Below the pieces are notes generated by a model, which saw only the letters and a program-made list of their open reading frames with translations, was not told where the DNA came from and made no database searches. This document shows, in pieces, positions 1-64,000 of a stretch of 64,000 bases of DNA (within the stretch, counting starts at the first letter, position 1; every line of letters starts with the position of its first letter). Origin of the DNA: Succiniclasticum ruminis DSM 9236 (GTDB lineage Bacteria; Bacillota; Negativicutes; Acidaminococcales; Acidaminococcaceae); assembly GCF_900112895.1 (NCBI RefSeq), contig NZ_FONL01000007.1, positions 1 through 64,000 of the forward strand. Direction: 5' to 3'. A program made the position numbers and the translations under genes.

Positions 1-23
1 CAATTTATAAAACCGGGTTCTGT

Positions 24-818
24 TCAGTTAAACGCCAGCGTCTCCCCGTCTTCAGGCATCAAATATTCCACGCCGCGCTTTGCCAGCAAGCCGCGCATTG
101 TATAACGGGTTATGGATGCATGCGCCACTGTATCCATATGGCTGATGACAATCTGCGCATCCGGTACGGTCCTGGCAACCGCTTCCACATCTTCGTCATT
201 CATGATTAACCGTCCAAAACCGACCAGTTCCGCAGCGCAGGCGTTCAATACCACCACATCCGGCGTAAAAGTCTGCAGCGTCTTTTTTATTTCTGTAGTC
301 CAGATCGTATCCCCTGCAACATACAGTGTCTTTTCCTGTTTTGCCTGAAATAAAACACCGCATGCTTCTCCGCAGGGTTCTATCACGCCATGCAACGCCG
401 GTGTCCGGGTGATTGAAACATCACCGCAGGCATACGCGGTTTCCCCTAACACAAGGACCTGTTCAAAGCCGGATGCACGGAACACCTTGCCGTCTGTTTC
501 ATTCTGCACCAAAACAGGCACCGTTTTGTCCAACAATCCTCCTACCGTGCCATCCGGCGCCATGTCAACATGGTCAGGATGAATATGCGTTACAATATAA
601 TAGTCTACGCCTTTCAGTATTTCCTCTACCGGTTCAGGCAGCGCGCACATTGGCATCGGTATCCCTTCTTTCGCTGTATCCGGAACATGAAACGGATGAT
701 TCGGGATATCCAAAAAACATCCCATCCGTCCTTTTTCCAAAAGCCAGGGATCTATCAGAAACGTCTTGCCTGCATATAAAACGCGAATCGTTGCATTGCG
801 AATCTGTTTGATTTCCAT
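24..818 (-). CDS. MBL-fold metal-dependent hydrolase (UlaG-like)
   Basis: A 264-residue protein of the metallo-beta-lactamase fold. The metal-binding signature HIHPDH is at residues 78-83, with a later GDT motif near 169 and a further His in the stretch VISHMD near 227, the order expected for this fold. The short N-terminal strand followed by FLIDPW resembles UlaG-type lactonase/hydrolase proteins. The substrate cannot be read from the sequence. The ATG at 818 is preceded by a GGAGGTG ribosome site 5 bases upstream, so the start is secure. A TATAAT-like box sits at 843-848 on the same strand, overlapping the edge of a hairpin. It is not clear whether this gene belongs to the neighbouring mobile element or to the chromosome. 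Confidence 0.85.
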   Translation of the reverse strand: MEIKQIRNATIRVLYAGKTFLIDPWLLEKGRMGCFLDIPNHPFHVPDTAKEGIPMPMCALPEPVEEILKGVDYYIVTHIHPDHVDMAPDGTVGGLLDKTVPVLVQNETDGKVFRASGFEQVLVLGETAYACGDVSITRTPALHGVIEPCGEACGVLFQAKQEKTLYVAGDTIWTTEIKKTLQTFTPDVVVLNACAAELVGFGRLIMNDEDVEAVARTVPDAQIVISHMDTVAHASITRYTMRGLLAKRGVEYLMPEDGETLAFN

Positions 819-852
819 AAAGCACCTCCACCGTTTTTTTTAATTATAGCAA

Positions 853-880
853 AACAGCCGCAGAAAAATCTACGGCTGTT
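853..880. other. Small inverted repeat between hydrolase promoter and element
   Basis: The 8-base arms AACAGCCG (853-860) and CGGCTGTT (873-880) pair perfectly around a 12-base loop. On the plus strand the hairpin is followed by A residues, not T, so it is a poor plus-strand terminator. On the minus strand it lies directly upstream of the TATAAT-like box of the MBL hydrolase, so an operator or a readthrough block are both possible. Confidence 0.4.
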
Positions 881-1008
881 AAAAAAAACTTCAATTTGTC
901 TGCTTACGTCCATCCACTGTCTTTATTAATGCCAAAGAATTATAGTATAAAAAAGAAGGCCCCTGACTGATCCATGCCAGGTTTCTTCACATATTCCGAA
1001 ATGAAAAT

Positions 1009-1044
1009 CGTCAAATTCGTCAACTTCGTCAGGTTCGTCAGGCG
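1009..1044 (+). repeat. Four tandem 9-bp repeats (CGTCAxxTT), left array
   Basis: Four consecutive 9-base units starting CGTCA occur at 1009, 1018, 1027 and 1036: CGTCAAATT, CGTCAACTT, CGTCAGGTT, CGTCAGGCG. The same motif in inverted orientation forms a second four-unit array at 1488-1523. Isolated copies occur at about 1096-1106 (inverted) and 1411-1440 (direct, sharing the GCGATTTT tail). Such arrays commonly bind an integrase arm domain, an excisionase or a replication initiator. Which one applies here cannot be told from sequence alone. Confidence 0.8.
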
Positions 1045-1487
1045 ATTTTACGTATATATTTCCCAAGAAAATAAGCAAAACAATTTATTTTCCACTTGAC
1101 GAACCTAGAACTTACGTCTGGAAAAGCCCTGACGCTTAACTTGTCATCACTGTTCAAATCTTTCATGCTGTATCAGATGCAATATCCAAAACCAGTAACC
1201 CCACTCTTTTTCTTATATCATTTAGCATAACCAGTGACATTATTCCACATTCATTCCAAAAGTTCAGTACAGAACACTGCAGTTCATGAACGAATACTTT
1301 CCCATCCATATCCTCAATCACGTCCGATTCAGGCAAACTTTACGCCTGGATCTGGAAAACAGCTGCCCTTACAGATTATCTATACAGGAAGAACACCCCT
1401 TCACATATTTCGTCAGGCAATAGTTCCGTCAAGCGATTTTTAGCAAGTTTTAACTGTTTATAGCCATTTTTAACACGTTTTTTCACA
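1045..1487. other. Non-coding stretch between the two repeat arrays
   Basis: No convincing gene is seen here: the only plus-strand reading frame (1234-1443) lacks a ribosome site and looks random. The stretch contains scattered single copies of the CGTCA motif at 1096-1106 and 1411-1440. Together with the flanking arrays this looks like a regulatory or recombination region of the element. Confidence 0.5.
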
Positions 1488-1523
1488 TGACGAACCTGAC
1501 AAAGTTGACAAACCTGACATAAT
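1488..1523 (-). repeat. Four tandem 9-bp repeats, right array (inverted)
   Basis: Four 9-base units starting TGAC at 1488, 1497, 1506 and 1515: TGACGAACC, TGACAAAGT, TGACAAACC, TGACATAAT. They are the reverse complement type of the array at 1009-1044. The two arrays face each other across about 440 bases. From 1524 to 1774 no gene is seen, only a weak GGGAG/CTCCC hairpin at 1705-1730 that may end the mob transcript. Confidence 0.75.
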
Positions 1524-1774
1524 CAGCATTTCAGCACCATACAGAAGACAACCCTGGACTTCACCTTAATTAACTAAGTCTGTAGCCTTATGGGTTCCTC
1601 TGACCATCCTCACCTGAAAGTTTGGGAAAGTTCTCCTTCAAAATTGGATCAAATGCTTTTGATTACAGCATATGTATGTTGATAATCTACAACAAAAGCT
1701 TATAGGGAGCAGAGCAATAACTCCACTCCCCATTTTATCGTCTTTTATTCTGTATTACCTGAACTACCTTTGCC

Positions 1775-2410
1775 TCATGACTGGGGAATTAAATATTCAA
1801 TTCCGGTTGGATAGATGTTCCACCACTTTCTTTCTGTATCGTCATTATTAATAATCTGGTCATCATCATCTCTGCAGAACCCTTGGCCACCTCTGATTTC
1901 TCGAAGTCTGTAGCTCCTTAGAATTTCATTTAAGGTTCCAATCATACCATAAAACATCTGGTAATCGATGTTAAGCTTCTGGTAGGTATCCATACGAATC
2001 GGATTGATGATTATATGCATATGAATATTTTTTGTGTTGGTATGCACTGCATAAACCAATTGGCAATTTGTAATATCCTGTATAGCCCAGGCTACGTCCC
2101 AGAACACATCCCAACGATTAAGCCCTTCAGGGGTCATGCAATTAAGATACCTTACCAGTTCGTTGTCTTCCAATGACAATACGAAATGTTTATACTGTGA
2201 TCCACCTTCTTTTGAACAGATATTTTTGAACAACAACATGTCCATAGCTGCATGATCAGGATCTACAAACAAACCATCGTAGTCACTTACATTACCATAA
2301 TGCTTTGATGTTTGCCTAACATCGTTTCCTTTATTTAGACGTCCTCTGATGTATCTGATAACACCATCCAGTGTATATCTTGAATCCGAAATATAGTGGA
2401 AAATTGCCAT
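1775..2410 (-). CDS. mobA: MobA-type relaxase (short)
   Basis: The relaxase nicks oriT and stays covalently bound to the DNA end for conjugative transfer. The protein has 211 residues. The metal-binding relaxase motif reads HTNTKNIHMHIIIN (about residues 144-157), matching the HxxxxxxHxH...N pattern of the MOBP/Relaxase family. The N terminus is rich in Tyr (YISDSRY), where the nicking Tyr is expected. It is much shorter than usual MobA proteins, ending about 55 residues after the His motif, so it is either a minimal relaxase domain or a C-terminally lost form. It starts 4 bases after the mobC stop, and its GGAGG ribosome site lies inside the end of mobC, which implies translational coupling. 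Confidence 0.8.
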   Translation of the reverse strand: MAIFHYISDSRYTLDGVIRYIRGRLNKGNDVRQTSKHYGNVSDYDGLFVDPDHAAMDMLLFKNICSKEGGSQYKHFVLSLEDNELVRYLNCMTPEGLNRWDVFWDVAWAIQDITNCQLVYAVHTNTKNIHMHIIINPIRMDTYQKLNIDYQMFYGMIGTLNEILRSYRLREIRGGQGFCRDDDDQIINNDDTERKWWNIYPTGIEYLIPQS

Positions 2411-2414
2411 GGTG

Positions 2415-2894
2415 TTATTCCTCCTGCCCTTTGTTCTTCTTATCTTTTTCCTCTAATCTTTTTTCTTGTCGTTCGAACTTTTCCCTTTCGAAGTCTGAAA
2501 GGTAACTCTTATATAGATCCTTTTTAAACTGTTCAAAGTTTTCTTCTAAATCTTTAACATTACTCAAAATGCTTTCGATACGATCAGACTGTGACTGCCA
2601 TTCGTCAGGGTTATCCCCCATTGCATAATGGTCGCGGTTGATCTGGTTGATGGACTCACTCATTACCGCTATTTCTTTTCCAATATCGAATTTGAGCCTG
2701 GGCTGTTCAAAAGCCTTACTGATCATATACTGGGTTACTGTCAGACCATTGTTCTTGGCAAGTTTAGAGATTTCTTCATGCTGATGTTTGGTAATCCGAA
2801 GCGAAATTCTTTTATTCTTTTTGCAATTCTCATCTTTATACTTTTTTGTTTTACGAATCTGCTGAAGTTTTACATTTTCATAGAGTTGTTCCAT
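2415..2894 (-). CDS. mobC: MobC-type relaxosome accessory protein
   Basis: A 159-residue protein. Residues about 25-60 (start KRISLRITKHQHEEISKLA, then NNGLTVTQYMISKAF) read as a ribbon-helix-helix DNA-binding domain typical of plasmid MobC proteins, which help the relaxase open oriT. The C-terminal half is highly charged and likely coiled coil (EREKFERQEKRLEEKDKK). I choose the ATG at 2894 because a GGAGGT ribosome site lies at 2903-2908 with 8-base spacing. The longer frame to 2930 would place that site inside the gene. It is the first gene of a mobC-mobA unit and directly follows a hairpin that may be oriT. Confidence 0.8.
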   Translation of the reverse strand: MEQLYENVKLQQIRKTKKYKDENCKKNKRISLRITKHQHEEISKLAKNNGLTVTQYMISKAFEQPRLKFDIGKEIAVMSESINQINRDHYAMGDNPDEWQSQSDRIESILSNVKDLEENFEQFKKDLYKSYLSDFEREKFERQEKRLEEKDKKNKGQEE

Positions 2895-2941
2895 TTGTTT
2901 TGACCTCCAATAATAATAATGTGTATACATTCTCTTACTTG

Positions 2942-2984
2942 CTGATATTTCACGAGCGTCTAAAACCGCGAGTGGAAATATCAG
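2942..2984. other. Candidate oriT hairpin upstream of mobC
   Basis: Inverted repeat CTGATATTTCAC (2942-2953) and GTGGAAATATCAG (2972-2984), pairing with a single one-base bulge around an 18-base loop. It lies 48 bases upstream of the mobC start. Origins of transfer of small mobilizable elements usually consist of such an inverted repeat next to the mob genes with the nic site at or near the 3' side. The position and form fit oriT, but a nic site was not identified and an operator for MobC autoregulation is an alternative. Confidence 0.5.
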
Positions 2985-3069
2985 AATATATATACTAAAA
3001 AACGGATGTACAAAATTGTTGTACCCTTTAAGTTTTCCGGAATATAGGAAACTCCATTATGAATAGTTT

Positions 3070-3450
3070 TTGATAACCGGAAGAGTGTTCGTGCTGTGGA
3101 ACAAAGAGTATTGTGGCGTCTACACAGATATCGGTATAGCGGTCAACGACTTCATTCATGTGGGCGATATGGTTTTGATCGAGGTTGGCAACGAACTGGA
3201 AGCTGTGAAGCTCATCAACAACAAATATAAGAAGCTGATTTTCCCGCTGCTTCCGGAATTGGTAAAACCTTTACCGTTCCTGAACGGACCTATAAAGACC
3301 AACATCCTTTTCAGGATGCCTTATGCGGACATCCTTAAAAACCTGTTACTGCCGAATGAGATCCGTGCACTGAACCCGTATGTAGGAACAGATGGGCCAG
3401 ATCGCATGCCTAACAACGGTTTAATCAATGCAATCAGTGTAGATGAATAA
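3070..3450 (+). CDS. Hypothetical protein of the mobile element
   Basis: A 126-residue open frame between the divergent mob genes and the excisionase-like gene. I do not recognise a family. The N-terminal half (VFVLWNKEYCGVY, then VGDMVLIEVGN, LEAVKLINN) has the alternating pattern of small beta-barrel domains. The C-terminal half is Pro- and Leu-rich. An in-frame stop at 3064 means the frame can start only with TTG at 3070 or with GTG codons at 3085 or 3091; GGAAG at 3079-3083 would favour the GTG at 3091. The start is unsure. Position suggests a regulator or accessory factor, but that is inference. Confidence 0.55.
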   Translation: MITGRVFVLWNKEYCGVYTDIGIAVNDFIHVGDMVLIEVGNELEAVKLINNKYKKLIFPLLPELVKPLPFLNGPIKTNILFRMPYADILKNLLLPNEIRALNPYVGTDGPDRMPNNGLINAISVDE

Positions 3451-3484
3451 AAAGCGTTATTCTGATTAATACAAGGAGACAACA

Positions 3485-3706
3485 ATGAACGAAGAAAAGA
3501 ACACAAAAGATTCAACTATTAATTCCGAAGATTTGATTTACGTTGAAGACGTAATTAAAATGTTTGGCGGGAAAATCACCAAAAACATAATCTATGCGTG
3601 GATCCGCGAAAAAAAGCTGCCAGCTATGAAAGTCGGAAGACGTTTCGTGTTCTCACGTAAGCGTGTACAGGCATTTATGGCCAAAAGACTAGGACTGGCA
3701 AGTTAA
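3485..3706 (+). CDS. xis: Excisionase-like HTH DNA-binding protein
   Basis: A 73-residue protein matching the short helix-turn-helix group (HTH_17/excisionase) found beside integrases of Tn916-like and related elements. Key stretches are YVEDVIKMFGGKITKNIIYA, WIREKKLPAMKVGRRFVF, and a basic C-terminal helix (SRKRVQAFMAKR), i.e. helix-turn-helix plus wing. Its expected role is to bend attachment-site DNA and bias the integrase towards excision, or to act as an element regulator. An AAGGAGA ribosome site precedes the ATG. It lies 63 bases before the integrase start on the same strand. Confidence 0.8.
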   Translation: MNEEKNTKDSTINSEDLIYVEDVIKMFGGKITKNIIYAWIREKKLPAMKVGRRFVFSRKRVQAFMAKRLGLAS

Positions 3707-3769
3707 AACAAAAGGGGCGGCAGCAGATGTTCTGCTGTCGCCTCATTACTTAAGGAGGTAAGATAACCC

Positions 3770-5038
3770 ATGCCAGGACATAAAAAACCATTAGACCCTG
3801 ACCTGCTTGCAAATACAGGCAAATGCAAATGGCGATTGTACGTCAGCAACAAGTTCAGGGCTGACGGAAAGCCCAACAGAATAAGCCAGACTATCGGCCC
3901 CTGCTCGGAAGCGCAGGCAGACAAGAAATTGCAGGAACTGTACCTGGAATTCACAAAAAAGCCCCCGCAGAACGCAAACAGGATACGCTTTGATCAGTTC
4001 GCTGAAATCTGGTTGGAACGTCGCAGAAATGCAATCAGCCCCAACACCTTCAGCGGTTACAGGAATGCCCTTGATTCCCGTCTGATACCCTACTTCGGAC
4101 ATATACGCCTGAATAAGATATCGGCTGACATCATAACAGATTACCTTAACGATTTAAAAGCCGATGGTGAAAGGCTAGACAATCATAGCGGAGATATCGC
4201 TCCTGCAACCATCTTCTGGTATTTCCGCATACTCCGCACCATGTTCAACAAGGCAAAAGAATGGAACTATATCACCCATAACCCTATTGACGATATCCCC
4301 AAGGATAAACGTCCCAGACCTAACTACAAGGTAAAGCCCATACTGGAAGACCATCAGTTGGGTATATTGCTGCAGAAGCTGTTCGAACTGAAGGAGAACG
4401 GGACGAACGTTAAGAACCAGCTCTTCTTCTATCTTGCCCTTATCACAGGGGCACGGTCAGGCGAACTCATAGCCCTGACCTGGAATGACATTAATTTTGA
4501 TACTATGCAGATTACAATATCAAAAGATATATATACTGAACACAATCAGACACGGATCCAGAACCGTACCAAGGGTATGGAGACGCGAACCGTTTACTGT
4601 GACGACTTCTGCATAAGTCTGTTACGCAAGCATAAGACCTATCAGACGGAATGGCTTCACAGCCGCAAGATAGAAAACCCCAACCAGTATATATTCCTTA
4701 AACGCACAGTAAAAAAGAGTCGTCAACCGGAAGCGGAACTGCCCAGCAGAAGCAGTTTTCACCACTTTATGCGCAGCTTCCTGAAGAAGAACGGTCTTCC
4801 GTCAATCGATGTACATGGGTTTCGTCGTATGGCTGCCAGTTACTCCGTCAACAACCAGGTCCCCTTGACGACCGTCCAGACGATGCTTGGACATAAAAGC
4901 CTGTCCACCACAATGATCTACCTTAGAACGCTTAACGCAAGCCGCAAGGAAGGTGTGGAAGCATTGTCCAACACCTATCAGCAGTTGATGGACAGGAAAA
5001 AGGACGATAAACCGGAGGACGATTCGCCCAAACCATAA
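3770..5038 (+). CDS. int: Tyrosine recombinase / integrase
   Basis: A 422-residue site-specific recombinase that should insert and excise the element. Order of parts: N-terminal arm-type DNA-binding segment (about 1-60), SAM-like core-binding domain (about 65-175, starting RIRFDQFAEIWLERRR), catalytic domain (about 200-400). Catalytic residues visible: Arg in TGARSGELIALTW, His and Arg in DVHGFRRMAA, His in MLGHKSLSTT, and the nucleophile Tyr in TMIYLRT. A GGAGG ribosome site precedes the ATG. The gene ends 6 bases before a strong hairpin and 42 bases before the 3' end of a tRNA-Arg, the usual layout for tRNA-targeting integrases. Confidence 0.93.
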   Translation: MPGHKKPLDPDLLANTGKCKWRLYVSNKFRADGKPNRISQTIGPCSEAQADKKLQELYLEFTKKPPQNANRIRFDQFAEIWLERRRNAISPNTFSGYRNALDSRLIPYFGHIRLNKISADIITDYLNDLKADGERLDNHSGDIAPATIFWYFRILRTMFNKAKEWNYITHNPIDDIPKDKRPRPNYKVKPILEDHQLGILLQKLFELKENGTNVKNQLFFYLALITGARSGELIALTWNDINFDTMQITISKDIYTEHNQTRIQNRTKGMETRTVYCDDFCISLLRKHKTYQTEWLHSRKIENPNQYIFLKRTVKKSRQPEAELPSRSSFHHFMRSFLKKNGLPSIDVHGFRRMAASYSVNNQVPLTTVQTMLGHKSLSTTMIYLRTLNASRKEGVEALSNTYQQLMDRKKDDKPEDDSPKP

Positions 5039-5043
5039 AAAAC

Positions 5044-5079
5044 AACCCCTGACTCTTAATGAAGTCAGGGGTTTATTAT
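5044..5079. terminator. Bidirectional terminator between int and tRNA-Arg
   Basis: Perfect 10-bp stem AACCCCTGAC (5044-5053) / GTCAGGGGTT (5064-5073) with a 10-base loop, followed by T-rich sequence on the plus strand and by T-rich sequence on the minus strand. It can end both the integrase transcript and the tRNA transcript. Confidence 0.85.
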
Positions 5080-5156
5080 TGGTGATCCCGGGCAGATTCG
5101 AACTGCCGACCTTCGCCTTAGGAGGGCGCTGCTCTATCCAGCTGAGCTACGGAACC
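5080..5156 (-). tRNA. tRNA-Arg (anticodon CCU)
   Basis: A complete 77-base cloverleaf on the minus strand including an encoded CCA (5080-5082). Acceptor arms GGTTCCG and CGGGATC pair with G-U wobbles, the D stem is GCTC/GAGC, the T arm is GGCAG-TTCGAAT-CTGCC. The anticodon loop CTCCTAA gives anticodon CCU at 5120-5122, for AGG codons. The anticodon stem GCGCC/GGCGA carries one G-A mismatch at its outer pair. It lies next to the integrase, so it is the attachment-site copy of the gene, restored or supplied by the element. Confidence 0.92.
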
Positions 5157-5327
5157 TTTAAAAACGTTATTAAGTAAAGTTGCAGACAATATCAGCCATT
5201 ATCCTGCAGGAATTATCAAACTTGAAAAAGTTTCGCGAAATTTTCGCGCTTCTTATCGGACACTTTATGAGGAAGGGGGTCCAAACACGCATGAATACTA
5301 AATTTTCAAATTGGAATTTTTTCTTTG
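5157..5327. other. Junction sequence between the two tRNA-Arg copies
   Basis: About 170 bases without a credible gene. It contains a TTTCGCGAAA palindrome near 5233-5242 and A/T-rich sequence that should include the promoter of the intact tRNA. It probably is element or remnant sequence placed between the truncated and the intact tRNA copies. Confidence 0.4.
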
Positions 5328-5375
5328 GCCTACCGCTTAGGAGGCGGTCGCTCTATCCAGCTGAGCTACGGAACC
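5328..5375 (-). pseudogene. Truncated tRNA-Arg (5' part only)
   Basis: From 5375 leftwards the sequence has the full 5' acceptor strand GGTTCCG, the D arm identical to the intact tRNA-Arg, and a perfect anticodon arm ACCGC-CTCCTAA-GCGGT. It then runs into unrelated A/T-rich sequence after AGGCC. The T arm and 3' acceptor strand are missing, so no functional tRNA can fold. A TATAAT-type box (5386-5391, minus strand) sits about 10 bases upstream, so the original promoter seems intact. This looks like the ancestral chromosomal gene broken by an integration or deletion event. Confidence 0.8.
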
Positions 5376-5433
5376 ATATAAAACAATTATAAACTTTTTA
5401 CACACGCTTTTCGCGCAACACGCATAAAGAGAG

Positions 5434-5463
5434 AAAATGCCGGTTTGACGCCGGCATTTTGAT
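5434..5463. terminator. Terminator after the small unknown gene
   Basis: Perfect stem AAAATGCCGG (5434-5443) / CCGGCATTTT (5451-5460), loop of 7 bases. It lies just downstream (minus strand) of the 5466-5774 gene and is the likely end of the ppx-ppk transcript or of that gene alone. Confidence 0.85.
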
Positions 5464-5465
5464 TG

Positions 5466-5774
5466 TTACAGATTTTCAGCCATTCCGGGCGGCATGCTCC
5501 ATTCCACCCGTACATCAATGGCGACCCACATGCGGGTCAGGCAAAGCTGAAAGTTTTCCAGGCTTTCCAGCGGCTGCAGCGTCACTTCTTTAAAATCCCG
5601 GATGGTAGGTCCCACGCACACCTTAAATGTATGGGGTTCCCCCAGATACTTTTCCACAGCGGCCTTAGGGGCTTCCACTCCCAGATGCACAGCTGCGGAT
5701 TTGGTCTCCGGATCATATTCAATATATCCGTAATTTCCGTGATAGTTAATCGTCACGGTAAATTTTTCCATCAT
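5466..5774 (-). CDS. Conserved-looking small hypothetical protein
   Basis: A 102-residue protein starting MMEKFTVTINYHG. I do not recognise the family. It has strongly alternating hydrophobic residues (FTVTINYHG, YIEYDPETKSAAVHLG) that suggest a beta-rich cytosolic fold, and no signal peptide or membrane segment. The ATG at 5774 is chosen because AGGAGG lies 5-10 bases upstream. A longer TTG-started frame to 5789 would run through that site. It lies 63 bases downstream of ppk on the same strand and so may be co-transcribed with it; a role in polyphosphate metabolism would be guilt by association only. Confidence 0.7.
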   Translation of the reverse strand: MMEKFTVTINYHGNYGYIEYDPETKSAAVHLGVEAPKAAVEKYLGEPHTFKVCVGPTIRDFKEVTLQPLESLENFQLCLTRMWVAIDVRVEWSMPPGMAENL

Positions 5775-5837
5775 AGTGTCCCTCCTCAAAATTCCATATT
5801 ATTATATCAAAGAATGGGCAATTTAACAATACTTTTC

Positions 5838-8135
5838 TTATTCTTCGTCTTCCTGCCTTGGCGCCGGACGCAGACGCTGCTCCATGGGTATCTTTTCCAT
5901 GTTTTCCGCTGCTGCCAGCTGGGCCTGTTCGTAGAGAATGCTCTGGGAGCTGATTTCTTTTCCCTTTCCGGCCACGACTCTCCGGTAGTTGCCATTGCTC
6001 TGCATCATGTGGGCGCCTACGTTGTCCTCCAGATACAACTGCAGGATGCTCTTGATGCGTAGAATATGCTCTTCATTCTCCACCGGGAAGAACAGCTCCA
6101 CGCGGTCGTTCAGATTACGGGGCATCCAGTCGGCGCTGCTCATAAAGAGCTGCTCGTCGCCGTTGTTGGCGAACCAGAAGATACGGCTGTGTTCCAGTTG
6201 CCGTCCCACAATGCTGCGCACGGTGATGTTGTCGCTGATGCCTTCCAGACCGGGGCGCAGGGTGCAGATGCCCCGGACAATCAGTTCAATCTCCACGCCT
6301 GCCATGGAAGCTTCATATAATTTCTGGATGACCGGCTGGTCCAGCAGGGAATTCATCTTGGCGATAATGTGCCCTTCCCCGCCTTCTTTTACGATGCGGA
6401 TTTCATTATCCACCAGCTCATAGATTTTTTCCCGCAGCCCGATGGGCGCCATCACCAGCTTGTTCCAGACAGGCGCCTTGGAATAACCGGACAACAGATT
6501 AAAGAAAGCGGAGGCATCGCTGCCGAACTGGTCGTTGGCCGTCATCAGCCCCATGTCGGTGTACAGCTTGGCCGTGCTGTCGTTGTAGTTTCCGGTACCC
6601 AGATGCACGTAGCGTTTGATACCGTCAGGCTCCTGTCGCACCACCAGAATGATTTTGGCATGGGTCTTCAGCCCTACCAGACCGTAGATTACATGGGCGC
6701 CTGCTTTTTCCAGACGTCGGGCCCAGAGGATGTTGTTCTCTTCATCAAAGCGGGCTTTCAGTTCTACCAGTACCGTGACCTGCTTGCCGTTTTCCGCAGC
6801 CCGGGCCAGTGCCGCCACAATGGGCGAATTTCCGCTGACGCGGTACAGGGTTTGTTTGATAGCCAGCACATTGGGGTCACTGGCGGCATCGCTGACGAAC
6901 TTCACCACCGGATCAAAGCTTTCGTAGGGATGGAACAGTAAAATATCCTTTTCCTTAATGCGGTCAAACAGATTGTCGTACTCCGGCAGATCTTTCGGGC
7001 GTTGGGGCACAAAAGGCTCATGAAGCCAGGGCCACATCTTGTCCAACGACACAAACTTAAAAAAGCAGGTTGCATCCAACGGTCCGGAAATCTCATAGAT
7101 TTCTTCGTCCGTCAGGTCCAGATTATCTTCCAAAAACTTTTTGATGCTGTTATTGCCGGTCTTCGCGATTTCTAATCGGCGGGCCGCGCCCCGTTTCCGC
7201 TGCCGCAGGGATTTTTCAATTTCCCGCAGCAGGTCTTCAATATCGTCCTCATCCACATCCAGGTCGCTGTCCCGGGTCAGACGGAAAGGTACCACGTCCA
7301 GGATCTGGCAGCCCCGGAACAGGTATTTGCAATGAATGGTGATCAGTTCTTCCAGATAGATAAATGTGCGCTTTTCTTCTACCGGGATTTCGATCAGGCG
7401 GGGCAGCAGGGATGGTACCTGCACCACGCTCATGCTTTCTTCCCCGTCCACCGTGATCAGCTGCACGGCCAGGTTCAGGGTCTTGTTGCCCAGAAACGGG
7501 AACGGACGGGAGGCGTCCACCGCCATGGGCGTCAATACGGGATACACCACTTCCTGATAATAATTCTCCAGCCACTCTTTCCCTTCGTCGCTGCACGCAT
7601 CGATAGTCTTGATTTCAGGTCCGCCGGCCTTTTTCAAATCGTCCAGCACGTCCGTCAGAATCTTGCTTTCCAGCTTCATCTGCTCATGGGCCGCCTGAGA
7701 GATCATCCTGAGCTGTTCCCGTACCGTCAATCCGGAAGGATCCTTACTGGTCACACCGTTTTCATACTGATCCCACAGTCCGGCTACCCGGACCATGAAG
7801 AACTCGTCCAGGTTTGATGACGTAATAGCTATAAATTTCAGGCGCTCCAGAATCGGCGTAGTTTTCACTTCCGCTTCCCGCAGCACCCGCAGGTTAAATT
7901 TCAGCCAGCTCAGTTCCCGGTTGAAGAAATACTCCGGCCGTTTCAGGTCCGCTTTGCTGACTTTATTTGCTTTTACCGCGGTTGGTTTATCCTGCACAGG
8001 CGCGTTGGCCGCCGCGCTTTTGATTCTCTTTTTTACGACAGCCGCAGCTTTTTTTACTGCGCTTGCCGTTTTCTTTTCGGCCGCCACTACATTGCGTTTT
8101 GTCCCAGCGCCGGTCTTACTCTTACTTTCGCTCAT
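5838..8135 (-). CDS. ppk1: Polyphosphate kinase 1
   Basis: Makes inorganic polyphosphate from ATP through a phosphohistidine. The protein has 765 residues, longer than the usual ~690 because of an Ala/Lys-rich N-terminal extension of about 65 residues that is likely disordered and basic. The classic N domain starts at FFNRELSWLKFNLRVL (about 70). The catalytic half shows HPYESFDPVV, LAIKQTLYR, the PLD-like GLKTHAKIILV and HLGTGNYND, and further on DWMPRNLNDRVELFFPV. The start ATG overlaps the stop of the upstream Ppx-like gene by 4 bases (ATGA), so the two are translationally coupled. Together they form a polyphosphate operon. The call is firm. Confidence 0.96.
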   Translation of the reverse strand: MSESKSKTGAGTKRNVVAAEKKTASAVKKAAAVVKKRIKSAAANAPVQDKPTAVKANKVSKADLKRPEYFFNRELSWLKFNLRVLREAEVKTTPILERLKFIAITSSNLDEFFMVRVAGLWDQYENGVTSKDPSGLTVREQLRMISQAAHEQMKLESKILTDVLDDLKKAGGPEIKTIDACSDEGKEWLENYYQEVVYPVLTPMAVDASRPFPFLGNKTLNLAVQLITVDGEESMSVVQVPSLLPRLIEIPVEEKRTFIYLEELITIHCKYLFRGCQILDVVPFRLTRDSDLDVDEDDIEDLLREIEKSLRQRKRGAARRLEIAKTGNNSIKKFLEDNLDLTDEEIYEISGPLDATCFFKFVSLDKMWPWLHEPFVPQRPKDLPEYDNLFDRIKEKDILLFHPYESFDPVVKFVSDAASDPNVLAIKQTLYRVSGNSPIVAALARAAENGKQVTVLVELKARFDEENNILWARRLEKAGAHVIYGLVGLKTHAKIILVVRQEPDGIKRYVHLGTGNYNDSTAKLYTDMGLMTANDQFGSDASAFFNLLSGYSKAPVWNKLVMAPIGLREKIYELVDNEIRIVKEGGEGHIIAKMNSLLDQPVIQKLYEASMAGVEIELIVRGICTLRPGLEGISDNITVRSIVGRQLEHSRIFWFANNGDEQLFMSSADWMPRNLNDRVELFFPVENEEHILRIKSILQLYLEDNVGAHMMQSNGNYRRVVAGKGKEISSQSILYEQAQLAAAENMEKIPMEQRLRPAPRQEDEE

Positions 8136-9685
8136 AATGATTCCACCCGTTCCAGACGTACTTTAAATCCGTATACTTCTTCCATCATCAACACTTTGGA
8201 AGCAAAGGTCCACTCTTCCAGATCCAGATCAGCCTTGCTGACCACTTCGATGGTCAGTTCCCGGTTGTGCAGGGTTACCTTGCATTGCTGTATCTTCTGC
8301 ATGTAACTCCTGTCCAGCGCGTCGGCCAGCCGGATGATGGCGGACAGTTTCGCCACCACGGGAACCAGTTCGCTTTTCAGTTCCGGCACCCGTTTTTCGT
8401 CACGCTCCAGCACGTTGTGGGCATGGTAGTAGGATGCCATAGCGATGACCTGTTTGTCCTCTTCCGTAAAGCCCAGCAAGTCGGTTCCCATAATCAGCTG
8501 ATAGGAGTACAGGGAATGGCTGCGCATGGAAACATACTTGCCGATATCGTGCAGGATGGCCGCCGCCCGCAGGAGCAGACGGCAATGATCGTCCAGCCCG
8601 TACTTTTTCCCGATGCGGTCAAAGATGACCAGCGCCAGCCGTTCCACCTGGGTCACATGTCTGTAATCATACTCATAATCTTCCCCAACATGATGGACGA
8701 GGCTCATCTTTTCCTCTTCCAGCATACGGGTGTAATTCTCATCTTTTTCCCGGATGATTCGCAGCAGAATCAACCCGTCCAGGAAAGTATCGCTGGTAAT
8801 GATAATCTCCTTAGCCGCGGGCGCAAGGTCCAGCAGTTTTTCGTAAAGCAGCACCATAGGCAGCGCCAGTTCCGCTTCCGTTTCTGTCAACTGATACGTC
8901 TTCCGCAGCTGGGGCAGGTTCAGCTTCCGGACCTTTTCAAAGAAATTCCGGAAATCTTCAGTAGTGACCCGTTGCACTTTATTTTTGTTGCGAATACCCA
9001 TTACTTTCAGCAGCAGTTCTGTTTCCGTACCGGAGAGCACCAGGTATTTTACTGCCTGTCCTTCCAGCGCTTTGCGCACCGGTCCCATGGTGCTGGACAA
9101 AAACTGCATCAGCGCTTTGTTGAAATGCAGGCTGCTGCGCTGGTAATTATTAAAGCTTTCCTTAATCCGAATGATGCCGATATGGAAATTCTCCTGGAAC
9201 CGAATCTGTTCATCCTGCACCAGGGATACCCCCAGGCCGCCGGAGGAAATGTCCAGCAGCATCAGGCCTTTGTCACTGGAAATATGCTGGTCCCTCACAG
9301 TCTTACGGATAGCCACATACTTTGTATAAATTTCCATGGGCATTTCCGCCACGGTCACATCCAGTCCGGTCCGCAGTTTGATCTGGTCCAGCATAAACAC
9401 TTTATTGCTGGCTTCCCGCACCGCCGTAGTTGCCTGGGCCGTATACACGTCCGTGCCGTATTCCTGCATCAGTTCCTTGAATCCCTGCAGCACCTGGCAG
9501 ATTTCTTCTACCATGGAGAAGGGAATGCTTTTGTTCTTAAAAGCCTCTTCCCCCAGGCGGATCGGATACTCGCACTGCTCTATGACCTTGATCCGGCTCA
9601 GACTGCGGTACTCCACGATCCGCAGGCGCAGCATCTCAGAGCCCAGATGGATCGCCGCCAGCGTTGTATAAGTTTTGCGTTTCAT
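8132..9685 (-). CDS. Ppx/GppA-family paralogue with degenerate actin-like signatures plus HD domain
   Basis: 517 residues. N-terminal two-thirds align by eye with exopolyphosphatase/pppGpp phosphatase, followed by an HD-type domain (AAILHDIGKYVSMRSHSLYS). The phosphate-binding signatures are altered: where active members have DIGSNSxRL this protein has IHLGSEMLRL, and where they have DxGGGSTEL it has DISSGGLGVSL. The intact paralogue encoded divergently at 9964 keeps both motifs. This protein may therefore not hydrolyse polyphosphate; it could sense it, or regulate the kinase whose gene overlaps it by 4 bases. The HD motif itself is intact (HD with a downstream His). Family membership is clear; loss of activity is inferred. 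Confidence 0.85.
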   Translation of the reverse strand: MKRKTYTTLAAIHLGSEMLRLRIVEYRSLSRIKVIEQCEYPIRLGEEAFKNKSIPFSMVEEICQVLQGFKELMQEYGTDVYTAQATTAVREASNKVFMLDQIKLRTGLDVTVAEMPMEIYTKYVAIRKTVRDQHISSDKGLMLLDISSGGLGVSLVQDEQIRFQENFHIGIIRIKESFNNYQRSSLHFNKALMQFLSSTMGPVRKALEGQAVKYLVLSGTETELLLKVMGIRNKNKVQRVTTEDFRNFFEKVRKLNLPQLRKTYQLTETEAELALPMVLLYEKLLDLAPAAKEIIITSDTFLDGLILLRIIREKDENYTRMLEEEKMSLVHHVGEDYEYDYRHVTQVERLALVIFDRIGKKYGLDDHCRLLLRAAAILHDIGKYVSMRSHSLYSYQLIMGTDLLGFTEEDKQVIAMASYYHAHNVLERDEKRVPELKSELVPVVAKLSAIIRLADALDRSYMQKIQQCKVTLHNRELTIEVVSKADLDLEEWTFASKVLMMEEVYGFKVRLERVESL

Positions 9686-9963
9686 AATCTTCTCCGTAAT
9701 TTTTATAAGTGTTTACTGTTTATCTGCATATAGTTATCATTTAAGTTTTTCGACATAATTCTGAAAAATCCTTGTAAAAAGCCATATCTTTAAAATATAT
9801 TTTATGAAATTTTGTCAATTTCACAGAATGCGGTATAATAGACAGGTAAGAAGAAAGCTGTAAACATCCTGCAAAGAAAACGGATTATCAGTTGCAGGTA
9901 AAAATTCCGGCCGGGAACCGTGCTATTGAAGAACCGGTTCCTTACCCATACGGGAGAAGCGTT
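9686..9963. promoter_or_regulatory. Divergent intergenic region with promoter for the canonical ppx
   Basis: The 278 bases between the two divergent Ppx/GppA genes contain TTGTCA (9812-9817) and TATAAT (9834-9839) with a 16-base spacer on the plus strand, a good sigma-A-type promoter. Transcription would give a leader of about 115 bases before the ATG at 9964. No clear promoter for the minus-strand gene was identified in the A/T-rich part near 9740-9800. Confidence 0.7.
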
Positions 9964-11499
9964 ATGCAGAGAATCGCAATCATCGACATCGGCTCCAACT
10001 CAGCCCGCCTTGTCATCAGCCACATTTACAAAAGCGGCTCCTACAACATGGTCTTCAATCAGAAAGAGATGCTGCGGCTTGCGCAAAAGACGGAGGGCGA
10101 CGGACTGCTTTCCAAAGAAGCATTCGACAGCACGCTGCAGGTCATGCAGTCTTTTGCCTACATGTGCCGGCAGTATAAGACGGACAAAATCATCGCCGTG
10201 GCCACCGCCGCGATCCGTAATGCCCGGAACGGCAGCCAGCTGGCCAAAGAAGTGTTTGAAAAGACTGGGATCCGGTTACACATTATCTCCGGCAGCATGG
10301 AAGCACAGCTCAGTTATCTGGGCGTAATCAATACCCTGCCCATGAAAGACGGCATCGTTTTTGACCTTGGCGGCGGCTCCACAGAGCTGATCCTCTTCCG
10401 GAACCGCAAACTGGTTGAATCTGTTTCCATCCCCCTGGGAGCTGTAAACACAACGGATATTTTCCATATCCGCGACACCATGCCAACTGCAGTGTACAGC
10501 GATATCAATTTCTTTATCTCCACCCGGATGGAACAGTATCCCTGGCTGAAGGATGCCAATCTGCCTCTGATCGGCGTCGGCGGTACGGCCCGTACCGTTG
10601 CCAAGATGATCCAGAGAAGCCGGAATTATCCTTCCAGCCGGGTCCACAATTACATCTTCAGCGCCCAGAGTTTCCGTGCGCTGTTCAAAAAACTGCAGGG
10701 CACTACACTGGAAGAACGCAGGAACATCCCCGGCCTTTCGGAAGAACGCGCCGACATCATTCTCGCCGGCGCTTCCATTATCAACTGCCTGCTCACACAG
10801 ACGAACAGCAAACGCATCGTTACATCGGGCTGCGGTCTGCGGGAAGGCCTGTTTTATGATTACTATTCCAAAACGAATAATGTACCCCTGATTGCGGATG
10901 ATATTCTGGAAGAAAGCACCCAGAACGTACTGCGCCTTTTCTCAGTAAATATCGAGCATAACCGCCACGTGGCCGACCTGGCCTTGTCCATGTTTGACGG
11001 CTGGCACGGGCTGCACGGTCTGGGCCGGCAGTACAGGAAGATCCTGAAAACAGCCGCGCTGCTCCACGATATCGGCATCACCATCAACTATTACAGTCAT
11101 GCCCGCCACTCCGCTTACATGATCCTGAACGCAAAGATTTTCGGCCTGACCCATGCGGAGCAGATGCTTTGCGCCGTGACCGCCGGCTGGCATAACGGCA
11201 TTGCCAAACGCTATTTTAAAAACCACGCCTACCGTCCCCTGCTGAAGGAAAAGGACTGGAACATCGCAGGCATACTGGCGTTACTCCTCGCTTTGGCGGA
11301 AAGCCTGGATTACTCGGAAAGCAATACCGTAACCGCCATTATCCCCGGTGCCGACAGCACGTCGGCCACGCTGGAGATTCATACAGCTGAAAATGCCGCT
11401 ATCGAAATGCAACAATTACAGGCGCTGGAAGACTGGTTTGCGGAAACATTCGGTTTACCGCTCCGGACAATTATAAAAAGCGAAACGCTGGCAGATTAG
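9964..11499 (+). CDS. ppx: Exopolyphosphatase / pppGpp phosphohydrolase (canonical)
   Basis: 511 residues. The actin-like ATPase-type signatures are intact: IAIIDIGSNSARLV at the N terminus and VFDLGGGSTELIL near residue 135. The segment IISGSMEAQL holds the conserved acidic residue region. The C-terminal HD-like domain has ALLHDIGITINYYSHARHSA. It should release phosphate from polyphosphate or from pppGpp; the two activities cannot be separated by sequence alone. I start at the ATG 9964 (GGGAGAAG ribosome site) instead of the frame opening at 9892, since MQRIAIIDIG is the family's usual beginning. It is divergent from the ppk operon, so synthesis and breakdown genes may share control. Confidence 0.92.
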   Translation: MQRIAIIDIGSNSARLVISHIYKSGSYNMVFNQKEMLRLAQKTEGDGLLSKEAFDSTLQVMQSFAYMCRQYKTDKIIAVATAAIRNARNGSQLAKEVFEKTGIRLHIISGSMEAQLSYLGVINTLPMKDGIVFDLGGGSTELILFRNRKLVESVSIPLGAVNTTDIFHIRDTMPTAVYSDINFFISTRMEQYPWLKDANLPLIGVGGTARTVAKMIQRSRNYPSSRVHNYIFSAQSFRALFKKLQGTTLEERRNIPGLSEERADIILAGASIINCLLTQTNSKRIVTSGCGLREGLFYDYYSKTNNVPLIADDILEESTQNVLRLFSVNIEHNRHVADLALSMFDGWHGLHGLGRQYRKILKTAALLHDIGITINYYSHARHSAYMILNAKIFGLTHAEQMLCAVTAGWHNGIAKRYFKNHAYRPLLKEKDWNIAGILALLLALAESLDYSESNTVTAIIPGADSTSATLEIHTAENAAIEMQQLQALEDWFAETFGLPLRTIIKSETLAD

Positions 11500-11536
11500 A
11501 ACAGTAATCGTTTAAAACAGTTATAAAAAACAAAAT

Positions 11537-11590
11537 CCCGGAGTTTTTCTTCTGTGTGATTACGGAAGAAAAATTTCCGGGTATTTTTAT
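11537..11590 (+). terminator. Terminator after ppx
   Basis: Long imperfect hairpin: CCCGGA (11537-11542) with TTTTTCTTC on the left arm pairs with GAAGAAAAA and TCCGGG (11576-11581) on the right, followed by TATTTTTATTG. Confidence 0.75.
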
Positions 11591-11664
11591 TGCGGTTATT
11601 TAGATTTTTAAGCAGGAAAAGAAAGGAAGCACCGGTCAGAGCAATTTCATCAGGAAGCCGCTTC

Positions 11665-13320
11665 TTACATGGATTTATCTATTTTTATGGGCTGCACTTC
11701 AAACATGCGGCTCCAGGGAAGTTTGAAATCGTAATCCTTAGCCACATCCCCCATCACCGGTTCCGAAACTTTGGTGATGCTTTCTTTGATGGCGGCTTCC
11801 GCAATGCGCTTCTGTTCCGGAGTATAGCCGGAGTTAGGCATATAATTCGGCCAGATCACATTCTTATACACATCCATGCGGGCGTTGGCCTGATAAGCCC
11901 AGTCGTCCAGATAACGCACCGTCAGCAGGTCTTTCGCCGCATTCCCTTCATAGTACGGGGATTCGATTCCCTGGGACAGAGCAAAACCAAGCGTATTGCC
12001 GGAGGTGTTCCAGCCGCCGTAGGCCGCCAGATCATACGCAATGCCCCGCCGGAACAGTTCTTTCACCAGCGCATTGTCCGCTCCGTTGCCATACGCTGAG
12101 TCAGATACAATCACCTTTTTTCCCTGTTCCAGCCAGGTCTGCACTCTATCCGCAAAGGCTTTTGTGTTTTTATCTGCAACGCCGCTGTTCTTTACGTCGG
12201 AAGCTTCCAGGGTCTTTCCGTTATACGGTGTATTGACCAGCAAAATGTAATCTGCCGTGTCCGGATTTTTGGACGGGAATCCTCCTGCCGCAAAAATGTG
12301 CTGTTTCGCCGATTCCGCCACCGTATCGTCTTCGTAGGTGGGAACTGTAGCTCCGCCCTTGCCTGCCCCGAACTCCGTATACACCAGCGGCGTATTGTAC
12401 GTCAGCCGGTTGGCCGCCTGTGTCAGCAGCACCAGACCTAACTGGTCGGCGCCAGAGAAGAAACGGATCTTCGTATTGGAAAAGTTGTTCACCAGGGAAG
12501 ACATGTAACGGGCTTCCTTGTGAGCCTGGGACAGGGGGCTGGTATCGTCACGGCCCACCAGCAGGTAGTTGAAGCTGTCACTTTCAATGCCATGCAGCAG
12601 CAGTTCCGTCGTCCGGACGTTATCCCGGCGGCGGCCGTAGAAATCTGCAATTACATTACGGGGGATCTCATGATTCAGCGCCTGCAGTTCTTTGCTTTCC
12701 TTACGGGAAAGCCCCTGCAATTCGTTTTTATCCAGCAGCGCGCCCTGCCGGAACAGCTTGCCACCCCATTCCTCATAATAAACCGGTTCTGCCGGCGCAG
12801 CGCTGGCTTTAGGCGTGCGCATGATGGTCACAAACACATAAATATCAGGGGAATGTTTTTTCTGCTTCAGGGAAAGCAGCCGCTCCGCCCTGGATTGCAG
12901 CACGGAAGGTTCGATATGGTGCGTCCGGGAATCCACCAGGCCGCCATAGATCAGCGCATCGGCGCTGGCCACAATCGCCACTGCTTCCTGCGCATTCTGC
13001 TCCAGCCACTCCAGCAGCTTGTCCGGCTGTCCCTCCCGTTGCAAAGAAGACAGCAGTTCATCCGGCGGAACCACTATGTTCCAGCCTGCGGCCTGCATGG
13101 TCGCAACCGTGTAATCTTTGCAGACAGGACGGGTATCCATGGGAACGTAAACCATGGTCCCCCTGCTTTTGGATAAAACAGCCTGTGACGGCGCTGTTGT
13201 CGTCACTGGTTCCGTTTTCTTTTCATTCTTTACGGTTTCAGCGGCATCGTTCGCTGCCAGGACCGAACTCCCGGCAAGCAACAGACCTCCCGCTAACAAA
13301 CCAGTTACAAACTTTTTCAT
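11665..13320 (-). CDS. Secreted DUF4127 family protein
   Basis: 551 residues with a clear signal peptide (MKKFVTGLLAGGLLLAGSS, cleavage likely after VLAA near residue 23), so exported to the periplasm or surface. After a Lys/Thr-rich linker the mature domain begins TMVYVPMDTRPVCKDYTV, the characteristic opening of DUF4127 (PF13552). Other conserved-looking stretches are ADALIYGGLVDSRTHH, LLVGRDDTSPLSQAHKEARY and SDSAYGNGADNALV. The function of DUF4127 is unknown. It starts only 9 bases after the stop of guaB, so the two may be co-transcribed although their roles appear unrelated. Confidence 0.88.
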   Translation of the reverse strand: MKKFVTGLLAGGLLLAGSSVLAANDAAETVKNEKKTEPVTTTAPSQAVLSKSRGTMVYVPMDTRPVCKDYTVATMQAAGWNIVVPPDELLSSLQREGQPDKLLEWLEQNAQEAVAIVASADALIYGGLVDSRTHHIEPSVLQSRAERLLSLKQKKHSPDIYVFVTIMRTPKASAAPAEPVYYEEWGGKLFRQGALLDKNELQGLSRKESKELQALNHEIPRNVIADFYGRRRDNVRTTELLLHGIESDSFNYLLVGRDDTSPLSQAHKEARYMSSLVNNFSNTKIRFFSGADQLGLVLLTQAANRLTYNTPLVYTEFGAGKGGATVPTYEDDTVAESAKQHIFAAGGFPSKNPDTADYILLVNTPYNGKTLEASDVKNSGVADKNTKAFADRVQTWLEQGKKVIVSDSAYGNGADNALVKELFRRGIAYDLAAYGGWNTSGNTLGFALSQGIESPYYEGNAAKDLLTVRYLDDWAYQANARMDVYKNVIWPNYMPNSGYTPEQKRIAEAAIKESITKVSEPVMGDVAKDYDFKLPWSRMFEVQPIKIDKSM

Positions 13321-13329
13321 AGCCTCACA

Positions 13330-14841
13330 TCATTTTGCATAGGTAGCTGCCGTGTTATCCTTCAGCAATACGTCATGAGCACCGCCTTCCACGATGGAAG
13401 TTGCGGAAACCAGTGTCAGTTTCGCTTTCTCGCGCAGTTCGCCCAGGTTAAGGGCGCCGCAGTTGCACATGGTGCTGCGGATCTTGGCCAGGGTCAGGTT
13501 CACGTTGTCCTTCAGGCTGCCTGCGTAAGGAACATAGGAATCCACGCCTTCTTCAAAGGACAGCTTCTGGGAACCGCCCATGTCGTAGCGCTGCCAGTTC
13601 CGCGCACGGTTGGAACCTTCGCCCCAGTATTCTTTCATGTAGCTGCCGTTCACGTTGACCTTGTTGGTGGGGCTTTCATCGAAGCGGGCGAAATAACGGC
13701 CCAGCATCAGGAAGTCCGCTCCCATAGCCAAAGCCAGGGTCATGTGGTAATCGTAAACGATGCCGCCGTCACTGCAGACGGGAACATACACACCGGTCTC
13801 TTTGAAATACTCATCACGGGCTTTGCAAACATCAATCAGGGCAGTTGCCTGTCCGCGGCCGATACCTTTGGTCTCCCGGGTAATGCAGATGGAACCGCCG
13901 CCAATACCAACCTTGACAAAGTCGGCACCGCAATCCGCCAGGAAACGGAAGCCTTCCGCGTCAACCACATTGCCGGCGCCTACTTTTACTTTATCGCCGT
14001 AATGATCGCGGATCCATTTCAGGGTGATCTTCTGCCATTCGGAGAAGCCTTCGGAGGAGTCGATGCACAATACGTCTGCCCCTGCTTCCACCAGGGCCGG
14101 AACCCGTTCCGCGTAATCCCGGGTGTTGATGCCGGCGCCTACTACATGGCGTTTCTTATCGTCCAGCAATTCCAGCGGGTACTCTTTATGGGAAACATAG
14201 TCCTTGCGGAATACCATGTATAACAAACGCCCGTCGTCGTCAATAATGGGCAGCGTGTTCAGCTTGTTGTCCCAGATGATGTCGTTGGCCTGCTGCAGGG
14301 TAGTATCCTTTTTACCTACGATCAGTTTGCTGATGGGAGTCATAAAGTCCCGTACCTTCGTGCTCAGGTCCATACGGCTGACACGGTAGTCACGGCTGGT
14401 AATGATGCCTTCCATCTTGCCGTTTACCGTTCCGTCACTGGTAACGGCAACGGTGGAATGACCGGTTTTTTCCTTTAACGCCAGTACATCTGCCAGCGTG
14501 CTGTCCGGCGTAATGTTGGAATCGCTGACGACAAAGCCGGCGCGGTGACTCTTCACATTCCGCACCATCTGCGCTTCGTCCTCCACTGTCTGGGAACCGT
14601 AAATGAAAGAGCAGCCGCCTTCCCGGGACAGGGCCACAGCCAGTTTGTCATTGGAAACAGACTGCATAATAGCGGAAACCATGGGAATATTCAAGCTGAT
14701 AGCCGGTTCTTCACCCTTTTTGAACTTCACCAGCGGGGTGACCAGGTTCACATTATCGGGAATACATTCAGAAGAAGAATACCCCGGAACTAACAGATAC
14801 TCACTAAAGGTATGCGCGGGTTCATCGTAATAAAAAGCCAA
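13330..14841 (-). CDS. guaB: IMP dehydrogenase
   Basis: Oxidises IMP to XMP, the first step towards GMP. About 503 residues: TIM barrel interrupted by two CBS domains (about residues 95-215). The catalytic Cys loop reads [19 protein letters not shown]; the active Cys is conserved but the residues around it differ from the common GPGSICTTR form. The flap region holds the stretch [10 protein letters not shown] place the start at the TTG at 14841, giving [12 protein letters not shown], which is the normal family N terminus and has a GGAAGG site 8 or so bases upstream. A GTG at 14850 is the longer alternative. Transcription is separate from purD because a terminator lies between. Confidence 0.92.
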
Positions 14842-14920
14842 TGGTAACACCTTCCCTTTCCTGAAAATATTTTAAAACGTATCATAGCACAGAAAAGCAA
14901 AAAAAGCAAAAGATTTTTTA

Positions 14921-14958
14921 TGAAAAATATCCCCGGATCAGAGTTTCCGTAATCCGGT
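14921..14958 (-). terminator. Terminator after purD
   Basis: Stem CCGGAT (14933-14938) / ATCCGG (14952-14957); read on the minus strand it is followed by GGATATTTTTC. It separates the purine operon from guaB. Confidence 0.65.
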
Positions 14959-14985
14959 TTTTTCCTTTGTATTAAGTCCTGTCTT

Positions 14986-16263
14986 TTAGCGGTTCAGGGC
15001 GCGCCAGGCAATGTCCTTCCGGTAATGCGCCTTGTCGAAGTGAATCTTTTCCACCGCAGCATAGGCAAAGTTCTTGGCACTCTTGATATCTTTCGCAGTC
15101 GCGGTTACACCTAATACGCGGCCGCCGGCCGTCACAACATCGTTGCCCACAGCTTTAGTGCCTGCATGGAACACCACAACGTTTTCCATGCCACCCGCTT
15201 CTTTCAGGCCGGTAATGACTTTTCCGTTCTCATAGGATGCAGGATATCCGCCGGAAGCCATAACCACACAGACGGTAGCCTGATTCTTCCATTTCACCAT
15301 GGAAGCATCCAGCGTCCCCGTGGCACAGGCCAGCATGATTTCCACCAGATCGCTGTCCAGAAGAGGCAACACTACCTGTGTCTCCGGATCGCCAAAACGG
15401 CAATTGAACTCTACGACTCTCACGCTGTCACCCTTAATCATAAGGCCGGCATACAGACAGCCACAATAGGTTCTTCCTTCTTTGTTTAACGCTGCAATCA
15501 CAGGTTTCAAAATGGTTTCTTCCGCTTTGATGCGCAGGGCTTCCGTCATAACCGGAGCCGGGGCATAAGCCCCCATACCGCCGGTATTGGGGCCTTTGTC
15601 CCCGTCATAAACACGCTTATGGTCCTGGGAAGCAACCATGGGCACCACAATCTTGCCGTCGGTAAACGCCAGCAGGGATGCTTCCTCCCCCTCCATGAAC
15701 TCTTCCAATACTACCCGGGCGCCGGCTTCGCCGAACTTGTGGTCCGCCATCATCTCATCAATGGCCGCCATGGCCTCTTCCTTGGTCGTGGCCACCACTA
15801 CTCCCTTGCCGGCCGCCAAGCCGTCCGCCTTTACCACGATAGGAGCGCCCTGCTCTTCCACAAAGGCTTTGGCAGAATCAATATCCGTGCACACTTTAAA
15901 CGCCGCGGTGGGAATATGGTACTTCTGCATCAGGTTTTTGGAAAAGGCTTTGGATCCTTCCAGTTCTGCCGCATTCTTGTTGGGCCCGAAAATCGGCAGC
16001 CCCCGGGAACGGAATACATCGGCGATTCCTGCCACCAATGTAGCTTCCGGCCCCACCACCGTCAAATCGATGCTGTGCTCTTCCGCATAATCCGCAACCT
16101 TGTTCAGATCATTCAGGTCCAGTGCAACACATTTACATTTGGGGAGTTCCGCAATCCCGGGGTTACCCGGTACCACGCGGATACTCTCTACCTGGCTGCT
16201 CTGGGCCATTTTCCATGCCAGGGCATGTTCCCGACCGCCGCCGCCAATCAATAAAATATTCAT
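14986..16263 (-). CDS. purD: Phosphoribosylamine-glycine ligase (GAR synthetase)
   Basis: Second step of de novo IMP synthesis: joins phosphoribosylamine and glycine using ATP. 425 residues, the normal length. N terminus MNILLIGGGGREHALAWK, then the GPEATLVAGI stretch, the ATP-grasp lysine region VVKADGLAAGKGVVV, and GPNTGGMGAYAPAPV, all typical of PurD. Last gene of the minus-strand purine operon, 72 bases after purH and followed by a terminator. A GAGG ribosome site precedes the ATG. Confidence 0.97.
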   Translation of the reverse strand: MNILLIGGGGREHALAWKMAQSSQVESIRVVPGNPGIAELPKCKCVALDLNDLNKVADYAEEHSIDLTVVGPEATLVAGIADVFRSRGLPIFGPNKNAAELEGSKAFSKNLMQKYHIPTAAFKVCTDIDSAKAFVEEQGAPIVVKADGLAAGKGVVVATTKEEAMAAIDEMMADHKFGEAGARVVLEEFMEGEEASLLAFTDGKIVVPMVASQDHKRVYDGDKGPNTGGMGAYAPAPVMTEALRIKAEETILKPVIAALNKEGRTYCGCLYAGLMIKGDSVRVVEFNCRFGDPETQVVLPLLDSDLVEIMLACATGTLDASMVKWKNQATVCVVMASGGYPASYENGKVITGLKEAGGMENVVVFHAGTKAVGNDVVTAGGRVLGVTATAKDIKSAKNFAYAAVEKIHFDKAHYRKDIAWRALNR

Positions 16264-16335
16264 ACATCAAGCCTCACAGTTTTTATTTTTCAAAAGCACG
16301 GGCACGATGCTAACCAGTGCTTTTCGCAGTTCTGT

Positions 16336-16929
16336 TTACTTTTCCAGCTGTTTCTGCAGATAGCCGGTAATCATGGCATCATATTCGGAAGTATGTTTGA
16401 ACGCTTCCATAGCCAGGGATTTTCTTGTCTTCAGATCGATGTCGCCGTCTTTCTTCAGCATATCCATCAGCTTGCCGTAGCGTTCCGGATTGGTGATGAT
16501 CACCACATCGCGGAAATTTTTGGCCGAGGCCCGCACCATGGCCGGTCCGCCGATATCAATATTCTCAATGGCCTCCGCTTCTGTTACCCCCGGTTTTTCA
16601 ATGGTCTGCTTGAAAGGATACAGGTTAACTACCACCAGATCGATGGGGGTAATGCCGTGCTCTTTCATCTGGGCCATGTGTTCCGGATTGCTGCGCACAC
16701 CTAAAATCGCGCCGTGAATCTTCGGGTTCAGGGTCTTTACCCGACCGTCCATGATTTCCGGAAACCCGGTCACGTCGCTGACATAGGTTACGGGAATGCC
16801 CGCGTCCTTAATGGCTTTCATGGTGCCGCCGGTAGAGATGATCTCCACCCCGTTCTCATGGAGGAACGCGGCCAGTTTGGTAATGTCCTTTTTGTCGGAA
16901 ACGCTCAGTAACGCTCTCTTGATTTTCAT
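16336..16929 (-). CDS. purH: Stand-alone IMP cyclohydrolase (PurH N-terminal domain only)
   Basis: 197 residues that match only the N-terminal MGS-like/IMP cyclohydrolase half of PurH: ALLSVSDKKDI, EIISTGGTMKAI, VTGFPEIMDGRVKTLNPKIH, VVNLYPF, NIDIGGPAMVRASAKN. Normal bifunctional PurH has about 510-530 residues with a C-terminal AICAR transformylase. Here the frame ends cleanly with QKQLEK and the following 72 bases up to purD hold no remnant, so this is not a simple frameshift. It should close the FAICAR ring to IMP; a separate AICAR formyltransferase must exist elsewhere if the pathway is complete. It lies between purN and purD. Confidence 0.9.
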   Translation of the reverse strand: MKIKRALLSVSDKKDITKLAAFLHENGVEIISTGGTMKAIKDAGIPVTYVSDVTGFPEIMDGRVKTLNPKIHGAILGVRSNPEHMAQMKEHGITPIDLVVVNLYPFKQTIEKPGVTEAEAIENIDIGGPAMVRASAKNFRDVVIITNPERYGKLMDMLKKDGDIDLKTRKSLAMEAFKHTSEYDAMITGYLQKQLEK

Positions 16930-17046
16930 ACGTACTCCTCTCTGCCTTACTTCTCCGTTTTACGTTCTCAAATTCTCATATAGCTGAATTCAAAACGAAT
17001 CTGTAAATTTGCGTCGCAACAGTAACGCGAACTATCAAAACATATT

Positions 17047-17655
17047 TTATCTTGCCACATAAACCTTCCGGCCCTGAATGGTCAGTTTGCCGTCTGCCCA
17101 AAGCTGGATTGCTTCCGGCAGGGCCTTATGTTCTTCCTTTAAAATCCGGGCCGCCAGGGTCTCCTCCGTGTCGTCGTCCAGTACCGGCACAACCTTTTGT
17201 AAAATGATGGGGCCCGTGTCCGTGCCTTCGTCTACAAAATGCACCGTGCATCCTGCTACCTTAACACCGTAATCCACTGCCTGGCCCTGGGCGTCCAGCC
17301 CCTTGAAGCTCGGCAGCAGCGCCGGATGGATGTTGATAATCTTATGTTCCCAGCGGCTGATGAAATGCCCGGTGAGGATACGCATGAACCCGGCCAGCAC
17401 AACCGCTTCCGCGCCGGCTTCCCGCAGCGCCGCGTCAATTTTGTCTTCAAACTCCGCTTTGTCCTTGCAGCCTTTCCGTTCCACTACGGCCGTGGGGATG
17501 CCGGCTTTGGCCGCCCGTTCCAGTGCAAAGGCTTCTTTATGGTCGCTGACCACCACGGCAATCTCTACATTTAGTTTGCCTTCCGCAATGTGGTCGATGA
17601 TGGACTGGAGGTTGCTGCCCCGTCCGCTGACCACTACGCCGATTTTCTTACTCAC
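17047..17655 (-). CDS. purN: Phosphoribosylglycinamide formyltransferase (folate-dependent)
   Basis: Formylates GAR with 10-formyl-THF, third step of the pathway. 202 residues. Visible: KIGVVVSGRGSNLQSIID at the N terminus, catalytic Asn-His-Asp in the region KIINIHPALLPSFKGLDAQ and GCTVHFVDEGTDTGPIILQ. Start overlaps the purM stop by 8 bases, so translation is coupled. Confidence 0.96.
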   Translation of the reverse strand: MSKKIGVVVSGRGSNLQSIIDHIAEGKLNVEIAVVVSDHKEAFALERAAKAGIPTAVVERKGCKDKAEFEDKIDAALREAGAEAVVLAGFMRILTGHFISRWEHKIINIHPALLPSFKGLDAQGQAVDYGVKVAGCTVHFVDEGTDTGPIILQKVVPVLDDDTEETLAARILKEEHKALPEAIQLWADGKLTIQGRKVYVAR

Positions 17656-18709
17656 CGAAAACGCCGCCTTTCATCACCGTGGTCTTATGACCCGGAATTA
17701 CCTTACCCAGTTCGTAGAAAGTCTCCCCGTTATCTTTCAGGTGTTTCCGTACTGCGTCCGCTTCCGCCGGGTCAACCACCAGCACCATGCCTACGCCCAT
17801 GTTGAACGTGCGGTACATTTCCTTATCCGACACGTTGCCCCACTCCTGCAGTTTCTTGAACACAACGGGAACGTCCCAGGCGTCCGCGCGGACTTCCGCG
17901 TCGCAGTCCTCCGGCAGGATCCGGGGAATATTATCATAGAAACCGCCGCCGGTAATGTGCACCATGCCGTGGATGTCAAACTTTTGAATCAGCGGCAGGC
18001 AGGTCTTCGGATACAGGCGGGTAGGCGTCAGCAGTTTTTCACCCAAGGTGCAGCCGAATTCCGGAATCGGGGTATCTACCGTAAACTTCATCACATCAAA
18101 ACAAATCTTCCGCACCAGGGAAAACCCGTTGGAGTGCACACCGGAAGAAGGCAGACCCAGTAAAATGTCTCCGGCCTTTACCTTTTCCCCGGTGATCATC
18201 TTGCTGCGTTCCGCCACTCCTACACAGAAGCCGGCAATGTCGTATTCATCTTTTGCGTAAAAGCCGTGCATCTCCGCGGTCTCACCGCCGATCAGGGCGC
18301 AGCCGCTTTCCCGGCATGCGTCTGCCACGCCTTTGACGATGTCCGCCACCTTCTGGGAATCCACCTTGTCCACCGCGATGTAATCCAAAAAGAACAGCGG
18401 CTCCGCGCCCTGCACCAGGATATCGTTGACGCACATGGCTACCGCGTCCTGGCCAATGGTGCTGTGATTATTGGTGAGAAACGCAAATTTTAATTTCGTG
18501 CCCACGCCGTCCGTACCGGACACCAGGATGGGTTCTTTGTACTTTTTCGTGTCCAGCGCAAACAGACCGCCAAAACCGCCCAGGTCGCCGATGACCTCCG
18601 GCCGGTAACTGGCCCGCACGCTGTCCTTCATCAGTTCTACCGCGCGGTTGCCGGCATCGATGTCAACGCCTGCGTCCGCATAGGTCAGCTGCTTTTTTTC
18701 TTCGCTCAT
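17648..18709 (-). CDS. purM: Phosphoribosylformylglycinamidine cyclo-ligase (AIR synthetase)
   Basis: Closes the imidazole ring using ATP. 353 residues, normal length. Visible: TYADAGVDIDAGNRAVELMK, the glycine-rich LVSGTDGVGTKLKFAF, GQDAVAMCVNDILVQGAEPL, ALIGGETAEMHGFY and HITGGGFYDNIPRIL, all PurM hallmarks. An AGGAGG site precedes the ATG. It follows purE by 55 bases on the minus strand. Confidence 0.97.
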   Translation of the reverse strand: MSEEKKQLTYADAGVDIDAGNRAVELMKDSVRASYRPEVIGDLGGFGGLFALDTKKYKEPILVSGTDGVGTKLKFAFLTNNHSTIGQDAVAMCVNDILVQGAEPLFFLDYIAVDKVDSQKVADIVKGVADACRESGCALIGGETAEMHGFYAKDEYDIAGFCVGVAERSKMITGEKVKAGDILLGLPSSGVHSNGFSLVRKICFDVMKFTVDTPIPEFGCTLGEKLLTPTRLYPKTCLPLIQKFDIHGMVHITGGGFYDNIPRILPEDCDAEVRADAWDVPVVFKKLQEWGNVSDKEMYRTFNMGVGMVLVVDPAEADAVRKHLKDNGETFYELGKVIPGHKTTVMKGGVFGE

Positions 18710-18764
18710 GAAAGCCTCCTGTTCTTTGGGAACTGCCCGTCAATCTGTTAACATTCTTTTTTAC

Positions 18765-19256
18765 TTATTCTCCGCGGACGGCTGCCAGCTTCGCCGCTTT
18801 CGCCGCAACTTCTTCCTGCATCTTCACTCTGTAGGCCGCCAGTTTTTCCACCAGTTCCGGATGGGCACCGGCCAGAATTTCCACGGCAAAGATAGCCGCG
18901 TTCTTCGCTCCGTCGATAGCCATGGTAGCCACCGGCACGCCGGAAGGCATCTGCACGAAGCTGAGCAGCGCATCCATGCCCTTTAAAGGTCCGCCGCTGA
19001 TGGGAATCCCGATAACCGGCAACGTAGTATAGGCCGCGATGACGCCACCCAGATGGGCTGCCAGCCCTGCCGCTGCGATGATCGCTTCCACGCCCCTGTC
19101 CCGGGCACCGGCCGCAAACTCGTGCACCTGGTCCGGCGTGCGGTGGGCGGAAGCCACAACCACTTCAACTTCAACTCCAAACTCTTTCAACGTTTTCTCA
19201 GCTGGTTCCAGGATGGGCCAGTCTGAATTACTTCCCATGATAATGGCTACTTTCAT
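18765..19256 (-). CDS. purE: N5-carboxyaminoimidazole ribonucleotide mutase
   Basis: Converts N5-CAIR to CAIR. 163 residues, normal for class I PurE. Visible: [31 protein letters not shown] with the catalytic His, and [32 protein letters not shown] choose the ATG at 19256 (AAGGGGA ribosome site). The frame stays open 27 codons further upstream through a structured leader, but no ribosome site is seen at that outer ATG. It is the first gene of the purE-M-N-H-D operon. Confidence 0.96.
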
Positions 19257-19275
19257 TTTGTTTTCCCCTTTTCCC

Positions 19276-19349
19276 GTATACCAATTCTGAACAATGCGGT
19301 TCTGCAAACCGCACAGCACACCGCAACACTTTTTCATTTTGGGTATACG
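19276..19349 (-). promoter_or_regulatory. Structured 5' leader of the purine operon
   Basis: The leader between promoter and purE holds an outer inverted repeat CGTATACC (19276-19283) / GGTATACG (19342-19349), perfect over 8 bases, enclosing a hairpin with arms GCGGTT and AACCGC near 19296-19312. The frame through it is open and in phase with purE. It may be an RNA regulatory structure; it did not match the ZTP or guanine riboswitch patterns I know. Confidence 0.5.
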
Positions 19350-19386
19350 AAACAGACCTTACGTCAGCGTAAAGTTATTCATAGTA

Positions 19387-19415
19387 ATTTTACCAATATG
19401 CCGGAACAGTGTCAA
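19387..19415 (-). promoter_or_regulatory. Promoter of the purE-M-N-H-D operon
   Basis: On the minus strand TTGACA (19410-19415) and TAAAAT (19387-19392) are separated by exactly 17 bases. This is a near-consensus sigma-A promoter about 130 bases before the purE start. The 280 bases between purE and the amidase gene hold this promoter, the structured leader and no further gene. Confidence 0.8.
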
Positions 19416-19536
19416 TCAAATTGTAGCTTTTGCTACATTATATTTGCACGATATTTACATGAAAAAGAAATACCAGCATAATACCCCCGCGTTTTGCAAC
19501 ACGGGGATCGCTATGCCGGTGTCCCCCTTTTATAAT

Positions 19537-20268
19537 TTACGGTTTAAAAAACAGCAGCCCCGTATCTTTCAGATTTTTCTGCAACGCTTTCATAAACTTC
19601 GGTCCCGGGTCAACCTTTGCATGATAATAGCCGCTTACGCTTTCCTTGTACAGCCCGCTCTTCTCCGCTGATTTCTGCTGATAGTGCCCCCACACATAAC
19701 GCACCGTCGGGTATTTTTCCCGCAGGTAACGGATCAGCAGCACATTGGCCTGCAATTGTGCCGGAGTCAGGTCTTCTTTCCTGTCAGTGCCGCCCACGTT
19801 CTCGATGCCGATAGCGCACCAGTTGTATCCGATAGCATGGCGGTCCAGCATGGTCTCCGGCGTGAGGCGGAAAATCGTGCCGTCCCTGTCTACCAGAAAC
19901 TGGGAGCAGACATTCAACGTGCCGTCTTTTCTGACTTCCTTATAAAAATAATCATACACCCCGTCAGTCTCCGGCGATTCCGTCCAGTGCACGATGACCG
20001 CCTGAGGAACAATCTCCGTAAATTCCTCCCCGTAATGCAGAAATGCATACTCCCGTGTCAGCTGTTTGCGGTATTCTGTCAGTCGCACTGGCCTGTCGAT
20101 GATAACGGGAGCTGTGACAGTACGAAGGGATGTTGATGCCTCGTTTGCTTCGCTTTTTACAGTTGACAAATCTGCTGTTTTTCCTTTGTCCGTCGTATTC
20201 TTACCACCGGACGCAAAAACCGGTAAGCAAAACAGCAAAGCAAACATAACTATAAGCAGTCGTTTCAT
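19537..20268 (-). CDS. N-acetylmuramoyl-L-alanine amidase, exported
   Basis: Peptidoglycan amidase of the Amidase_2 (zinc, PGRP-like) group. About 243 residues. N-terminal signal peptide MKRLLIVMFALLFCLPVFAS, then a Lys/Thr/Ser linker, then the catalytic domain from about residue 75. Zinc-ligand candidates: His in AVIVHWTESP, His in YYHAKVDPGPKFM near the C terminus; GYNWCAIGIENVGG is the conserved core strand. The ATG at 20268 starts a proper signal peptide; the GTG at 20283, overlapping the stop of the upstream gene, is a less likely start. It probably turns over or remodels peptidoglycan in the periplasm. Confidence 0.88.
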   Translation of the reverse strand: MKRLLIVMFALLFCLPVFASGGKNTTDKGKTADLSTVKSEANEASTSLRTVTAPVIIDRPVRLTEYRKQLTREYAFLHYGEEFTEIVPQAVIVHWTESPETDGVYDYFYKEVRKDGTLNVCSQFLVDRDGTIFRLTPETMLDRHAIGYNWCAIGIENVGGTDRKEDLTPAQLQANVLLIRYLREKYPTVRYVWGHYQQKSAEKSGLYKESVSGYYHAKVDPGPKFMKALQKNLKDTGLLFFKP

Positions 20269-20279
20269 CGTCGTGCCTC

Positions 20280-20705
20280 TCACACAAACTTAAACAGATT
20301 CAGACCTGTCACCTTTTCGTCCAGCAGCCGCTCTACCTTTCCCGGCAGCGTGCGCACGACTATTTCACCGGTAGCACCGATGCGACACTCGTTCAGATGA
20401 CCGCCCACAATCTGCATCTCTTTATTGCAGAGATTAATGTGCAGATGCAGGTACACCGCCCCGTCCTTTTGGGTAATATTGCCCAGGAGGGATGTGATCT
20501 CCATGGGCCCGTTTAATTCCGTTTTGTGATACTCCCGCTGCCCCACGTCATACAATCCGATCACCGCGTGATCCGCGGCGCCGATTCCCTCTACGCTGCC
20601 CAGCGCGATCTTTTCCTTTTCACACAGCGCCTGCAGGGACGCGATAATCTCTTCGCCCTTGTCAAGACGAACTACATACGTATCCGCAAATTTCTGAAAT
20701 TCCAT
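20280..20705 (-). CDS. PPC/DUF296 domain protein
   Basis: 141 residues covering one PPC (plants and prokaryotes conserved, DUF296) domain. Recognisable features are the early RLDKGEEIIASLQALCEKE, the LGSVEGIGAADHAVIGLYD stretch, HLHINLCNKEMQIVGGHL and the GGHLNEC motif with a likely metal-ligand His. Bacterial members are trimeric proteins of unclear function, sometimes called DNA-binding by analogy with plant AT-hook proteins; no AT-hook is present here. It overlaps the amidase frame region by 4 bases at the alternative GTG. Confidence 0.85.
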   Translation of the reverse strand: MEFQKFADTYVVRLDKGEEIIASLQALCEKEKIALGSVEGIGAADHAVIGLYDVGQREYHKTELNGPMEITSLLGNITQKDGAVYLHLHINLCNKEMQIVGGHLNECRIGATGEIVVRTLPGKVERLLDEKVTGLNLFKFV

Positions 20706-20721
20706 AATGGTACCTCCGTGT

Positions 20722-21132
20722 TTAAGACTGCCTTGTTTTTACCGCTTCGCCCACAGAATCGTTCCAGGCAATATACTCGTTTTTATCCAGTTCCAGGGCA
20801 AACTTCCATCCATTATCCAGTTCACAGAGTATGACATGCTTTTCATTCTCCGCCGGATTGCCGCCCAACACAGCGCCAATCACACCCCAGACCGGGCCGC
20901 CGGCAAGATATCCGGCTAATGCGCCTGTCACCTTTCTGTCAGGAGAAACAAGGGTTTCGGCCGTAACCTCTTCATACCGGACGACGGATTTGGCTATGCT
21001 GTGCTTCTGCACCGTCAGTGCATCAAGTTTATAATCGTAGTACTGAACATCAAAATCATTGTCAAAGAAATGTTGGGCAATCCCAACCACTTCAATATTC
21101 GGATCCTTGATCCCGCCTAAATACTTTGCCAT
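20722..21132 (-). CDS. Hypothetical protein with glycine-zipper-like segment
   Basis: 136 residues, no signal peptide. The middle segment GALAGYLAGGPVWGVIGAVL (about 78-97) has GxxxG-type spacing and is hydrophobic enough to be a membrane-associated glycine zipper. It is flanked by two beta-rich parts (DFDVQYYDYKLDALTV; HVILCELDNGWKFALELD). I do not recognise the family. It is 16 bases upstream of the PPC gene and likely shares its transcript. Confidence 0.7.
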   Translation of the reverse strand: MAKYLGGIKDPNIEVVGIAQHFFDNDFDVQYYDYKLDALTVQKHSIAKSVVRYEEVTAETLVSPDRKVTGALAGYLAGGPVWGVIGAVLGGNPAENEKHVILCELDNGWKFALELDKNEYIAWNDSVGEAVKTRQS

Positions 21133-21294
21133 GATACTTCCTTTCCGCTGTCCCTAAAAACCTCTTTACGGGCAGCATAATCATTTTGACATAATCAAGC
21201 TGATTCCTGTAAAATTAGTTGTAAGAATAATTACACAGATTACTGTAAGTGTTATGAGTTCTTCTATATTTTATATTATACCACGAGGTTGACC

Positions 21295-21948
21295 ATGAGC
21301 ATAAAAGAAAATCAGCTGGCCGAACTGGCCGCACAATTGGATAAATGCAGTTCCTGTCATCTGCGGGGCGACTGTCAGGCCCCCGTAGGCTGGTACGGTT
21401 ATCCGGACAGCCCCATCGTGTTTATTGGCGAAGGTCCCGGCGGCGTGGAGGATGATTACGGCTGCCCGCTGATCGGTCCTTCCGGCCAGCTTCTGGACAA
21501 GGCCCTGTGGTCGGTCCAGATGACAAGGGACAGGGTACTGACCACCAACATCGTAAAATGCCGCCCCAAAGGCAACCGGACACCGGACCTCGCGGAAGCG
21601 GATTTCTGCGCCAAAATCTGGCTGGAGCGGGAGCTCGCTATTCTGCAGCCAAAAGTGATTGTGGCGTTAGGCAGCGTTGCCATGCACTACTTAGGCGACC
21701 CCGCCATGCGCATAACCCGGCAGCGGGGCAAATGGTTCAAAACGCCTCAGGGTTACGACTGCATCGCCACCTTCCACCCCTCGTACATTTTGCGTCAGTA
21801 CGGACACGCCCAGGTACAGGCCAAGTGGGACGTGTACCACGATCTGCAGCTGGCCCGGGCCAAAGCGACAGAAGCCTGCCCGGACTATAACCTTTGTTCA
21901 GAGAAACCGGTGGACTTGTTTGCGGAATTCCAAAAAAGAAACCTGTAA
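21295..21948 (+). CDS. udg: Uracil-DNA glycosylase, family 4 ([4Fe-4S])
   Basis: Removes uracil from DNA. 217 residues. Active-site motif A reads GEGPGGVEDDYGCPLIGPSG and motif B TFHPSYILR, as in thermophile-type family 4 enzymes. Four cysteines suited to an iron-sulfur cluster are visible: CSSC near 18-21, VKCRPKGNRTP near 89, and Cys in ADFCAKIW about 16 residues later. The ATG at 21295 has GAGG six or so bases upstream; the in-frame TTG two codons before it is not needed. It stands alone on the plus strand, with a bidirectional terminator after it. Confidence 0.92.
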   Translation: MSIKENQLAELAAQLDKCSSCHLRGDCQAPVGWYGYPDSPIVFIGEGPGGVEDDYGCPLIGPSGQLLDKALWSVQMTRDRVLTTNIVKCRPKGNRTPDLAEADFCAKIWLERELAILQPKVIVALGSVAMHYLGDPAMRITRQRGKWFKTPQGYDCIATFHPSYILRQYGHAQVQAKWDVYHDLQLARAKATEACPDYNLCSEKPVDLFAEFQKRNL

Positions 21949-22056
21949 CAGGACTGCAGCCGGCAAAAGATTATCACATATTATCAAATTTCGTATTATC
22001 AAAGTACAGACAGCGGATAGTTTATAACTGAATTTTTTATAATAATTGCTGATAAA

Positions 22057-22108
22057 AAAGACGAAACAGTACAGCATAGCATAACCATGCTTTCCGTTTC
22101 GTCTTTTG
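22057..22108. terminator. Bidirectional terminator
   Basis: Stem AAAAGACGAAAC (22057-22068 region) / GTTTCGTCTTTT (22096-22107) with an inner AGCAT/ATGCT pairing. A-rich and T-rich flanks serve both the uracil-DNA glycosylase gene (plus) and the small exported protein (minus). Confidence 0.85.
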
Positions 22109-22122
22109 CTTTTATCGGCTTG

Positions 22123-22551
22123 TTACACTTCCTGCCCCGGCATCCGTTTCAGGTTGTTATCGCGCTGGTTCTGTTTCGACGGATTCTGCTTCTCCTTCGG
22201 CGTAATTTTAATCTTCGTGTCCCCGTCATGGAAAAAGTCATTCAGCAGTGAATTGATTGCTTCTATAAACATATACACCAAAAACATCACCGCGATTTTT
22301 TCCAGAAGATCCTCAAAAAATGAAGAATCTTTCCGGGACCTTGCGCTGCCGGAACGGTCAGACGTATCCGGTTTCTTCTTTTCCACTTCCGGAATAGATG
22401 TGTTGTTGGGTGCGGCTTCCGCCAGCTGCCTTACCACTGCGGTCCGGGGGGCGGCAGAAGCATAAGCAGAGGCGGACATTGCTGCCGTCGAGCTAAAAAA
22501 TACAGAAAGAGATAACAGAACAGGTAAAACCATCTGTTTCTTCAGTTTCAT
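22123..22551 (-). CDS. Small exported or membrane-anchored hypothetical protein
   Basis: 142 residues. N-terminal signal peptide or anchor (MVLPVLLSLSVFFSSTAAM, cleavage likely around ASAYASA). A low-complexity linker with Pro, Lys and Ser follows (VEKKKPDTSDRSGSARSRK), then a hydrophobic helix IAVMFLVYMFIEAINSLL (about 87-104), and a charged Lys/Gln-rich tail. I do not recognise it. The layout suggests a periplasmic linker between two membrane contacts. Confidence 0.65.
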   Translation of the reverse strand: MKLKKQMVLPVLLSLSVFFSSTAAMSASAYASAAPRTAVVRQLAEAAPNNTSIPEVEKKKPDTSDRSGSARSRKDSSFFEDLLEKIAVMFLVYMFIEAINSLLNDFFHDGDTKIKITPKEKQNPSKQNQRDNNLKRMPGQEV

Positions 22552-22661
22552 GTCAGTTCCCTCCGTAAAAATCCCTTTTCAGATAAAAACTATCACCCGT
22601 TTTTTTAATCTTAAGCCCGTTATATGTTTTTTTCAAGGCAATTCTTTAACAATTTTACAAA

Positions 22662-22692
22662 ACATATGTTATAATCATACATATGTTATAAT
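22662..22692 (+). promoter_or_regulatory. Tandem operator-like repeats before arsR-type gene
   Basis: The 14-base motif ACATATGTTATAAT occurs twice, at 22662-22675 and 22679-22692, with a 17-base period. Each copy holds the palindrome AACATATGTT or its ACATATGT core and a TATAAT -10-like box. ArsR/SmtB proteins bind such AT-rich palindromes overlapping their own promoters, so this is a probable autoregulatory operator. Confidence 0.7.
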
Positions 22693-22742
22693 TCTTGTTG
22701 TGTTGAGCATTTGTCACTATTACAGAACAGGCAGGTTTTATT

Positions 22743-23153
22743 ATGACAACTAAAAAAGCCGCAACGAAACCGTTGCGCAAGAAAACAGAAAGCGCCTCTG
22801 CCCCTCCTTTAAACTACGATCCCGTAATCGTAAAAAAAGTTCAGGCACAGATGCTGGAAGAAAATCAGCTCAGCGCCGTTTCAGAGTTTTTCAAAGTGCT
22901 GGGTGATGAAACGCGCATGCGGATCATCAACGCCCTTTCCCACGGCGAACTCTGCGTCAGCGATATAGCCGCCGCACTGGAAATGACCCAGTCCGCCGTC
23001 AGCCATCAGCTGAAACTGTTGCGCATGGCGCACCAGGTAAAGGCCCGCCGGGAAGGAAAAAGCATTTACTATTCCCTGGACGACCAGCACGTAATTGACA
23101 TTCTGGACGAAGCGCTGATCCATGTCCGTCACAAGATGAATGAAGCGGAATGA
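22743..23153 (+). CDS. ArsR/SmtB-family transcriptional regulator
   Basis: 136 residues. A Lys/Ala-rich N-terminal tail of about 35 residues precedes the winged helix: FFKVLGDETRMRIINALSHG, ELCVSDIAAALEMTQSAVSH, QLKLLRMAHQVKARREGKS, IYYSLDD. The DNA-recognition helix is TQSAVSHQLKLL. The ELCVCD-type metal site is reduced to ELCVSD, i.e. one Cys only, but the C-terminal DEALIHVRHKMNE has His residues that could bind metal at the alpha5 site as in SmtB/CzrA. It precedes a DUF1847 cysteine-rich protein by 88 bases on the same strand and probably controls it. Confidence 0.88.
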   Translation: MTTKKAATKPLRKKTESASAPPLNYDPVIVKKVQAQMLEENQLSAVSEFFKVLGDETRMRIINALSHGELCVSDIAAALEMTQSAVSHQLKLLRMAHQVKARREGKSIYYSLDDQHVIDILDEALIHVRHKMNEAE

Positions 23154-23241
23154 AAGATGACACAATAAAAACCGTTTTACAATTTGAAAACAAAGCGTTC
23201 GCAGATTTAAATTAAGAGAATCTTAAAACTGGAGGAAAATC

Positions 23242-23847
23242 ATGAAAGCAGATTGTGCAAACTGCCCCACCCACGCCTGTTATACCAAAGGCGTCAATTG
23301 CACGGGCGTATCTGAGGAAGAAGTGAAGCGGGCCTACACGGAAGACGAGTTGAAAATGATGCAGGCCGCTGCTTATGTGGAGGGAACTTTTTACAGCAAC
23401 ATTACCCGCCTTCAGGAGATTGCCGAGTTTGCCAAATGCATGGGCTATAAGAAATTAGGCATGGCCTTCTGCATCGGTCTGAACGCCGAAGCCCGGTACA
23501 TCGCGCGCTATTACACCCAGCAGGGTTTTGAATTTTACAGCGTCTGCTGTAAAAACTGCAGCTTTGCGAAAAAAGAATACGGGCTCAAGCAGGTGAAACC
23601 GGAACTGGATCACGAAGCCATGTGCAATCCCAAATTCCAGGCCCGCTTCTTAAAGGAAAAAGGCGTGGAACTGTTCATCATCTGCGGTCTCTGCGTAGGG
23701 CACGATGCCATCTTCACTGCCAACTGCGACGGACCGGTGACGGCATTGGTTGCCAAAGACCGCCTGCTGGCACACAATCCCCTGGGCGCCATCTATTCCC
23801 GGTACTGGAAACGCAAGCTGGGGATTCTGGGCCCGGATGAAGTATAA
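23242..23847 (+). CDS. DUF1847 cysteine-rich, probable metal-binding protein
   Basis: 201 residues with many cysteines, several paired: CANCPTHAC at the N terminus, then VNCTG, AFCIGLNAEARY, SVCCKNCSF, AMCNPK, IICGLCVGHDAIF. This matches the DUF1847 family, described as probable metal-binding proteins of anaerobes. No signal peptide, so cytosolic. A GGAGGA site precedes the ATG. The pairing with an ArsR-family gene supports a role in metal or thiol handling, but the metal is unknown. Confidence 0.85.
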   Translation: MKADCANCPTHACYTKGVNCTGVSEEEVKRAYTEDELKMMQAAAYVEGTFYSNITRLQEIAEFAKCMGYKKLGMAFCIGLNAEARYIARYYTQQGFEFYSVCCKNCSFAKKEYGLKQVKPELDHEAMCNPKFQARFLKEKGVELFIICGLCVGHDAIFTANCDGPVTALVAKDRLLAHNPLGAIYSRYWKRKLGILGPDEV

Positions 23848-23891
23848 AAAGAGCAGGCTCGGCGCGCAAACCCCCATGACCCTGCTTTCAT

Positions 23892-23944
23892 ACAGTTTGA
23901 CAGTTGTATCTTACGGCTACGCCTTACTGATGCATACAAACTGT
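23892..23944. other. Inverted repeat in the DUF1847-autotransporter gap
   Basis: Arms ACAGTTTG (23892-23899) and CAAACTGT (23937-23944) enclose a further small GGC/GCC hairpin. It lies between the end of the DUF1847 gene and the terminator at 24004. It may help end transcription; no gene is seen from 23848 to 24058. Confidence 0.4.
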
Positions 23945-24003
23945 CTTTACTTATATATTAATGAGTACGTAGGGGCAAACTCCAGTATCCACGCGGTCTC
24001 ACG

Positions 24004-24040
24004 AAAAAAATCCGGGTGTTTTTACACCCGGATTTTTTGT
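24004..24040. terminator. Bidirectional terminator
   Basis: Very strong stem AAAAAATCCGGGTGT / ACACCCGGATTTTTT with a 4-5 base T loop. It ends both the plus-strand DUF1847 transcript and the minus-strand autotransporter transcript. Confidence 0.92.
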
Positions 24041-24058
24041 ATTTATCTATAGTTCGCT

Positions 24059-27000
24059 TTAGAACGTATACATTACGCTTACGTTTCCGCCGAAGCCGCG
24101 ATGCTTACCGCCATATCCATACAGGCTGATGTCCGCGCTCCACGGGTTCGTCTTCGTTGCGTCCATCCGCATGCCAAATTCGCCCCGGACGCTGCTTCCC
24201 TTAATGCTGGCCGCGCGGATCTCCTTGCCCTTCACGGTGCCTGTCGCTTCGCCATCGAATTCGTATTCATACGCCAGACCTCCATACCAGTTCCACTTCT
24301 TATCCGTGGTCCCGTACCGGGCGCCTAACCGCAGGATACTGCTGGCTACGCTGTCCAGGTTGTACTGCTGCGGCGCATCATATTCCACACCTTCACGCTT
24401 CAGGTAGAAGAACTTGCCGTATACGTCAAGGTTCCTGCCACCCTTGTAATTGATGATCTTACCTACGCCGATGTGGCCGCCGTAGTAATTGGCGTGCACG
24501 TTATACCCGTATTTGTTCCCCAAGCTGTCCTGCATGATGTCGCTGGAACTGTCGCTCAGACGGCCCGCCCGGACGCTGGCCTCGGTATAGACGTCGTGCT
24601 TGTTGGTCCACTTCGCCAGCAAACCGCCGCCCGCGTAATGGGCATCGCCGTCGCCGTCGCCCACAGCGCTGTGGACCGTGTAGCTGCCCTTGCCGTATTC
24701 GCCGAACACGCCCCATTCCATGGAGCCGTTCTTCGTCTCGCTGATCTTGCCTACGCCTACGACCGCGTTCCAAGTATGGGTGTTCACGTGGCTGCCCGTA
24801 TTGTAACGGGAAGCGCCGCCGCCTATCGCAGCAAAAGTCGAGATGCCGTCCCTGCCCGCGTTCTTCACATCTGCCAGGCCGTCCATGGCCCTGCCCACGA
24901 ACTCATTGCCCGTCTTCAGCATCGCCAGGCCCGCGTCCATGGCCATCACCGTCTTGTGGGTCTGCTCGGACAAGCCCGCTTCCGTAAGGGTGGTGAAGAT
25001 CAGGTTGCTGCCGGACAGGGAGGCTATGCCTTCGCCGATAAAGGCCGTGCCTACCATGTACGTGCCGCCCGTTATGGTTCCCACGCTGTCACCGAAACCG
25101 GACACCAGCGTCATCTCCTGGTTGGCGTCAAGATACAAGACGTTGGTAAAGTTGATCTTCGACGTATCCACGTCCGCGCCCGCGAAGGTGATGTTGTCCG
25201 GACGGGTCAGCAGCGGCTTGTCCGCGTTCCACAGCACGTCGCCGAAGCTCAGCTTGCCGGCTTTGTTCTCCGACGGCGTGTATGTTACGATCCCGTCTTT
25301 TACCTCCAGACTTGCGGTGATCCCCGCGTCTACCGTCACGCCGGATACCGGTTCAAAACTGTAGCTGTTGGTCTTCTCCTGCGCCGCCATATCCGCCAGT
25401 GTTTCATTGGCTTTCAGTAGCGTCATGGATTCGCCCGCAACTACTTCTTCCGGTTTGTTAAACGTTACATCAAAGCTGTCCGTACCGATTTCAGATACCT
25501 TCGAGTAATCGTAGCCCTCACTGCTGCCGTCCAACAGCGTAGCGCCTGGCTGCCAGTCTGTCGCGCCGGCATTCACCGCAGATACCTCTTTCTTGCTTAC
25601 CGCGTACACCAGGCCCGTTCCGTCTTCGGTAGCCTTTACGCCTTTGCCCTGGGCTCCCGTAATGCTTACGCCCTTCGACGTGTCATCCGGGTTGCTGGCA
25701 TCCGTGAAATCACTTTCCGCATAGGCGTTGGCTCCCGTAATACTATCGTCCGAGAAGGCGTTTTCAGGGGCTCCCGAGATAATCGCCTTCTCTTCACCCG
25801 GCGCAACGTCTGTGGGTGCCGTCATGCTGTCGGTATCTACCGCTACACCGGCAGTGTTTACGGTCCAGCCTTCCGGCACGGCATCGCTGCCCGCCTCGTT
25901 CACTGTAACTTTATCCAGTGTAACAGAGGTCACCTTATAATCCAGATTGCCGGCTGCAATGGCAGCTTCTCCTGCCGCTGTGGCTTCCAGTACCGTGTTT
26001 TTCAGTTTCACCGTGAATTCCGGAGTACCGTCCTTCACCGTGCCGTCCGCATTGCCGATCAGCGTCATGGACTGACCCAGCGGGTCTGCATCCGCCGTGA
26101 ATTTCATGCCGGACACATCGATCTCCGAATCCGCCGTAAATTTGTACTTCGTATTCGTGTAATGTGTGCCGCCATCCTCCCAGGCCAGCTCGCCGCTCAT
26201 AACAGCCTGGCTCACTTCCTTATCGCCTACCGTGTACGCCAGCTTTGTTTTCGCCGCATCCTGTTCCAGTATATCGGTCCGGGAGCCCTTTAACTGCAGG
26301 TTCTCTGTTGCCGCGTCATCAAAATCGGTTTTGTATTCTTTCGTCGCAAACGCCGCCAACGCTTCGCCGGCTTCGTTCTTCAATGCCCCGGATGCGTCTA
26401 CGATGGTCATGCTCTGGCCGCTTTCCATGGCATCCGCATTCGCAAAGGTCAGACCGTCAGCATTGATGGCAGCGCCCGTCAGGTCATACGTGTTGTTAAA
26501 CGAACGGGCCGTCCCGCCGTCTGCAAACGTCGCTTCCCCTAAGGTCAGCGTCTCCGCTGATTTCTTCATCGCATAGTACGTCAGTTTCGCGCCGCTGTCT
26601 TCTGCTTTCACGCCTCCGACCTTATGCCCGGCCGCCGTTACGCCGCCTTCACTCTCGTTGAACGCATCGCCGTTCCCGTATTTGTTGGTGCCGGTGATCT
26701 TGTCATCCGTAAAGAATCCGCCTGTCGCCGTCAGAATATCTCTTCCACTTCCCGCAGCCAGGTCTGAAGGCGCAGCAAAGCTACCCGTGGCAACCGCAAC
26801 GCCGCTTCCCGTCCAGCCTTCCGTAACCGCCGAGGTATCCGTGCCGTTCCACTTGGCCAGGTTCACGCTGTTCACTTCCACGGCGTCTACCACATAATTC
26901 ACAGTGTCCGCGGCAGCAGCCACATGACCTTGGGCCGTTGCGGCAAAGTTGATGCCCGCTGCATCCGTGTAATTCACGGCTACCGTCTTATCCGCGCCGT

Positions 27001-30000
27001 CCGTAACCGGACTGGCCGTAGTCAGGCCCGGCGCGTTCAGGATGGCTGCGGTATCGTTCTTCTTCAGCGCTGTCGCGGCTTCCCCTGTATATGCAAACTT
27101 GGCAGCATCAATCTGCGTCGATGCCGACGCCTTCCATGTCTCCGGCATCTCGTCCGCCGCAGCGCCCCATACGCGGCTTGCCAAGGTAATCTTATCTGCC
27201 GTCACGCTGTCGACGGTGTACGTCACCACACCCGTGCCCGCTGTAACATTGCCGCTGGCCGTGGCTTCATACTTGATACCGGATGTGGTATCAGTATAAT
27301 CGATGCCCACCGTCTTGCCCGTGCCTCCCGTCACCGTATTGGCTGATGTCAGGCCCGTGGCGTTCGAAACAAGCGTCATGGAATCGTTCGCCTTCAGCGC
27401 GGTCGTTACATCCCCGATGGCCAGGTTCGTCGCGTCAATAGTAATGGTATTGTCAAAGACATATTCCCCTTCCAGATCGCGGCCTGTGTTCCAAGTCATC
27501 GCGTCCAGGGAAATCCCCTTGACTCTGTTCTCCGCCGGGGACACATAAACGTTTTTATAACTGTCTTCTGTATCAAGGAAAATCCTCTGCTCTTCCTGGG
27601 ATACTACCGCGACCCCCTTATCCGTACTGCTGGATTCCGCGCCGAGGAAACTCTTATACGGGTTTGTCTCCGACAGGTCAGCCTTACCTTCCGAGGTTAT
27701 CAGGGTGAGGGTGGCAAAATCGTCTGCCGTCTCAGAGGCCAGCAGCGTCATCGTGCCGCTTGTCCCGGCGCCCAGGTTGCCTTGCGCGTCTGTAATATCA
27801 AGGGCAGCACGGGTACCGTCCGCATTATCCGTAAACTGGCCCGCCTTCAATACCGGAGCTTCCGTGTTCCATTCCACGGAATCGGCCAGCTTGATGGTCT
27901 CAAAATTCGTAACTTCCCCGTCCACCGTATTCACGCCGCTTATCACCAGGGTATTACCGGTTACCACGTCGCTGGCGCTGCTTTCACCGCTGCTGCCGCC
28001 ACTTTCGCCGGTACCGGTTGCGTCGCCGGCGCTGGCAGTTTCGCCGGTTTTATTGGCGCCGCCGTAAACACCGCCGGTTATTGTGGCATCCGTCAGTTTA
28101 ACCGTATTGTCTGTCGCATTCCCGGTCCCCGCATAACCGCCGACTACCGCTTTGGTGATACGGATAGCGGGCGTACCGGAAGACGAACTGCCGGACGTAC
28201 CGGTTTCCGATCCGGTATCCGGACTGTCCGACCCATCCTCTTCAGGGATACGTACCGTGATTCCTTTAATCTCAACGGTATTCAGTGTTGCATCGCCTTT
28301 ATCCGTGTAACCGCCGGCAACGGCTGCAGTTCCGGTGGCCGCGATTCCGTAATAATAACCGTAAGAGGAAGAAACATTTACATTTCCTGTTACGGAACCG
28401 GCCGTGAGCGTTACCGTGTTTTCACTTGCGTCGCCCAGACTGATCCTGCCGCCATAGACCAACCCGATCTCTGCGCCTTCCGCGCTGACCGTCACGCTGT
28501 TTCCCACGGCCTTGGCGCCGGCGACAGCGGAATACGCATAATACGTCGAATGCCCGCCGCCGATGACCGCGCCGGCATAGACCTTTGTGGTTTCCCCTTC
28601 GATGGTTACCTTGTTCCCGGAGGCTTCCCCGTCCGCGGCGCCGCCGGCAATCGAATTGTTTCTGGCGTTTTCCGCAGTACCGACCGTTCCGCCGCTGACG
28701 GTCACCGCGTTATTCTTCGCGGCGCCGTTTCCGTACGCTATGCCGCCTGTAATATTCACTACATTCGTCGCATCGGCGCCGACCGCGGCATTCCCGCTGA
28801 TAGTTACCGTATTTTCAATAGCGCTGGAGATTCCCTCGACAGTATTATCAGCGCCTTCTTCCACGTAAGCGTAGCCGTAAGCGACGCCGCCATTAATAGT
28901 CACATAGGAATAAGGAGATGTGGTGTCAGTTTTAATCACAGCGTTATCGCTGATGGTTACCGTATTGTGGCTGGCGCCGGCAGTCGCCTTGGCCGTATTG
29001 GTTGCTCCATCATAAGCATAAGCACCGGCGTAAGCTTCGCCGCCGTAAACCGCCGTATAATAATAACCGGAACCGCCGTCAACAACAGCTTTCCCGCTGA
29101 TTATCACTTCATTGTAGCTGGCCTCTGCCGTTGCCCCGGCCGTATTGATTGCGCCATAATAAGCATTAGCGCTGGCGTAAGCTTCGCCGCCGTACAAACT
29201 GCCAGCCTCTGCGCTGCCGCTGATGGTTACCGTATTATGGCTGGCGCCGGCAGCTGCGTCCGCGGCAGTATCAGTAGTGCTCCCGGAGCCGGGAGCGGCA
29301 GCATAAGCGTACGAGTAATCCTGACCGCCGTAAACGCCGCCGCTGACCACGGCATTCCCGCTGACAGTTACCGTGTTGTTGCTGGCCTCTGCCGTTGTCC
29401 CCGCCGTATGGTCTGCGCTCGCAGCATCGTAAGCATAAGAGTATGCGTAAGCATAACCGCCATAAACAGTACCGCCAACAGCAGCTTTGCCGCTGATGGT
29501 CACTTCATTCCCGCTGGCAGTTCCCTCGGCCGAACTTGTTGTGCCATAATAAGCGTAAACAGAAGCAGAACCGCCGATAACACCGTTTGTGACAGAAACC
29601 TCTTCGCCGCCGTCTTCGCTGATAGTTACTACATTTTCACTGGCAGTTCCTTCGGCAGCAATTGTTGTAATCCCAGAGACACCATAATACCCTGCCAGCG
29701 TAACGGGACTGTAACCGCCGTAAACTGTTCCCTCCACAGAAGATACGCCCTTGACGGTTACCGTATTATTGTCGGCGGTGGCCGTTGCCCTGATATCTCC
29801 TGTGGCCCCGTTATAGTAAGGGTAAACGTAATACGCCTCATTGTAATTGTAACCGCCGTAAACGGCCCCAACAGCAGCTCCGTCGATAGCAACCTTATTA
29901 TTATCGGCAGCGGCTGTTAACTCCACGTTCACTTCGCTTCCGGCGTAGTAAGAATAAACAGATTCAACTTTCGTGTAATTATAACCGCCGTAAACTTCCC

Positions 30001-31546
30001 CGCCAACATCAGCATCACTGGTAATGGTTACTTCGTTTTCGCTGGCGCTGCCCGTTACCCCCACATTGATTGCGCCATAATAAGCATAAATGTAATAAGC
30101 GTAATTGTAATTATAGCCGCCGTAAACAGCCCCGTCAACATCCACAGCGCCGCTGACGGTTACCGTATTGCTGTCGGCATTGGCGGTTACTTCCGCGTTT
30201 ATGTCGCCTCCTTCGTAGTAAGAATACGCGTAGTAAACGGAATTGTAATTGTAGCCGCCGTAAACAGCCCCGCCAACATCAGCATCACTGGTAATGGTTA
30301 CTTCGTTTTCGCTGGCGCCGGCAGTTAGTTCGACAGTCACCGGGTTGTAATAAGCACAAGTGGAATAAGCGTAATTGTAATTGTAGCCGCCGTAAACAGC
30401 CCCGCCAACATCAGCGCCGCCTATGGTTACCGTATTACTGTCGGCCTTGGCGTTTTCCCTGGCAGTTGCCTGGCCATAATACTCCGAAGCATAAACATAG
30501 GCGGTATTGCTGCCGCCAGTAACACTCCCGTCAATATCCGCAACGCCGCTATCGGCAGAACCGCTGATGATTACTGTATTACGGCTGGCCTCGGAAGTTC
30601 CTTCGGCATTGGCTGTGTTCCCTTCGTAGTAAGCGTAAGCGTAAACATACATGGAATTGCTGCCGCCCACCACACTTCCGCCAACATCCGCGGCGCCGCT
30701 GATGGTTACCGTATTATCGCCGGCAGTCGTTTTGCCGGTTGAGTTATGGGTTACTACTGTGCCTGAATCCTCAGCGTAAGCGTAAAGATAAGCGTAAGCA
30801 TAGCCGCCGATAACTCCTGACCCAACAACAGCAGCGCTGTCAGTAGTACCGCTGATGGTTACCGTATTTCCACTGGCGTCGGCAGTACTTGTTTGGGAAG
30901 CATAATAATTCTCTGCGTAAGCGTAAGCGTAACCGCCGTAAACAACATTCCCTACCGTAGCGCCGCTGATGGTTACTTCATTGTTGGCAGCGGTTCCCTT
31001 GACCGCAGTAACTGTTGAGCCATAATCATAAGCGTAAGCTGAACCGCCATATACGTTGCTGCTGACAGCAGCCTTTTTACTGACGGTTACCGTATTCCCG
31101 CTGGCCGTTGCAGCCATCTCAGAATTTGCGCCGTGCGCAACGCCGGCGTAGCTGCCATAAAGATTATTCACCTGCGCTTTAGCCCCGGTCATATTCACGG
31201 TATAATCGGAAGCAGAAGCAGCAGCCCCGGTAGTATAATGACCGTAAACCGAAACATAATTGCCGCCTTCCCAGGTATCCGCTTCTCCCGGCTCCAGGAT
31301 CAGCTTGTTAACGCTTCCGCCTGTTTCGTCAGGATAGGCTTTATAATACCCATACTCAGACCCGGGAACCACGATCATGCTGCCGTCCGGCGTAAAAGCG
31401 CCGCTCGCATAGCCCGTCACCGTGACCGAACCGGCCGCTTCCGCCACAGACGGAGTCATCAAGCCGTGGGCCGCCCCTGTAAACAACAGAGTTGCCAGAA
31501 CCAGCCTGGCGAGTTTTTTCTGATGTTTCTTCGTTCTTCTTAACAT
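24059..31546 (-). CDS. Giant repeat-rich autotransporter (type Va), probable adhesin
   Basis: 2495 residues. Basic signal peptide (MLRRTKKHQKKLARLVLATL; cleavage near VAEAAG, residue 38). Residues about 100-1080 form roughly twenty repeats built from NTVTISG-type strands, then an Ala/Val segment and a tyrosine-rich YGGYNYNYAYY-like turn; this pattern suits a right-handed beta-helix. Residues about 1080-2190 are more diverged (TWKASASTQIDAAKF, WNGTDTSAVTEG types). The last ~300 residues are an autotransporter beta-barrel ending in MYTF with the terminal Phe needed for BAM-dependent insertion. Probable surface adhesin; ligand unknown. It follows a cysteine-rich U32-like gene by 34 bases, with AAGGAGG as ribosome site, and likely shares its transcript. 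Confidence 0.93.
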   Translation of the reverse strand: MLRRTKKHQKKLARLVLATLLFTGAAHGLMTPSVAEAAGSVTVTGYASGAFTPDGSMIVVPGSEYGYYKAYPDETGGSVNKLILEPGEADTWEGGNYVSVYGHYTTGAAASASDYTVNMTGAKAQVNNLYGSYAGVAHGANSEMAATASGNTVTVSKKAAVSSNVYGGSAYAYDYGSTVTAVKGTAANNEVTISGATVGNVVYGGYAYAYAENYYASQTSTADASGNTVTISGTTDSAAVVGSGVIGGYAYAYLYAYAEDSGTVVTHNSTGKTTAGDNTVTISGAADVGGSVVGGSNSMYVYAYAYYEGNTANAEGTSEASRNTVIISGSADSGVADIDGSVTGGSNTAYVYASEYYGQATARENAKADSNTVTIGGADVGGAVYGGYNYNYAYSTCAYYNPVTVELTAGASENEVTITSDADVGGAVYGGYNYNSVYYAYSYYEGGDINAEVTANADSNTVTVSGAVDVDGAVYGGYNYNYAYYIYAYYGAINVGVTGSASENEVTITSDADVGGEVYGGYNYTKVESVYSYYAGSEVNVELTAAADNNKVAIDGAAVGAVYGGYNYNEAYYVYPYYNGATGDIRATATADNNTVTVKGVSSVEGTVYGGYSPVTLAGYYGVSGITTIAAEGTASENVVTISEDGGEEVSVTNGVIGGSASVYAYYGTTSSAEGTASGNEVTISGKAAVGGTVYGGYAYAYSYAYDAASADHTAGTTAEASNNTVTVSGNAVVSGGVYGGQDYSYAYAAAPGSGSTTDTAADAAAGASHNTVTISGSAEAGSLYGGEAYASANAYYGAINTAGATAEASYNEVIISGKAVVDGGSGYYYTAVYGGEAYAGAYAYDGATNTAKATAGASHNTVTISDNAVIKTDTTSPYSYVTINGGVAYGYAYVEEGADNTVEGISSAIENTVTISGNAAVGADATNVVNITGGIAYGNGAAKNNAVTVSGGTVGTAENARNNSIAGGAADGEASGNKVTIEGETTKVYAGAVIGGGHSTYYAYSAVAGAKAVGNSVTVSAEGAEIGLVYGGRISLGDASENTVTLTAGSVTGNVNVSSSYGYYYGIAATGTAAVAGGYTDKGDATLNTVEIKGITVRIPEEDGSDSPDTGSETGTSGSSSSGTPAIRITKAVVGGYAGTGNATDNTVKLTDATITGGVYGGANKTGETASAGDATGTGESGGSSGESSASDVVTGNTLVISGVNTVDGEVTNFETIKLADSVEWNTEAPVLKAGQFTDNADGTRAALDITDAQGNLGAGTSGTMTLLASETADDFATLTLITSEGKADLSETNPYKSFLGAESSSTDKGVAVVSQEEQRIFLDTEDSYKNVYVSPAENRVKGISLDAMTWNTGRDLEGEYVFDNTITIDATNLAIGDVTTALKANDSMTLVSNATGLTSANTVTGGTGKTVGIDYTDTTSGIKYEATASGNVTAGTGVVTYTVDSVTADKITLASRVWGAAADEMPETWKASASTQIDAAKFAYTGEAATALKKNDTAAILNAPGLTTASPVTDGADKTVAVNYTDAAGINFAATAQGHVAAAADTVNYVVDAVEVNSVNLAKWNGTDTSAVTEGWTGSGVAVATGSFAAPSDLAAGSGRDILTATGGFFTDDKITGTNKYGNGDAFNESEGGVTAAGHKVGGVKAEDSGAKLTYYAMKKSAETLTLGEATFADGGTARSFNNTYDLTGAAINADGLTFANADAMESGQSMTIVDASGALKNEAGEALAAFATKEYKTDFDDAATENLQLKGSRTDILEQDAAKTKLAYTVGDKEVSQAVMSGELAWEDGGTHYTNTKYKFTADSEIDVSGMKFTADADPLGQSMTLIGNADGTVKDGTPEFTVKLKNTVLEATAAGEAAIAAGNLDYKVTSVTLDKVTVNEAGSDAVPEGWTVNTAGVAVDTDSMTAPTDVAPGEEKAIISGAPENAFSDDSITGANAYAESDFTDASNPDDTSKGVSITGAQGKGVKATEDGTGLVYAVSKKEVSAVNAGATDWQPGATLLDGSSEGYDYSKVSEIGTDSFDVTFNKPEEVVAGESMTLLKANETLADMAAQEKTNSYSFEPVSGVTVDAGITASLEVKDGIVTYTPSENKAGKLSFGDVLWNADKPLLTRPDNITFAGADVDTSKINFTNVLYLDANQEMTLVSGFGDSVGTITGGTYMVGTAFIGEGIASLSGSNLIFTTLTEAGLSEQTHKTVMAMDAGLAMLKTGNEFVGRAMDGLADVKNAGRDGISTFAAIGGGASRYNTGSHVNTHTWNAVVGVGKISETKNGSMEWGVFGEYGKGSYTVHSAVGDGDGDAHYAGGGLLAKWTNKHDVYTEASVRAGRLSDSSSDIMQDSLGNKYGYNVHANYYGGHIGVGKIINYKGGRNLDVYGKFFYLKREGVEYDAPQQYNLDSVASSILRLGARYGTTDKKWNWYGGLAYEYEFDGEATGTVKGKEIRAASIKGSSVRGEFGMRMDATKTNPWSADISLYGYGGKHRGFGGNVSVMYTF
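28300..31150 (-). repeat. DNA repeats coding the Tyr/Gly-rich passenger repeats
   Basis: About twenty imperfect units of roughly 120-165 bases. Each codes GNTVTISG...VYGG followed by a tract of TAT/TAC and GCN codons (read on plus as repeated GTAAGCGTAA or CATAATAAGC). The closest copies lie between about 29,800 and 30,420, where the coded YGGYNYN stretches are nearly identical. Such near-identical units can recombine, so length variation between strains is expected. Confidence 0.8.
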
Positions 31547-31580
31547 TTTACAAATTCCTCCTTGAAAGGCGCTCCCTTTT

Positions 31581-32648
31581 TTACACGACCTTTACCTTAA
31601 AGTTAAAGCTCTCCCAGTACTTTTCAGGAATATATTGTTTGGCGAGGTTTTCGCACAGTTTGCATTGGTTGCATTCTTTGCACTCGCATGTCAGCAGCTT
31701 GTCCGGCACTTTATCCAAAGTAATCTTCCGGAGAATTTCTTCCGGCACGATGCGTTTAGTGAACATGATCGTTCCAGAGAGCATCACTTCCGTCAGGGGT
31801 TTATCGTTGTTTTCCTCCAGGTAGGCGTCTATAGTGCGGAAGGCGTAGTCCCCCGGCTCGTTACGTCCGGAAATTTTATATATGTCTACATATTCATCGT
31901 AGTACTTCTGCCAGCGGGGCAGGATCCAGTTGCCCCGGAATATATCGCCCACGCCGCTCTGGCAGCAACTGAGCATGCCGGCGTAACAACGCAGGGATAC
32001 GCTCATGTTGTGGTAAAAGGAGTTGGGGCAGCCCATCAGGCAGCCTTCGTTGATGAGGCATTTCAGCTTAAAGCCGGCGTCGTGCATCTCCTTCAGTTTC
32101 GGGGGCGTCCGCATAATCTCACGGGGCGGGTTGAAGGTCTTGATCCCGCACTTCTCCTGCCAGATGGACATCTGCCGCAGGTTCCACTGGTAGGCGTTGC
32201 AGGAGGTATGCAGCTCCAGCTCCGGCATCAGGGCGTGCAGCAGCACCGCGATCCGGTAATCGGAAAGGATCATCCCCTCCAGTTCGTGATGCCGCGCCAC
32301 CCGGGCCAGGGCGATGGCGAAGTTCTTTAAGTCGTCGTCGTTGTCGAACTTGTAGTACATGGCGTTGACCGGGCAGATGCGCCGGACCTTGCCTTTGGAT
32401 AAGCGCAGGAAATCATAGCAGTTGCGGATATACTGGGCCCGCCTCTGGTTGGCGTCGGGCGTGTTGGTATTGGCTCCGTCCTTGCCGTCGAAGGTGAAGC
32501 GGACGTGGGAGAGCATCTCCTTTTCGTTGAAGGGAAGCTCGCAATATACGTGGTCTATGTTCTTGATACGCTTTTCCACTTCCATCATAAACCACTCCGG
32601 CATCGTGCCGTTGTAGGGAATCGAATACTTGCGGTTTTTAGGATCCAT
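31581..32648 (-). CDS. Cysteine-rich protein resembling U32 peptidase-like Fe-S proteins
   Basis: 355 residues from the ATG at 32648 (AGAGGTG ribosome site); a longer frame to 32684 lacks such support. The middle region GMILSDYRIAVLLHALMP, ELHTSCNAYQWNLRQM and FNPPREIMRTPPKLKEM looks like one side of the TIM-barrel-like U32 family. A cysteine set follows in KCLINEGCLMGCPNSFYHN and in MLSCCQSG, and a cluster CECKECNQCKLC lies near residue 333. These could hold iron-sulfur clusters. There is no CxxxCxxC radical SAM motif. The exact reaction is unknown. It precedes the giant autotransporter gene by 34 bases. Confidence 0.6.
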   Translation of the reverse strand: MDPKNRKYSIPYNGTMPEWFMMEVEKRIKNIDHVYCELPFNEKEMLSHVRFTFDGKDGANTNTPDANQRRAQYIRNCYDFLRLSKGKVRRICPVNAMYYKFDNDDDLKNFAIALARVARHHELEGMILSDYRIAVLLHALMPELELHTSCNAYQWNLRQMSIWQEKCGIKTFNPPREIMRTPPKLKEMHDAGFKLKCLINEGCLMGCPNSFYHNMSVSLRCYAGMLSCCQSGVGDIFRGNWILPRWQKYYDEYVDIYKISGRNEPGDYAFRTIDAYLEENNDKPLTEVMLSGTIMFTKRIVPEEILRKITLDKVPDKLLTCECKECNQCKLCENLAKQYIPEKYWESFNFKVKVV

Positions 32649-32935
32649 AATTTTCACCTCTGTGGCTCTTATTGTTGTTATCAAATTATTGAAATTACAG
32701 TTTTACTATTTTATTGTAATATGATTTTCAAATATAATGAAGGTGTTCGAACGCATTTGTCAGTGACAATTTACAACTCAAAACTGTCATTTTTGTCTTT
32801 TTTCGTTGTTTTCGCATTAAATCATATGATACACTATAATTGAAGAGTTTTACCTTTCTTTTAAGAACGACGTCAGACCGGGTATGAATCAATATCATTT
32901 CTGCAAATACTTTAGCTGAAAGCGAGGCAGCCGCA
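32649..32935. promoter_or_regulatory. Divergent A/T-rich intergenic region
   Basis: 287 bases between the U32-like gene (minus) and the HTH gene (plus). On plus there is TATAAT at 32835-32840 with no good -35 box. On minus a TTGAAA box with A/T-rich sequence 17 bases on could serve the U32-autotransporter unit. No gene is seen here. Confidence 0.45.
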
Positions 32936-34465
32936 ATGAAACGGATTATTGGCGATAAACTGAATTTCCTGATGCAGGTGACGGGAACAAGAAACAATAT
33001 ACTGGGCAAGGCCATCGCCTTCGACCCTTCTTATATCAGCCGCATCCGTACCGGATCCCGTGGCGTTCCGAAGCACCGCGATTTCATTTATCCCGCTGCG
33101 GCCTTTTTTGCCCAGGCGGTCCAGACAAAGGAACAGAAAGAAAAACTGGCGGAAGCCATATGCCCCGGAAGCGGCTGGCCGAAAGACGTCAACATCGCCA
33201 TCAGCCTCATCGCCAACTGGCTGAAACAGGACATCTCAATAGGCTCATCCTTCGGCAGCCGTACTGTCGGCACGCCACAATTCAAGACCGTCGAAAGCGT
33301 GGCATCCGGTTCTCCGGATACGCAGACAGGGTTTTATTACGGCAACCCGGGAAAACGTAAATGCGTAATCCAGTTCCTTACCGAACTGTCTGCTCTGAAC
33401 GAGCCGGTAAAACTGTTGCTCCATTCGGAAGAGGATATGCTGTGGATGTATGAAGACCCGGACTTTTTCCGGAACTGGTCCGTATTAATGAAAGCGATAC
33501 TGCAAAATGGCGGCCGCATTGTCATCGTCCACACCGTGCGCCGCACGCTGCGCGAACTGCTGGAAGCTGTTGCCAAGTGGTCGCCGCTGTATGCCACCGG
33601 ACTCATCGAGTCTTACTACTGTCCCAGACTGCGGGACAACATTTTCAAGCGCACGCTGTTCATCGGCAGCGGAAAAGCCGCCATTGTCGGCCAGACAACA
33701 GGGGGAACCGGAAAGAACCGGCTGAACATGTTCGTGCACGATCCGCGCGCAGTAAATGCCCTGGAGAAAGAATTTTTCGATTTTCTTTCCCTGTGCCGGC
33801 CACTTATGAAAATTTATAATGCTTCCAACTTCGCGCAGATTGCGCCTGTTCTTTCCCGTTATCCCATTTCCGAAAACAGGACGGTACAGCTTCACGCCAC
33901 GCCTTCCTGGCTTTCCATGCCGGAGAACGTAGTCAGAAGCCTTTCACGCCACGCCGGCTGTGAATTGTTTTACGATTATATGGACAGATACCGGAGCCTC
34001 CTGTTCATGCAGGAAGGAAAACAGTCCGGACCGGTTACCGATATATTCTCCCTTCCCGATATTGCCGCAGTAAAAGACGGCAAAGTCCAGGTTCCCCTGG
34101 CGGATATTTTCGGACTGCCTTCGCTCTTCTACACCGGGGAAGAATTCCGGCAGCATCTCGCCGCGGCGCTGCACCGATTCAAAACATCCGACGACTATGA
34201 TATCGTTTTACTACCGCCGGAAAGTGCGGATCCCTCTTCCGGGAACACGTCTTCCCAGTCCTTCTCCGTCGTTGTTAATGAAGCAGCCGGCGTAATCCTG
34301 TATCGTTCTTTCGCGCCCTCCACGCTGTTCTACACACGGGAGCAGGATATGACGCTCTCTTTCTGGGAATATCTGGAGCGGTTCGAAAAGAACGCCGGGC
34401 CCCGCAAGGTTACCATGGAAAAGCTGGAACACTATCTGGATAAACTGGAGAAGGCGCTCAGGTAA
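32936..34465 (+). CDS. HTH-domain protein with large unknown C-terminal region
   Basis: 509 residues. The first ~55 residues (LNFLMQVTGTRNNILGKAIA, then FDPSYISRIRTGSRGVPKH) read as an XRE-like helix-turn-helix. The long remainder has no domain I can name with confidence. One section (ILQNGGRIVIVHTVRRTLRE; LFIGSGKAAIVGQTTGG) faintly recalls PLD-like sugar-sensing or effector-binding domains but lacks an HxKxxxxD motif. No membrane segment is seen. It is divergent from the U32-like/autotransporter pair, so it might regulate them; this is inference from position only. Confidence 0.65.
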   Translation: MKRIIGDKLNFLMQVTGTRNNILGKAIAFDPSYISRIRTGSRGVPKHRDFIYPAAAFFAQAVQTKEQKEKLAEAICPGSGWPKDVNIAISLIANWLKQDISIGSSFGSRTVGTPQFKTVESVASGSPDTQTGFYYGNPGKRKCVIQFLTELSALNEPVKLLLHSEEDMLWMYEDPDFFRNWSVLMKAILQNGGRIVIVHTVRRTLRELLEAVAKWSPLYATGLIESYYCPRLRDNIFKRTLFIGSGKAAIVGQTTGGTGKNRLNMFVHDPRAVNALEKEFFDFLSLCRPLMKIYNASNFAQIAPVLSRYPISENRTVQLHATPSWLSMPENVVRSLSRHAGCELFYDYMDRYRSLLFMQEGKQSGPVTDIFSLPDIAAVKDGKVQVPLADIFGLPSLFYTGEEFRQHLAAALHRFKTSDDYDIVLLPPESADPSSGNTSSQSFSVVVNEAAGVILYRSFAPSTLFYTREQDMTLSFWEYLERFEKNAGPRKVTMEKLEHYLDKLEKALR

Positions 34466-34540
34466 CTTTCATTTTCAGAATGATGCCCGGGCAAAACGTC
34501 ATTTTCTGTATTTTTTATATTAATCAGGAAGCGTGAGCCT

Positions 34541-35146
34541 ATGAAGATTATCGGCCTTGCAGGAAGCATCGGCAGCGGCAAGAGCACCGCGGCTGCGTAT
34601 CTTCGTTCGCTGCATTTCATTGTATTTGACTCGGAAAATGCCGCAAAGAGCGCTGCCTTGGAAAAAGGCAGCCCCTGCCTGCAGAAAGCCGCGGAACTGT
34701 TCGGACCGGAAAGCATCCTGCCCGACGGGACACTGAACCGCCCCTGGGTCGCGGACAAAATTTTTTACGATCATTCACTGCTGCTGCGGTTTGAAGCCAT
34801 CATGCAGCAACAGGTCCGGGATGACCTGCTGCATTTTCTGGAAACACAGAAAGCTGATGGCACATCTGCGGTCTTTCTGGACCTCCCCCTCATGATCGAA
34901 CTGGGCTGGCATAAGCTCTGCGACAGCGTCTGGCTCATTGCCGTACCCGACGAGATACGGATCCGGCGCGCCATCGCGCGAGACAGGCAACTGGGAAAAG
35001 AAATTGTCATGAGGCGCAACAACACCCAGTTGCCGGTATCGGAACAGCGAAAATACGCGGATGCAGTTATTGACAACAGCGGTCCGTTCGCAAATACAAA
35101 AGCGCAGATTGACGAACAGCTTCGGAAACTGCAACTGATAAAGTAA
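34541..35146 (+). CDS. coaE: Dephospho-CoA kinase
   Basis: Last step of coenzyme A synthesis: phosphorylates the ribose 3' hydroxyl of dephospho-CoA. 201 residues, normal length. P-loop GLAGSIGSGKSTAAAYL at the N terminus, the FDSENAAK stretch where dephospho-CoA binds, DLPLMIELGWHKLCDSVWLI, and the lid region RRAIARDRQLGKE, RRNNTQLP. ATG preceded by AGGAAG. Followed by a strong terminator. Confidence 0.93.
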   Translation: MKIIGLAGSIGSGKSTAAAYLRSLHFIVFDSENAAKSAALEKGSPCLQKAAELFGPESILPDGTLNRPWVADKIFYDHSLLLRFEAIMQQQVRDDLLHFLETQKADGTSAVFLDLPLMIELGWHKLCDSVWLIAVPDEIRIRRAIARDRQLGKEIVMRRNNTQLPVSEQRKYADAVIDNSGPFANTKAQIDEQLRKLQLIK

Positions 35147-35168
35147 TTTTTTCATTAATACCAGTAAG

Positions 35169-35206
35169 CCGGACCATACTTTTGGTGTATATGGTCCGGT
35201 TTTTTA
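35169..35206 (+). terminator. Terminator after coaE
   Basis: Perfect stem CCGGACCATA (35169-35178) / TATGGTCCGG (35190-35199), then TTTTTTATAC. Confidence 0.9.
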
Positions 35207-35213
35207 TACAAAA

Positions 35214-35259
35214 GCACAATATCTTGTGTTTTGGTATTGACAGACATACTAATTGTGTT
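35214..35259 (+). promoter_or_regulatory. Two NrdR boxes upstream of nrdGD
   Basis: Box 1 GCACAATATCTTGTGT (35214-35229) and box 2 ACATACTAATTGTGTT (35244-35259) both fit the NrdR consensus of ACAC-A/T core-GTGT form. Their starts are 30 bases apart, about three helical turns, the typical arrangement. Box 2 overlaps the promoter spacer, so NrdR-(d)ATP binding should block transcription. Confidence 0.82.
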
Positions 35260-35264
35260 ATAAT
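35237..35264 (+). promoter_or_regulatory. Promoter of nrdG-nrdD
   Basis: TTGACA (35237-35242) and TATAAT (35259-35264), both perfect consensus boxes, 16-base spacer. It lies about 115 bases upstream of the nrdG ATG and is overlapped by the NrdR boxes. Confidence 0.88.
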
Positions 35265-35381
35265 GGGTATTACCAAACGGGATAAAACCCCGATGATATT
35301 CCGGGAAGCAGGAACGGCGCGGGAATACATGCGCCATTCTTCCGGCAGTATCATAAAACACAGCAAAAGAAGGTCGTTTCC

Positions 35382-35903
35382 ATGAGCACAGTCCGTATTT
35401 CAGGTGTTAAAAAGCATTCTTCCGTGAACGGTCCCGGCGTGCGGTATGTCCTGTTCTTCCAGGGCTGCCCCCACAACTGCCCGGGCTGCCAGAACCCGGA
35501 AACCCATGATCCCATGGGCGGCACGGAGCGGAACACGGCAGACGTAATCCGGGAGATCCTGCAGACAAAATACCTGGACGGTCTCACCTTCTCCGGCGGC
35601 GACCCGCTGCTGCAGCCGCAGGCAGTAATTGAAATTGCGGACGCGGCTAAAAAGGCCGGACTGAACATCTGGCTCTACACCGGCTGGACCTTCGAACAGA
35701 TCCTAAAGGGTGCGGCAGGGGAAACCGCAAAAGAAGCGCTGACCCGGTTAGACGTTCTGGTAGACGGTCCCTTCGTGGAAAAACTGAAGACCGGCCGCGC
35801 CATCTGGCGGGGCAGCGACAACCAGCGGCTCATCGACGTGCAGCAGTCGCTGAAAGAAAACAAGGTAACAGAATTACCGGAATCAAAAGTAAATCAGGAG
35901 TAA
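35382..35903 (+). CDS. nrdG: Anaerobic ribonucleotide reductase activating protein
   Basis: Radical SAM activase that makes the glycyl radical in NrdD. 173 residues. The cluster motif is CPHNCPGC (CxxxCxxC) near residues 28-35 inside VLFFQGCPHNCPGCQNPETH; the SAM-contact GGDPLLQP stretch is LTFSGGDPLLQPQAV. Also NGPGVRYVLFF just before the cluster. Placed before nrdD, the reverse of the E. coli order, with a 82-base gap that has a hairpin (about 35910-35945). Confidence 0.95.
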   Translation: MSTVRISGVKKHSSVNGPGVRYVLFFQGCPHNCPGCQNPETHDPMGGTERNTADVIREILQTKYLDGLTFSGGDPLLQPQAVIEIADAAKKAGLNIWLYTGWTFEQILKGAAGETAKEALTRLDVLVDGPFVEKLKTGRAIWRGSDNQRLIDVQQSLKENKVTELPESKVNQE

Positions 35904-35985
35904 CACAGAAAAATGAAAAAGCGCCGGAAATTATCCGGCACTTTCCGACAAATGACAAATTTAATGTAAGGAGAGAAGCAGCATC

Positions 35986-38517
35986 ATGACGTATTTTAAG
36001 AATGTAGTAAAACGTAACGGCATCACCGTACCCTTTGACGAGAAGAAAATTGAAAACGCTATCGCCAAAGCATTCATCGCCACCGGTGAAGTAGAAGCAA
36101 GAAACGTTTCCACCATAGCCGGCGCCATCACCCTGATGGTCATCACCAACCTGCGGGAAAACTCCCAGGAAATTCCTACCGTAGAGGACATCCAGGACCG
36201 CGTGGAATCCATGCTGATGAAATGCGATTACGTGAAGACCGCGAAAGCCTACATCTTATACCGTAAACAGCATCAGCAGGCACGTCACACCAAGAACACC
36301 CTGCTTGACTATAAAAAACTGGTAGACGGTTATATTGGAAAAGACAAAGACTGGCGCGTGAAGGAAAACTCCACCGTCACCCTGAGCGTGGGCGCGCTGA
36401 TTCTCTCCAACTCCGGCGCCATCACCGCCAACTACTGGCTCAGCGAGATTTATGACGAAGACATTGCCGAAGCGCACCGCAAGTGCTTCATCCATCTCCA
36501 TGACCTGAGCATGCTCACCGGTTACTGCGCGGGCTGGAGCTTAAAGCAGCTGATCCAGGAAGGGCTGGGCGGCGTACCGGACCGCATCTCCTCCGCACCG
36601 GCCAAACATTTAAGCACCCTCTGCAACCAGATGGTCAACTTCCTGGGCATCATGCAGAACGAATGGGCCGGCGCCCAGGCGTTCTCTTCCTTTGATACCT
36701 ACCTGGCTCCTTTCGTAAAGGTTGATAACCTGGATTACAAGGAAGTTAAACAGTGCATCCAGTCCTTCATCTACGGCGTAAACACTCCGTCCCGCTGGGG
36801 CACCCAGGCACCCTTCACCAACATCACCCTGGACTGGACCGTACCCGATGACATGAAAGACATGCCGGCAATCGTGGGCGGCAAGAACATGGACTTCACC
36901 TACAGCGACTGCAAGAAAGAAATGGAAATGGTGAACAAGGCGTTCATCGAGACCATGATTGAAGGCGACGCCAACGGCCGGGGCTTCCAGTATCCGATTC
37001 CCACCTATTCTATTACCAGAGAATTTGACTGGAGCGCCACGGAAAACAACCGCCTCCTGTTCGAGATGACTGCCAAATACGGCACGCCTTACTTCTCCAA
37101 CTACATCAATTCCGACATGAAACCCTCCGACGTGCGCAGCATGTGCTGCCGCCTGCGTCTGGACCTGCGGGAGCTGCGCAAGAAATCCGGCGGCTTCTTC
37201 GGTTCCGGCGAAAGCACCGGCTCCATCGGCGTGGTAACCCTGAACCTGCCCCGCATCGCGTACCTGAGCAAGACGAAGGAAGAATTCTACGCCACGCTTG
37301 ATAAATACATGGACATCGCCGCCCGTTCCCTGTCCGTAAAGCGTAAAGTAGTCAGCCGCCTTATGGACGAAGGCCTGTATCCTTACACCCGCCGTTACCT
37401 GGGCACCTTCAAGAACCACTTCTCCACCATCGGCATGGTAGGCATGAACGAAGCCATCCTGAACTCTGCCTGGCTGAAGGGTGAAGACATGACCACGGAA
37501 AAAGGCCGCGCCTTTGCCATCGAAGTGCTGAACCACATGCGCACCCGCCTGTCCGATTACCAGGAACAATACGGCGACCTGTACAACCTGGAAGCCACCC
37601 CGGCGGAATCCACTTCCTACCGTTTCGCGAAACACGATACGGAAGAATTCCCCGGTATCCTGACCGCGGCCAAAGACGGCAACGCGCCTTACTACACCAA
37701 CAGCAGCCACCTGCCGGTTGGTTACACCGATGACATTTTTGACGCGCTGGAACTGGAAGACGAGCTGCAGACCCTCTACACCAGTGGCACCGTGTTCCAC
37801 GGTTTCCTGGGCGAACGCCTGCCGGACTGGCAGTCCGCAGCCACACTGGTGCACAAAATTGCCCAGAACTTCAAGCTGCCCTATTACACCCTGTCCCCCA
37901 CCTACTCCGTCTGTGCGGAACACGGTTATATCCGTGGCGAACACTTCACCTGCCCGAAATGCGGACGCAACGCGGAAGTGTACTCCCGCATCACCGGGTA
38001 CTACCGTCCGGTTCGGAACTGGAATGACGGTAAGGTCAGCGAATTCCAGAACCGCAAGACCTACAATACCGAACAGGTACGTATTGACCGGGAAAACAAG
38101 CTGGAAGCTGACGCGGAGGTTTCCGCAAAGGTAGCTGTTGCAACAGATGCCGCGAAGAAAGTTTCCGCGTTCCCGAAGACCGCGGAGCTTCCCGACAAAC
38201 AGATGATGGACGCAGCAAAAAACCTGTCTGCCAGCATCATGAACAGCAGTGCGTCTTCCCCGGCAGCCCTTGCTTCCAATGGGAAACGCTACCTGATCTC
38301 CACCCACACCTGCCCCAACTGCAACATGGTGAAAAAGATGCTGCAGGAAGCCCATGTGGAATACACCCCATTGTTCGCCGAAGAAGCCGAAGGGGCGGAA
38401 ATGGCAAAGAAATTCAACATCTGCGCCGTGCCCACATTGATCGACGAAACCGGAAACGAGACGAAACTGCTCTACAATGTAAACGAAATCAAAACGTATA
38501 TTGAGAGACTGCAGTAA
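35986..38517 (+). CDS. nrdD: Anaerobic ribonucleotide reductase with fused C-terminal redoxin domain
   Basis: 843 residues. Order: ATP-cone allosteric domain (about 1-95, KNVVKRNGITVPFDEKKIEN), the class III catalytic barrel, thiyl-radical Cys region RSMCCRLRLDLREL near 390, zinc-site and glycyl-radical region (FTCPKCGRNAEVYSRITGYY, Gly about 671), then an Ala/Ser-rich linker (about 700-760) and a thioredoxin/glutaredoxin-like domain from about 765 with CPNC and a cis-Pro AVPTLIDE. The fused redoxin suggests that reduction runs through a CxxC protein instead of formate, as known for some class III enzymes. It makes dNTPs without oxygen. GGAGAG ribosome site before the ATG. Confidence 0.95.
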   Translation: MTYFKNVVKRNGITVPFDEKKIENAIAKAFIATGEVEARNVSTIAGAITLMVITNLRENSQEIPTVEDIQDRVESMLMKCDYVKTAKAYILYRKQHQQARHTKNTLLDYKKLVDGYIGKDKDWRVKENSTVTLSVGALILSNSGAITANYWLSEIYDEDIAEAHRKCFIHLHDLSMLTGYCAGWSLKQLIQEGLGGVPDRISSAPAKHLSTLCNQMVNFLGIMQNEWAGAQAFSSFDTYLAPFVKVDNLDYKEVKQCIQSFIYGVNTPSRWGTQAPFTNITLDWTVPDDMKDMPAIVGGKNMDFTYSDCKKEMEMVNKAFIETMIEGDANGRGFQYPIPTYSITREFDWSATENNRLLFEMTAKYGTPYFSNYINSDMKPSDVRSMCCRLRLDLRELRKKSGGFFGSGESTGSIGVVTLNLPRIAYLSKTKEEFYATLDKYMDIAARSLSVKRKVVSRLMDEGLYPYTRRYLGTFKNHFSTIGMVGMNEAILNSAWLKGEDMTTEKGRAFAIEVLNHMRTRLSDYQEQYGDLYNLEATPAESTSYRFAKHDTEEFPGILTAAKDGNAPYYTNSSHLPVGYTDDIFDALELEDELQTLYTSGTVFHGFLGERLPDWQSAATLVHKIAQNFKLPYYTLSPTYSVCAEHGYIRGEHFTCPKCGRNAEVYSRITGYYRPVRNWNDGKVSEFQNRKTYNTEQVRIDRENKLEADAEVSAKVAVATDAAKKVSAFPKTAELPDKQMMDAAKNLSASIMNSSASSPAALASNGKRYLISTHTCPNCNMVKKMLQEAHVEYTPLFAEEAEGAEMAKKFNICAVPTLIDETGNETKLLYNVNEIKTYIERLQ

Positions 38518-38545
38518 TACGGAAGTAGTTAGTTTCTAAAAAAAT

Positions 38546-38588
38546 AAGCTGTACAATACGCGTCACTGCGTGTTGTACAGCTTTTTTG
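38546..38588 (+). terminator. Terminator after nrdD
   Basis: Stem AAGCTGTACAA / TTGTACAGCTT with an inner CGCG/GCGT part, followed by TTTTTTG. It also faces the convergent HerA-like gene. Confidence 0.9.
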
Positions 38589-38610
38589 TTACAATTTAAA
38601 CTGTAGAGAA

Positions 38611-40209
38611 TTATCCTTTAAAGAATGTTCCGAAGATTCCGCGGATCAGGCTGGCACCCAGGCTTCCGCCCACCGTCTTGCCCACGTTGCCCGCAACGGA
38701 ACCGCCCAGGGTCCTGCCAACCTGACGCCCTACCGTACCCAGTACGCTGCCGCCTACGGATTTGATCATGCGGTTCTTCTCCGCCTCGGCCCGTTCCGCT
38801 TCCCGGGCTGCTTCTTTTTCAGCCTTTTCCTTAGCAAGCGCCGCTTCTTTGGCTTCTTTTTCCGCAATCCTGGCCTGCTCCGCCGCGGCTTTTGCTTCTT
38901 CCGCCTCTTTGGCCATTACCTGCTGCTGCCGCTGCAGGAACTCATAGGCGGAGTCGCGGTCAAAGAAACCGGAATATTTACTGTACAGAAGGCTGGCCTT
39001 AATGGCCTGGTCGCGCTGCGCATCGGACACGGAACCCATGCTGCACTGGGGCGGCAGAATGGAAACCTTCTGAACCATGCCGGGGATACCGCTTTCTTCC
39101 AGGAAAGAAACCACCGCTTTGCCGGTGCCCAATTCCATAATAGTGGAAGCTGTATCGAAGGCAGGATTGGGACGGTAAGATGCAGCTGCCGCTTTTACTG
39201 CCCGCTGGTCAGCCGGGGTATAAGCGCGCAGTGCATGCTGCACTTTGTTGCCCAGTTGTGCAAGTACGCCGTCAGGAATATCCTTGGGGCTCTGGGTGCA
39301 GAAGTAGATGCCCACGCCCTTGGAACGAATCAGTTTCACCACCTGCTCGATTTTTTCCAGCAGCGCTTTGGACGCCCCGTTAAACAGCAGGTGCGCTTCA
39401 TCGAAGAAGAAGACCATCTTGGGTTTCGGCAGATCGCCGACTTCCGGCAGGGTTTCAAACAGTTCAGACATCATCCACAGCAGGAAAGTGGAATACAATT
39501 TTCCGTTGTTGATCAGGATTTCGCTGTCCAGGATGTTGATCATGCCCCTGCCGCAGTCCTGAGTCAGCCAGTCGGAAATGGAAAGGGCCGGTTCGCCGAA
39601 GAACACGTCGGCCCCCTGGGTCTCCAATGCCACAATGGCGCGGATGATAGCCGTAATGGACGCCGGGCTCATCTTGCCGTATTCCGCTTCAAATTTAATG
39701 CGGTTCTCATTGACAAAATTAAGCATGGCCTTCAGGTCTTTGGTATCAATCAGCAACAGCTGGTTATCGTCCGCGATTTTGTACACAATATTTAAAATGG
39801 CGCTCTGCAGGTCGTTCAGCTCCAGGATACGGGCCATCAGCAGCGGACCGATCTCGGAAACCGTGGTGCGCAGGGGAATTCCCTTCTTCCCGAAAATATC
39901 CCAGATTGTTACCGGATAGCCTTTGTATTCAAAACCGGCTTCCGCCAGGCCGAACTTCTGGATCCGTTTCTGCATGTCTTCCGTGTTGACGCCGGGACAC
40001 ATCATGCCCGCGATATCGCCTTTTACATCTGCCATGAATACCGGCACGCCCATATCGCTGAAGCTTTCGGCCATAACTTTTAAGGTGATGGTCTTACCAG
40101 TACCGGTCGCGCCTGCCACCAGGCCGTGGCGGTTAGCCATCTTCGGCAGAATGAAAATGTTCTCGCCTTTATCGTTATTCGCCATCCAGATTTTGCCGTC
40201 TTTTAACAT
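38611..40209 (-). CDS. HerA-like ATPase, DUF853 (YjgR family)
   Basis: 532 residues. Walker A GATGTGKTITLKVM near residues 33-40 and Walker B MVFFFDEAHLLFNGASKALL near 270; also ADVKGDIAGM and FCTQSPKDIPDGVLAQLGNK, all typical of the HerA/FtsK-related DUF853 ATPases. Residues about 405-465 are a charged, Ala/Glu/Lys-rich coiled coil. The tail is Gly-rich (SVGGSVLGTVGRQVGRTLGG), as in YjgR. The cellular role of the family is not settled. AAGGAGG site 7 bases before ATG. Confidence 0.9.
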   Translation of the reverse strand: MLKDGKIWMANNDKGENIFILPKMANRHGLVAGATGTGKTITLKVMAESFSDMGVPVFMADVKGDIAGMMCPGVNTEDMQKRIQKFGLAEAGFEYKGYPVTIWDIFGKKGIPLRTTVSEIGPLLMARILELNDLQSAILNIVYKIADDNQLLLIDTKDLKAMLNFVNENRIKFEAEYGKMSPASITAIIRAIVALETQGADVFFGEPALSISDWLTQDCGRGMINILDSEILINNGKLYSTFLLWMMSELFETLPEVGDLPKPKMVFFFDEAHLLFNGASKALLEKIEQVVKLIRSKGVGIYFCTQSPKDIPDGVLAQLGNKVQHALRAYTPADQRAVKAAAASYRPNPAFDTASTIMELGTGKAVVSFLEESGIPGMVQKVSILPPQCSMGSVSDAQRDQAIKASLLYSKYSGFFDRDSAYEFLQRQQQVMAKEAEEAKAAAEQARIAEKEAKEAALAKEKAEKEAAREAERAEAEKNRMIKSVGGSVLGTVGRQVGRTLGGSVAGNVGKTVGGSLGASLIRGIFGTFFKG

Positions 40210-40369
40210 TCCAGTTCCTCCTTAATCATTGAAAAAGAGTTGCCTGCAACCGGCCTTCCCGCCGATTCAGGTCCCGTTTCCGGTTCCCTGCTGTCATGGT
40301 TCAGCTTATTATAAATATTTTATCATGAATCAGAACATCTTTCCATATAAAACTGTGAATTGTAATAAA

Positions 40370-40420
40370 AAACTGTGCCGTCGGAGATTGGCGTCGCCAA
40401 TACTTCAGGCACAGTTTATT
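40370..40420 (-). terminator. Terminator after the NhaC-type antiporter gene
   Basis: Arms AAACTGTGCC (from 40370) and GGCACAGTTT (40408-40417) with an inner TTGGCG/CGCCAA hairpin. It lies between the HerA-like gene start and the antiporter stop, both on minus. Confidence 0.75.
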
Positions 40421-40468
40421 TATTGATTCACCTGTTGTTTTTCAATTCAGGTAAAGCTGTTAATCTTT

Positions 40469-42100
40469 TCATTCTCCAATCTTGCCGAGGTCTCTCCTCC
40501 GCATGGCCATGAGGCCCATGCACAGAATTACAACGCCGAAGCAAAGCGACGCCGGAGCGCTCTTAGTGAACCCGGCTACCAGATAGGTGAAGAAAGAAAC
40601 CACCGCCACGGTCATGGCATAGGGGATCTGGGTGGTAACGTGGTTCAGGTGGATACACTGGGCGCCGGCCGACGACATGATTGTCGTATCGGAAATCGGG
40701 GAACAGTGGTCGCCGCATACCGCGCCGGCCATGCAGGCGGAGATTGAGATGATCATCAGCTGATGGTCAACGCCCTGGAAGCAGGATACCACGATGGGAA
40801 TCAGGATACCGAAGGTACCCCAGGAGGTACCGGAAGCAAATGCCAGGAACACGGCAATCAGGAAGATGATGGCCGGCAGGAAGTTCATCAGATTGCCGGC
40901 TGAGCTTTCCACCACGCTGGCAACATATTTAGCAGCCCCCAGGCTGTCGGTCATAGCCTTTAAGGCCCAGGCAAATGACAGGATCAGCATGGCCGGAACC
41001 ATCTGCTTGAAACCTTCCGGCAGGCAGTCCATGCAGTCCGCGAAAGGCAGGGACTGACGGACCAGATAGAAAGCGACGGTGATAATCAGGGCGACTGCAG
41101 AACCCAATACCAGACCGACGGACGCATCGCTGTTGGCGAAAGCATCTACGAAACCTTTATCTTCAAAGAAGCCGCCGGTGTAAATCATACCGACGACGCA
41201 GCAGACGATCAGCATCATGATGGGAAGCACCAGGTCGATGACGCTGCCGATTTTCTTTTCTCCCTTTCTCAGGGTTTCCGCAGCTTCTTCCGTAATACCG
41301 GTGGTAAACAAATCGCCGTTCAGGGCATTTTCTTCATGGGTTTTCATGGGACCGTAGTCGATGCCCAGGAAAATGATGATCACCATCATGGCCAGGGTCA
41401 GCAGCGCATAGAAATTAAAAGGAATGGACTGCACGAAAATGCTGATGCCGTTCTCTCCTTTTACGAAGCCGGACACCGCCGCGGCCCAGGAAGAAATCGG
41501 CGCAATGATGCAGACAGGTGCTGCCGTAGAGTCAATCAGATAGGCCAGCTTGGCACGGCTGATGTTGTACTTATCAGTTACCGGACGCATAACGGACCCG
41601 ACGGTCAGGCAGTTGAAATAGTCGTCAATGAAGATCAGGCAGCCCAGCAGCATGGTCGCGAGCTGCGCGCCGGCCCGGCTTTTGATATGGGTGGACGCCC
41701 ACTGGCCGAACGCGGCGGAACCGCCGGTACGGTTCATTAGCTGCACCATCATACCCAGAATAATCAGGAAAATCAGAATGCCCACGTTCCATTTATCGGA
41801 CAGAACCGTCAGCAGCCCTTGCTGGAACACCTGGTTCAGAGTTCCCACCAGATCGAAGCCTGCATTCAGGAACGCGCCGGTCAGGATTCCCAGGAACAGG
41901 GAACTGTACACCTCTTTGGTGATCAGTGCCAGCGCGATGGCAATCACAGGCGGCGTCAATGCCCAGGCGGTCTCTTTTACCGGCATATGGTTATGGACCA
42001 CCGCATACGCCAGCCCTGCCAGCACCAGCACTACGGCTACCAGTGACAGGTATGTTAAAGTCTTAGGTTCTCCCTTTTTCACAATACTCATCCCCCACAT
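40469..42100 (-). CDS. NhaC-family Na+/H+ antiporter
   Basis: 543 residues with about 11-12 hydrophobic helices, so an inner-membrane carrier. Family-typical stretches are LTPPVIAIALALITKEVYSS, LGILTGAFL, FIDDYFNCLTVGSVMRPVTD with the two conserved Asp, LAYLIDSTAAPVCIIAPISS, FASGTSWGTFGILIPIV and CGDHCSPISDTTIMSS. NhaC-like carriers exchange Na+ and H+, but close relatives exchange malate/lactate or amino acids, so the substrate is open. The start is unsure among ATG 42100, ATG 42091 and a downstream GTG. Confidence 0.88.
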   Translation of the reverse strand: MWGMSIVKKGEPKTLTYLSLVAVVLVLAGLAYAVVHNHMPVKETAWALTPPVIAIALALITKEVYSSLFLGILTGAFLNAGFDLVGTLNQVFQQGLLTVLSDKWNVGILIFLIILGMMVQLMNRTGGSAAFGQWASTHIKSRAGAQLATMLLGCLIFIDDYFNCLTVGSVMRPVTDKYNISRAKLAYLIDSTAAPVCIIAPISSWAAAVSGFVKGENGISIFVQSIPFNFYALLTLAMMVIIIFLGIDYGPMKTHEENALNGDLFTTGITEEAAETLRKGEKKIGSVIDLVLPIMMLIVCCVVGMIYTGGFFEDKGFVDAFANSDASVGLVLGSAVALIITVAFYLVRQSLPFADCMDCLPEGFKQMVPAMLILSFAWALKAMTDSLGAAKYVASVVESSAGNLMNFLPAIIFLIAVFLAFASGTSWGTFGILIPIVVSCFQGVDHQLMIISISACMAGAVCGDHCSPISDTTIMSSAGAQCIHLNHVTTQIPYAMTVAVVSFFTYLVAGFTKSAPASLCFGVVILCMGLMAMRRRDLGKIGE

Positions 42101-42113
42101 ATAAATTTTACAC

Positions 42114-42215
42114 TAACACTATAGGTATGTTAATACTTTATCCTAAAACAGGAAATATGTCCAGTAAAAAAGTATAAAAGCATTTCCTGTGTACAATTTC
42201 CTTCTCATAGTGTTA
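42114..42215. promoter_or_regulatory. Nested inverted repeats in the antiporter/TonB-receptor gap
   Basis: Outer arms TAACACTAT (42114-42122) and ATAGTGTTA (42207-42215), inner arms CAGGAAAT (42149-42156) and ATTTCCTG (42182-42189), both perfect. A TATAAT -10 box follows at 42335-42340 for the plus-strand receptor gene. The 311-base region between the divergent genes holds no gene. The repeats may be two operator pairs or one long RNA hairpin. Confidence 0.5.
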
Positions 42216-42411
42216 ACTTTGAAAACCTTTTAGAATACTTTTGCCGTGTCTTGCAAAAATCTACATTTCCCTCTGCCTTTTTCCGGAAGAAAATTTACCG
42301 GCCCCCAAATCTTTTTTAAAACAGAAATTTTGTGTATAATAGATTTGATAATCTTTCGGTTTTTTATCCTTGCTCACTATTTTGATGAATATAAAAAAGG
42401 AGTGGAACCTT

Positions 42412-44400
42412 ATGCTTTCCAGAACATTATCGGCCGCTGTTTTACTGGCCTGTTCCGCCGCCATCCTGCCCGCTTACGCGGAAAAAGCAAACGACGAGTC
42501 CGCCCGGACCGCCGGCGCGCAAACTGTCATAACTGCAGCAGAACACACCAACGCTCACAGCGCCGTATCCCAGTCGCCCCTGATGCCGGCGCCGGCGTTC
42601 ACCACCGTTATCACCGCTGAAGAAATGCAGGACAATCATTACGAAACCGTTGCGGAAGCCCTGGCTTACGCGCCCGGTTTAACCGTTACCCCCGGTTCCG
42701 TCAATACCAACCATCAGGTCGTCCGCATCGACGGTGACGACCGTGTCGCCGTGTTCATTGACGGGCGGAAACAGAATCTGGCAAGCGGTCACTCCGACGG
42801 CCGAGCCACTTACGACCTGGATATGGCACCGCCGGTCATGGCCATTGAACGTATTGAGATACTGCACGGTCCGGCAGGCGACAGTTTTATTAACTACGAC
42901 ACTCCCGGCGGCGTGATCAATATCATTACAAAAAAGGGCAAAGAGCACGAATTCAAATTTGAAGGAGCCCGGGGACCGTATGATGCCTGGCGCTGGGAGA
43001 CCCAGCTGACCGGCAGCGGCAAGGGCTGGAGCTGGGTTGGCACCGGCGGGCGCAGCAACCTGGAAAAACTCCGTTACAAGAGCGTGGACGGTGACAAGGA
43101 AACCATGCCCAACTCCGCTGTAAGTCGGCGTGAAATGTATTTCCGCATCGACCGGCAATTTAACAAAAACAGTTCCCTTAATTTTACCTACGGACACTTC
43201 AGCAACGACCGGGGTCTGTGGTATTCCCGCCTGAATCCCACGGACTACAATTACTCAAAAATGGCCAACCACCTTGCGCTGACCTATAATTACAAGGAAA
43301 ACTCCGCAACGCCCGGTTACGTGTCTGTGTATCATTATTATAACCAAGGTGACACTTTCCGCCCGACCGGCGTCAAAAATCAGGAAGACCTGCTTTCCTA
43401 CGGACGTTGGAAAACCACCACCAACGGCATCGACTGGCGGGACAGCTGGCTGTTGGGCAAAAAGCGCAACCGAAGCCTTGCCGCCGGATTCTCCTGGCGC
43501 CACACCAGCGCAGACAGCGATACGAATTATGATGTATCCGGCGATCCGCCGGGAGGCGAAGCAAACCGCAGTTTCGGCAAGAATTATAAAAAGAGCGCGA
43601 CAAACATCACTGCTTTTATCAGAGGGTCCCGCCAGATAAAAAAACTGACCCTTTCTACTACACGGGGGATCACCCACAACAGTAGGTTCGGCACCCATTA
43701 CATCTCCACCAGCACCGGGGAATACCGCCCGGATAAAAAGACAACGCTTTACGGCTCCCTGCAGCACTTTTACGCAGTGCCGACCCTGGACGAACTGTAT
43801 TACAACAACCAGCGGATCCAGGGAAATCCAAATCTGGATGCGGAAAAAGGCTGGAAGGGCAGCGGCGGCATCCGCCACCAGTTCAGCGATAAAATCTTCG
43901 CGGACCTGGGTGGCTTCTGGTCCTATACCAAAAAACCGATTTTATGGTACAAGAACGGGGACGTGTGGCGTCCCGATAACGGTAAAAGCCAGCACCAGAT
44001 AGGTATAAACCTTTCCGTTACCGACATATTCAGCCCGAAATACAATGCCACTTTTTCCTATACTTATACCAACTCCAACACAGACTGGGGAGACATGCCC
44101 TCGTCCTATACGAGCCTGGTTGCCCGCCATCAGCTGAAAGCCGCCCTGCGTTACAAAGACAAACGCTGGTCCAACAATCTGCTGCTGACCGCCGGACTTG
44201 GACGAAACGAAGGCTGGTACTCCGGAAACTATTTTGTGGTAGACATCAATTTAGGTTACAAGTTCAACAAACACTGGAGCAGCTATCTGAAAGTGCATAA
44301 CCTGTTCAATGAATCCTATGAAGCGCTTGGATCACGTACCATCGGGGATTGCCCGGCGTATGGAAGGACTGCGCTGTTCGGAATGATTTACTCGTATTAA
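42412..44400 (+). CDS. TonB-dependent outer membrane receptor
   Basis: 662 residues from the ATG at 42412, with an AAGGAG site; the earlier frame start at 42370 lacks one. Signal peptide MLSRTLSAAVLLACSAAILP with cleavage near AYAEK. Plug domain about 45-160: TVITAEEMQDNHYETVAEAL, VVRIDGDDRVAVFIDGRKQ, GPAGDSFINYDTPGGVINII. The rest is a 22-strand-type barrel with alternating aromatic residues, ending LFGMIYSY with an aromatic last residue. It imports an unknown ligand (siderophore, cobalamin, heme and sugar are all possible); no riboswitch or clear Fur box is seen upstream that would decide. No tonB/exbBD nearby. Confidence 0.93.
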   Translation: MLSRTLSAAVLLACSAAILPAYAEKANDESARTAGAQTVITAAEHTNAHSAVSQSPLMPAPAFTTVITAEEMQDNHYETVAEALAYAPGLTVTPGSVNTNHQVVRIDGDDRVAVFIDGRKQNLASGHSDGRATYDLDMAPPVMAIERIEILHGPAGDSFINYDTPGGVINIITKKGKEHEFKFEGARGPYDAWRWETQLTGSGKGWSWVGTGGRSNLEKLRYKSVDGDKETMPNSAVSRREMYFRIDRQFNKNSSLNFTYGHFSNDRGLWYSRLNPTDYNYSKMANHLALTYNYKENSATPGYVSVYHYYNQGDTFRPTGVKNQEDLLSYGRWKTTTNGIDWRDSWLLGKKRNRSLAAGFSWRHTSADSDTNYDVSGDPPGGEANRSFGKNYKKSATNITAFIRGSRQIKKLTLSTTRGITHNSRFGTHYISTSTGEYRPDKKTTLYGSLQHFYAVPTLDELYYNNQRIQGNPNLDAEKGWKGSGGIRHQFSDKIFADLGGFWSYTKKPILWYKNGDVWRPDNGKSQHQIGINLSVTDIFSPKYNATFSYTYTNSNTDWGDMPSSYTSLVARHQLKAALRYKDKRWSNNLLLTAGLGRNEGWYSGNYFVVDINLGYKFNKHWSSYLKVHNLFNESYEALGSRTIGDCPAYGRTALFGMIYSY

Positions 44401-44407
44401 AAATAAT

Positions 44408-44668
44408 TATAGAAACAGCGAATTAATTTAAAACAGTTGAAAAAAATAAGCATGCAGGGAATGAGCAAAACGTCGGGAACGTTTGTGTAATTCCATGAGA
44501 TGAAATGCGACGCAGCGGCGAGACTGTCTGAGGGGCGGAGCCCCGAGTTTCGAAGCCGCAGGCGCATGAGTCCATGGAATAACAAACGTGAACAGTTTTG
44601 CGAATCCCTGCATGCTGTTATTTTCAGCTGTTTTAACGATTTATTTGTATTCAGGCGACGTTTCTATA
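44408..44668. repeat. 261-bp palindromic element (MITE-like or structured RNA)
   Basis: Fills the gap between the convergent TonB receptor and purF-like genes. It begins TATAGAAAC (44408-44416) and ends GTTTCTATA (44660-44668), a perfect 9-bp terminal inverted repeat. The two halves match inwards: AAAACAG, GCATGCAGGG, GCAAAAC, ACGTTTGT and ATTCCATG each have their complement at mirror positions, then ATGCG/CGCAT, GCGGC/GCCGC and a central GGGGC-GGA-GCCCC hairpin. The whole would fold as a single long imperfect hairpin. It codes for nothing. A non-autonomous transposable element, or a bidirectional terminator/ncRNA derived from one, are the main options. Confidence 0.75.
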
Positions 44669-44692
44669 CCTATATTCTTTCATCAATGCGCC

Positions 44693-46108
44693 TTAATCTT
44701 TTCCGTTCCAGCAGTACGTGCAAAGCGTATCCGGGTCAATGCCCACCGCCTTGATCATATCGTCCAGGCGGTTGAATGCCAGGCTGGTGAATCCCATCTT
44801 CTGGCAGATACCCTGGATCATGGTATGGTACCGGTCCGAATCAGGATTGCAGTAATCTTCCAGCACTTCCCTGGCCACATCTGTACCTTCTTCTTTGGCA
44901 ATAATCTGCCGGGCAATAAGTTCCATTTCCGAATTAGAGCGGGAGAAGTTCAGGAATTTACAGCCAAAGGTGATCGGCGGGCAGGCCGGACGGGCGTGTA
45001 CCTCTTTTGCCCCCGACTTGAACAGGAAATCGGTGGTATCCCGCAGCTGCGTACCGCGCACGATGGAGTCATCCACCAGGATGATACGTTTATCTTCAAT
45101 CAGTTCATGCACCGGTATCAGTTTCATCTTGGCGATGAGGTTCCGTTTGCTCTGGATCGTAGGCATAAATGACCGGGGCCAGGTGGGCGTGTATTTAATC
45201 AAGGGGCGGGAGAACGGAATACGGCTTTCATTGGCATAGCCTACCGCATGGGCAATACCCGAATCCGGCACGCCCGCTACATTGTCCACAGCATCTGCGC
45301 TGATGGGGTCCCGCTGTGCCATGTATCTGCCACAGTTGTACCGCATCTGTTCCACGGAAACGCCTTCGTAGAAAGAAGACGGATAGCCGTAATAGACCCA
45401 GAGGAACGTGCAGACACGCATCTTGGAGCCGGGTTTCGCAAGCACTTGCACGCCTTCCGGCGTCATGATATCGATTTCGCCGGGGCCCAATTCTTTAAAA
45501 TCCTCATACCCCAGGTTCAAATATGCGGTAGATTCAAAAGTCGCGCAGAATCCTTCCGGCTTTTTTCCCAAAATCATGGGTGTGCGTCCTACCTTATCGC
45601 GGGCCACATAAATACCCTGGGGCGTCATGATCATCAGGGACAGGGAACCGTCTACGCTTTCCTGGGCGTAACGGATGCCCTCGATCAGGTTATCTTTCTG
45701 ATTAATCAGGGTGGCCACCAATTCCGTGGCATTGATGTTGCCACCGCTCATTTCCAGGAAATGGGTACCGGTCTTTTTCATAACGCCGGCCACCAGCTCA
45801 TCCATGTTATTGATTTTGCTGACGGTGGTAATGGCATAGGTTCCGTGGTGGGAACGGACGATCAGAGGCTGGGCTTCAAAATCGGAAATGCAGCCAATAC
45901 CCAGATTGCCCTTCATGTGATGGACGTCATCGTCAAACTTGGTACGGAAGGGCGAATTCTCAATATTGTGGATGGACCGGTTGAAGCCATCCTCCCCGTA
46001 CACCGCCAGGCCGGCCCGGCGGGTTCCCAGATGGGAATGGTAATCTGTGCCGAAAAACAGATCAAACACGCAATCTTCTTTGGATACAACGCCAAAATAA
46101 CCGCTCAT
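44693..46108 (-). CDS. purF: Amidophosphoribosyltransferase-like protein (PurF family, Ser in place of Cys nucleophile)
   Basis: 471 residues. PurF moves glutamine nitrogen to PRPP in the first purine step. The N-terminal nucleophile hydrolase domain begins MSGYFGVVSKEDCVF: the residue after Met, which is the catalytic Cys in PurF, is Ser here (codon AGC at 46103-46105). The rest is family-like: DYHSHLGTRRAGLAVYG, PRPP loop RIILVDDSIVRGTQLRDTT, and cysteines in ARPACPPITFGC and the C-terminal CTYCWNG that could bind an Fe-S cluster as in the Bacillus enzyme. It may use ammonia, or use another residue, or serve another role. GAGGGG site before the ATG. Terminator-like palindromic element after it. 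Confidence 0.85.
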   Translation of the reverse strand: MSGYFGVVSKEDCVFDLFFGTDYHSHLGTRRAGLAVYGEDGFNRSIHNIENSPFRTKFDDDVHHMKGNLGIGCISDFEAQPLIVRSHHGTYAITTVSKINNMDELVAGVMKKTGTHFLEMSGGNINATELVATLINQKDNLIEGIRYAQESVDGSLSLMIMTPQGIYVARDKVGRTPMILGKKPEGFCATFESTAYLNLGYEDFKELGPGEIDIMTPEGVQVLAKPGSKMRVCTFLWVYYGYPSSFYEGVSVEQMRYNCGRYMAQRDPISADAVDNVAGVPDSGIAHAVGYANESRIPFSRPLIKYTPTWPRSFMPTIQSKRNLIAKMKLIPVHELIEDKRIILVDDSIVRGTQLRDTTDFLFKSGAKEVHARPACPPITFGCKFLNFSRSNSEMELIARQIIAKEEGTDVAREVLEDYCNPDSDRYHTMIQGICQKMGFTSLAFNRLDDMIKAVGIDPDTLCTYCWNGKD

Positions 46109-46310
46109 ACAGAAAACCCCTCACTGTTTCTTTTGTGAAAAACGGGAAGTATTTTGCCGCTCCGCCGCAGAAAAGCCTGGACCGCCTCCGGACAAAAAAC
46201 AGCAAATGCTATCCTTATTTTCAAAATTTACCTTAAATATTAGACAACAAACTGCTTTATTATTTTATCGCACAATGATAAAGACTGCAAGAAAAAAATA
46301 AAGAATCAAA
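46109..46310. other. Upstream region of purF-like gene
   Basis: About 200 bases without a gene. A G-rich leader stretch (GTCCGGAGGCGGTCCAGGC on minus) precedes the ribosome site, and A/T-rich sequence from 46200 to 46260 probably holds the promoter, though no clear -35/-10 pair stands out. I tested it by eye for a purine-type riboswitch and saw none. Confidence 0.4.
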
Positions 46311-46336
46311 GACAGGCAGCAATGCGTTGCCTGTCT
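46311..46336 (-). terminator. Terminator of the ATP-grasp/AspA operon
   Basis: Hairpin AGACAGGCA (46311-46319) / TGCCTGTCT (46328-46336); on minus it is followed by TTTGATTCTTTATTTTTTTC. From here to 46446 no gene is visible. Confidence 0.7.
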
Positions 46337-46446
46337 CTGCTTCTTAGAAGACTCAAATATCACTGTCAACTCTTCTGTCCCCTGCCGGCACCCAGTGCAA
46401 ACTGTTTTTTCAGTGCCTTCCGGTGCAACACCGCATTCACAATTTT

Positions 46447-47433
46447 TTATTTCCCCGGAATCAGGCGGAACACGATGGAACGCCCTGCTATCAACTGCGC
46501 ATGATGAGCAAAGAAAAGCGTTCCGTCTGCCGGCGAGCAGATCCGTTCCCGCACATCCGTGGTGTAAGGGTCTATAATCTCCGCCAGCAGATTGCCCTCT
46601 CTGACAAAATCTGAAGGGTGATGGTAACGGATCAGGATGCCGCCTGCTTTATTGTGGATGTTCACAAGCTTTTCTTCTTTTACTGTTTTGGTTTTTGAAC
46701 CTTCCGGAAATTCCCCGCCCAGCATGCCTTTCTCGGACAGGAACTGTTGCACGCTCTCAGGCCTTTTATGAGGCAGCATTCCCTTTTTCGCCAGAAAACG
46801 CAGCACGCTGTCCGCCGCCATTTCCGCGCTTTCCTCATCAATACGGTCCGTCGTGCGGGAATATACGGAGAATGTCCGGGTTTCCCATACCTGCCAGTTA
46901 TAATTCAGCGTGGTCGTGTCATAGGGGTGCGGCTTGCGTATCACCAGGTAGGGCAGACCGAAGTCCAGGCCTTCTTCATTATCCTGGTACCCTGTATCTA
47001 CGATCCGCACATGAGGAACAAAGTCTCCGGGCAGATAAAAGCTGGCCAGATGGACGCCCCATTTATATCCCTGCAGCGCTGTAAATATCCTGTCCGCGAG
47101 GCGCTGGGTCGTCTCCCCTGCTCCATAGCCGGGAAACATGCGGTTGATGTCCGTATTGTCCAGCGGCCAGAAGCGTTTGCTCACGTTCATGGAGAACTGC
47201 CCCGCACAGGGAACTACCATCACGCCGCAGTCCGGCGCAAAAGTTCCCGCTGCTTCCAGTTCCGAAAATTTACGCACAAGGCGCGCCGCCGTGTACATCT
47301 GCTGCACTTCGTCGCCCCGGATGGCGCCCATCACAGCCAGCGTTTTTTTCCGCGAGCCGAAACGGTACCCGTACACCGGGATGGGCTGACGATACGGAAG
47401 CGCATCTATCGTAAATAATTTTACCCTTCTCAT
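46447..47433 (-). CDS. AstE/AspA-like M14-family protein lacking a zinc-ligand His
   Basis: 328 residues, related to succinylglutamate desuccinylase/aspartoacylase. In active members the first zinc motif is GxHGDE; this protein reads VMGAIRGDEVQQMY, so the His is Arg. The following Glu, a later His (WGVHLASFYLPGDFVPHV) and an acidic residue in QVWETRTFSVYSR are kept. The C-terminal third (ILIRYHHPSDFVREGNLLAE) is the beta-domain typical of the AspA group. It may be a pseudoenzyme that pairs with its upstream neighbour, whose stop it overlaps by 4 bases. Last gene of the five-gene operon. Confidence 0.8.
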   Translation of the reverse strand: MRRVKLFTIDALPYRQPIPVYGYRFGSRKKTLAVMGAIRGDEVQQMYTAARLVRKFSELEAAGTFAPDCGVMVVPCAGQFSMNVSKRFWPLDNTDINRMFPGYGAGETTQRLADRIFTALQGYKWGVHLASFYLPGDFVPHVRIVDTGYQDNEEGLDFGLPYLVIRKPHPYDTTTLNYNWQVWETRTFSVYSRTTDRIDEESAEMAADSVLRFLAKKGMLPHKRPESVQQFLSEKGMLGGEFPEGSKTKTVKEEKLVNIHNKAGGILIRYHHPSDFVREGNLLAEIIDPYTTDVRERICSPADGTLFFAHHAQLIAGRSIVFRLIPGK

Positions 47434-48362
47434 GGTTCGATGCCTCCCAGTATCCGGGCAATCAGCGAGCCTTCGTTGACCACCGGGTATTCACGCAGGG
47501 TAAAGACCATACCGTCTACCGGGCTGAACAGTTCCTCTTTCGTGACCCCGTTCAGGGCATCGGCAATGAAACCCACAAGCTGTCCTTTTTTCACATACTC
47601 CCCGTGCATGACCTGAGGCATGAAAAAGCCGGATGCATCTGCATTGATAAAAGCCACGCTGCCGTCAGTGCTGACCACCGGCTGCTTGACTTCCGGCGCC
47701 GGTTCCGTAAGCATACCCAGATGGGACATGGCGGACAAAATACCTGTAATCAGCTGATCCCCGTAACTTTGGGTGATGCGCATGCCCACACCCATCTCCA
47801 CCACCAGGGTTTTCGTCTTCAGCATGTTCAGGCTGTAGGCCAGCGTGCTCTCCAGCACCGTAGCCGCGCTGTGGATCCAGATAAAATCCATGTTCAGCAG
47901 TTTTGCCAGCGGCGTCAGCGCCTTCGCTGTTTTTTCATTGATGCGCACCTGTGGAATCTCACGCAGGAAAATATTGCTGGCGTGGATATCGATGCACAAG
48001 TCCGCCCCTTTGATGTCACGGATGATGCCGTTGGCAATATATTCATACATGGTTTCACTGCGGCTGCCCGGGAAAATCCGGTTCATGTCCAGATCGAAGC
48101 CCGGAAGACCCCGGTAAATCGTGCTGATGCCCAGAGGGTTCAGGGCAGGATAAATATCCACCGTGCCACGCAGCACATCTTTCTTACTTTCCAGCACCCG
48201 GGCCAGCTGCCAGGCGACGTACTGTCCTTCCAGTTCGTCGCCGTGAGTGCCGGTGACGACGGAAAGGCGGTGGCTTTTCGGGTCAGCGCCCGCGATGCGG
48301 TTTTTCTGAATGACAAGCGCCTCCCCCACCGGAAGAGGCGCTTTAATCACAGTCTCTGTCAT
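47430..48362 (-). CDS. AstE/AspA-like zinc deacylase
   Basis: 310 residues with intact M14-like zinc signature: VVTGTHGDELEGQYVAWQL (HxxE), second His in DLCIDIHASNIFLREIPQVR, catalytic acid in KTLVVEMGVGMRI. NPLGISTIYRGLPGFDLDMN and RIFPGSRSETMYEY are typical of the succinylglutamate desuccinylase/aspartoacylase family. It should cleave an amide between an acyl group and an amino acid or peptide end; the substrate is unknown. It follows the transglutaminase-like gene by 42 bases and overlaps the next paralogue by 4. Confidence 0.88.
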   Translation of the reverse strand: MTETVIKAPLPVGEALVIQKNRIAGADPKSHRLSVVTGTHGDELEGQYVAWQLARVLESKKDVLRGTVDIYPALNPLGISTIYRGLPGFDLDMNRIFPGSRSETMYEYIANGIIRDIKGADLCIDIHASNIFLREIPQVRINEKTAKALTPLAKLLNMDFIWIHSAATVLESTLAYSLNMLKTKTLVVEMGVGMRITQSYGDQLITGILSAMSHLGMLTEPAPEVKQPVVSTDGSVAFINADASGFFMPQVMHGEYVKKGQLVGFIADALNGVTKEELFSPVDGMVFTLREYPVVNEGSLIARILGGIEP

Positions 48363-48404
48363 GGGTTCTCCTTACAGCTTGAAAACAGTAAAGCAAGAAT
48401 TAAT

Positions 48405-49250
48405 TCAGTCTGTCACTTTTGTAAAAACTTTCTGTGTCTGCTTTGCCCAGCCGGAGAACACACCCCGTTCCAGCGGGCAGTCACTGTAATCCCGACCGAT
48501 ACAAAGCTTCAGATATTTTTCATCGGCCGGGCAGTTATGAGTGGGATCGATGCCGTACCACAGACCGTCCATCCAGATTTCCGTCCAGGCGTGGCTGGCT
48601 CCTTCCCCTACAAAGAGCCCGCTGACATACCGGGCAGGCATTCCTGCCATACGGCACAAAGTAATCAGCACATGGGCATAATCCTGGCACACGCCTTTCC
48701 CCGTGACAAATGCTTCACCTGCCGTTGTCATCACGTTGGTTTCACCGGGTGTGTATGTAAAATGCTCATTCACCTTCGCACAGAGAATTTGGGCTTTCTC
48801 TAACGCATTCATTGTGCTGAAGCCTCCCGACGCGCCCTGTACCTGCCCGCCGTTCTGTGACCGGGCCTGTACCGCACCACCGTCCGCGTCTTTCACAACG
48901 CTTCCATAAAACGCTTCCAGTTCCGGCGTAACCTGGGTCAGGGGTGATGCGTAACGGTAAAACGGCGCCGCTTCTTCAGGCACACGCAGGGAATCATCAC
49001 GGTACGCCATCCCCTGCAGGGTGTAGCGGAACGAATCGTGGGCCTCCACTACCCTGCCCGCGCGCACCACGTTACCGAAAGAGTCACGGCCTAATGAAGC
49101 CGCCCCGTCCGGATAAACCGTCAGCGTATAAGAAAGGATGCTCTGCTCCGGGGCATCGGCAGGGATGCAGCGCAACAGAAAGTTATGTTCCGTCACGGAA
49201 CCCGAAAAATTCAAAACCGTATCAAAATAAAAGGATAATTCTCGACGCAT
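48405..49250 (-). CDS. Transglutaminase-like cysteine protease family protein
   Basis: 281 residues. The first ~150 form the beta-rich region seen N-terminal to bacterial transglutaminase-like domains. The catalytic triad is intact: Cys in GKGVCQDYAHVLITLCR (about 191), His in GASHAWTEIWMDG, Asp in LWYGIDPTHNCP. No signal peptide, so cytosolic. Families of this kind occur with circularly permuted ATP-grasp and alpha-E proteins, where they are thought to cleave or make isopeptide-like bonds. Starts 88 bases after the alpha-E gene ends. Confidence 0.9.
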   Translation of the reverse strand: MRRELSFYFDTVLNFSGSVTEHNFLLRCIPADAPEQSILSYTLTVYPDGAASLGRDSFGNVVRAGRVVEAHDSFRYTLQGMAYRDDSLRVPEEAAPFYRYASPLTQVTPELEAFYGSVVKDADGGAVQARSQNGGQVQGASGGFSTMNALEKAQILCAKVNEHFTYTPGETNVMTTAGEAFVTGKGVCQDYAHVLITLCRMAGMPARYVSGLFVGEGASHAWTEIWMDGLWYGIDPTHNCPADEKYLKLCIGRDYSDCPLERGVFSGWAKQTQKVFTKVTD

Positions 49251-49338
49251 GGGACACCTTCCTCTTCAGTCAGGCCTGCAATTCTCTGCGGCACAGCCGC
49301 ATCTTTTTATTCTGCAACAGGGCCTGCCTTTTTCTCCC

Positions 49339-50007
49339 TCACACTACAAACAGATTCTCCGCCGCATCCAGCAGCTTCTTGCGCTCTTCCGGTGTTTCCG
49401 GATTTTGCGCGGATAACAGTACCTGCAGCGAAGCATGGGACGGCTGCAGCGACGTACGGTTCATCCGTTTCATCAGCTTGCCAATCTCCGATTTCACCGA
49501 ATCCAGATGCCAGCCCAGGCGCAGGTACAAACTCAGCCTCTCCACACCGGCGGCGCACTTGATAATGTTCCGCACGTTTTCATCGTCGATCATGTCGTCG
49601 TAACTGCCACGGAAGGCCATGATAAAATCGATGACCCGCTGCAGCGGCAGCGTGGGACTGTCGCTTTCCTCCGCGCTCTTCATCCCCATCACCGCCAGTT
49701 CCAGATAGGCCAGGGTACGGCTGCCGATGATTTCACGCAGCACCATGCCGTTGCCCAGCATGGCGTCCGCCACCGTACGCAGGGAATCCGGGTTGTTTTT
49801 ATCAAACACATAATTGTGCATAAAATCTTTATCGTCTTTGTAACAGCAGTCGATACTCAGCTTCCGGCAGAAATCGGGATAATTAATCTCGCCGTCAATC
49901 ATCACGTCGTACCAGTCCCACAGGTAACTGAGGGTGGTAGACAACCGTTCATAATAACGTCCCAGCCAGTAGAGACGGTTCAACTTGCTTACTGACAAAC
50001 TATCCAT
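49339..50007 (-). CDS. Alpha-E domain protein
   Basis: 222 residues from the ATG at 50007. The opening LSVSKLNRLYWLGRYYERLS is the hallmark of the alpha-E family, followed by helical sequence with SLRTVADAMLGNGMVLREII and the conserved acidic and Arg residues. It is shorter than many alpha-E proteins of about 310 residues. The ATG lies inside the end of the ATP-grasp gene (19-base overlap), so coupling is likely. Alpha-E proteins nearly always accompany circularly permuted ATP-grasp ligases; their exact action is not known to me. Confidence 0.88.
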   Translation of the reverse strand: MDSLSVSKLNRLYWLGRYYERLSTTLSYLWDWYDVMIDGEINYPDFCRKLSIDCCYKDDKDFMHNYVFDKNNPDSLRTVADAMLGNGMVLREIIGSRTLAYLELAVMGMKSAEESDSPTLPLQRVIDFIMAFRGSYDDMIDDENVRNIIKCAAGVERLSLYLRLGWHLDSVKSEIGKLMKRMNRTSLQPSHASLQVLLSAQNPETPEERKKLLDAAENLFVV

Positions 50008-51299
50008 GTGTCCTTGAAGCCTCCTCCCTGCGAAGAATTCACCACGAAGCTGTCCGGGTTCCGGGAAAACCGGGTCAGCCCGCTGGGCCACACCTGCACA
50101 TTCTCACCGCTGAGAACGAATGCGCGCAGGTCCGCCTTGCGTTCCACTGTTTCCCCGTTATCCAGAATGGGCAGATCCTTAAAATCAATCACTTCCTGGG
50201 CGATAAAACGCCGCGGCGCGTTGAGAATCGTGTTCTTCAGGTCTTCCCGCTGTTCCTGTGTCAGATTTTCGCCGAACACCACGCCGTAACCGCCCGCTTC
50301 CGCCACGTCCTTGATGACCAGGCGGTGGATGTTGTCCAGGGTGTACTTGCGGTCTTCCTCATAATAGGGCAGGTAGGTGGGCGCGTTCTTCAGGATCGCG
50401 TCCTCACCCAGATAATACTTAACCATCTTCGGCACGAAATAGTAGATGCCCTTGTCATCCGCCACACCGTTGCCGGGCGCATTCATCACCGCCACGTTGC
50501 CTGCCCGGTACGCGTCCATCAGATTGGGAATGCCAATCAGGGAAGACGGTTCGAAGCAGAGGGGATCCATGTATTCGTCGCTGACCCGGCGGTACACCGC
50601 GCCTACCTTCACCGGATCCCGGCTGGTGCGGTAATACAGGGTCTGGTTTTCCACAAACAGGTCGTTGCTTTCCGCCAGCACCGCCCCTGCCTGTTCCGCC
50701 AGGTAAGAGTGTTCAAAGTATGCCGCGTTATAACGGCCCGGCGTAAAAATCACGTTGATGCCGCCCGTGTTCACGTAATCCATGGTCCGTTTCAGCAGGG
50801 CGCCGTAATTCCGGTTGTCCCGGACACGGTACCGCTTAAAGGTTTCCGGACTGCAGCGGCGGCACAGGGTGCGGGCGATCAGCGGATAGGACGCGCCGGA
50901 GGGAATCCGCAGGTTGTCCTCCAGAATATACCACTCGTTGTCCTTGCCTTCCACCAAGTCAATGCCGGAAATATGGCTGTACACATCTTTGGAAGGCGTG
51001 ATGCCCTCGCACTGGGCCAGATACCCGGGGGAACGGTACACAAACTCTTCCGGCACCACCCCGTCGCGCACGATCTTTTTGTCGTGGTAGATGTCGTAGA
51101 TGAATTTGTTCAGCGCTGTCACGCGCTGGATCAGGCCTTTTTCCAGCACCTCGTAATCTTTTTCCGGAATCTGACGGGGAACCGGGTCAAAGGGGAACAA
51201 CCGCTCATTAAAGGTTCCGTCCTTGTAGATTCCGAATTTTACTCCGTACCGGGCCAGCTGTTCATTGATTTCTTTTGTGTGTGCCAACAGTGTTTTCAT
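49989..51299 (-). CDS. Circularly permuted ATP-grasp ligase (DUF404/DUF407 type)
   Basis: 436 residues from the ATG at 51299 (GGGGGG site). Family stretches: NERLFPFDPVPRQIP, DIYHDKKIVRDGVVP, ILEDNLRIPSGASYPL, VAVMNAPGNGVADDKGIYYF, VIKDVAEAGGYGVVFG with the ATP Lys, RFIAQEVIDFKDLP, KADLRAFVLSGENVQVWPSG, and the C-terminal FVVNSSQGGGFKDTW. Such enzymes are predicted to form amide bonds using ATP, perhaps adding amino acids to a peptide or small molecule. It is the first gene of the operon, downstream of a clear promoter. Confidence 0.92.
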   Translation of the reverse strand: MKTLLAHTKEINEQLARYGVKFGIYKDGTFNERLFPFDPVPRQIPEKDYEVLEKGLIQRVTALNKFIYDIYHDKKIVRDGVVPEEFVYRSPGYLAQCEGITPSKDVYSHISGIDLVEGKDNEWYILEDNLRIPSGASYPLIARTLCRRCSPETFKRYRVRDNRNYGALLKRTMDYVNTGGINVIFTPGRYNAAYFEHSYLAEQAGAVLAESNDLFVENQTLYYRTSRDPVKVGAVYRRVSDEYMDPLCFEPSSLIGIPNLMDAYRAGNVAVMNAPGNGVADDKGIYYFVPKMVKYYLGEDAILKNAPTYLPYYEEDRKYTLDNIHRLVIKDVAEAGGYGVVFGENLTQEQREDLKNTILNAPRRFIAQEVIDFKDLPILDNGETVERKADLRAFVLSGENVQVWPSGLTRFSRNPDSFVVNSSQGGGFKDTWIVCQ

Positions 51300-51410
51300 A
51301 AACAACCCCCCAAATAAAAAGCATGACAAATAAAATCTCTCTGACTTCATTGTCATGCCTTGGATAACGACCGGATAAACTGCCGAAATGTTGAATTTTT
51401 ACTGAATGCA

Positions 51411-51427
51411 ATGACGTCATCGATGCA
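51411..51427. promoter_or_regulatory. Palindrome downstream of the ATP-grasp operon promoter
   Basis: The perfect 10-base palindrome ATGACGTCAT (51411-51420) is flanked by TGCA on both sides (51407-51410 and 51424-51427). It sits just after the -10 box on the minus strand, where a repressor would block transcription start. The regulator is unknown. Confidence 0.55.
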
Positions 51428-51439
51428 AATCATACTCCT

Positions 51440-51467
51440 ACTATAAATTATCGCAAGAGAATGTCAA
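51440..51467 (-). promoter_or_regulatory. Promoter of the ATP-grasp/alpha-E operon
   Basis: On minus: TTGACA (51462-51467) and TATAGT (51440-51445), 16-base spacer. It lies about 140 bases upstream of the ATP-grasp start. Confidence 0.8.
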
Positions 51468-51503
51468 AAAAGCAAGAGGAAAGCAACAGATTCGGAAATT
51501 TTT

Positions 51504-51932
51504 TTACTTATAATTAATCACGTACAGCCCAATCAGACAGATCACCACTCCCGCAACTTTATTCCAGGCCAGGGGTTCCCGGTACAGCGCATACCCGACT
51601 GCCAGCAGAAACCCCGCCAGGATAGCACTCTGCACGATGAAAGCCGTGCTCACCGGCCAGCCTGCTTTGTAGGCATAGATCCAGCCCGCTTCCAGTCCCA
51701 GGATTACCAGGCCCAGCACAAAAGGCGCCCAGTTCAGCCTGCCGTACTCCTGCAAAAGATTCGCGCCGTTTCCCGTTACCAAAAACAAAAGACCGGAGGC
51801 CACTGCCCCCACCAGATAGGTCACGGTCAGAGACGCAAAGGCGTTCATGCCCGCCGGAACCTCCTTGGCACAGATCTGGTACAGCGTGTTGGAAAAGACC
51901 ACCAGCGCGATAGGCCAAACATATGAGATCAT
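51504..51932 (-). CDS. Half-size EamA/DMT-family transporter
   Basis: 142 residues with about five hydrophobic helices (IALVVFSNTLYQIC, LTVTYLVGAVASGLLFLV, FVLGLVILGLEAGWIYAYKA, FIVQSAILAGFLLAVGYALY, KVAGVVICLIGLYVINY). This is one EamA repeat, half the usual 10-helix size, so it probably works as a dimer. Substrate unknown. I start at the ATG 51932 because GGAGG is 8 bases upstream. It follows the zinc-ribbon gene by 33 bases. Confidence 0.8.
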   Translation of the reverse strand: MISYVWPIALVVFSNTLYQICAKEVPAGMNAFASLTVTYLVGAVASGLLFLVTGNGANLLQEYGRLNWAPFVLGLVILGLEAGWIYAYKAGWPVSTAFIVQSAILAGFLLAVGYALYREPLAWNKVAGVVICLIGLYVINYK

Positions 51933-51965
51933 TATTATTTCCTCCAAGTTAGTGGGAGCAGGATT

Positions 51966-52916
51966 CTACGCTTTCGGTCGGACCCGCCCGCAATTGATGC
52001 AAAAAGGACCGGTATTATACTGCCCGCATTCACATTGCCAGGACCCGTCCGCGGCATTGCCTGATGATGTACCGGCCGCATTGTTTACAGCGCTCATCCA
52101 TCCGGCGGCAGCTGCCCGCTCAGCCTGTTCTTTTTCTTTAAAAGAATCCGTAAAAATGTTTTTTCCGAAAGCGCCGGACAGATTACGGAAAAAATCAATA
52201 AACCATTCTTCATTAAAGTATTCGTTGTTTTGTGGAGGCAGGCCGGTTGCCGTGATGTGCTCCCCACCCCTGTACTGCACCAGTAAATCCATGTGGTTCG
52301 CAGCTTCCGGCGAATGCACGGAGTATCCGTCCAGCTGCGCCACGTCACGTTCCTTCAGCAGTCTGTCCAAACGGGTCAGGGCAAAGGTATCCGCATCAAA
52401 CTCCTCTTCCCGGTTATCGCTGTAGCTGTGAAATTCGATACGGCAGCGGGCGCCTTTGGATGTGCGGATCAGATGGAAACAGTAGTCTCCGGCAGGATAC
52501 CATTTCATCTTTTCTTCATTATCGTAAGGCGGAGCATAATAAGAACAACGTAAATTGAACACATCGATTTCCGTAGAACTGATTTCCACCGGCTTGTCAT
52601 GTTGTATTGAGAGATCCTTTATCATCGGCCGGAATACCGGAGGCTGATAATCCGGGTTTTGTATTTCACGCGGGTCCGGCATACCTCCCCGTGCCGGCAG
52701 CCCGTCCGACATCAGCGGCATATAACCGGCAGGAAGTTTTAAACACGGCAACAGTTCCGCAGCCCGGAGCCTCATCTTCTTTTCCACGTTAATGGGTTCG
52801 ATATCAACTTCCTGCATCTGCGTTGAACCGCAGTCCCGGCAAAATTTATCGCCCGGATTCAATTGATGCCCGCATTCTTTACAAAAAACAGCAGTGTTTG
52901 CGAAATCTTCTTCCAT
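51966..52916 (-). CDS. Protein with zinc ribbons at both ends
   Basis: 316 residues. N-terminal zinc ribbon CKECGHQLNPGDKFCRDCG (12-30) and C-terminal ribbon CECGQYNTGPFCINCG (about 295-310). The middle has a beta-rich part that begins around STEIDVFNLRCSYYAPPY and an acidic/aromatic end (EWFIDFFRNLSGAFGKN). No transmembrane segment. Such double zinc ribbons are often found in proteins that recruit partners; no function can be assigned. AGGAGC site before the ATG. Confidence 0.75.
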   Translation of the reverse strand: MEEDFANTAVFCKECGHQLNPGDKFCRDCGSTQMQEVDIEPINVEKKMRLRAAELLPCLKLPAGYMPLMSDGLPARGGMPDPREIQNPDYQPPVFRPMIKDLSIQHDKPVEISSTEIDVFNLRCSYYAPPYDNEEKMKWYPAGDYCFHLIRTSKGARCRIEFHSYSDNREEEFDADTFALTRLDRLLKERDVAQLDGYSVHSPEAANHMDLLVQYRGGEHITATGLPPQNNEYFNEEWFIDFFRNLSGAFGKNIFTDSFKEKEQAERAAAAGWMSAVNNAAGTSSGNAADGSWQCECGQYNTGPFCINCGRVRPKA

Positions 52917-53008
52917 GATGATTTGCTCCTGTCAACGTTCTTTACCTTCCGCAACGTAAACTTTCCGCTGCGGCAACAGGTTTCCTCCGTAATATCCGGA
53001 TAACAGCT

Positions 53009-53815
53009 TTATTCCACTTCCAGCTGCAGTCCCACGCCCACTTCTGCAATGGGAAGCATTTTCATCATCTCACATTTTGCGGCAAGGGAAACGCAGTGGC
53101 ATGGATACAGCGTCCCCTTTGTATTTTCAGCAAGAAAACGAACTGTTTCCTCTAACTGAAGATTCTTTTCCAGTAAATGGAACCCCCCGATAATCCCGGT
53201 AATATATTCAGCTTTGCTGCAACGCAATGCCTGCAGAACAATATTGCAAATACCGCTGTGGGAACAGCCGGTGATGATGAAAAGGCTGTCCTTCCCCATA
53301 TAAGCAAGAGCAGAGTCGTCCATTACAAAGTCTGCCGGGCCATCCGCGCCCAGTGTGCCAACAGGCTCTTTTGATTCAAATCCTGTTTCTCTCGGAATTT
53401 CTCCCAAAAATGTCAGCCGATCCGTAATTTTCACCGGTTTACTGCCGTCAATCAACTGCATTCCGTGAGCCAGACAGCCCTCCCCGGTAAAGGGCGCGCC
53501 TACGTCCAGACCCATGTACCGTTTCGGCATAAACACCCCGGGATGGGCGACCAGCCTTACATTTTTCAGATTGCATCTGTCCCACAAAAAAGGCAGACCG
53601 CGGGTGTGATCATTGTGCCCGTGAGAGAGTACGATGCAGGTCAGCGCTCCCAGATCAATCCCCATCTTCTCCGCATTTCTGATAAACGCATCAGAATAAC
53701 CCGTGTCAAAAAGAATCTTATCTCCCCCATCTTCAATATAAAAACTGAGGGCCGGTTCCCCCAGATAATACCGGTCGATATAGGTATTGTTGTCCACAAG
53801 CACCGTAAGCTTCAA
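53009..53815 (-). CDS. MBL-fold hydrolase, RFAP-synthase-like group
   Basis: 268 residues. Metal motif SHGHNDHTRGLPFLW near residues 64-69, the loop VAHPGVFMPKRY, then ITGCSHSGICNIV and GIIGGFHLLEKN, a layout shared with the 7,8-dihydropterin-6-methyl ribofuranosylaminobenzene-phosphate synthase-like MBL proteins. The latter name is a family label; the actual substrate is unknown. The start codon overlaps the TIGR04076 gene stop by 4 bases. Confidence 0.88.
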   Translation of the reverse strand: MKLTVLVDNNTYIDRYYLGEPALSFYIEDGGDKILFDTGYSDAFIRNAEKMGIDLGALTCIVLSHGHNDHTRGLPFLWDRCNLKNVRLVAHPGVFMPKRYMGLDVGAPFTGEGCLAHGMQLIDGSKPVKITDRLTFLGEIPRETGFESKEPVGTLGADGPADFVMDDSALAYMGKDSLFIITGCSHSGICNIVLQALRCSKAEYITGIIGGFHLLEKNLQLEETVRFLAENTKGTLYPCHCVSLAAKCEMMKMLPIAEVGVGLQLEVE

Positions 53816-54129
53816 GGTCTTACCTCCTCATCCAGCGTTTCTATCAGAAAACTCACCGGGCGGAAGCCGTCATTGCAGGAAATCATAGCCGACTTCGGAT
53901 TCTTCATCCAGCCTTCGTAAAAATCCTCTGCCCCGTGAGACAGCGCCATCACAAAGGGCGACATGGTTTCCCATGCGCTTTCACACAGACCCTCCGGCCG
54001 CTGCCAGCCGTTGGCGATGAACACCTGCCCTTCTTCCATATCGCAGGCGTGCTCCATCGGATTTTCGTATTTTTCCATTAAATCCTTGTGGCAGACTTTG
54101 CGTAGTACGGTAATCTTAATTCTTTTCAT
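53812..54129 (-). CDS. TIGR04076 family small protein
   Basis: 105 residues matching the small TIGR04076 proteins of unknown function: IKITVLRKVCHKDLMEKY, EEGQVFIANGWQRPEGLC, ESAWETMSPFVMALSHG, SCNDGFRPVSFLIETL. The conserved Cys (HAC, LC, SC) are kept. Coupled to the MBL hydrolase, so the two may act in one pathway. Confidence 0.85.
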   Translation of the reverse strand: MKRIKITVLRKVCHKDLMEKYENPMEHACDMEEGQVFIANGWQRPEGLCESAWETMSPFVMALSHGAEDFYEGWMKNPKSAMISCNDGFRPVSFLIETLDEEVRP

Positions 54130-54213
54130 TTTATTTAACCTTATTATCCAAAAACAAAGAGTTTATTACACGCAAAAAGATTAATCCGTTTTCTATGGAA
54201 TCATCTTGCTCTC

Positions 54214-55008
54214 TTACTTCCTCTTTCCTCTGCTCTTGCTTTTCTTGCATTTGTACCCGATCTGTTTCTTGCCGTTGAATTCGTAATTCTTTAATTCATA
54301 TTTTTCCGGGAACGCTTCTATCAGTTTTGATAATTTTTCAAAGCCAAAGTTCCGCACGTCAAAGTCCGGTTTCGCACGCCGGATAAACTGTCCGGCAGAA
54401 GCGATGTTCACATAGTTATCCGTATCGTCATCATTGATCTGAAATTTATCAAAAGCGATGCGGAGCAGATTGTGAATTTCATTTATATTCTCATGCTTTT
54501 TCACTTTTGCTTTGCTGTTTTCGGTTACGCTTTCGGAAGCAGAAGGCTCTTCCGCCACAGCGGTTTCCTTCTCGACTCCGATATTTTCCAGGAAGATAAA
54601 CTCGTCGCAGCTGTTGCGGAAAGACTTGGGAGTTTTGTTTTCGCCGATACCGATGACATACACGCCGGATTCATGGAGGCTGATGGCCAGCGGGGTATAG
54701 TCGCTGTCGCTGGCCACGATTACAAAGGCGTCGTAGATTCCTTTGTGGAGCAAATTGATGGCGTCGATGACCAGGGCGATGTCCGTAGCGTTCTTGCCGG
54801 ACACATAATCAAACTGTTGCTCCGCTTTGATAGCGAGACGTTTCAGTTCGTTTTCCCAGTTCTTCAGGGCCTCTTTCTTCCAATTGCCGTAGGCCCGTTT
54901 CACCACAATGCGCCCGTACGTGGACACTTCCTGGATGACGTTTTCAATTTTTGACAGCTGTGTATTGTCCGCATCAATCATAAGCACGATGCTTTTCAGT
55001 GTTTCCAT
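54214..55008 (-). CDS. NYN-domain ribonuclease-like protein with LOTUS/OST-HTH domain
   Basis: 264 residues from the ATG at 55008 (GGAGGTTTGC before it). N-terminal NYN/PIN-like nuclease: LMIDADNTQ, SGKNATDIALVIDAINLLHK, IVASDSDYTPLAISLHESG with the conserved Asp residues. A Ser/Glu linker leads to a C-terminal LOTUS-like domain (INEIHNLLRIAFDKFQI to IGYKCKKS). NYN-LOTUS proteins are predicted RNA-processing nucleases (limkain-b1 type). Basic tail SKSRGKRK. Promoter TTGTGA/TATAAT on minus at 55057-55085. Confidence 0.9.
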   Translation of the reverse strand: METLKSIVLMIDADNTQLSKIENVIQEVSTYGRIVVKRAYGNWKKEALKNWENELKRLAIKAEQQFDYVSGKNATDIALVIDAINLLHKGIYDAFVIVASDSDYTPLAISLHESGVYVIGIGENKTPKSFRNSCDEFIFLENIGVEKETAVAEEPSASESVTENSKAKVKKHENINEIHNLLRIAFDKFQINDDDTDNYVNIASAGQFIRRAKPDFDVRNFGFEKLSKLIEAFPEKYELKNYEFNGKKQIGYKCKKSKSRGKRK

Positions 55009-55056
55009 GCAAACCTCCAAAAAAACAGTGACCTGGAATAATAGTAATATAGATAA

Positions 55057-55085
55057 ATTATAGCATCTCGAATTTGATTTCACAA
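55057..55085 (-). promoter_or_regulatory. Promoter of the NYN-LOTUS gene
   Basis: TTGTGA (55080-55085) and TATAAT (55057-55062) on minus with a 17-base spacer. It lies about 50 bases upstream of the ATG. Confidence 0.65.
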
Positions 55086-55160
55086 CAAAACTATGATATT
55101 GTTTTTGTAGTGGATAATGTAAAGGATATGGATAATAATTCAGATGAGGAGGAACACACC

Positions 55161-56672
55161 ATGGAAATCAATGCTCTCATGATGGACACCACCGATAATG
55201 TGGTCACCTGCGTGACGGAAGTTCCGGCAGGCAGCCAAGCCGTTTACCGGAAGGGAGAGGAAATCTGCTCTGTTGTGGCAAAAGAGAATATCCCCTATTG
55301 CCACAAAATCGCGCTGACAGACATTCCCAAAGGCGGTCACGTCATCAAATACGGTGAAAGCCTGGGCACGGTATCGGAAGATATTCCGGCAGGTGGCTGG
55401 GTAGCGGACCACAATCTGTTCAGCGTGCCCCGGGATTACGACAGTGAGCTGGCGCCTGCAGATTTCCAGATGTGTGCCAGACAGTCTGGCGGCGCGCCCG
55501 ATCTGAAAGGGTTTAAGTTCTGGGGCTACCGCCGCGCGGAAGGGCGTCCCGGCATCCGCAATCATGTACTGATCCTTCCGGGCTGTGCCTGCGGCAGCGA
55601 AAGTTCCCGCATTGTGGCATCCCAGGTGCGGGGAGCTGTCAACATCGTATTCAACACAGGCTGTTCCGACGTGGCTGCCAACACAGCAATGAGCCAGAAA
55701 GTGCTAACCGGCTTTGCCTGCAATCCCAACGTGTACGGTGTGGTAATTATCGGTCTGGGCTGCGAAACGGTCCCCCACTACAAACTCCGTGAAAAAATCC
55801 AGGCCATGACTTCCAAACCGGTGGTTTCTTTCGGCATCCAGGACGAGGGCGGCACCCTGAAGACGATTGAGAAAGCGGTCCGGGCTGCCCGGGATATGGC
55901 TGCCGAGGCCGCCATGCAGCAAAAAGAACTGTTTGACATTTCCGAATTCCTGATGGGCATTGAATGCGGCGGCTCCGACGCCACCTCCGGCATCGCCAGC
56001 AACCCGGCCGTCGGGGAACTTAGTGACATTCTGGTTGACATGGGCGCCACCACCATGATGAGCGAGTCCATTGAATGGATCGGCGGCGAGCACGTACTGG
56101 CCAAACGCGGCGCCAATAAAGAAATCCATGATCAGATCATTGAAGTCTGCCGGGCTTATGAAGAACATCTGACCGCAGCGGGCCAGGACTGCCGTGCGGG
56201 CCAGCCCACACCTGGCAACAAGGCTGGCGGTCTGTCCACACTGGACGAGAAGAGCCTGGGCTGCATCCGCAAGGGCGGCACCCGTCCCGTAGTGGAAGTG
56301 CTGGAACAGGGAGTGCCTCCGACCAAACGCGGCGCTGTCGTCATGGACACTGCGGGTTACGATATTTCTTCAGTCACAAGTATGGCTGCCGCCGGCTGCC
56401 AGGCCATCATCTTCACCACAGGCCGCGGCACCCCCACCGGCAACGCCATCGTTCCGGTATTAAAAGTTACGGCCAACGGGCGCACCTATCAGAAAATGGA
56501 AGACAACATGGACATCGATCTGAGCGCCATCGTCCGGGGCGAAAAGACCTACCAGGAAATGGGGCGGGAAATGGTGGATGCCATCCATGACATCTGCAAT
56601 GGTAAAATGACGAAAGCGGAAGCGTTCGGTTTCTCTGATATTGCCGTGGACCATGTGTGCCGGTTCGTGTGA
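55161..56672 (+). CDS. uxaA: UxaA-family sugar-acid dehydratase (altronate/galactarate type)
   Basis: 503 residues from the ATG at 55161 (GAGGAGGA site); an open frame upstream is not needed. An N-terminal SAF domain (about 1-75) is fused to the UxaA large domain: FWGYRRAEGRPGIRNHVLIL, PGCACGSESSRIVA, NTGCSDVAANTAM, IECGGSDATSGIASNPAVG, GIQDEGGTLKTIEKA, RGTPTGNAIVPVLKVT. These iron- or metal-dependent enzymes remove water from altronate, galactarate or related sugar acids; sulfolactate lyase is another relative. Exact substrate open; no uxaB, garR or transporter gene adjoins it. Divergent from the NYN gene. Confidence 0.85.
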   Translation: MEINALMMDTTDNVVTCVTEVPAGSQAVYRKGEEICSVVAKENIPYCHKIALTDIPKGGHVIKYGESLGTVSEDIPAGGWVADHNLFSVPRDYDSELAPADFQMCARQSGGAPDLKGFKFWGYRRAEGRPGIRNHVLILPGCACGSESSRIVASQVRGAVNIVFNTGCSDVAANTAMSQKVLTGFACNPNVYGVVIIGLGCETVPHYKLREKIQAMTSKPVVSFGIQDEGGTLKTIEKAVRAARDMAAEAAMQQKELFDISEFLMGIECGGSDATSGIASNPAVGELSDILVDMGATTMMSESIEWIGGEHVLAKRGANKEIHDQIIEVCRAYEEHLTAAGQDCRAGQPTPGNKAGGLSTLDEKSLGCIRKGGTRPVVEVLEQGVPPTKRGAVVMDTAGYDISSVTSMAAAGCQAIIFTTGRGTPTGNAIVPVLKVTANGRTYQKMEDNMDIDLSAIVRGEKTYQEMGREMVDAIHDICNGKMTKAEAFGFSDIAVDHVCRFV

Positions 56673-56703
56673 TATCTGAATTCGTGTGACATCTGAATAA
56701 GCT

Positions 56704-56745
56704 AATCCCCGGAATCAGTTTGCTGATTCCGGGGATTCTGTTATT
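56704..56745. terminator. Bidirectional terminator between uxaA and guaA
   Basis: Perfect 15-bp stem AATCCCCGGAATCAG (56704-56718) / CTGATTCCGGGGATT (56723-56737) with a TTTG loop and T-rich flanks on both strands. It serves both convergent genes. Confidence 0.92.
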
Positions 56746-58286
56746 TATTCCCACTCGATTGTGGCCGGTGGCTTGCTGGTGATATCATACACGATACGGT
56801 TAACGCCGTCCACTTCGTTGACGATGCGCCTTGAGATAATATCCAGCACACTGTAAGGAATATGGGCCCAGTCGCTGGTCATGCCGTCGGTAGACAGTAC
56901 CGCACGCAATGCCACCGTATAACTGTAGGTGCGCCCGTCCCCCATGACTCCCACGCTGTGAATGTTGGGAAGACAGGCAAAGTACTGCCAGATAGTGCGG
57001 TCCAGCCTTGCATTGGCAATCTCTTCCCGGAAAATGGCGTCCGCCTCTCTGGTAATCTTCAGCTTTTCTTCCGTCACCTCGCCTAATACACGAATGGCAA
57101 GACCCGGTCCCGGGAAGGGCTGCCGCCATACCAGGGCTTCAGGAATGCCAAGCTCGGTTCCTACGGCTCTTACTTCATCCTTAAATAATTCGCGCAGGGG
57201 TTCAATCAGCTGCAGGTCCATATCTTCCGGCAGACCGCCCACATTATGATGGCTCTTGATGGTAGCGCTGGTGCCTGTGCCGCCGCTTTCCACCACATCG
57301 GGATAAATGGTTCCCTGTACCAGAAAATCCACCTTACCCAGCTTTTGTGATTCCTCATCAAACACGTGGATAAACTCCGCTCCGATGATCTTGCGTTTCT
57401 GCTCCGGTTCGGTAACACCCTTCAGCTTGCCCAAGAAGCGTTCCGCTGCGTTCACCCGGATGAAATTCATATCAAAGGTATCTTTAAAAACTTTTTCCAC
57501 CTGGTCGCCTTCGTCCTTGCGCAAAAGACCGTGATCCACAAAGATGCAGGTTAGCTGTTTGCCGATGGCTTTGTGTACCATGACTGCGGCCACGGAGGAA
57601 TCCACGCCGCCGCTGAGGGCGCAAAGCACCTTTTTGTCCCCCACCTTTGCCCTGATTTCCGCTACTTTGCGTTCCACAAAGGATTTCATAGACCAGTCGC
57701 CTTTCAGGCCGCAGATTGCAAACAAAAAATTACTGATCATTTTTTTGCCGAAAGGCGTGTGCTCTACTTCCGGATGGAACTGCACCCCATAGAATTTTTT
57801 CTCCGCATTGCCCACCGCGGCCGCGGGGCAATCACCGGTGACCGCCAGCACTTCAAAGCCTGCCGGTGGCTCCGACACAAAATCATTGTGGCTCATCCAG
57901 CAGATGTTCTGATCAATCAGATTGCGGAACAAGGGTGAATCAGTGTCCAGTTCAACAGCCGTCTTCCCAAACTCCCTGGTATTAGCTGAAGAGACCTTCC
58001 CGCCCAATGCCTGGCACATAAACTGATGGCCATAGCAAAGGCCCAGTACCGGAATCCCCAATTCAAAAATACCTGCGTCAGCTTTGGGCGCGTTCTCCAC
58101 ATATACGCTGGCAGGACCCCCTGACAGAATTATAGCCGCCGGGTTCATTTCTTTAATCTTTTCCAGCGGACAATTGTAGGGAACAATCTCACAGTACACG
58201 CTGCACTCCCGCACGCGCCGGGCAATCAGCTGGGCATATTGGGCGCCGAAGTCGATGACCAGCACCAGTTCATGGTTTTCTTTCAT
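56745..58286 (-). CDS. guaA: GMP synthase (glutamine-hydrolysing)
   Basis: Converts XMP to GMP with glutamine and ATP. 513 residues from the ATG at 58286 (GGGGAGGAAA site). Glutaminase triad: Cys in [13 protein letters not shown], His/Glu in [17 protein letters not shown] pyrophosphatase P-loop [21 protein letters not shown]-terminal dimerisation part [17 protein letters not shown] to PPATIEWE. Together with guaB elsewhere in the window it gives the GMP branch. Confidence 0.97.
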
Positions 58287-58481
58287 ATTAAGTTTCCTCC
58301 CCATCCAAAACAATACAGAACAAATCAACATAAAAAATATATCATATCTCAGTCGATTTTACAAAATATTTTCCAAACAGATTTGACTTTTAATATGGTA
58401 TCCGATAATATTATTATACCAGAGTATATTTAATTGTATTTTAAGCTTCGTTGTTATGTTTTTATTATTGAGGGGCAATTA

Positions 58482-59156
58482 ATGATGAGAAGTACCGCAG
58501 AAAACCAGATTAAAATCATTTCCCGGAAAATCATGCATACGGTTTTTGTTGAAAACCGCCTGGACTATGTTTTTTCCCTGCTGGCCCCGGACGTTTATTA
58601 TCTGGGTTCCGGGAAAAACATGCAGGCGGAAGGAAAGAAAAAGTTTGAGTTCTTTCTTAGCAAAGCGTACGCCAATCCTTTTTCCTGTACCATATTACAG
58701 GAAAAATACCTGACCAAGCGCATAGGCTGGGATCATTGGCTGTGTGAAGTAATCGTTGACATGGTCGTGGGGTCCTCAGGAGCAGAACCCTTCCCGGAAT
58801 GCAGGCATGAAACTTTCCTGTTCCGCCGCTGCAAAGACGCAAAACAAGGTGAATGGGAGCTGGTGCACATACATACCTCTGTCGCCAACAACAGAGTTTC
58901 TCCGGAAGAAATGCTGGCAATCCAACAGGCAAACCGGACCCGCCGGAACACGCATCTGTATGACGGCCTGACTGAACGGGAGAAAAAACTGGTGCAGATG
59001 CTCCGCAGCGGAATGCAGATAAGAGATATCGCTGCCGGGTTCGGACTGGCAGAAATAACCATAAAGAAAGCTCTGGCCAAGCTGTATCACAGATATAACG
59101 TGAAAAACCGCTCACGCCTGTGCGCTTACTTTGACGCACAGGAAAACAATTTCTGA
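58482..59156 (+). CDS. LuxR-type regulator with NTF2/SnoaL-like N-terminal domain
   Basis: 224 residues. The first ~145 (IKIISRKIMHTVFVENRLDY, then VFSLLAPDVYYLGSGKNMQ, AEGKKKFEFFLSK) resemble an NTF2-like/SnoaL ligand pocket. The C terminus, about 165-215, is a GerE/LuxR helix-turn-helix: LTEREKKLVQMLRSGMQIRD, IAAGFGLAEITIKKALAKLY, HRYNVKNRSRL. It may sense a small molecule or protein and regulate genes by binding DNA. ATG at 58482 with GAGGGG upstream. It lies alone, divergent from guaA. Confidence 0.85.
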   Translation: MMRSTAENQIKIISRKIMHTVFVENRLDYVFSLLAPDVYYLGSGKNMQAEGKKKFEFFLSKAYANPFSCTILQEKYLTKRIGWDHWLCEVIVDMVVGSSGAEPFPECRHETFLFRRCKDAKQGEWELVHIHTSVANNRVSPEEMLAIQQANRTRRNTHLYDGLTEREKKLVQMLRSGMQIRDIAAGFGLAEITIKKALAKLYHRYNVKNRSRLCAYFDAQENNF

Positions 59157-59203
59157 TAAAAAAGTCTTAATCAAATTCCTGATAACGTTAATACGGCTCA
59201 CAA

Positions 59204-59240
59204 AAAAACAGACTGCAAAATTCTTGCAGTCTGTTTTTTA
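59204..59240 (+). terminator. Terminator after the LuxR-type gene
   Basis: Stem AAAACAGACTGCAA / TTGCAGTCTGTTTT, followed by TTTTTATGG. T-rich on plus. Confidence 0.88.
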
Positions 59241-59329
59241 TGGTTTTTTTGAGTTTTAATGCCTGAATCAGTTATGCTTCATCCACAAAGAAAAGCTTTC
59301 ATTAAAAATGCCTTTTCCCCAACGGCATA

Positions 59330-60979
<1,650 letters not shown>

Positions 60980-61028
60980 TCATTTACATCTGTCTCGCGA
61001 ACCGTTCAATAAAAATTCCGGCCAAAAG

Positions 61029-61334
61029 TCATTTTTTCTTTTTGGTGTCCGGTTCCACAACAGCCAGAATATCCCGTTCTGCCAGGATCAGCAGCTCCTC
61101 GCCTTCATACTTCACTGTGGTTCCGCAATACTTTGCGAACACGATGGAGTCGCCGACTTTTAAATCAATAGGAACCCGTTTGCCGTCAACAATGGCACCG
61201 TTACCTACTGCCAGAACCGTACCCTGCATGGGTTTTTCCTTGGAAGCAGTATCCGGAATAAAAATACCGCTTTTGGTCTTTTCTTCCACTGCGTCTGCCT
61301 TAACAACTACATTTGCGCCTAACGGTCTTAACAT
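61029..61334 (-). CDS. groS: Co-chaperonin GroES
   Basis: 101 residues; the usual length is about 94-97 and the extra residues are a Lys-rich tail (PDTKKKK). Visible: RPLGANVVVKADAVEEKTKS, GIFIPDTASKEKPMQGTVLA, the mobile loop, and YCGTTVKYEGEELLILAERD. AAGGGGA site before the ATG. Confidence 0.97.
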   Translation of the reverse strand: MLRPLGANVVVKADAVEEKTKSGIFIPDTASKEKPMQGTVLAVGNGAIVDGKRVPIDLKVGDSIVFAKYCGTTVKYEGEELLILAERDILAVVEPDTKKKK

Positions 61335-61430
61335 TACTATGTCCCCTTTCTTATTGCGGGACCGCCGAATTCGTTATTACGGGGCCCCAAATCTCTGTGA
61401 GAGTTTTAAAACAACATAATTTTGCATCTG

Positions 61431-61457
61431 TTAGCACTCAAAAATCCGGAGTGCCAA
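61431..61457 (-). promoter_or_regulatory. CIRCE operator (HrcA binding site)
   Basis: TTAGCACTC (61431-61439), 9-base spacer, GAGTGCCAA (61449-61457). The consensus is TTAGCACTC-N9-GAGTGCTAA; one base of the right arm differs. It lies between the groES promoter and start. Confidence 0.95.
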
Positions 61458-61469
61458 CTTCCAAATATC

Positions 61470-61497
61470 ATTATAGTCATATAAATAAAAATTGCAA
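61470..61497 (-). promoter_or_regulatory. groESL promoter
   Basis: TTGCAA (61492-61497) and TATAAT (61470-61475) on minus with a 16-base spacer, directly upstream of CIRCE. The 95 bases between the promoter and the tsaD terminator region are T-rich with no gene. Confidence 0.72.
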
Positions 61498-61590
61498 TAG
61501 TCAAAATGACAAATTTCACTGATTTTACATTTTTTTCATAGTTTTTTGGAAAATCATGCCTTTTTTTCAAAAAATCACCATGAAAATGAA

Positions 61591-61629
61591 AAAATCACAG
61601 GTAATTTTCCCATTTTTACCTGTGATTTT
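61591..61629 (-). terminator. Terminator after tsaD
   Basis: Perfect 14-bp stem AAAATCACAGGTAA (61591-61604) / TTACCTGTGATTTT (61616-61629), then T-rich sequence on minus. Confidence 0.9.
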
Positions 61630-61678
61630 GCAAAAATCGCATTTTTTCATTTTTGTATTTTGACTTTTTGACTTTATT

Positions 61679-62713
61679 TTATTCCCCGCTGCTTTTATAC
61701 CCCAGTTTCAGCGCCGGCACCGCATTCAGGTCCCAGGGACTGATTACGCCGGCCTGATACATATAATACCCCCGGCAGGCAATCATCACCGCGTTGTCGG
61801 TACACAGAATTTTAGTAGGATGTACCAGGCGTGCTCCTGCCTTTTTAGCAGCTGCCGCCAGCTTATTCTGCAGGGTTTTATTGGCTGAGACCCCGCCGGC
61901 CAGCACGATTTCTTTCAAACCCGTAGCCTTAACGGCCAGCACACTTTTCTGCACCAGCACATCCGTCACCGCTTCCTGGAACGAGGCGGCCACATCGGCC
62001 CGGTTCACCGGGCGCCGGGCCTGCTCTTCATTGTGCAGGTAGTTAATGACGGAGGATTTCATGCCGCTAAAACTGAACTGGAAAGGATCGTCCAGCATGG
62101 CACGGGGAAAATCAATAGCTTTGGGATTTCCTTCCAACGCCAGCTTTTCGATTTCCGGACCACCTGGATAGGGCAATCCCATAACCCGCGCGATTTTATC
62201 AAAGGCTTCTCCCGCCGCGTCGTCCCGGGTCTGCCCCAGCATTTCAAAACTGTTGTAGCCCGTCACCTTCAGCAGGGCCGTGTGCCCGCCGGATACCACC
62301 AGCGCCAGGAACGGCGGCTCCAGATTTTTGTCATTGATAAAGTTGGCAAACACATGACCTTCCAGATGGTTGACCCCCAGCAGCGGCTTGCCCGTAGCCC
62401 AGGCCAGGGCCTTTGCAGCAGACAGCCCCACCAGCAGCGCGCCTACCAGACCGGGACCGTACGTAACAGCCACCCCGTCAATCCGGTTCAGCGTCACCTT
62501 AGCATCTTCCAGGGCCGCGTCAATGACCGGCATGATGTGTTCAATATGTTTGCGGGACGCAATCTCCGGCACCACACCTCCATATTTCCGATGAATGGAA
62601 ATCTGGGAGGAAATAATGTTACTCAGCACGTCCCGTCCGTTTTTAACTACAGAAGCAGCCGTTTCGTCACAGCTGCTTTCAATTCCCAGAATGTAAATAT
62701 CTTTTTGTTCCAT
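61679..62713 (-). CDS. tsaD: tRNA N6-adenosine threonylcarbamoyltransferase
   Basis: Transfers threonylcarbamoyl to A37 of tRNAs. 344 residues from the ATG at 62713 (AAAAGGA site). ASKHA fold; start ILGIESSCDETAASVV, metal-ligand His pair NHLEGHVFANF, LALVVSGGHTALLKV, LAGGVSANKTLQ, CTDNAVMIACRGYY near the C terminus. An upstream frame extension to 62815 is not needed. Downstream of rimI by 10 bases, in the tsaE-tsaB-rimI-tsaD order. Confidence 0.96.
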   Translation of the reverse strand: MEQKDIYILGIESSCDETAASVVKNGRDVLSNIISSQISIHRKYGGVVPEIASRKHIEHIMPVIDAALEDAKVTLNRIDGVAVTYGPGLVGALLVGLSAAKALAWATGKPLLGVNHLEGHVFANFINDKNLEPPFLALVVSGGHTALLKVTGYNSFEMLGQTRDDAAGEAFDKIARVMGLPYPGGPEIEKLALEGNPKAIDFPRAMLDDPFQFSFSGMKSSVINYLHNEEQARRPVNRADVAASFQEAVTDVLVQKSVLAVKATGLKEIVLAGGVSANKTLQNKLAAAAKKAGARLVHPTKILCTDNAVMIACRGYYMYQAGVISPWDLNAVPALKLGYKSSGE

Positions 62714-62723
62714 AATAATCCTT

Positions 62724-63212
62724 TTACCGGTACAGCCACATGATGACCGCGCCCTCATGGGTATCCTCATAATAATCCGGCCGCACGCCTTTGGATACGA
62801 AACCGCAGCGTTCATACACAGTTTGTGCCGCTATATTACTTTCCCGCACTTCCAGCGTCACCGCTTCCGCCCCCGACTCCCAGGCTTTATTGATCAGTTC
62901 CTTTGTCAGTAAAAGACCCAGACCCTGATTACGCAATGTCTTTTTTACTGCCACCCGCATGACCTGGGCTTCTCCTGCCACATTCCAGATACCGGCATAC
63001 CCTGCAATTTGGTTGTCCAGTTCCGCTACGATCCAGACCGCAATCCTGTTCTGCAATTCCCTCTGCCAGGTATCCCGGCTCCAGGGATCGAAGAACGCTT
63101 CCCCATCCAGTTCCATCACAGCCGGCAGGTCCTTCTCTTCACATAACCGGAATACAGGCCATAACTTTTTTCCTATATTACTACTACTCTTGCTGACCAT
63201 TTTGAAAATCAC
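62724..63212 (-). CDS. rimI: Ribosomal protein S18-alanine N-acetyltransferase
   Basis: 162 residues, GNAT fold. Acetyl-CoA loop RNQGLGLLLTKELINKA, then VTLEVRESNIAAQTVYERCG as expected for RimI, C-terminal DYYEDTHEGAVIMWLYR. Start is GTG at 63212 (AGGGA site about 5 bases upstream) or ATG at 63200. A Ser/Lys-rich N-terminal tail of about 20 residues precedes the domain. Lies between tsaB and tsaD. Confidence 0.93.
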   Translation of the reverse strand: MIFKMVSKSSSNIGKKLWPVFRLCEEKDLPAVMELDGEAFFDPWSRDTWQRELQNRIAVWIVAELDNQIAGYAGIWNVAGEAQVMRVAVKKTLRNQGLGLLLTKELINKAWESGAEAVTLEVRESNIAAQTVYERCGFVSKGVRPDYYEDTHEGAVIMWLYR

Positions 63213-63213
63213 A

Positions 63214-63906
63214 TTATCCCTGCGGATGCCTTTTCTCCCACAGCTCTTCCGCTTCCGATTTCCGGATGTAGTACGGTCGCAGCGTAAATACGTCTTCCCC
63301 CGTCAGCGGTTCCGTGTCTTCCGCTGCCAGTGCCACAGACGACGCTTTTGGCAGCCGTACCTGCTCCGGCGCAACAGAAATGCCATCAGGCAATTCCTTT
63401 TTCATCAGTTTTTCACATTCCCCCATGAGCAGCACCGGTTTGCCACAGGCCTGCAGCTGCTGCAGCAAGGTTTCCCTGTCCGCCATTTCCACCGGCCTTA
63501 CTTTCCGTAGTTCCCCATCGGTCCACTCATAGAAAGCAGCATAAAAATTCCCCTTCTGGGCATCCAGCACCGGTACCAGCACAACGCCCTCCACCGGAAT
63601 ATTATAGGCCATAGCCTCCAGTGTATTGACTCCGCAGATCCCGCACTGCCAGGCATAGGCCATCGCTTCCGCCGCCGCCAATCCGATGCGAAGCCCCGTA
63701 AAGGAACCCGGCCCGATACTGACAGCTATCCGGTCTGTATTTTCTTTTTTTATCCCTGTACGGGCAAACATCTGGTCCAGCTGGGGCATCAGCCCTTCCG
63801 AATGGGTCAGGCCGACGGAAATATCATATTCCGCCAGCACATGTCCGTCCTGCACCAGTCCCACCGTACATACACGCGTCGCCGTATCAAGCGCCAGCGT
63901 TAACAT
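63214..63906 (-). CDS. tsaB: tRNA threonylcarbamoyladenosine biosynthesis protein
   Basis: 230 residues, normal for TsaB, the partner of TsaD. Visible: LTLALDTATRVCTVGLVQDG, SIGPGSFTGLRIGLAAAEAM, GVNTLEAMAYN, and a C-terminal ALAAEDTEPLTGEDVFTLRP. AAGGAAG site before the ATG, which lies inside the end of the upstream frame. Confidence 0.95.
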   Translation of the reverse strand: MLTLALDTATRVCTVGLVQDGHVLAEYDISVGLTHSEGLMPQLDQMFARTGIKKENTDRIAVSIGPGSFTGLRIGLAAAEAMAYAWQCGICGVNTLEAMAYNIPVEGVVLVPVLDAQKGNFYAAFYEWTDGELRKVRPVEMADRETLLQQLQACGKPVLLMGECEKLMKKELPDGISVAPEQVRLPKASSVALAAEDTEPLTGEDVFTLRPYYIRKSEAEELWEKRHPQG

Positions 63907-64000
63907 ACCGCAACACTTCCTTGCTTATGGCTTCGTACCGGAGACCGATGGGGAGCAGCTCCACGATGCGACCCTCCGGCACGATTGTCAGATTCACCTG
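63887..64000 (-). CDS. tsaE: C-terminal end of TsaE (partial, cut by window edge)
   Basis: A minus-strand frame enters from the window edge and ends at a TGA at 63887-63889, overlapping the tsaB start by 20 bases. The readable 37 residues (VNLTIVPEGRIVELLPIG, then LRYEAISKEVLRYVNAGA) fit the C-terminal part of TsaE, the P-loop ATPase of the t6A pathway. The P-loop itself lies beyond the window. The gene order tsaE-tsaB-rimI-tsaD supports the call; with so little sequence it remains an inference. Confidence 0.72.
   Translation of the reverse strand, partial: QVNLTIVPEGRIVELLPIGLRYEAISKEVLRYVNAGA

Follow-up and report, generated by a model that had tools for sequence, protein, structure and literature searches.

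What is a 261-nt palindrome doing in the gap between two convergent genes of Succiniclasticum ruminis DSM 9236, and how has it come to look as it does? The palindrome lies at 44408-44668 of the window (the whole 64,000-nucleotide stretch of DNA that we analysed) and occupies most of a 292-base gap (44401-44692). To its left, on the plus strand, is a TonB-dependent receptor gene (42370-44400; Pfam PF00593 and PF07715; ORF start uncertain). To its right, on the minus strand, an amidophosphoribosyltransferase (purF-like) gene (44693-46108) was assigned from its Pfam domains, with PF13537 (GATase_7) above its cut-off and PF00156, at 20.6 bits, under its cut-off of 26.3. The first-pass annotation had recorded the convergent setting, the size of the gap, perfect 9-bp terminal repeats and a GC-rich centre. 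All of these are borne out, and the hairpin itself is imperfect.

Our answer is that the window feature is quite likely one old copy of a dispersed palindromic repeat, non-coding and non-autonomous, that is confined to one genus, resembles a terminator and has been remodelled by template switching.

An imperfect hairpin built around a conserved core

Folded as RNA, the 261 nt reach -112.6 kcal/mol and pair 77% of their bases (z = -10.3), and none of 200 dinucleotide shuffles was equally stable. A coarse scan of the window placed the palindrome first in fold stability among 261-nt stretches, with others near it. The palindrome is best described as an imperfect long hairpin, because its best ungapped inverted repeats extend over only 19-20 nt at 85-89% identity.

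Comparison between copies divides the plus strand into five parts. At the centre is a conserved, self-complementary 143-nt hairpin core (44462-44604, TGAGCAAAAC...GTTTTGCGAA), delimited by the copies in the same genome and by a 72-copy alignment with covariation. It is bordered by a left arm (44443-44461, AAAATAAGCATGCAGGGAA) and its partner, a right arm (44605-44624, TCCCTGCATGCTGTTATTTT), both of them copy-specific. Outer extensions of the hairpin follow on the left (44408-44442) and the right (44625-44668); these include the terminal repeats TATAGAAAC (44408-44416) and GTTTCTATA (44660-44668). The inner arms of the window copy are flanked by A-rich and T-rich tracts.

A dispersed repeat confined to one genus

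A search for further genomic copies had been proposed, and the palindrome is far from single-copy. A consensus query finds 16 core copies and one 36-nt fragment in the same genome (G000); the 261-nt query finds 15 further core copies and a short fragment. What the copies have in common is the 143-bp core. Where any flanking match is left between non-orthologous copies, it reaches only about 20 to 59 nt beyond.

Ten of 13 genus mates carry the repeat. It has spread to about 16 to at least 40 places in genomes of rumen Succiniclasticum, with at least 40 matches in both G003 and G001. At E <= 0.001 it was found neither in the genus mates G004, G008 and G009 nor in any of 45 tested genomes from other genera of the family. 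Plasmid and phage collections gave no match, nor did an exact-pattern scan of viral contigs. When named genomes were scanned in the same way, every hit was to an uncultured MAG labelled Succiniclasticum, Acidaminococcaceae or Selenomonadales, and most of these came from ruminants. The repeat is restricted to the genus, which we take to be Succiniclasticum in GTDB terms. A search of the literature on Succiniclasticum and palindromic or terminator-linked repeats found no description of the present family, which is, as far as could be found, previously undescribed.

The core is inverted in place, trimmed or absent

Ten sites were compared across the 13 genus mates, wherever the ortholog could be located. 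The core is missing in some species at every one of them, so element-free sites, which the first-pass annotation had proposed to look for, do exist. Moreover, both core orientations occur at six of the eight shared sites.

The window site illustrates the whole range. Its core has the same orientation in G010, G006 and G001 and the opposite orientation in G012 and G003. Flanks match on both sides of the inverted core here (G000 against G012) and also at site L003. Since the outer flanks and their order are unchanged in G012 while the inside is reversed, the core has been inverted in place. Nor is the window copy recent, because five other species have a copy at this site, inverted in two of them. 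In G013 and G005 (L051, L052) the same arms form just a short hairpin that resembles a terminator. By sequence identity G001 is further from G000 than G013 is, yet has the core; the simplest reading would be an old insertion, then loss in G013.

Core-less or trimmed forms are represented by L051, L052, L068, L074, L084, L092 and L130. Several of the trimmed forms retain remnants of the core and so look like deletions; L074 is a partial deletion spanning one TTTGCG repeat to another.

Could the history have run the other way, with a 143-bp element inserting specifically into the loops of pre-existing terminator hairpins and borrowing its arms from the host site? This was our initial model. The arms are indeed copy-specific and pair within each copy, and several core-less relatives (L051, L068, L120) have a short terminator whose arms are identical or similar. 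However, two arm families, AGCGTGCAGGG and GCAGCCGGTAAGGC, occur at unrelated loci, and several trimmed forms hold core remnants. At the L011 site, G000 has the core with long arms and most relatives have no comparable hairpin; in G001, unrelated copies have common arms and ends out to about 45 nt. On these last two observations we demoted loop insertion, and we now regard it as unlikely. A separate candidate, that short AGCGTGCAGGG terminators are themselves a dispersed repeat, was set aside because they occur in only four places in 14 genomes.

Some sites carry further sequences of their own. At the site of copy L006, the G003 ortholog (L080) has a chimeric core whose left part resembles the G012 version and whose right part resembles the G000 version, which suggests recombination or an ancestral tandem pair. 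Three repeat-less species at that site (L086, L087, L088) have similar terminators of another type (AGGATGTG...CACATCCT). Another dispersed sequence, built around GCTGATTAAT...AGCGCTTCCTTAA, was seen close to the ends of genes in several genomes of the genus (L073, L086, L092, L062).

Arms that diverge between copies and match within them

Across the 72-copy alignment, 33 of 48 consensus pairs show two-sided changes. We counted 350 two-sided cells, against 113 +/- 10 after shuffling and at most 76 with partners slid. The pairing score of a copy's own two arms is 14.1, compared with 6.5 for arms taken from different copies (103 copies). The window copy (GCATGC/GCATGC) differs from its orthologs (GCGTGC/GCACGC) by just such a change on both sides.

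Covariation of this strength is what a functional structured RNA, a small RNA or 3'-UTR regulator selected through true compensatory changes, would leave, and the plus-strand fold is the more stable in 69 of the 72 copies (which are homologous and non-independent). Against such an RNA, core presence varies among species at each site tested and orientation flips, so neither strand would be reliably transcribed. Rfam has no match in 43900-45200. Furthermore, the excess of G-U over A-C pairs, 92 to 24 on the plus-strand fold, is mostly gone (33 to 20) on pairs present in the folds of both strands. A selected RNA is, in our judgement, very unlikely to explain the family.

Template switching would account for these patterns. 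In inverted repeats it homogenises arms and inverts the spacer (PMC8604942), and it makes and maintains stem pairing (PMC8794818); one site with arms that match and an inverted core is what such switching predicts. A settled copy would act as a long inverted repeat in replication; template switching would keep the two arms matched while arms diverge among copies, and would flip the core in place; deletions would then reduce the copy to a short terminator hairpin. Such outcomes are seen at the sites above, and the published signature points to the mechanism. We hold template switching to be the likeliest mechanism, not a proven one, because published spacers are far shorter (a few bases, compared with the inverted core of about 143 bp here) and because, within ortholog sets, one-sided arm changes exceed concerted ones (207 to 27, in counts that ignore phylogeny). 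By the same counts the arms are not tightly matched; selection or whole-hairpin replacement may play a part.

Recently amplified copies suggest likelier ends of the unit

If the repeat is dispersed, where does the mobile unit end? The ends TATAGAAAC and GTTTCTATA are confined, among 88 copies, to the window copy and its G012 ortholog, and are for that reason not the terminus of the family. Better candidates come from G001 (RUG097), where copies have recently been amplified (median core identity 0.93 in the copies sampled). There one side of the unit ends in AAATTGAAGTTTGTGTGCC (end A) and the opposite side in inverted AAATCAGAATTTATGTGCC (end B), at a distance of about 45 nt from the core. The two ends are related, inverted sequences of about 19 nt and are found in about 11 full-length copies; terminal inverted repeats common to copies, as in a MITE, are thus present in G001. 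These ends are the likelier true termini. The full unit measures about 230 bp (the 143-bp core, two arms and two ends of about 19 nt), with the core in either orientation relative to A and B. In G000, end A is recognizable within three mismatches in one copy only.

The 30 G001 loci inspected comprise about 11 full-length copies, 8 one-ended copies with a break inside the unit and 4 with internal deletions; the rest are older or interrupted. The one-ended copies are 94-99% identical to the full-unit consensus, with graded breaks at query positions 138 to 203 of 231. They may be the product of ordinary deletion after insertion. A bolder idea is that the repeat is spread by copying that can stop part-way, like truncated retro- or one-ended copies; beside the graded breaks stands a second hairpin family that also has end A. 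We consider part-way copying a long shot; if true, it would give bacterial hairpin repeats a new way of being mobilised.

That second family was seen at L252, L258, L261, L271 and L274 (G005 and G001), where end A is followed by CCCGGCTGATGC...; L274 terminates in CCGGGCAAGTAAACTTCAACTTTT. The shared ends suggest that one mobiliser may have served both hairpin families. Other palindromes, for example TAGACAAAAGTTTCCAATCAGC...CTTTTGTCGTAA, sit within the apex of the core hairpin in six G001 copies (L253, L270, L280, L301, L305, L308) and in L117 of G012, apparently as nested insertions or replacements.

The TA reading does not hold

The first-pass annotation had favoured a MITE-like element inserted at TA by a Tc1/mariner/IS630-type transposase. 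Its MITE-like part stands, with multiple copies and empty sites; the ends on which the TA part was built are not common to the copies or to most orthologs. A classical TA-specific MITE with TATAGAAAC terminal repeats fits a multi-copy, palindromic, intergenic element with perfect 9-bp ends that start with TA. However, apart from the restricted occurrence of those ends, the parent transposase was not found: DDE_3 (PF13358, IS630/Tc1-type), the one DDE family searched, is present in none of the 14 genus genomes. Neither TA nor any other target duplication is consistently present at orthologous sites or even at the recent G001 copies. The TA reading is largely refuted, and we give it next to no chance.

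Other mobilisers fare no better. Y1 transposase (PF01797) is absent from the carriers G001, G002, G003 and G013 and was found in one non-carrier, and reverse transcriptase (PF00078) occurs in three genomes only, where its presence does not follow the repeat. Y1/RAYT, DDE_3 and reverse transcriptase were all rejected because the distribution of their genes does not fit that of the repeat. Because the families searched gave no mobilising enzyme and no consistent target duplication was seen, the case for movement as a unit is built on copy number, on the ends that copies share and on empty sites.

G000 itself has 31 matches to Y1_Tnp (IS200/IS605-type), mostly fragments at or near the ends of many contigs, and a multi-copy Y1_Tnp insertion sequence probably breaks this assembly.

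A probable terminator at gene ends

The repeat usually sits at gene ends, and its copies are enriched between convergent genes, with 32 of 82 there compared with 47 of 220 background gaps (gaps longer than 60 bp, with simple ORF calls and some copies orthologous). Of 88 copies, 57% have a T-rich run beyond the right arm, 62% an A-rich run beyond the left arm, and 44% have both. The layout of a bidirectional terminator, a stem with a T-run after it and an A-run before it, is present as a tendency of the family. From this layout and the enrichment in convergent gaps we predict that the repeat probably stops transcription at gene ends as a bidirectional intrinsic terminator, which lends support to the earlier suggestion of a terminator or structured transcript end. 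Copies are probably tolerated at gene ends because they are terminator-like in both directions.

Discussion

Judged from sequence comparison, the best reading of the repeat would be an ancient MITE/ERIC-like non-autonomous element, its copies being tolerated at the ends of genes as terminators in both directions. How does it compare with known systems? ERIC is likewise an imperfect palindrome of similar size (127 bp; PMC2229807) that is dispersed through transcribed intergenic sequence in a single group of bacteria and lacks a transposase of its own; the same source lists it with 7-bp terminal repeats, terminal TA and duplication of the target. The present repeat is set apart by description: it has copy-specific arms, a core that flips, other ends and no duplication that we could see. 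REPINs and REP doublets also form hairpins, are non-autonomous and show compensatory stem changes (PMC3116915). Unlike REPIN/REP with RAYT, the unit here is much longer and Y1 is missing in four carriers. MITEs such as Correia/NEMIS and RUP are similarly short and non-coding, with inverted ends, many copies and empty sites, but neither the TA duplication nor, in the DDE_3 search, a parent transposase was found here. Inverted repeats modified by template switching share the combination of arm homogenisation and spacer inversion (PMC8604942, PMC8794818). The repeat joins the broad MITE/ERIC-like class of palindromic repeats as a new member, one in which inversion in place and trimming can be followed unusually clearly.

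At a practical level, the repeat may influence MAG assembly and the annotation of gene ends. For this rumen lineage, in which we came across no earlier description of one, the result is a genus-specific family of palindromic repeats. Comparing many species at one and the same site shows the core forward, reversed, trimmed or absent, which makes the family a natural experiment on the evolution of long inverted repeats by what is likeliest to be template switching. The same sites also inform how mobile hairpins are tolerated as terminators.
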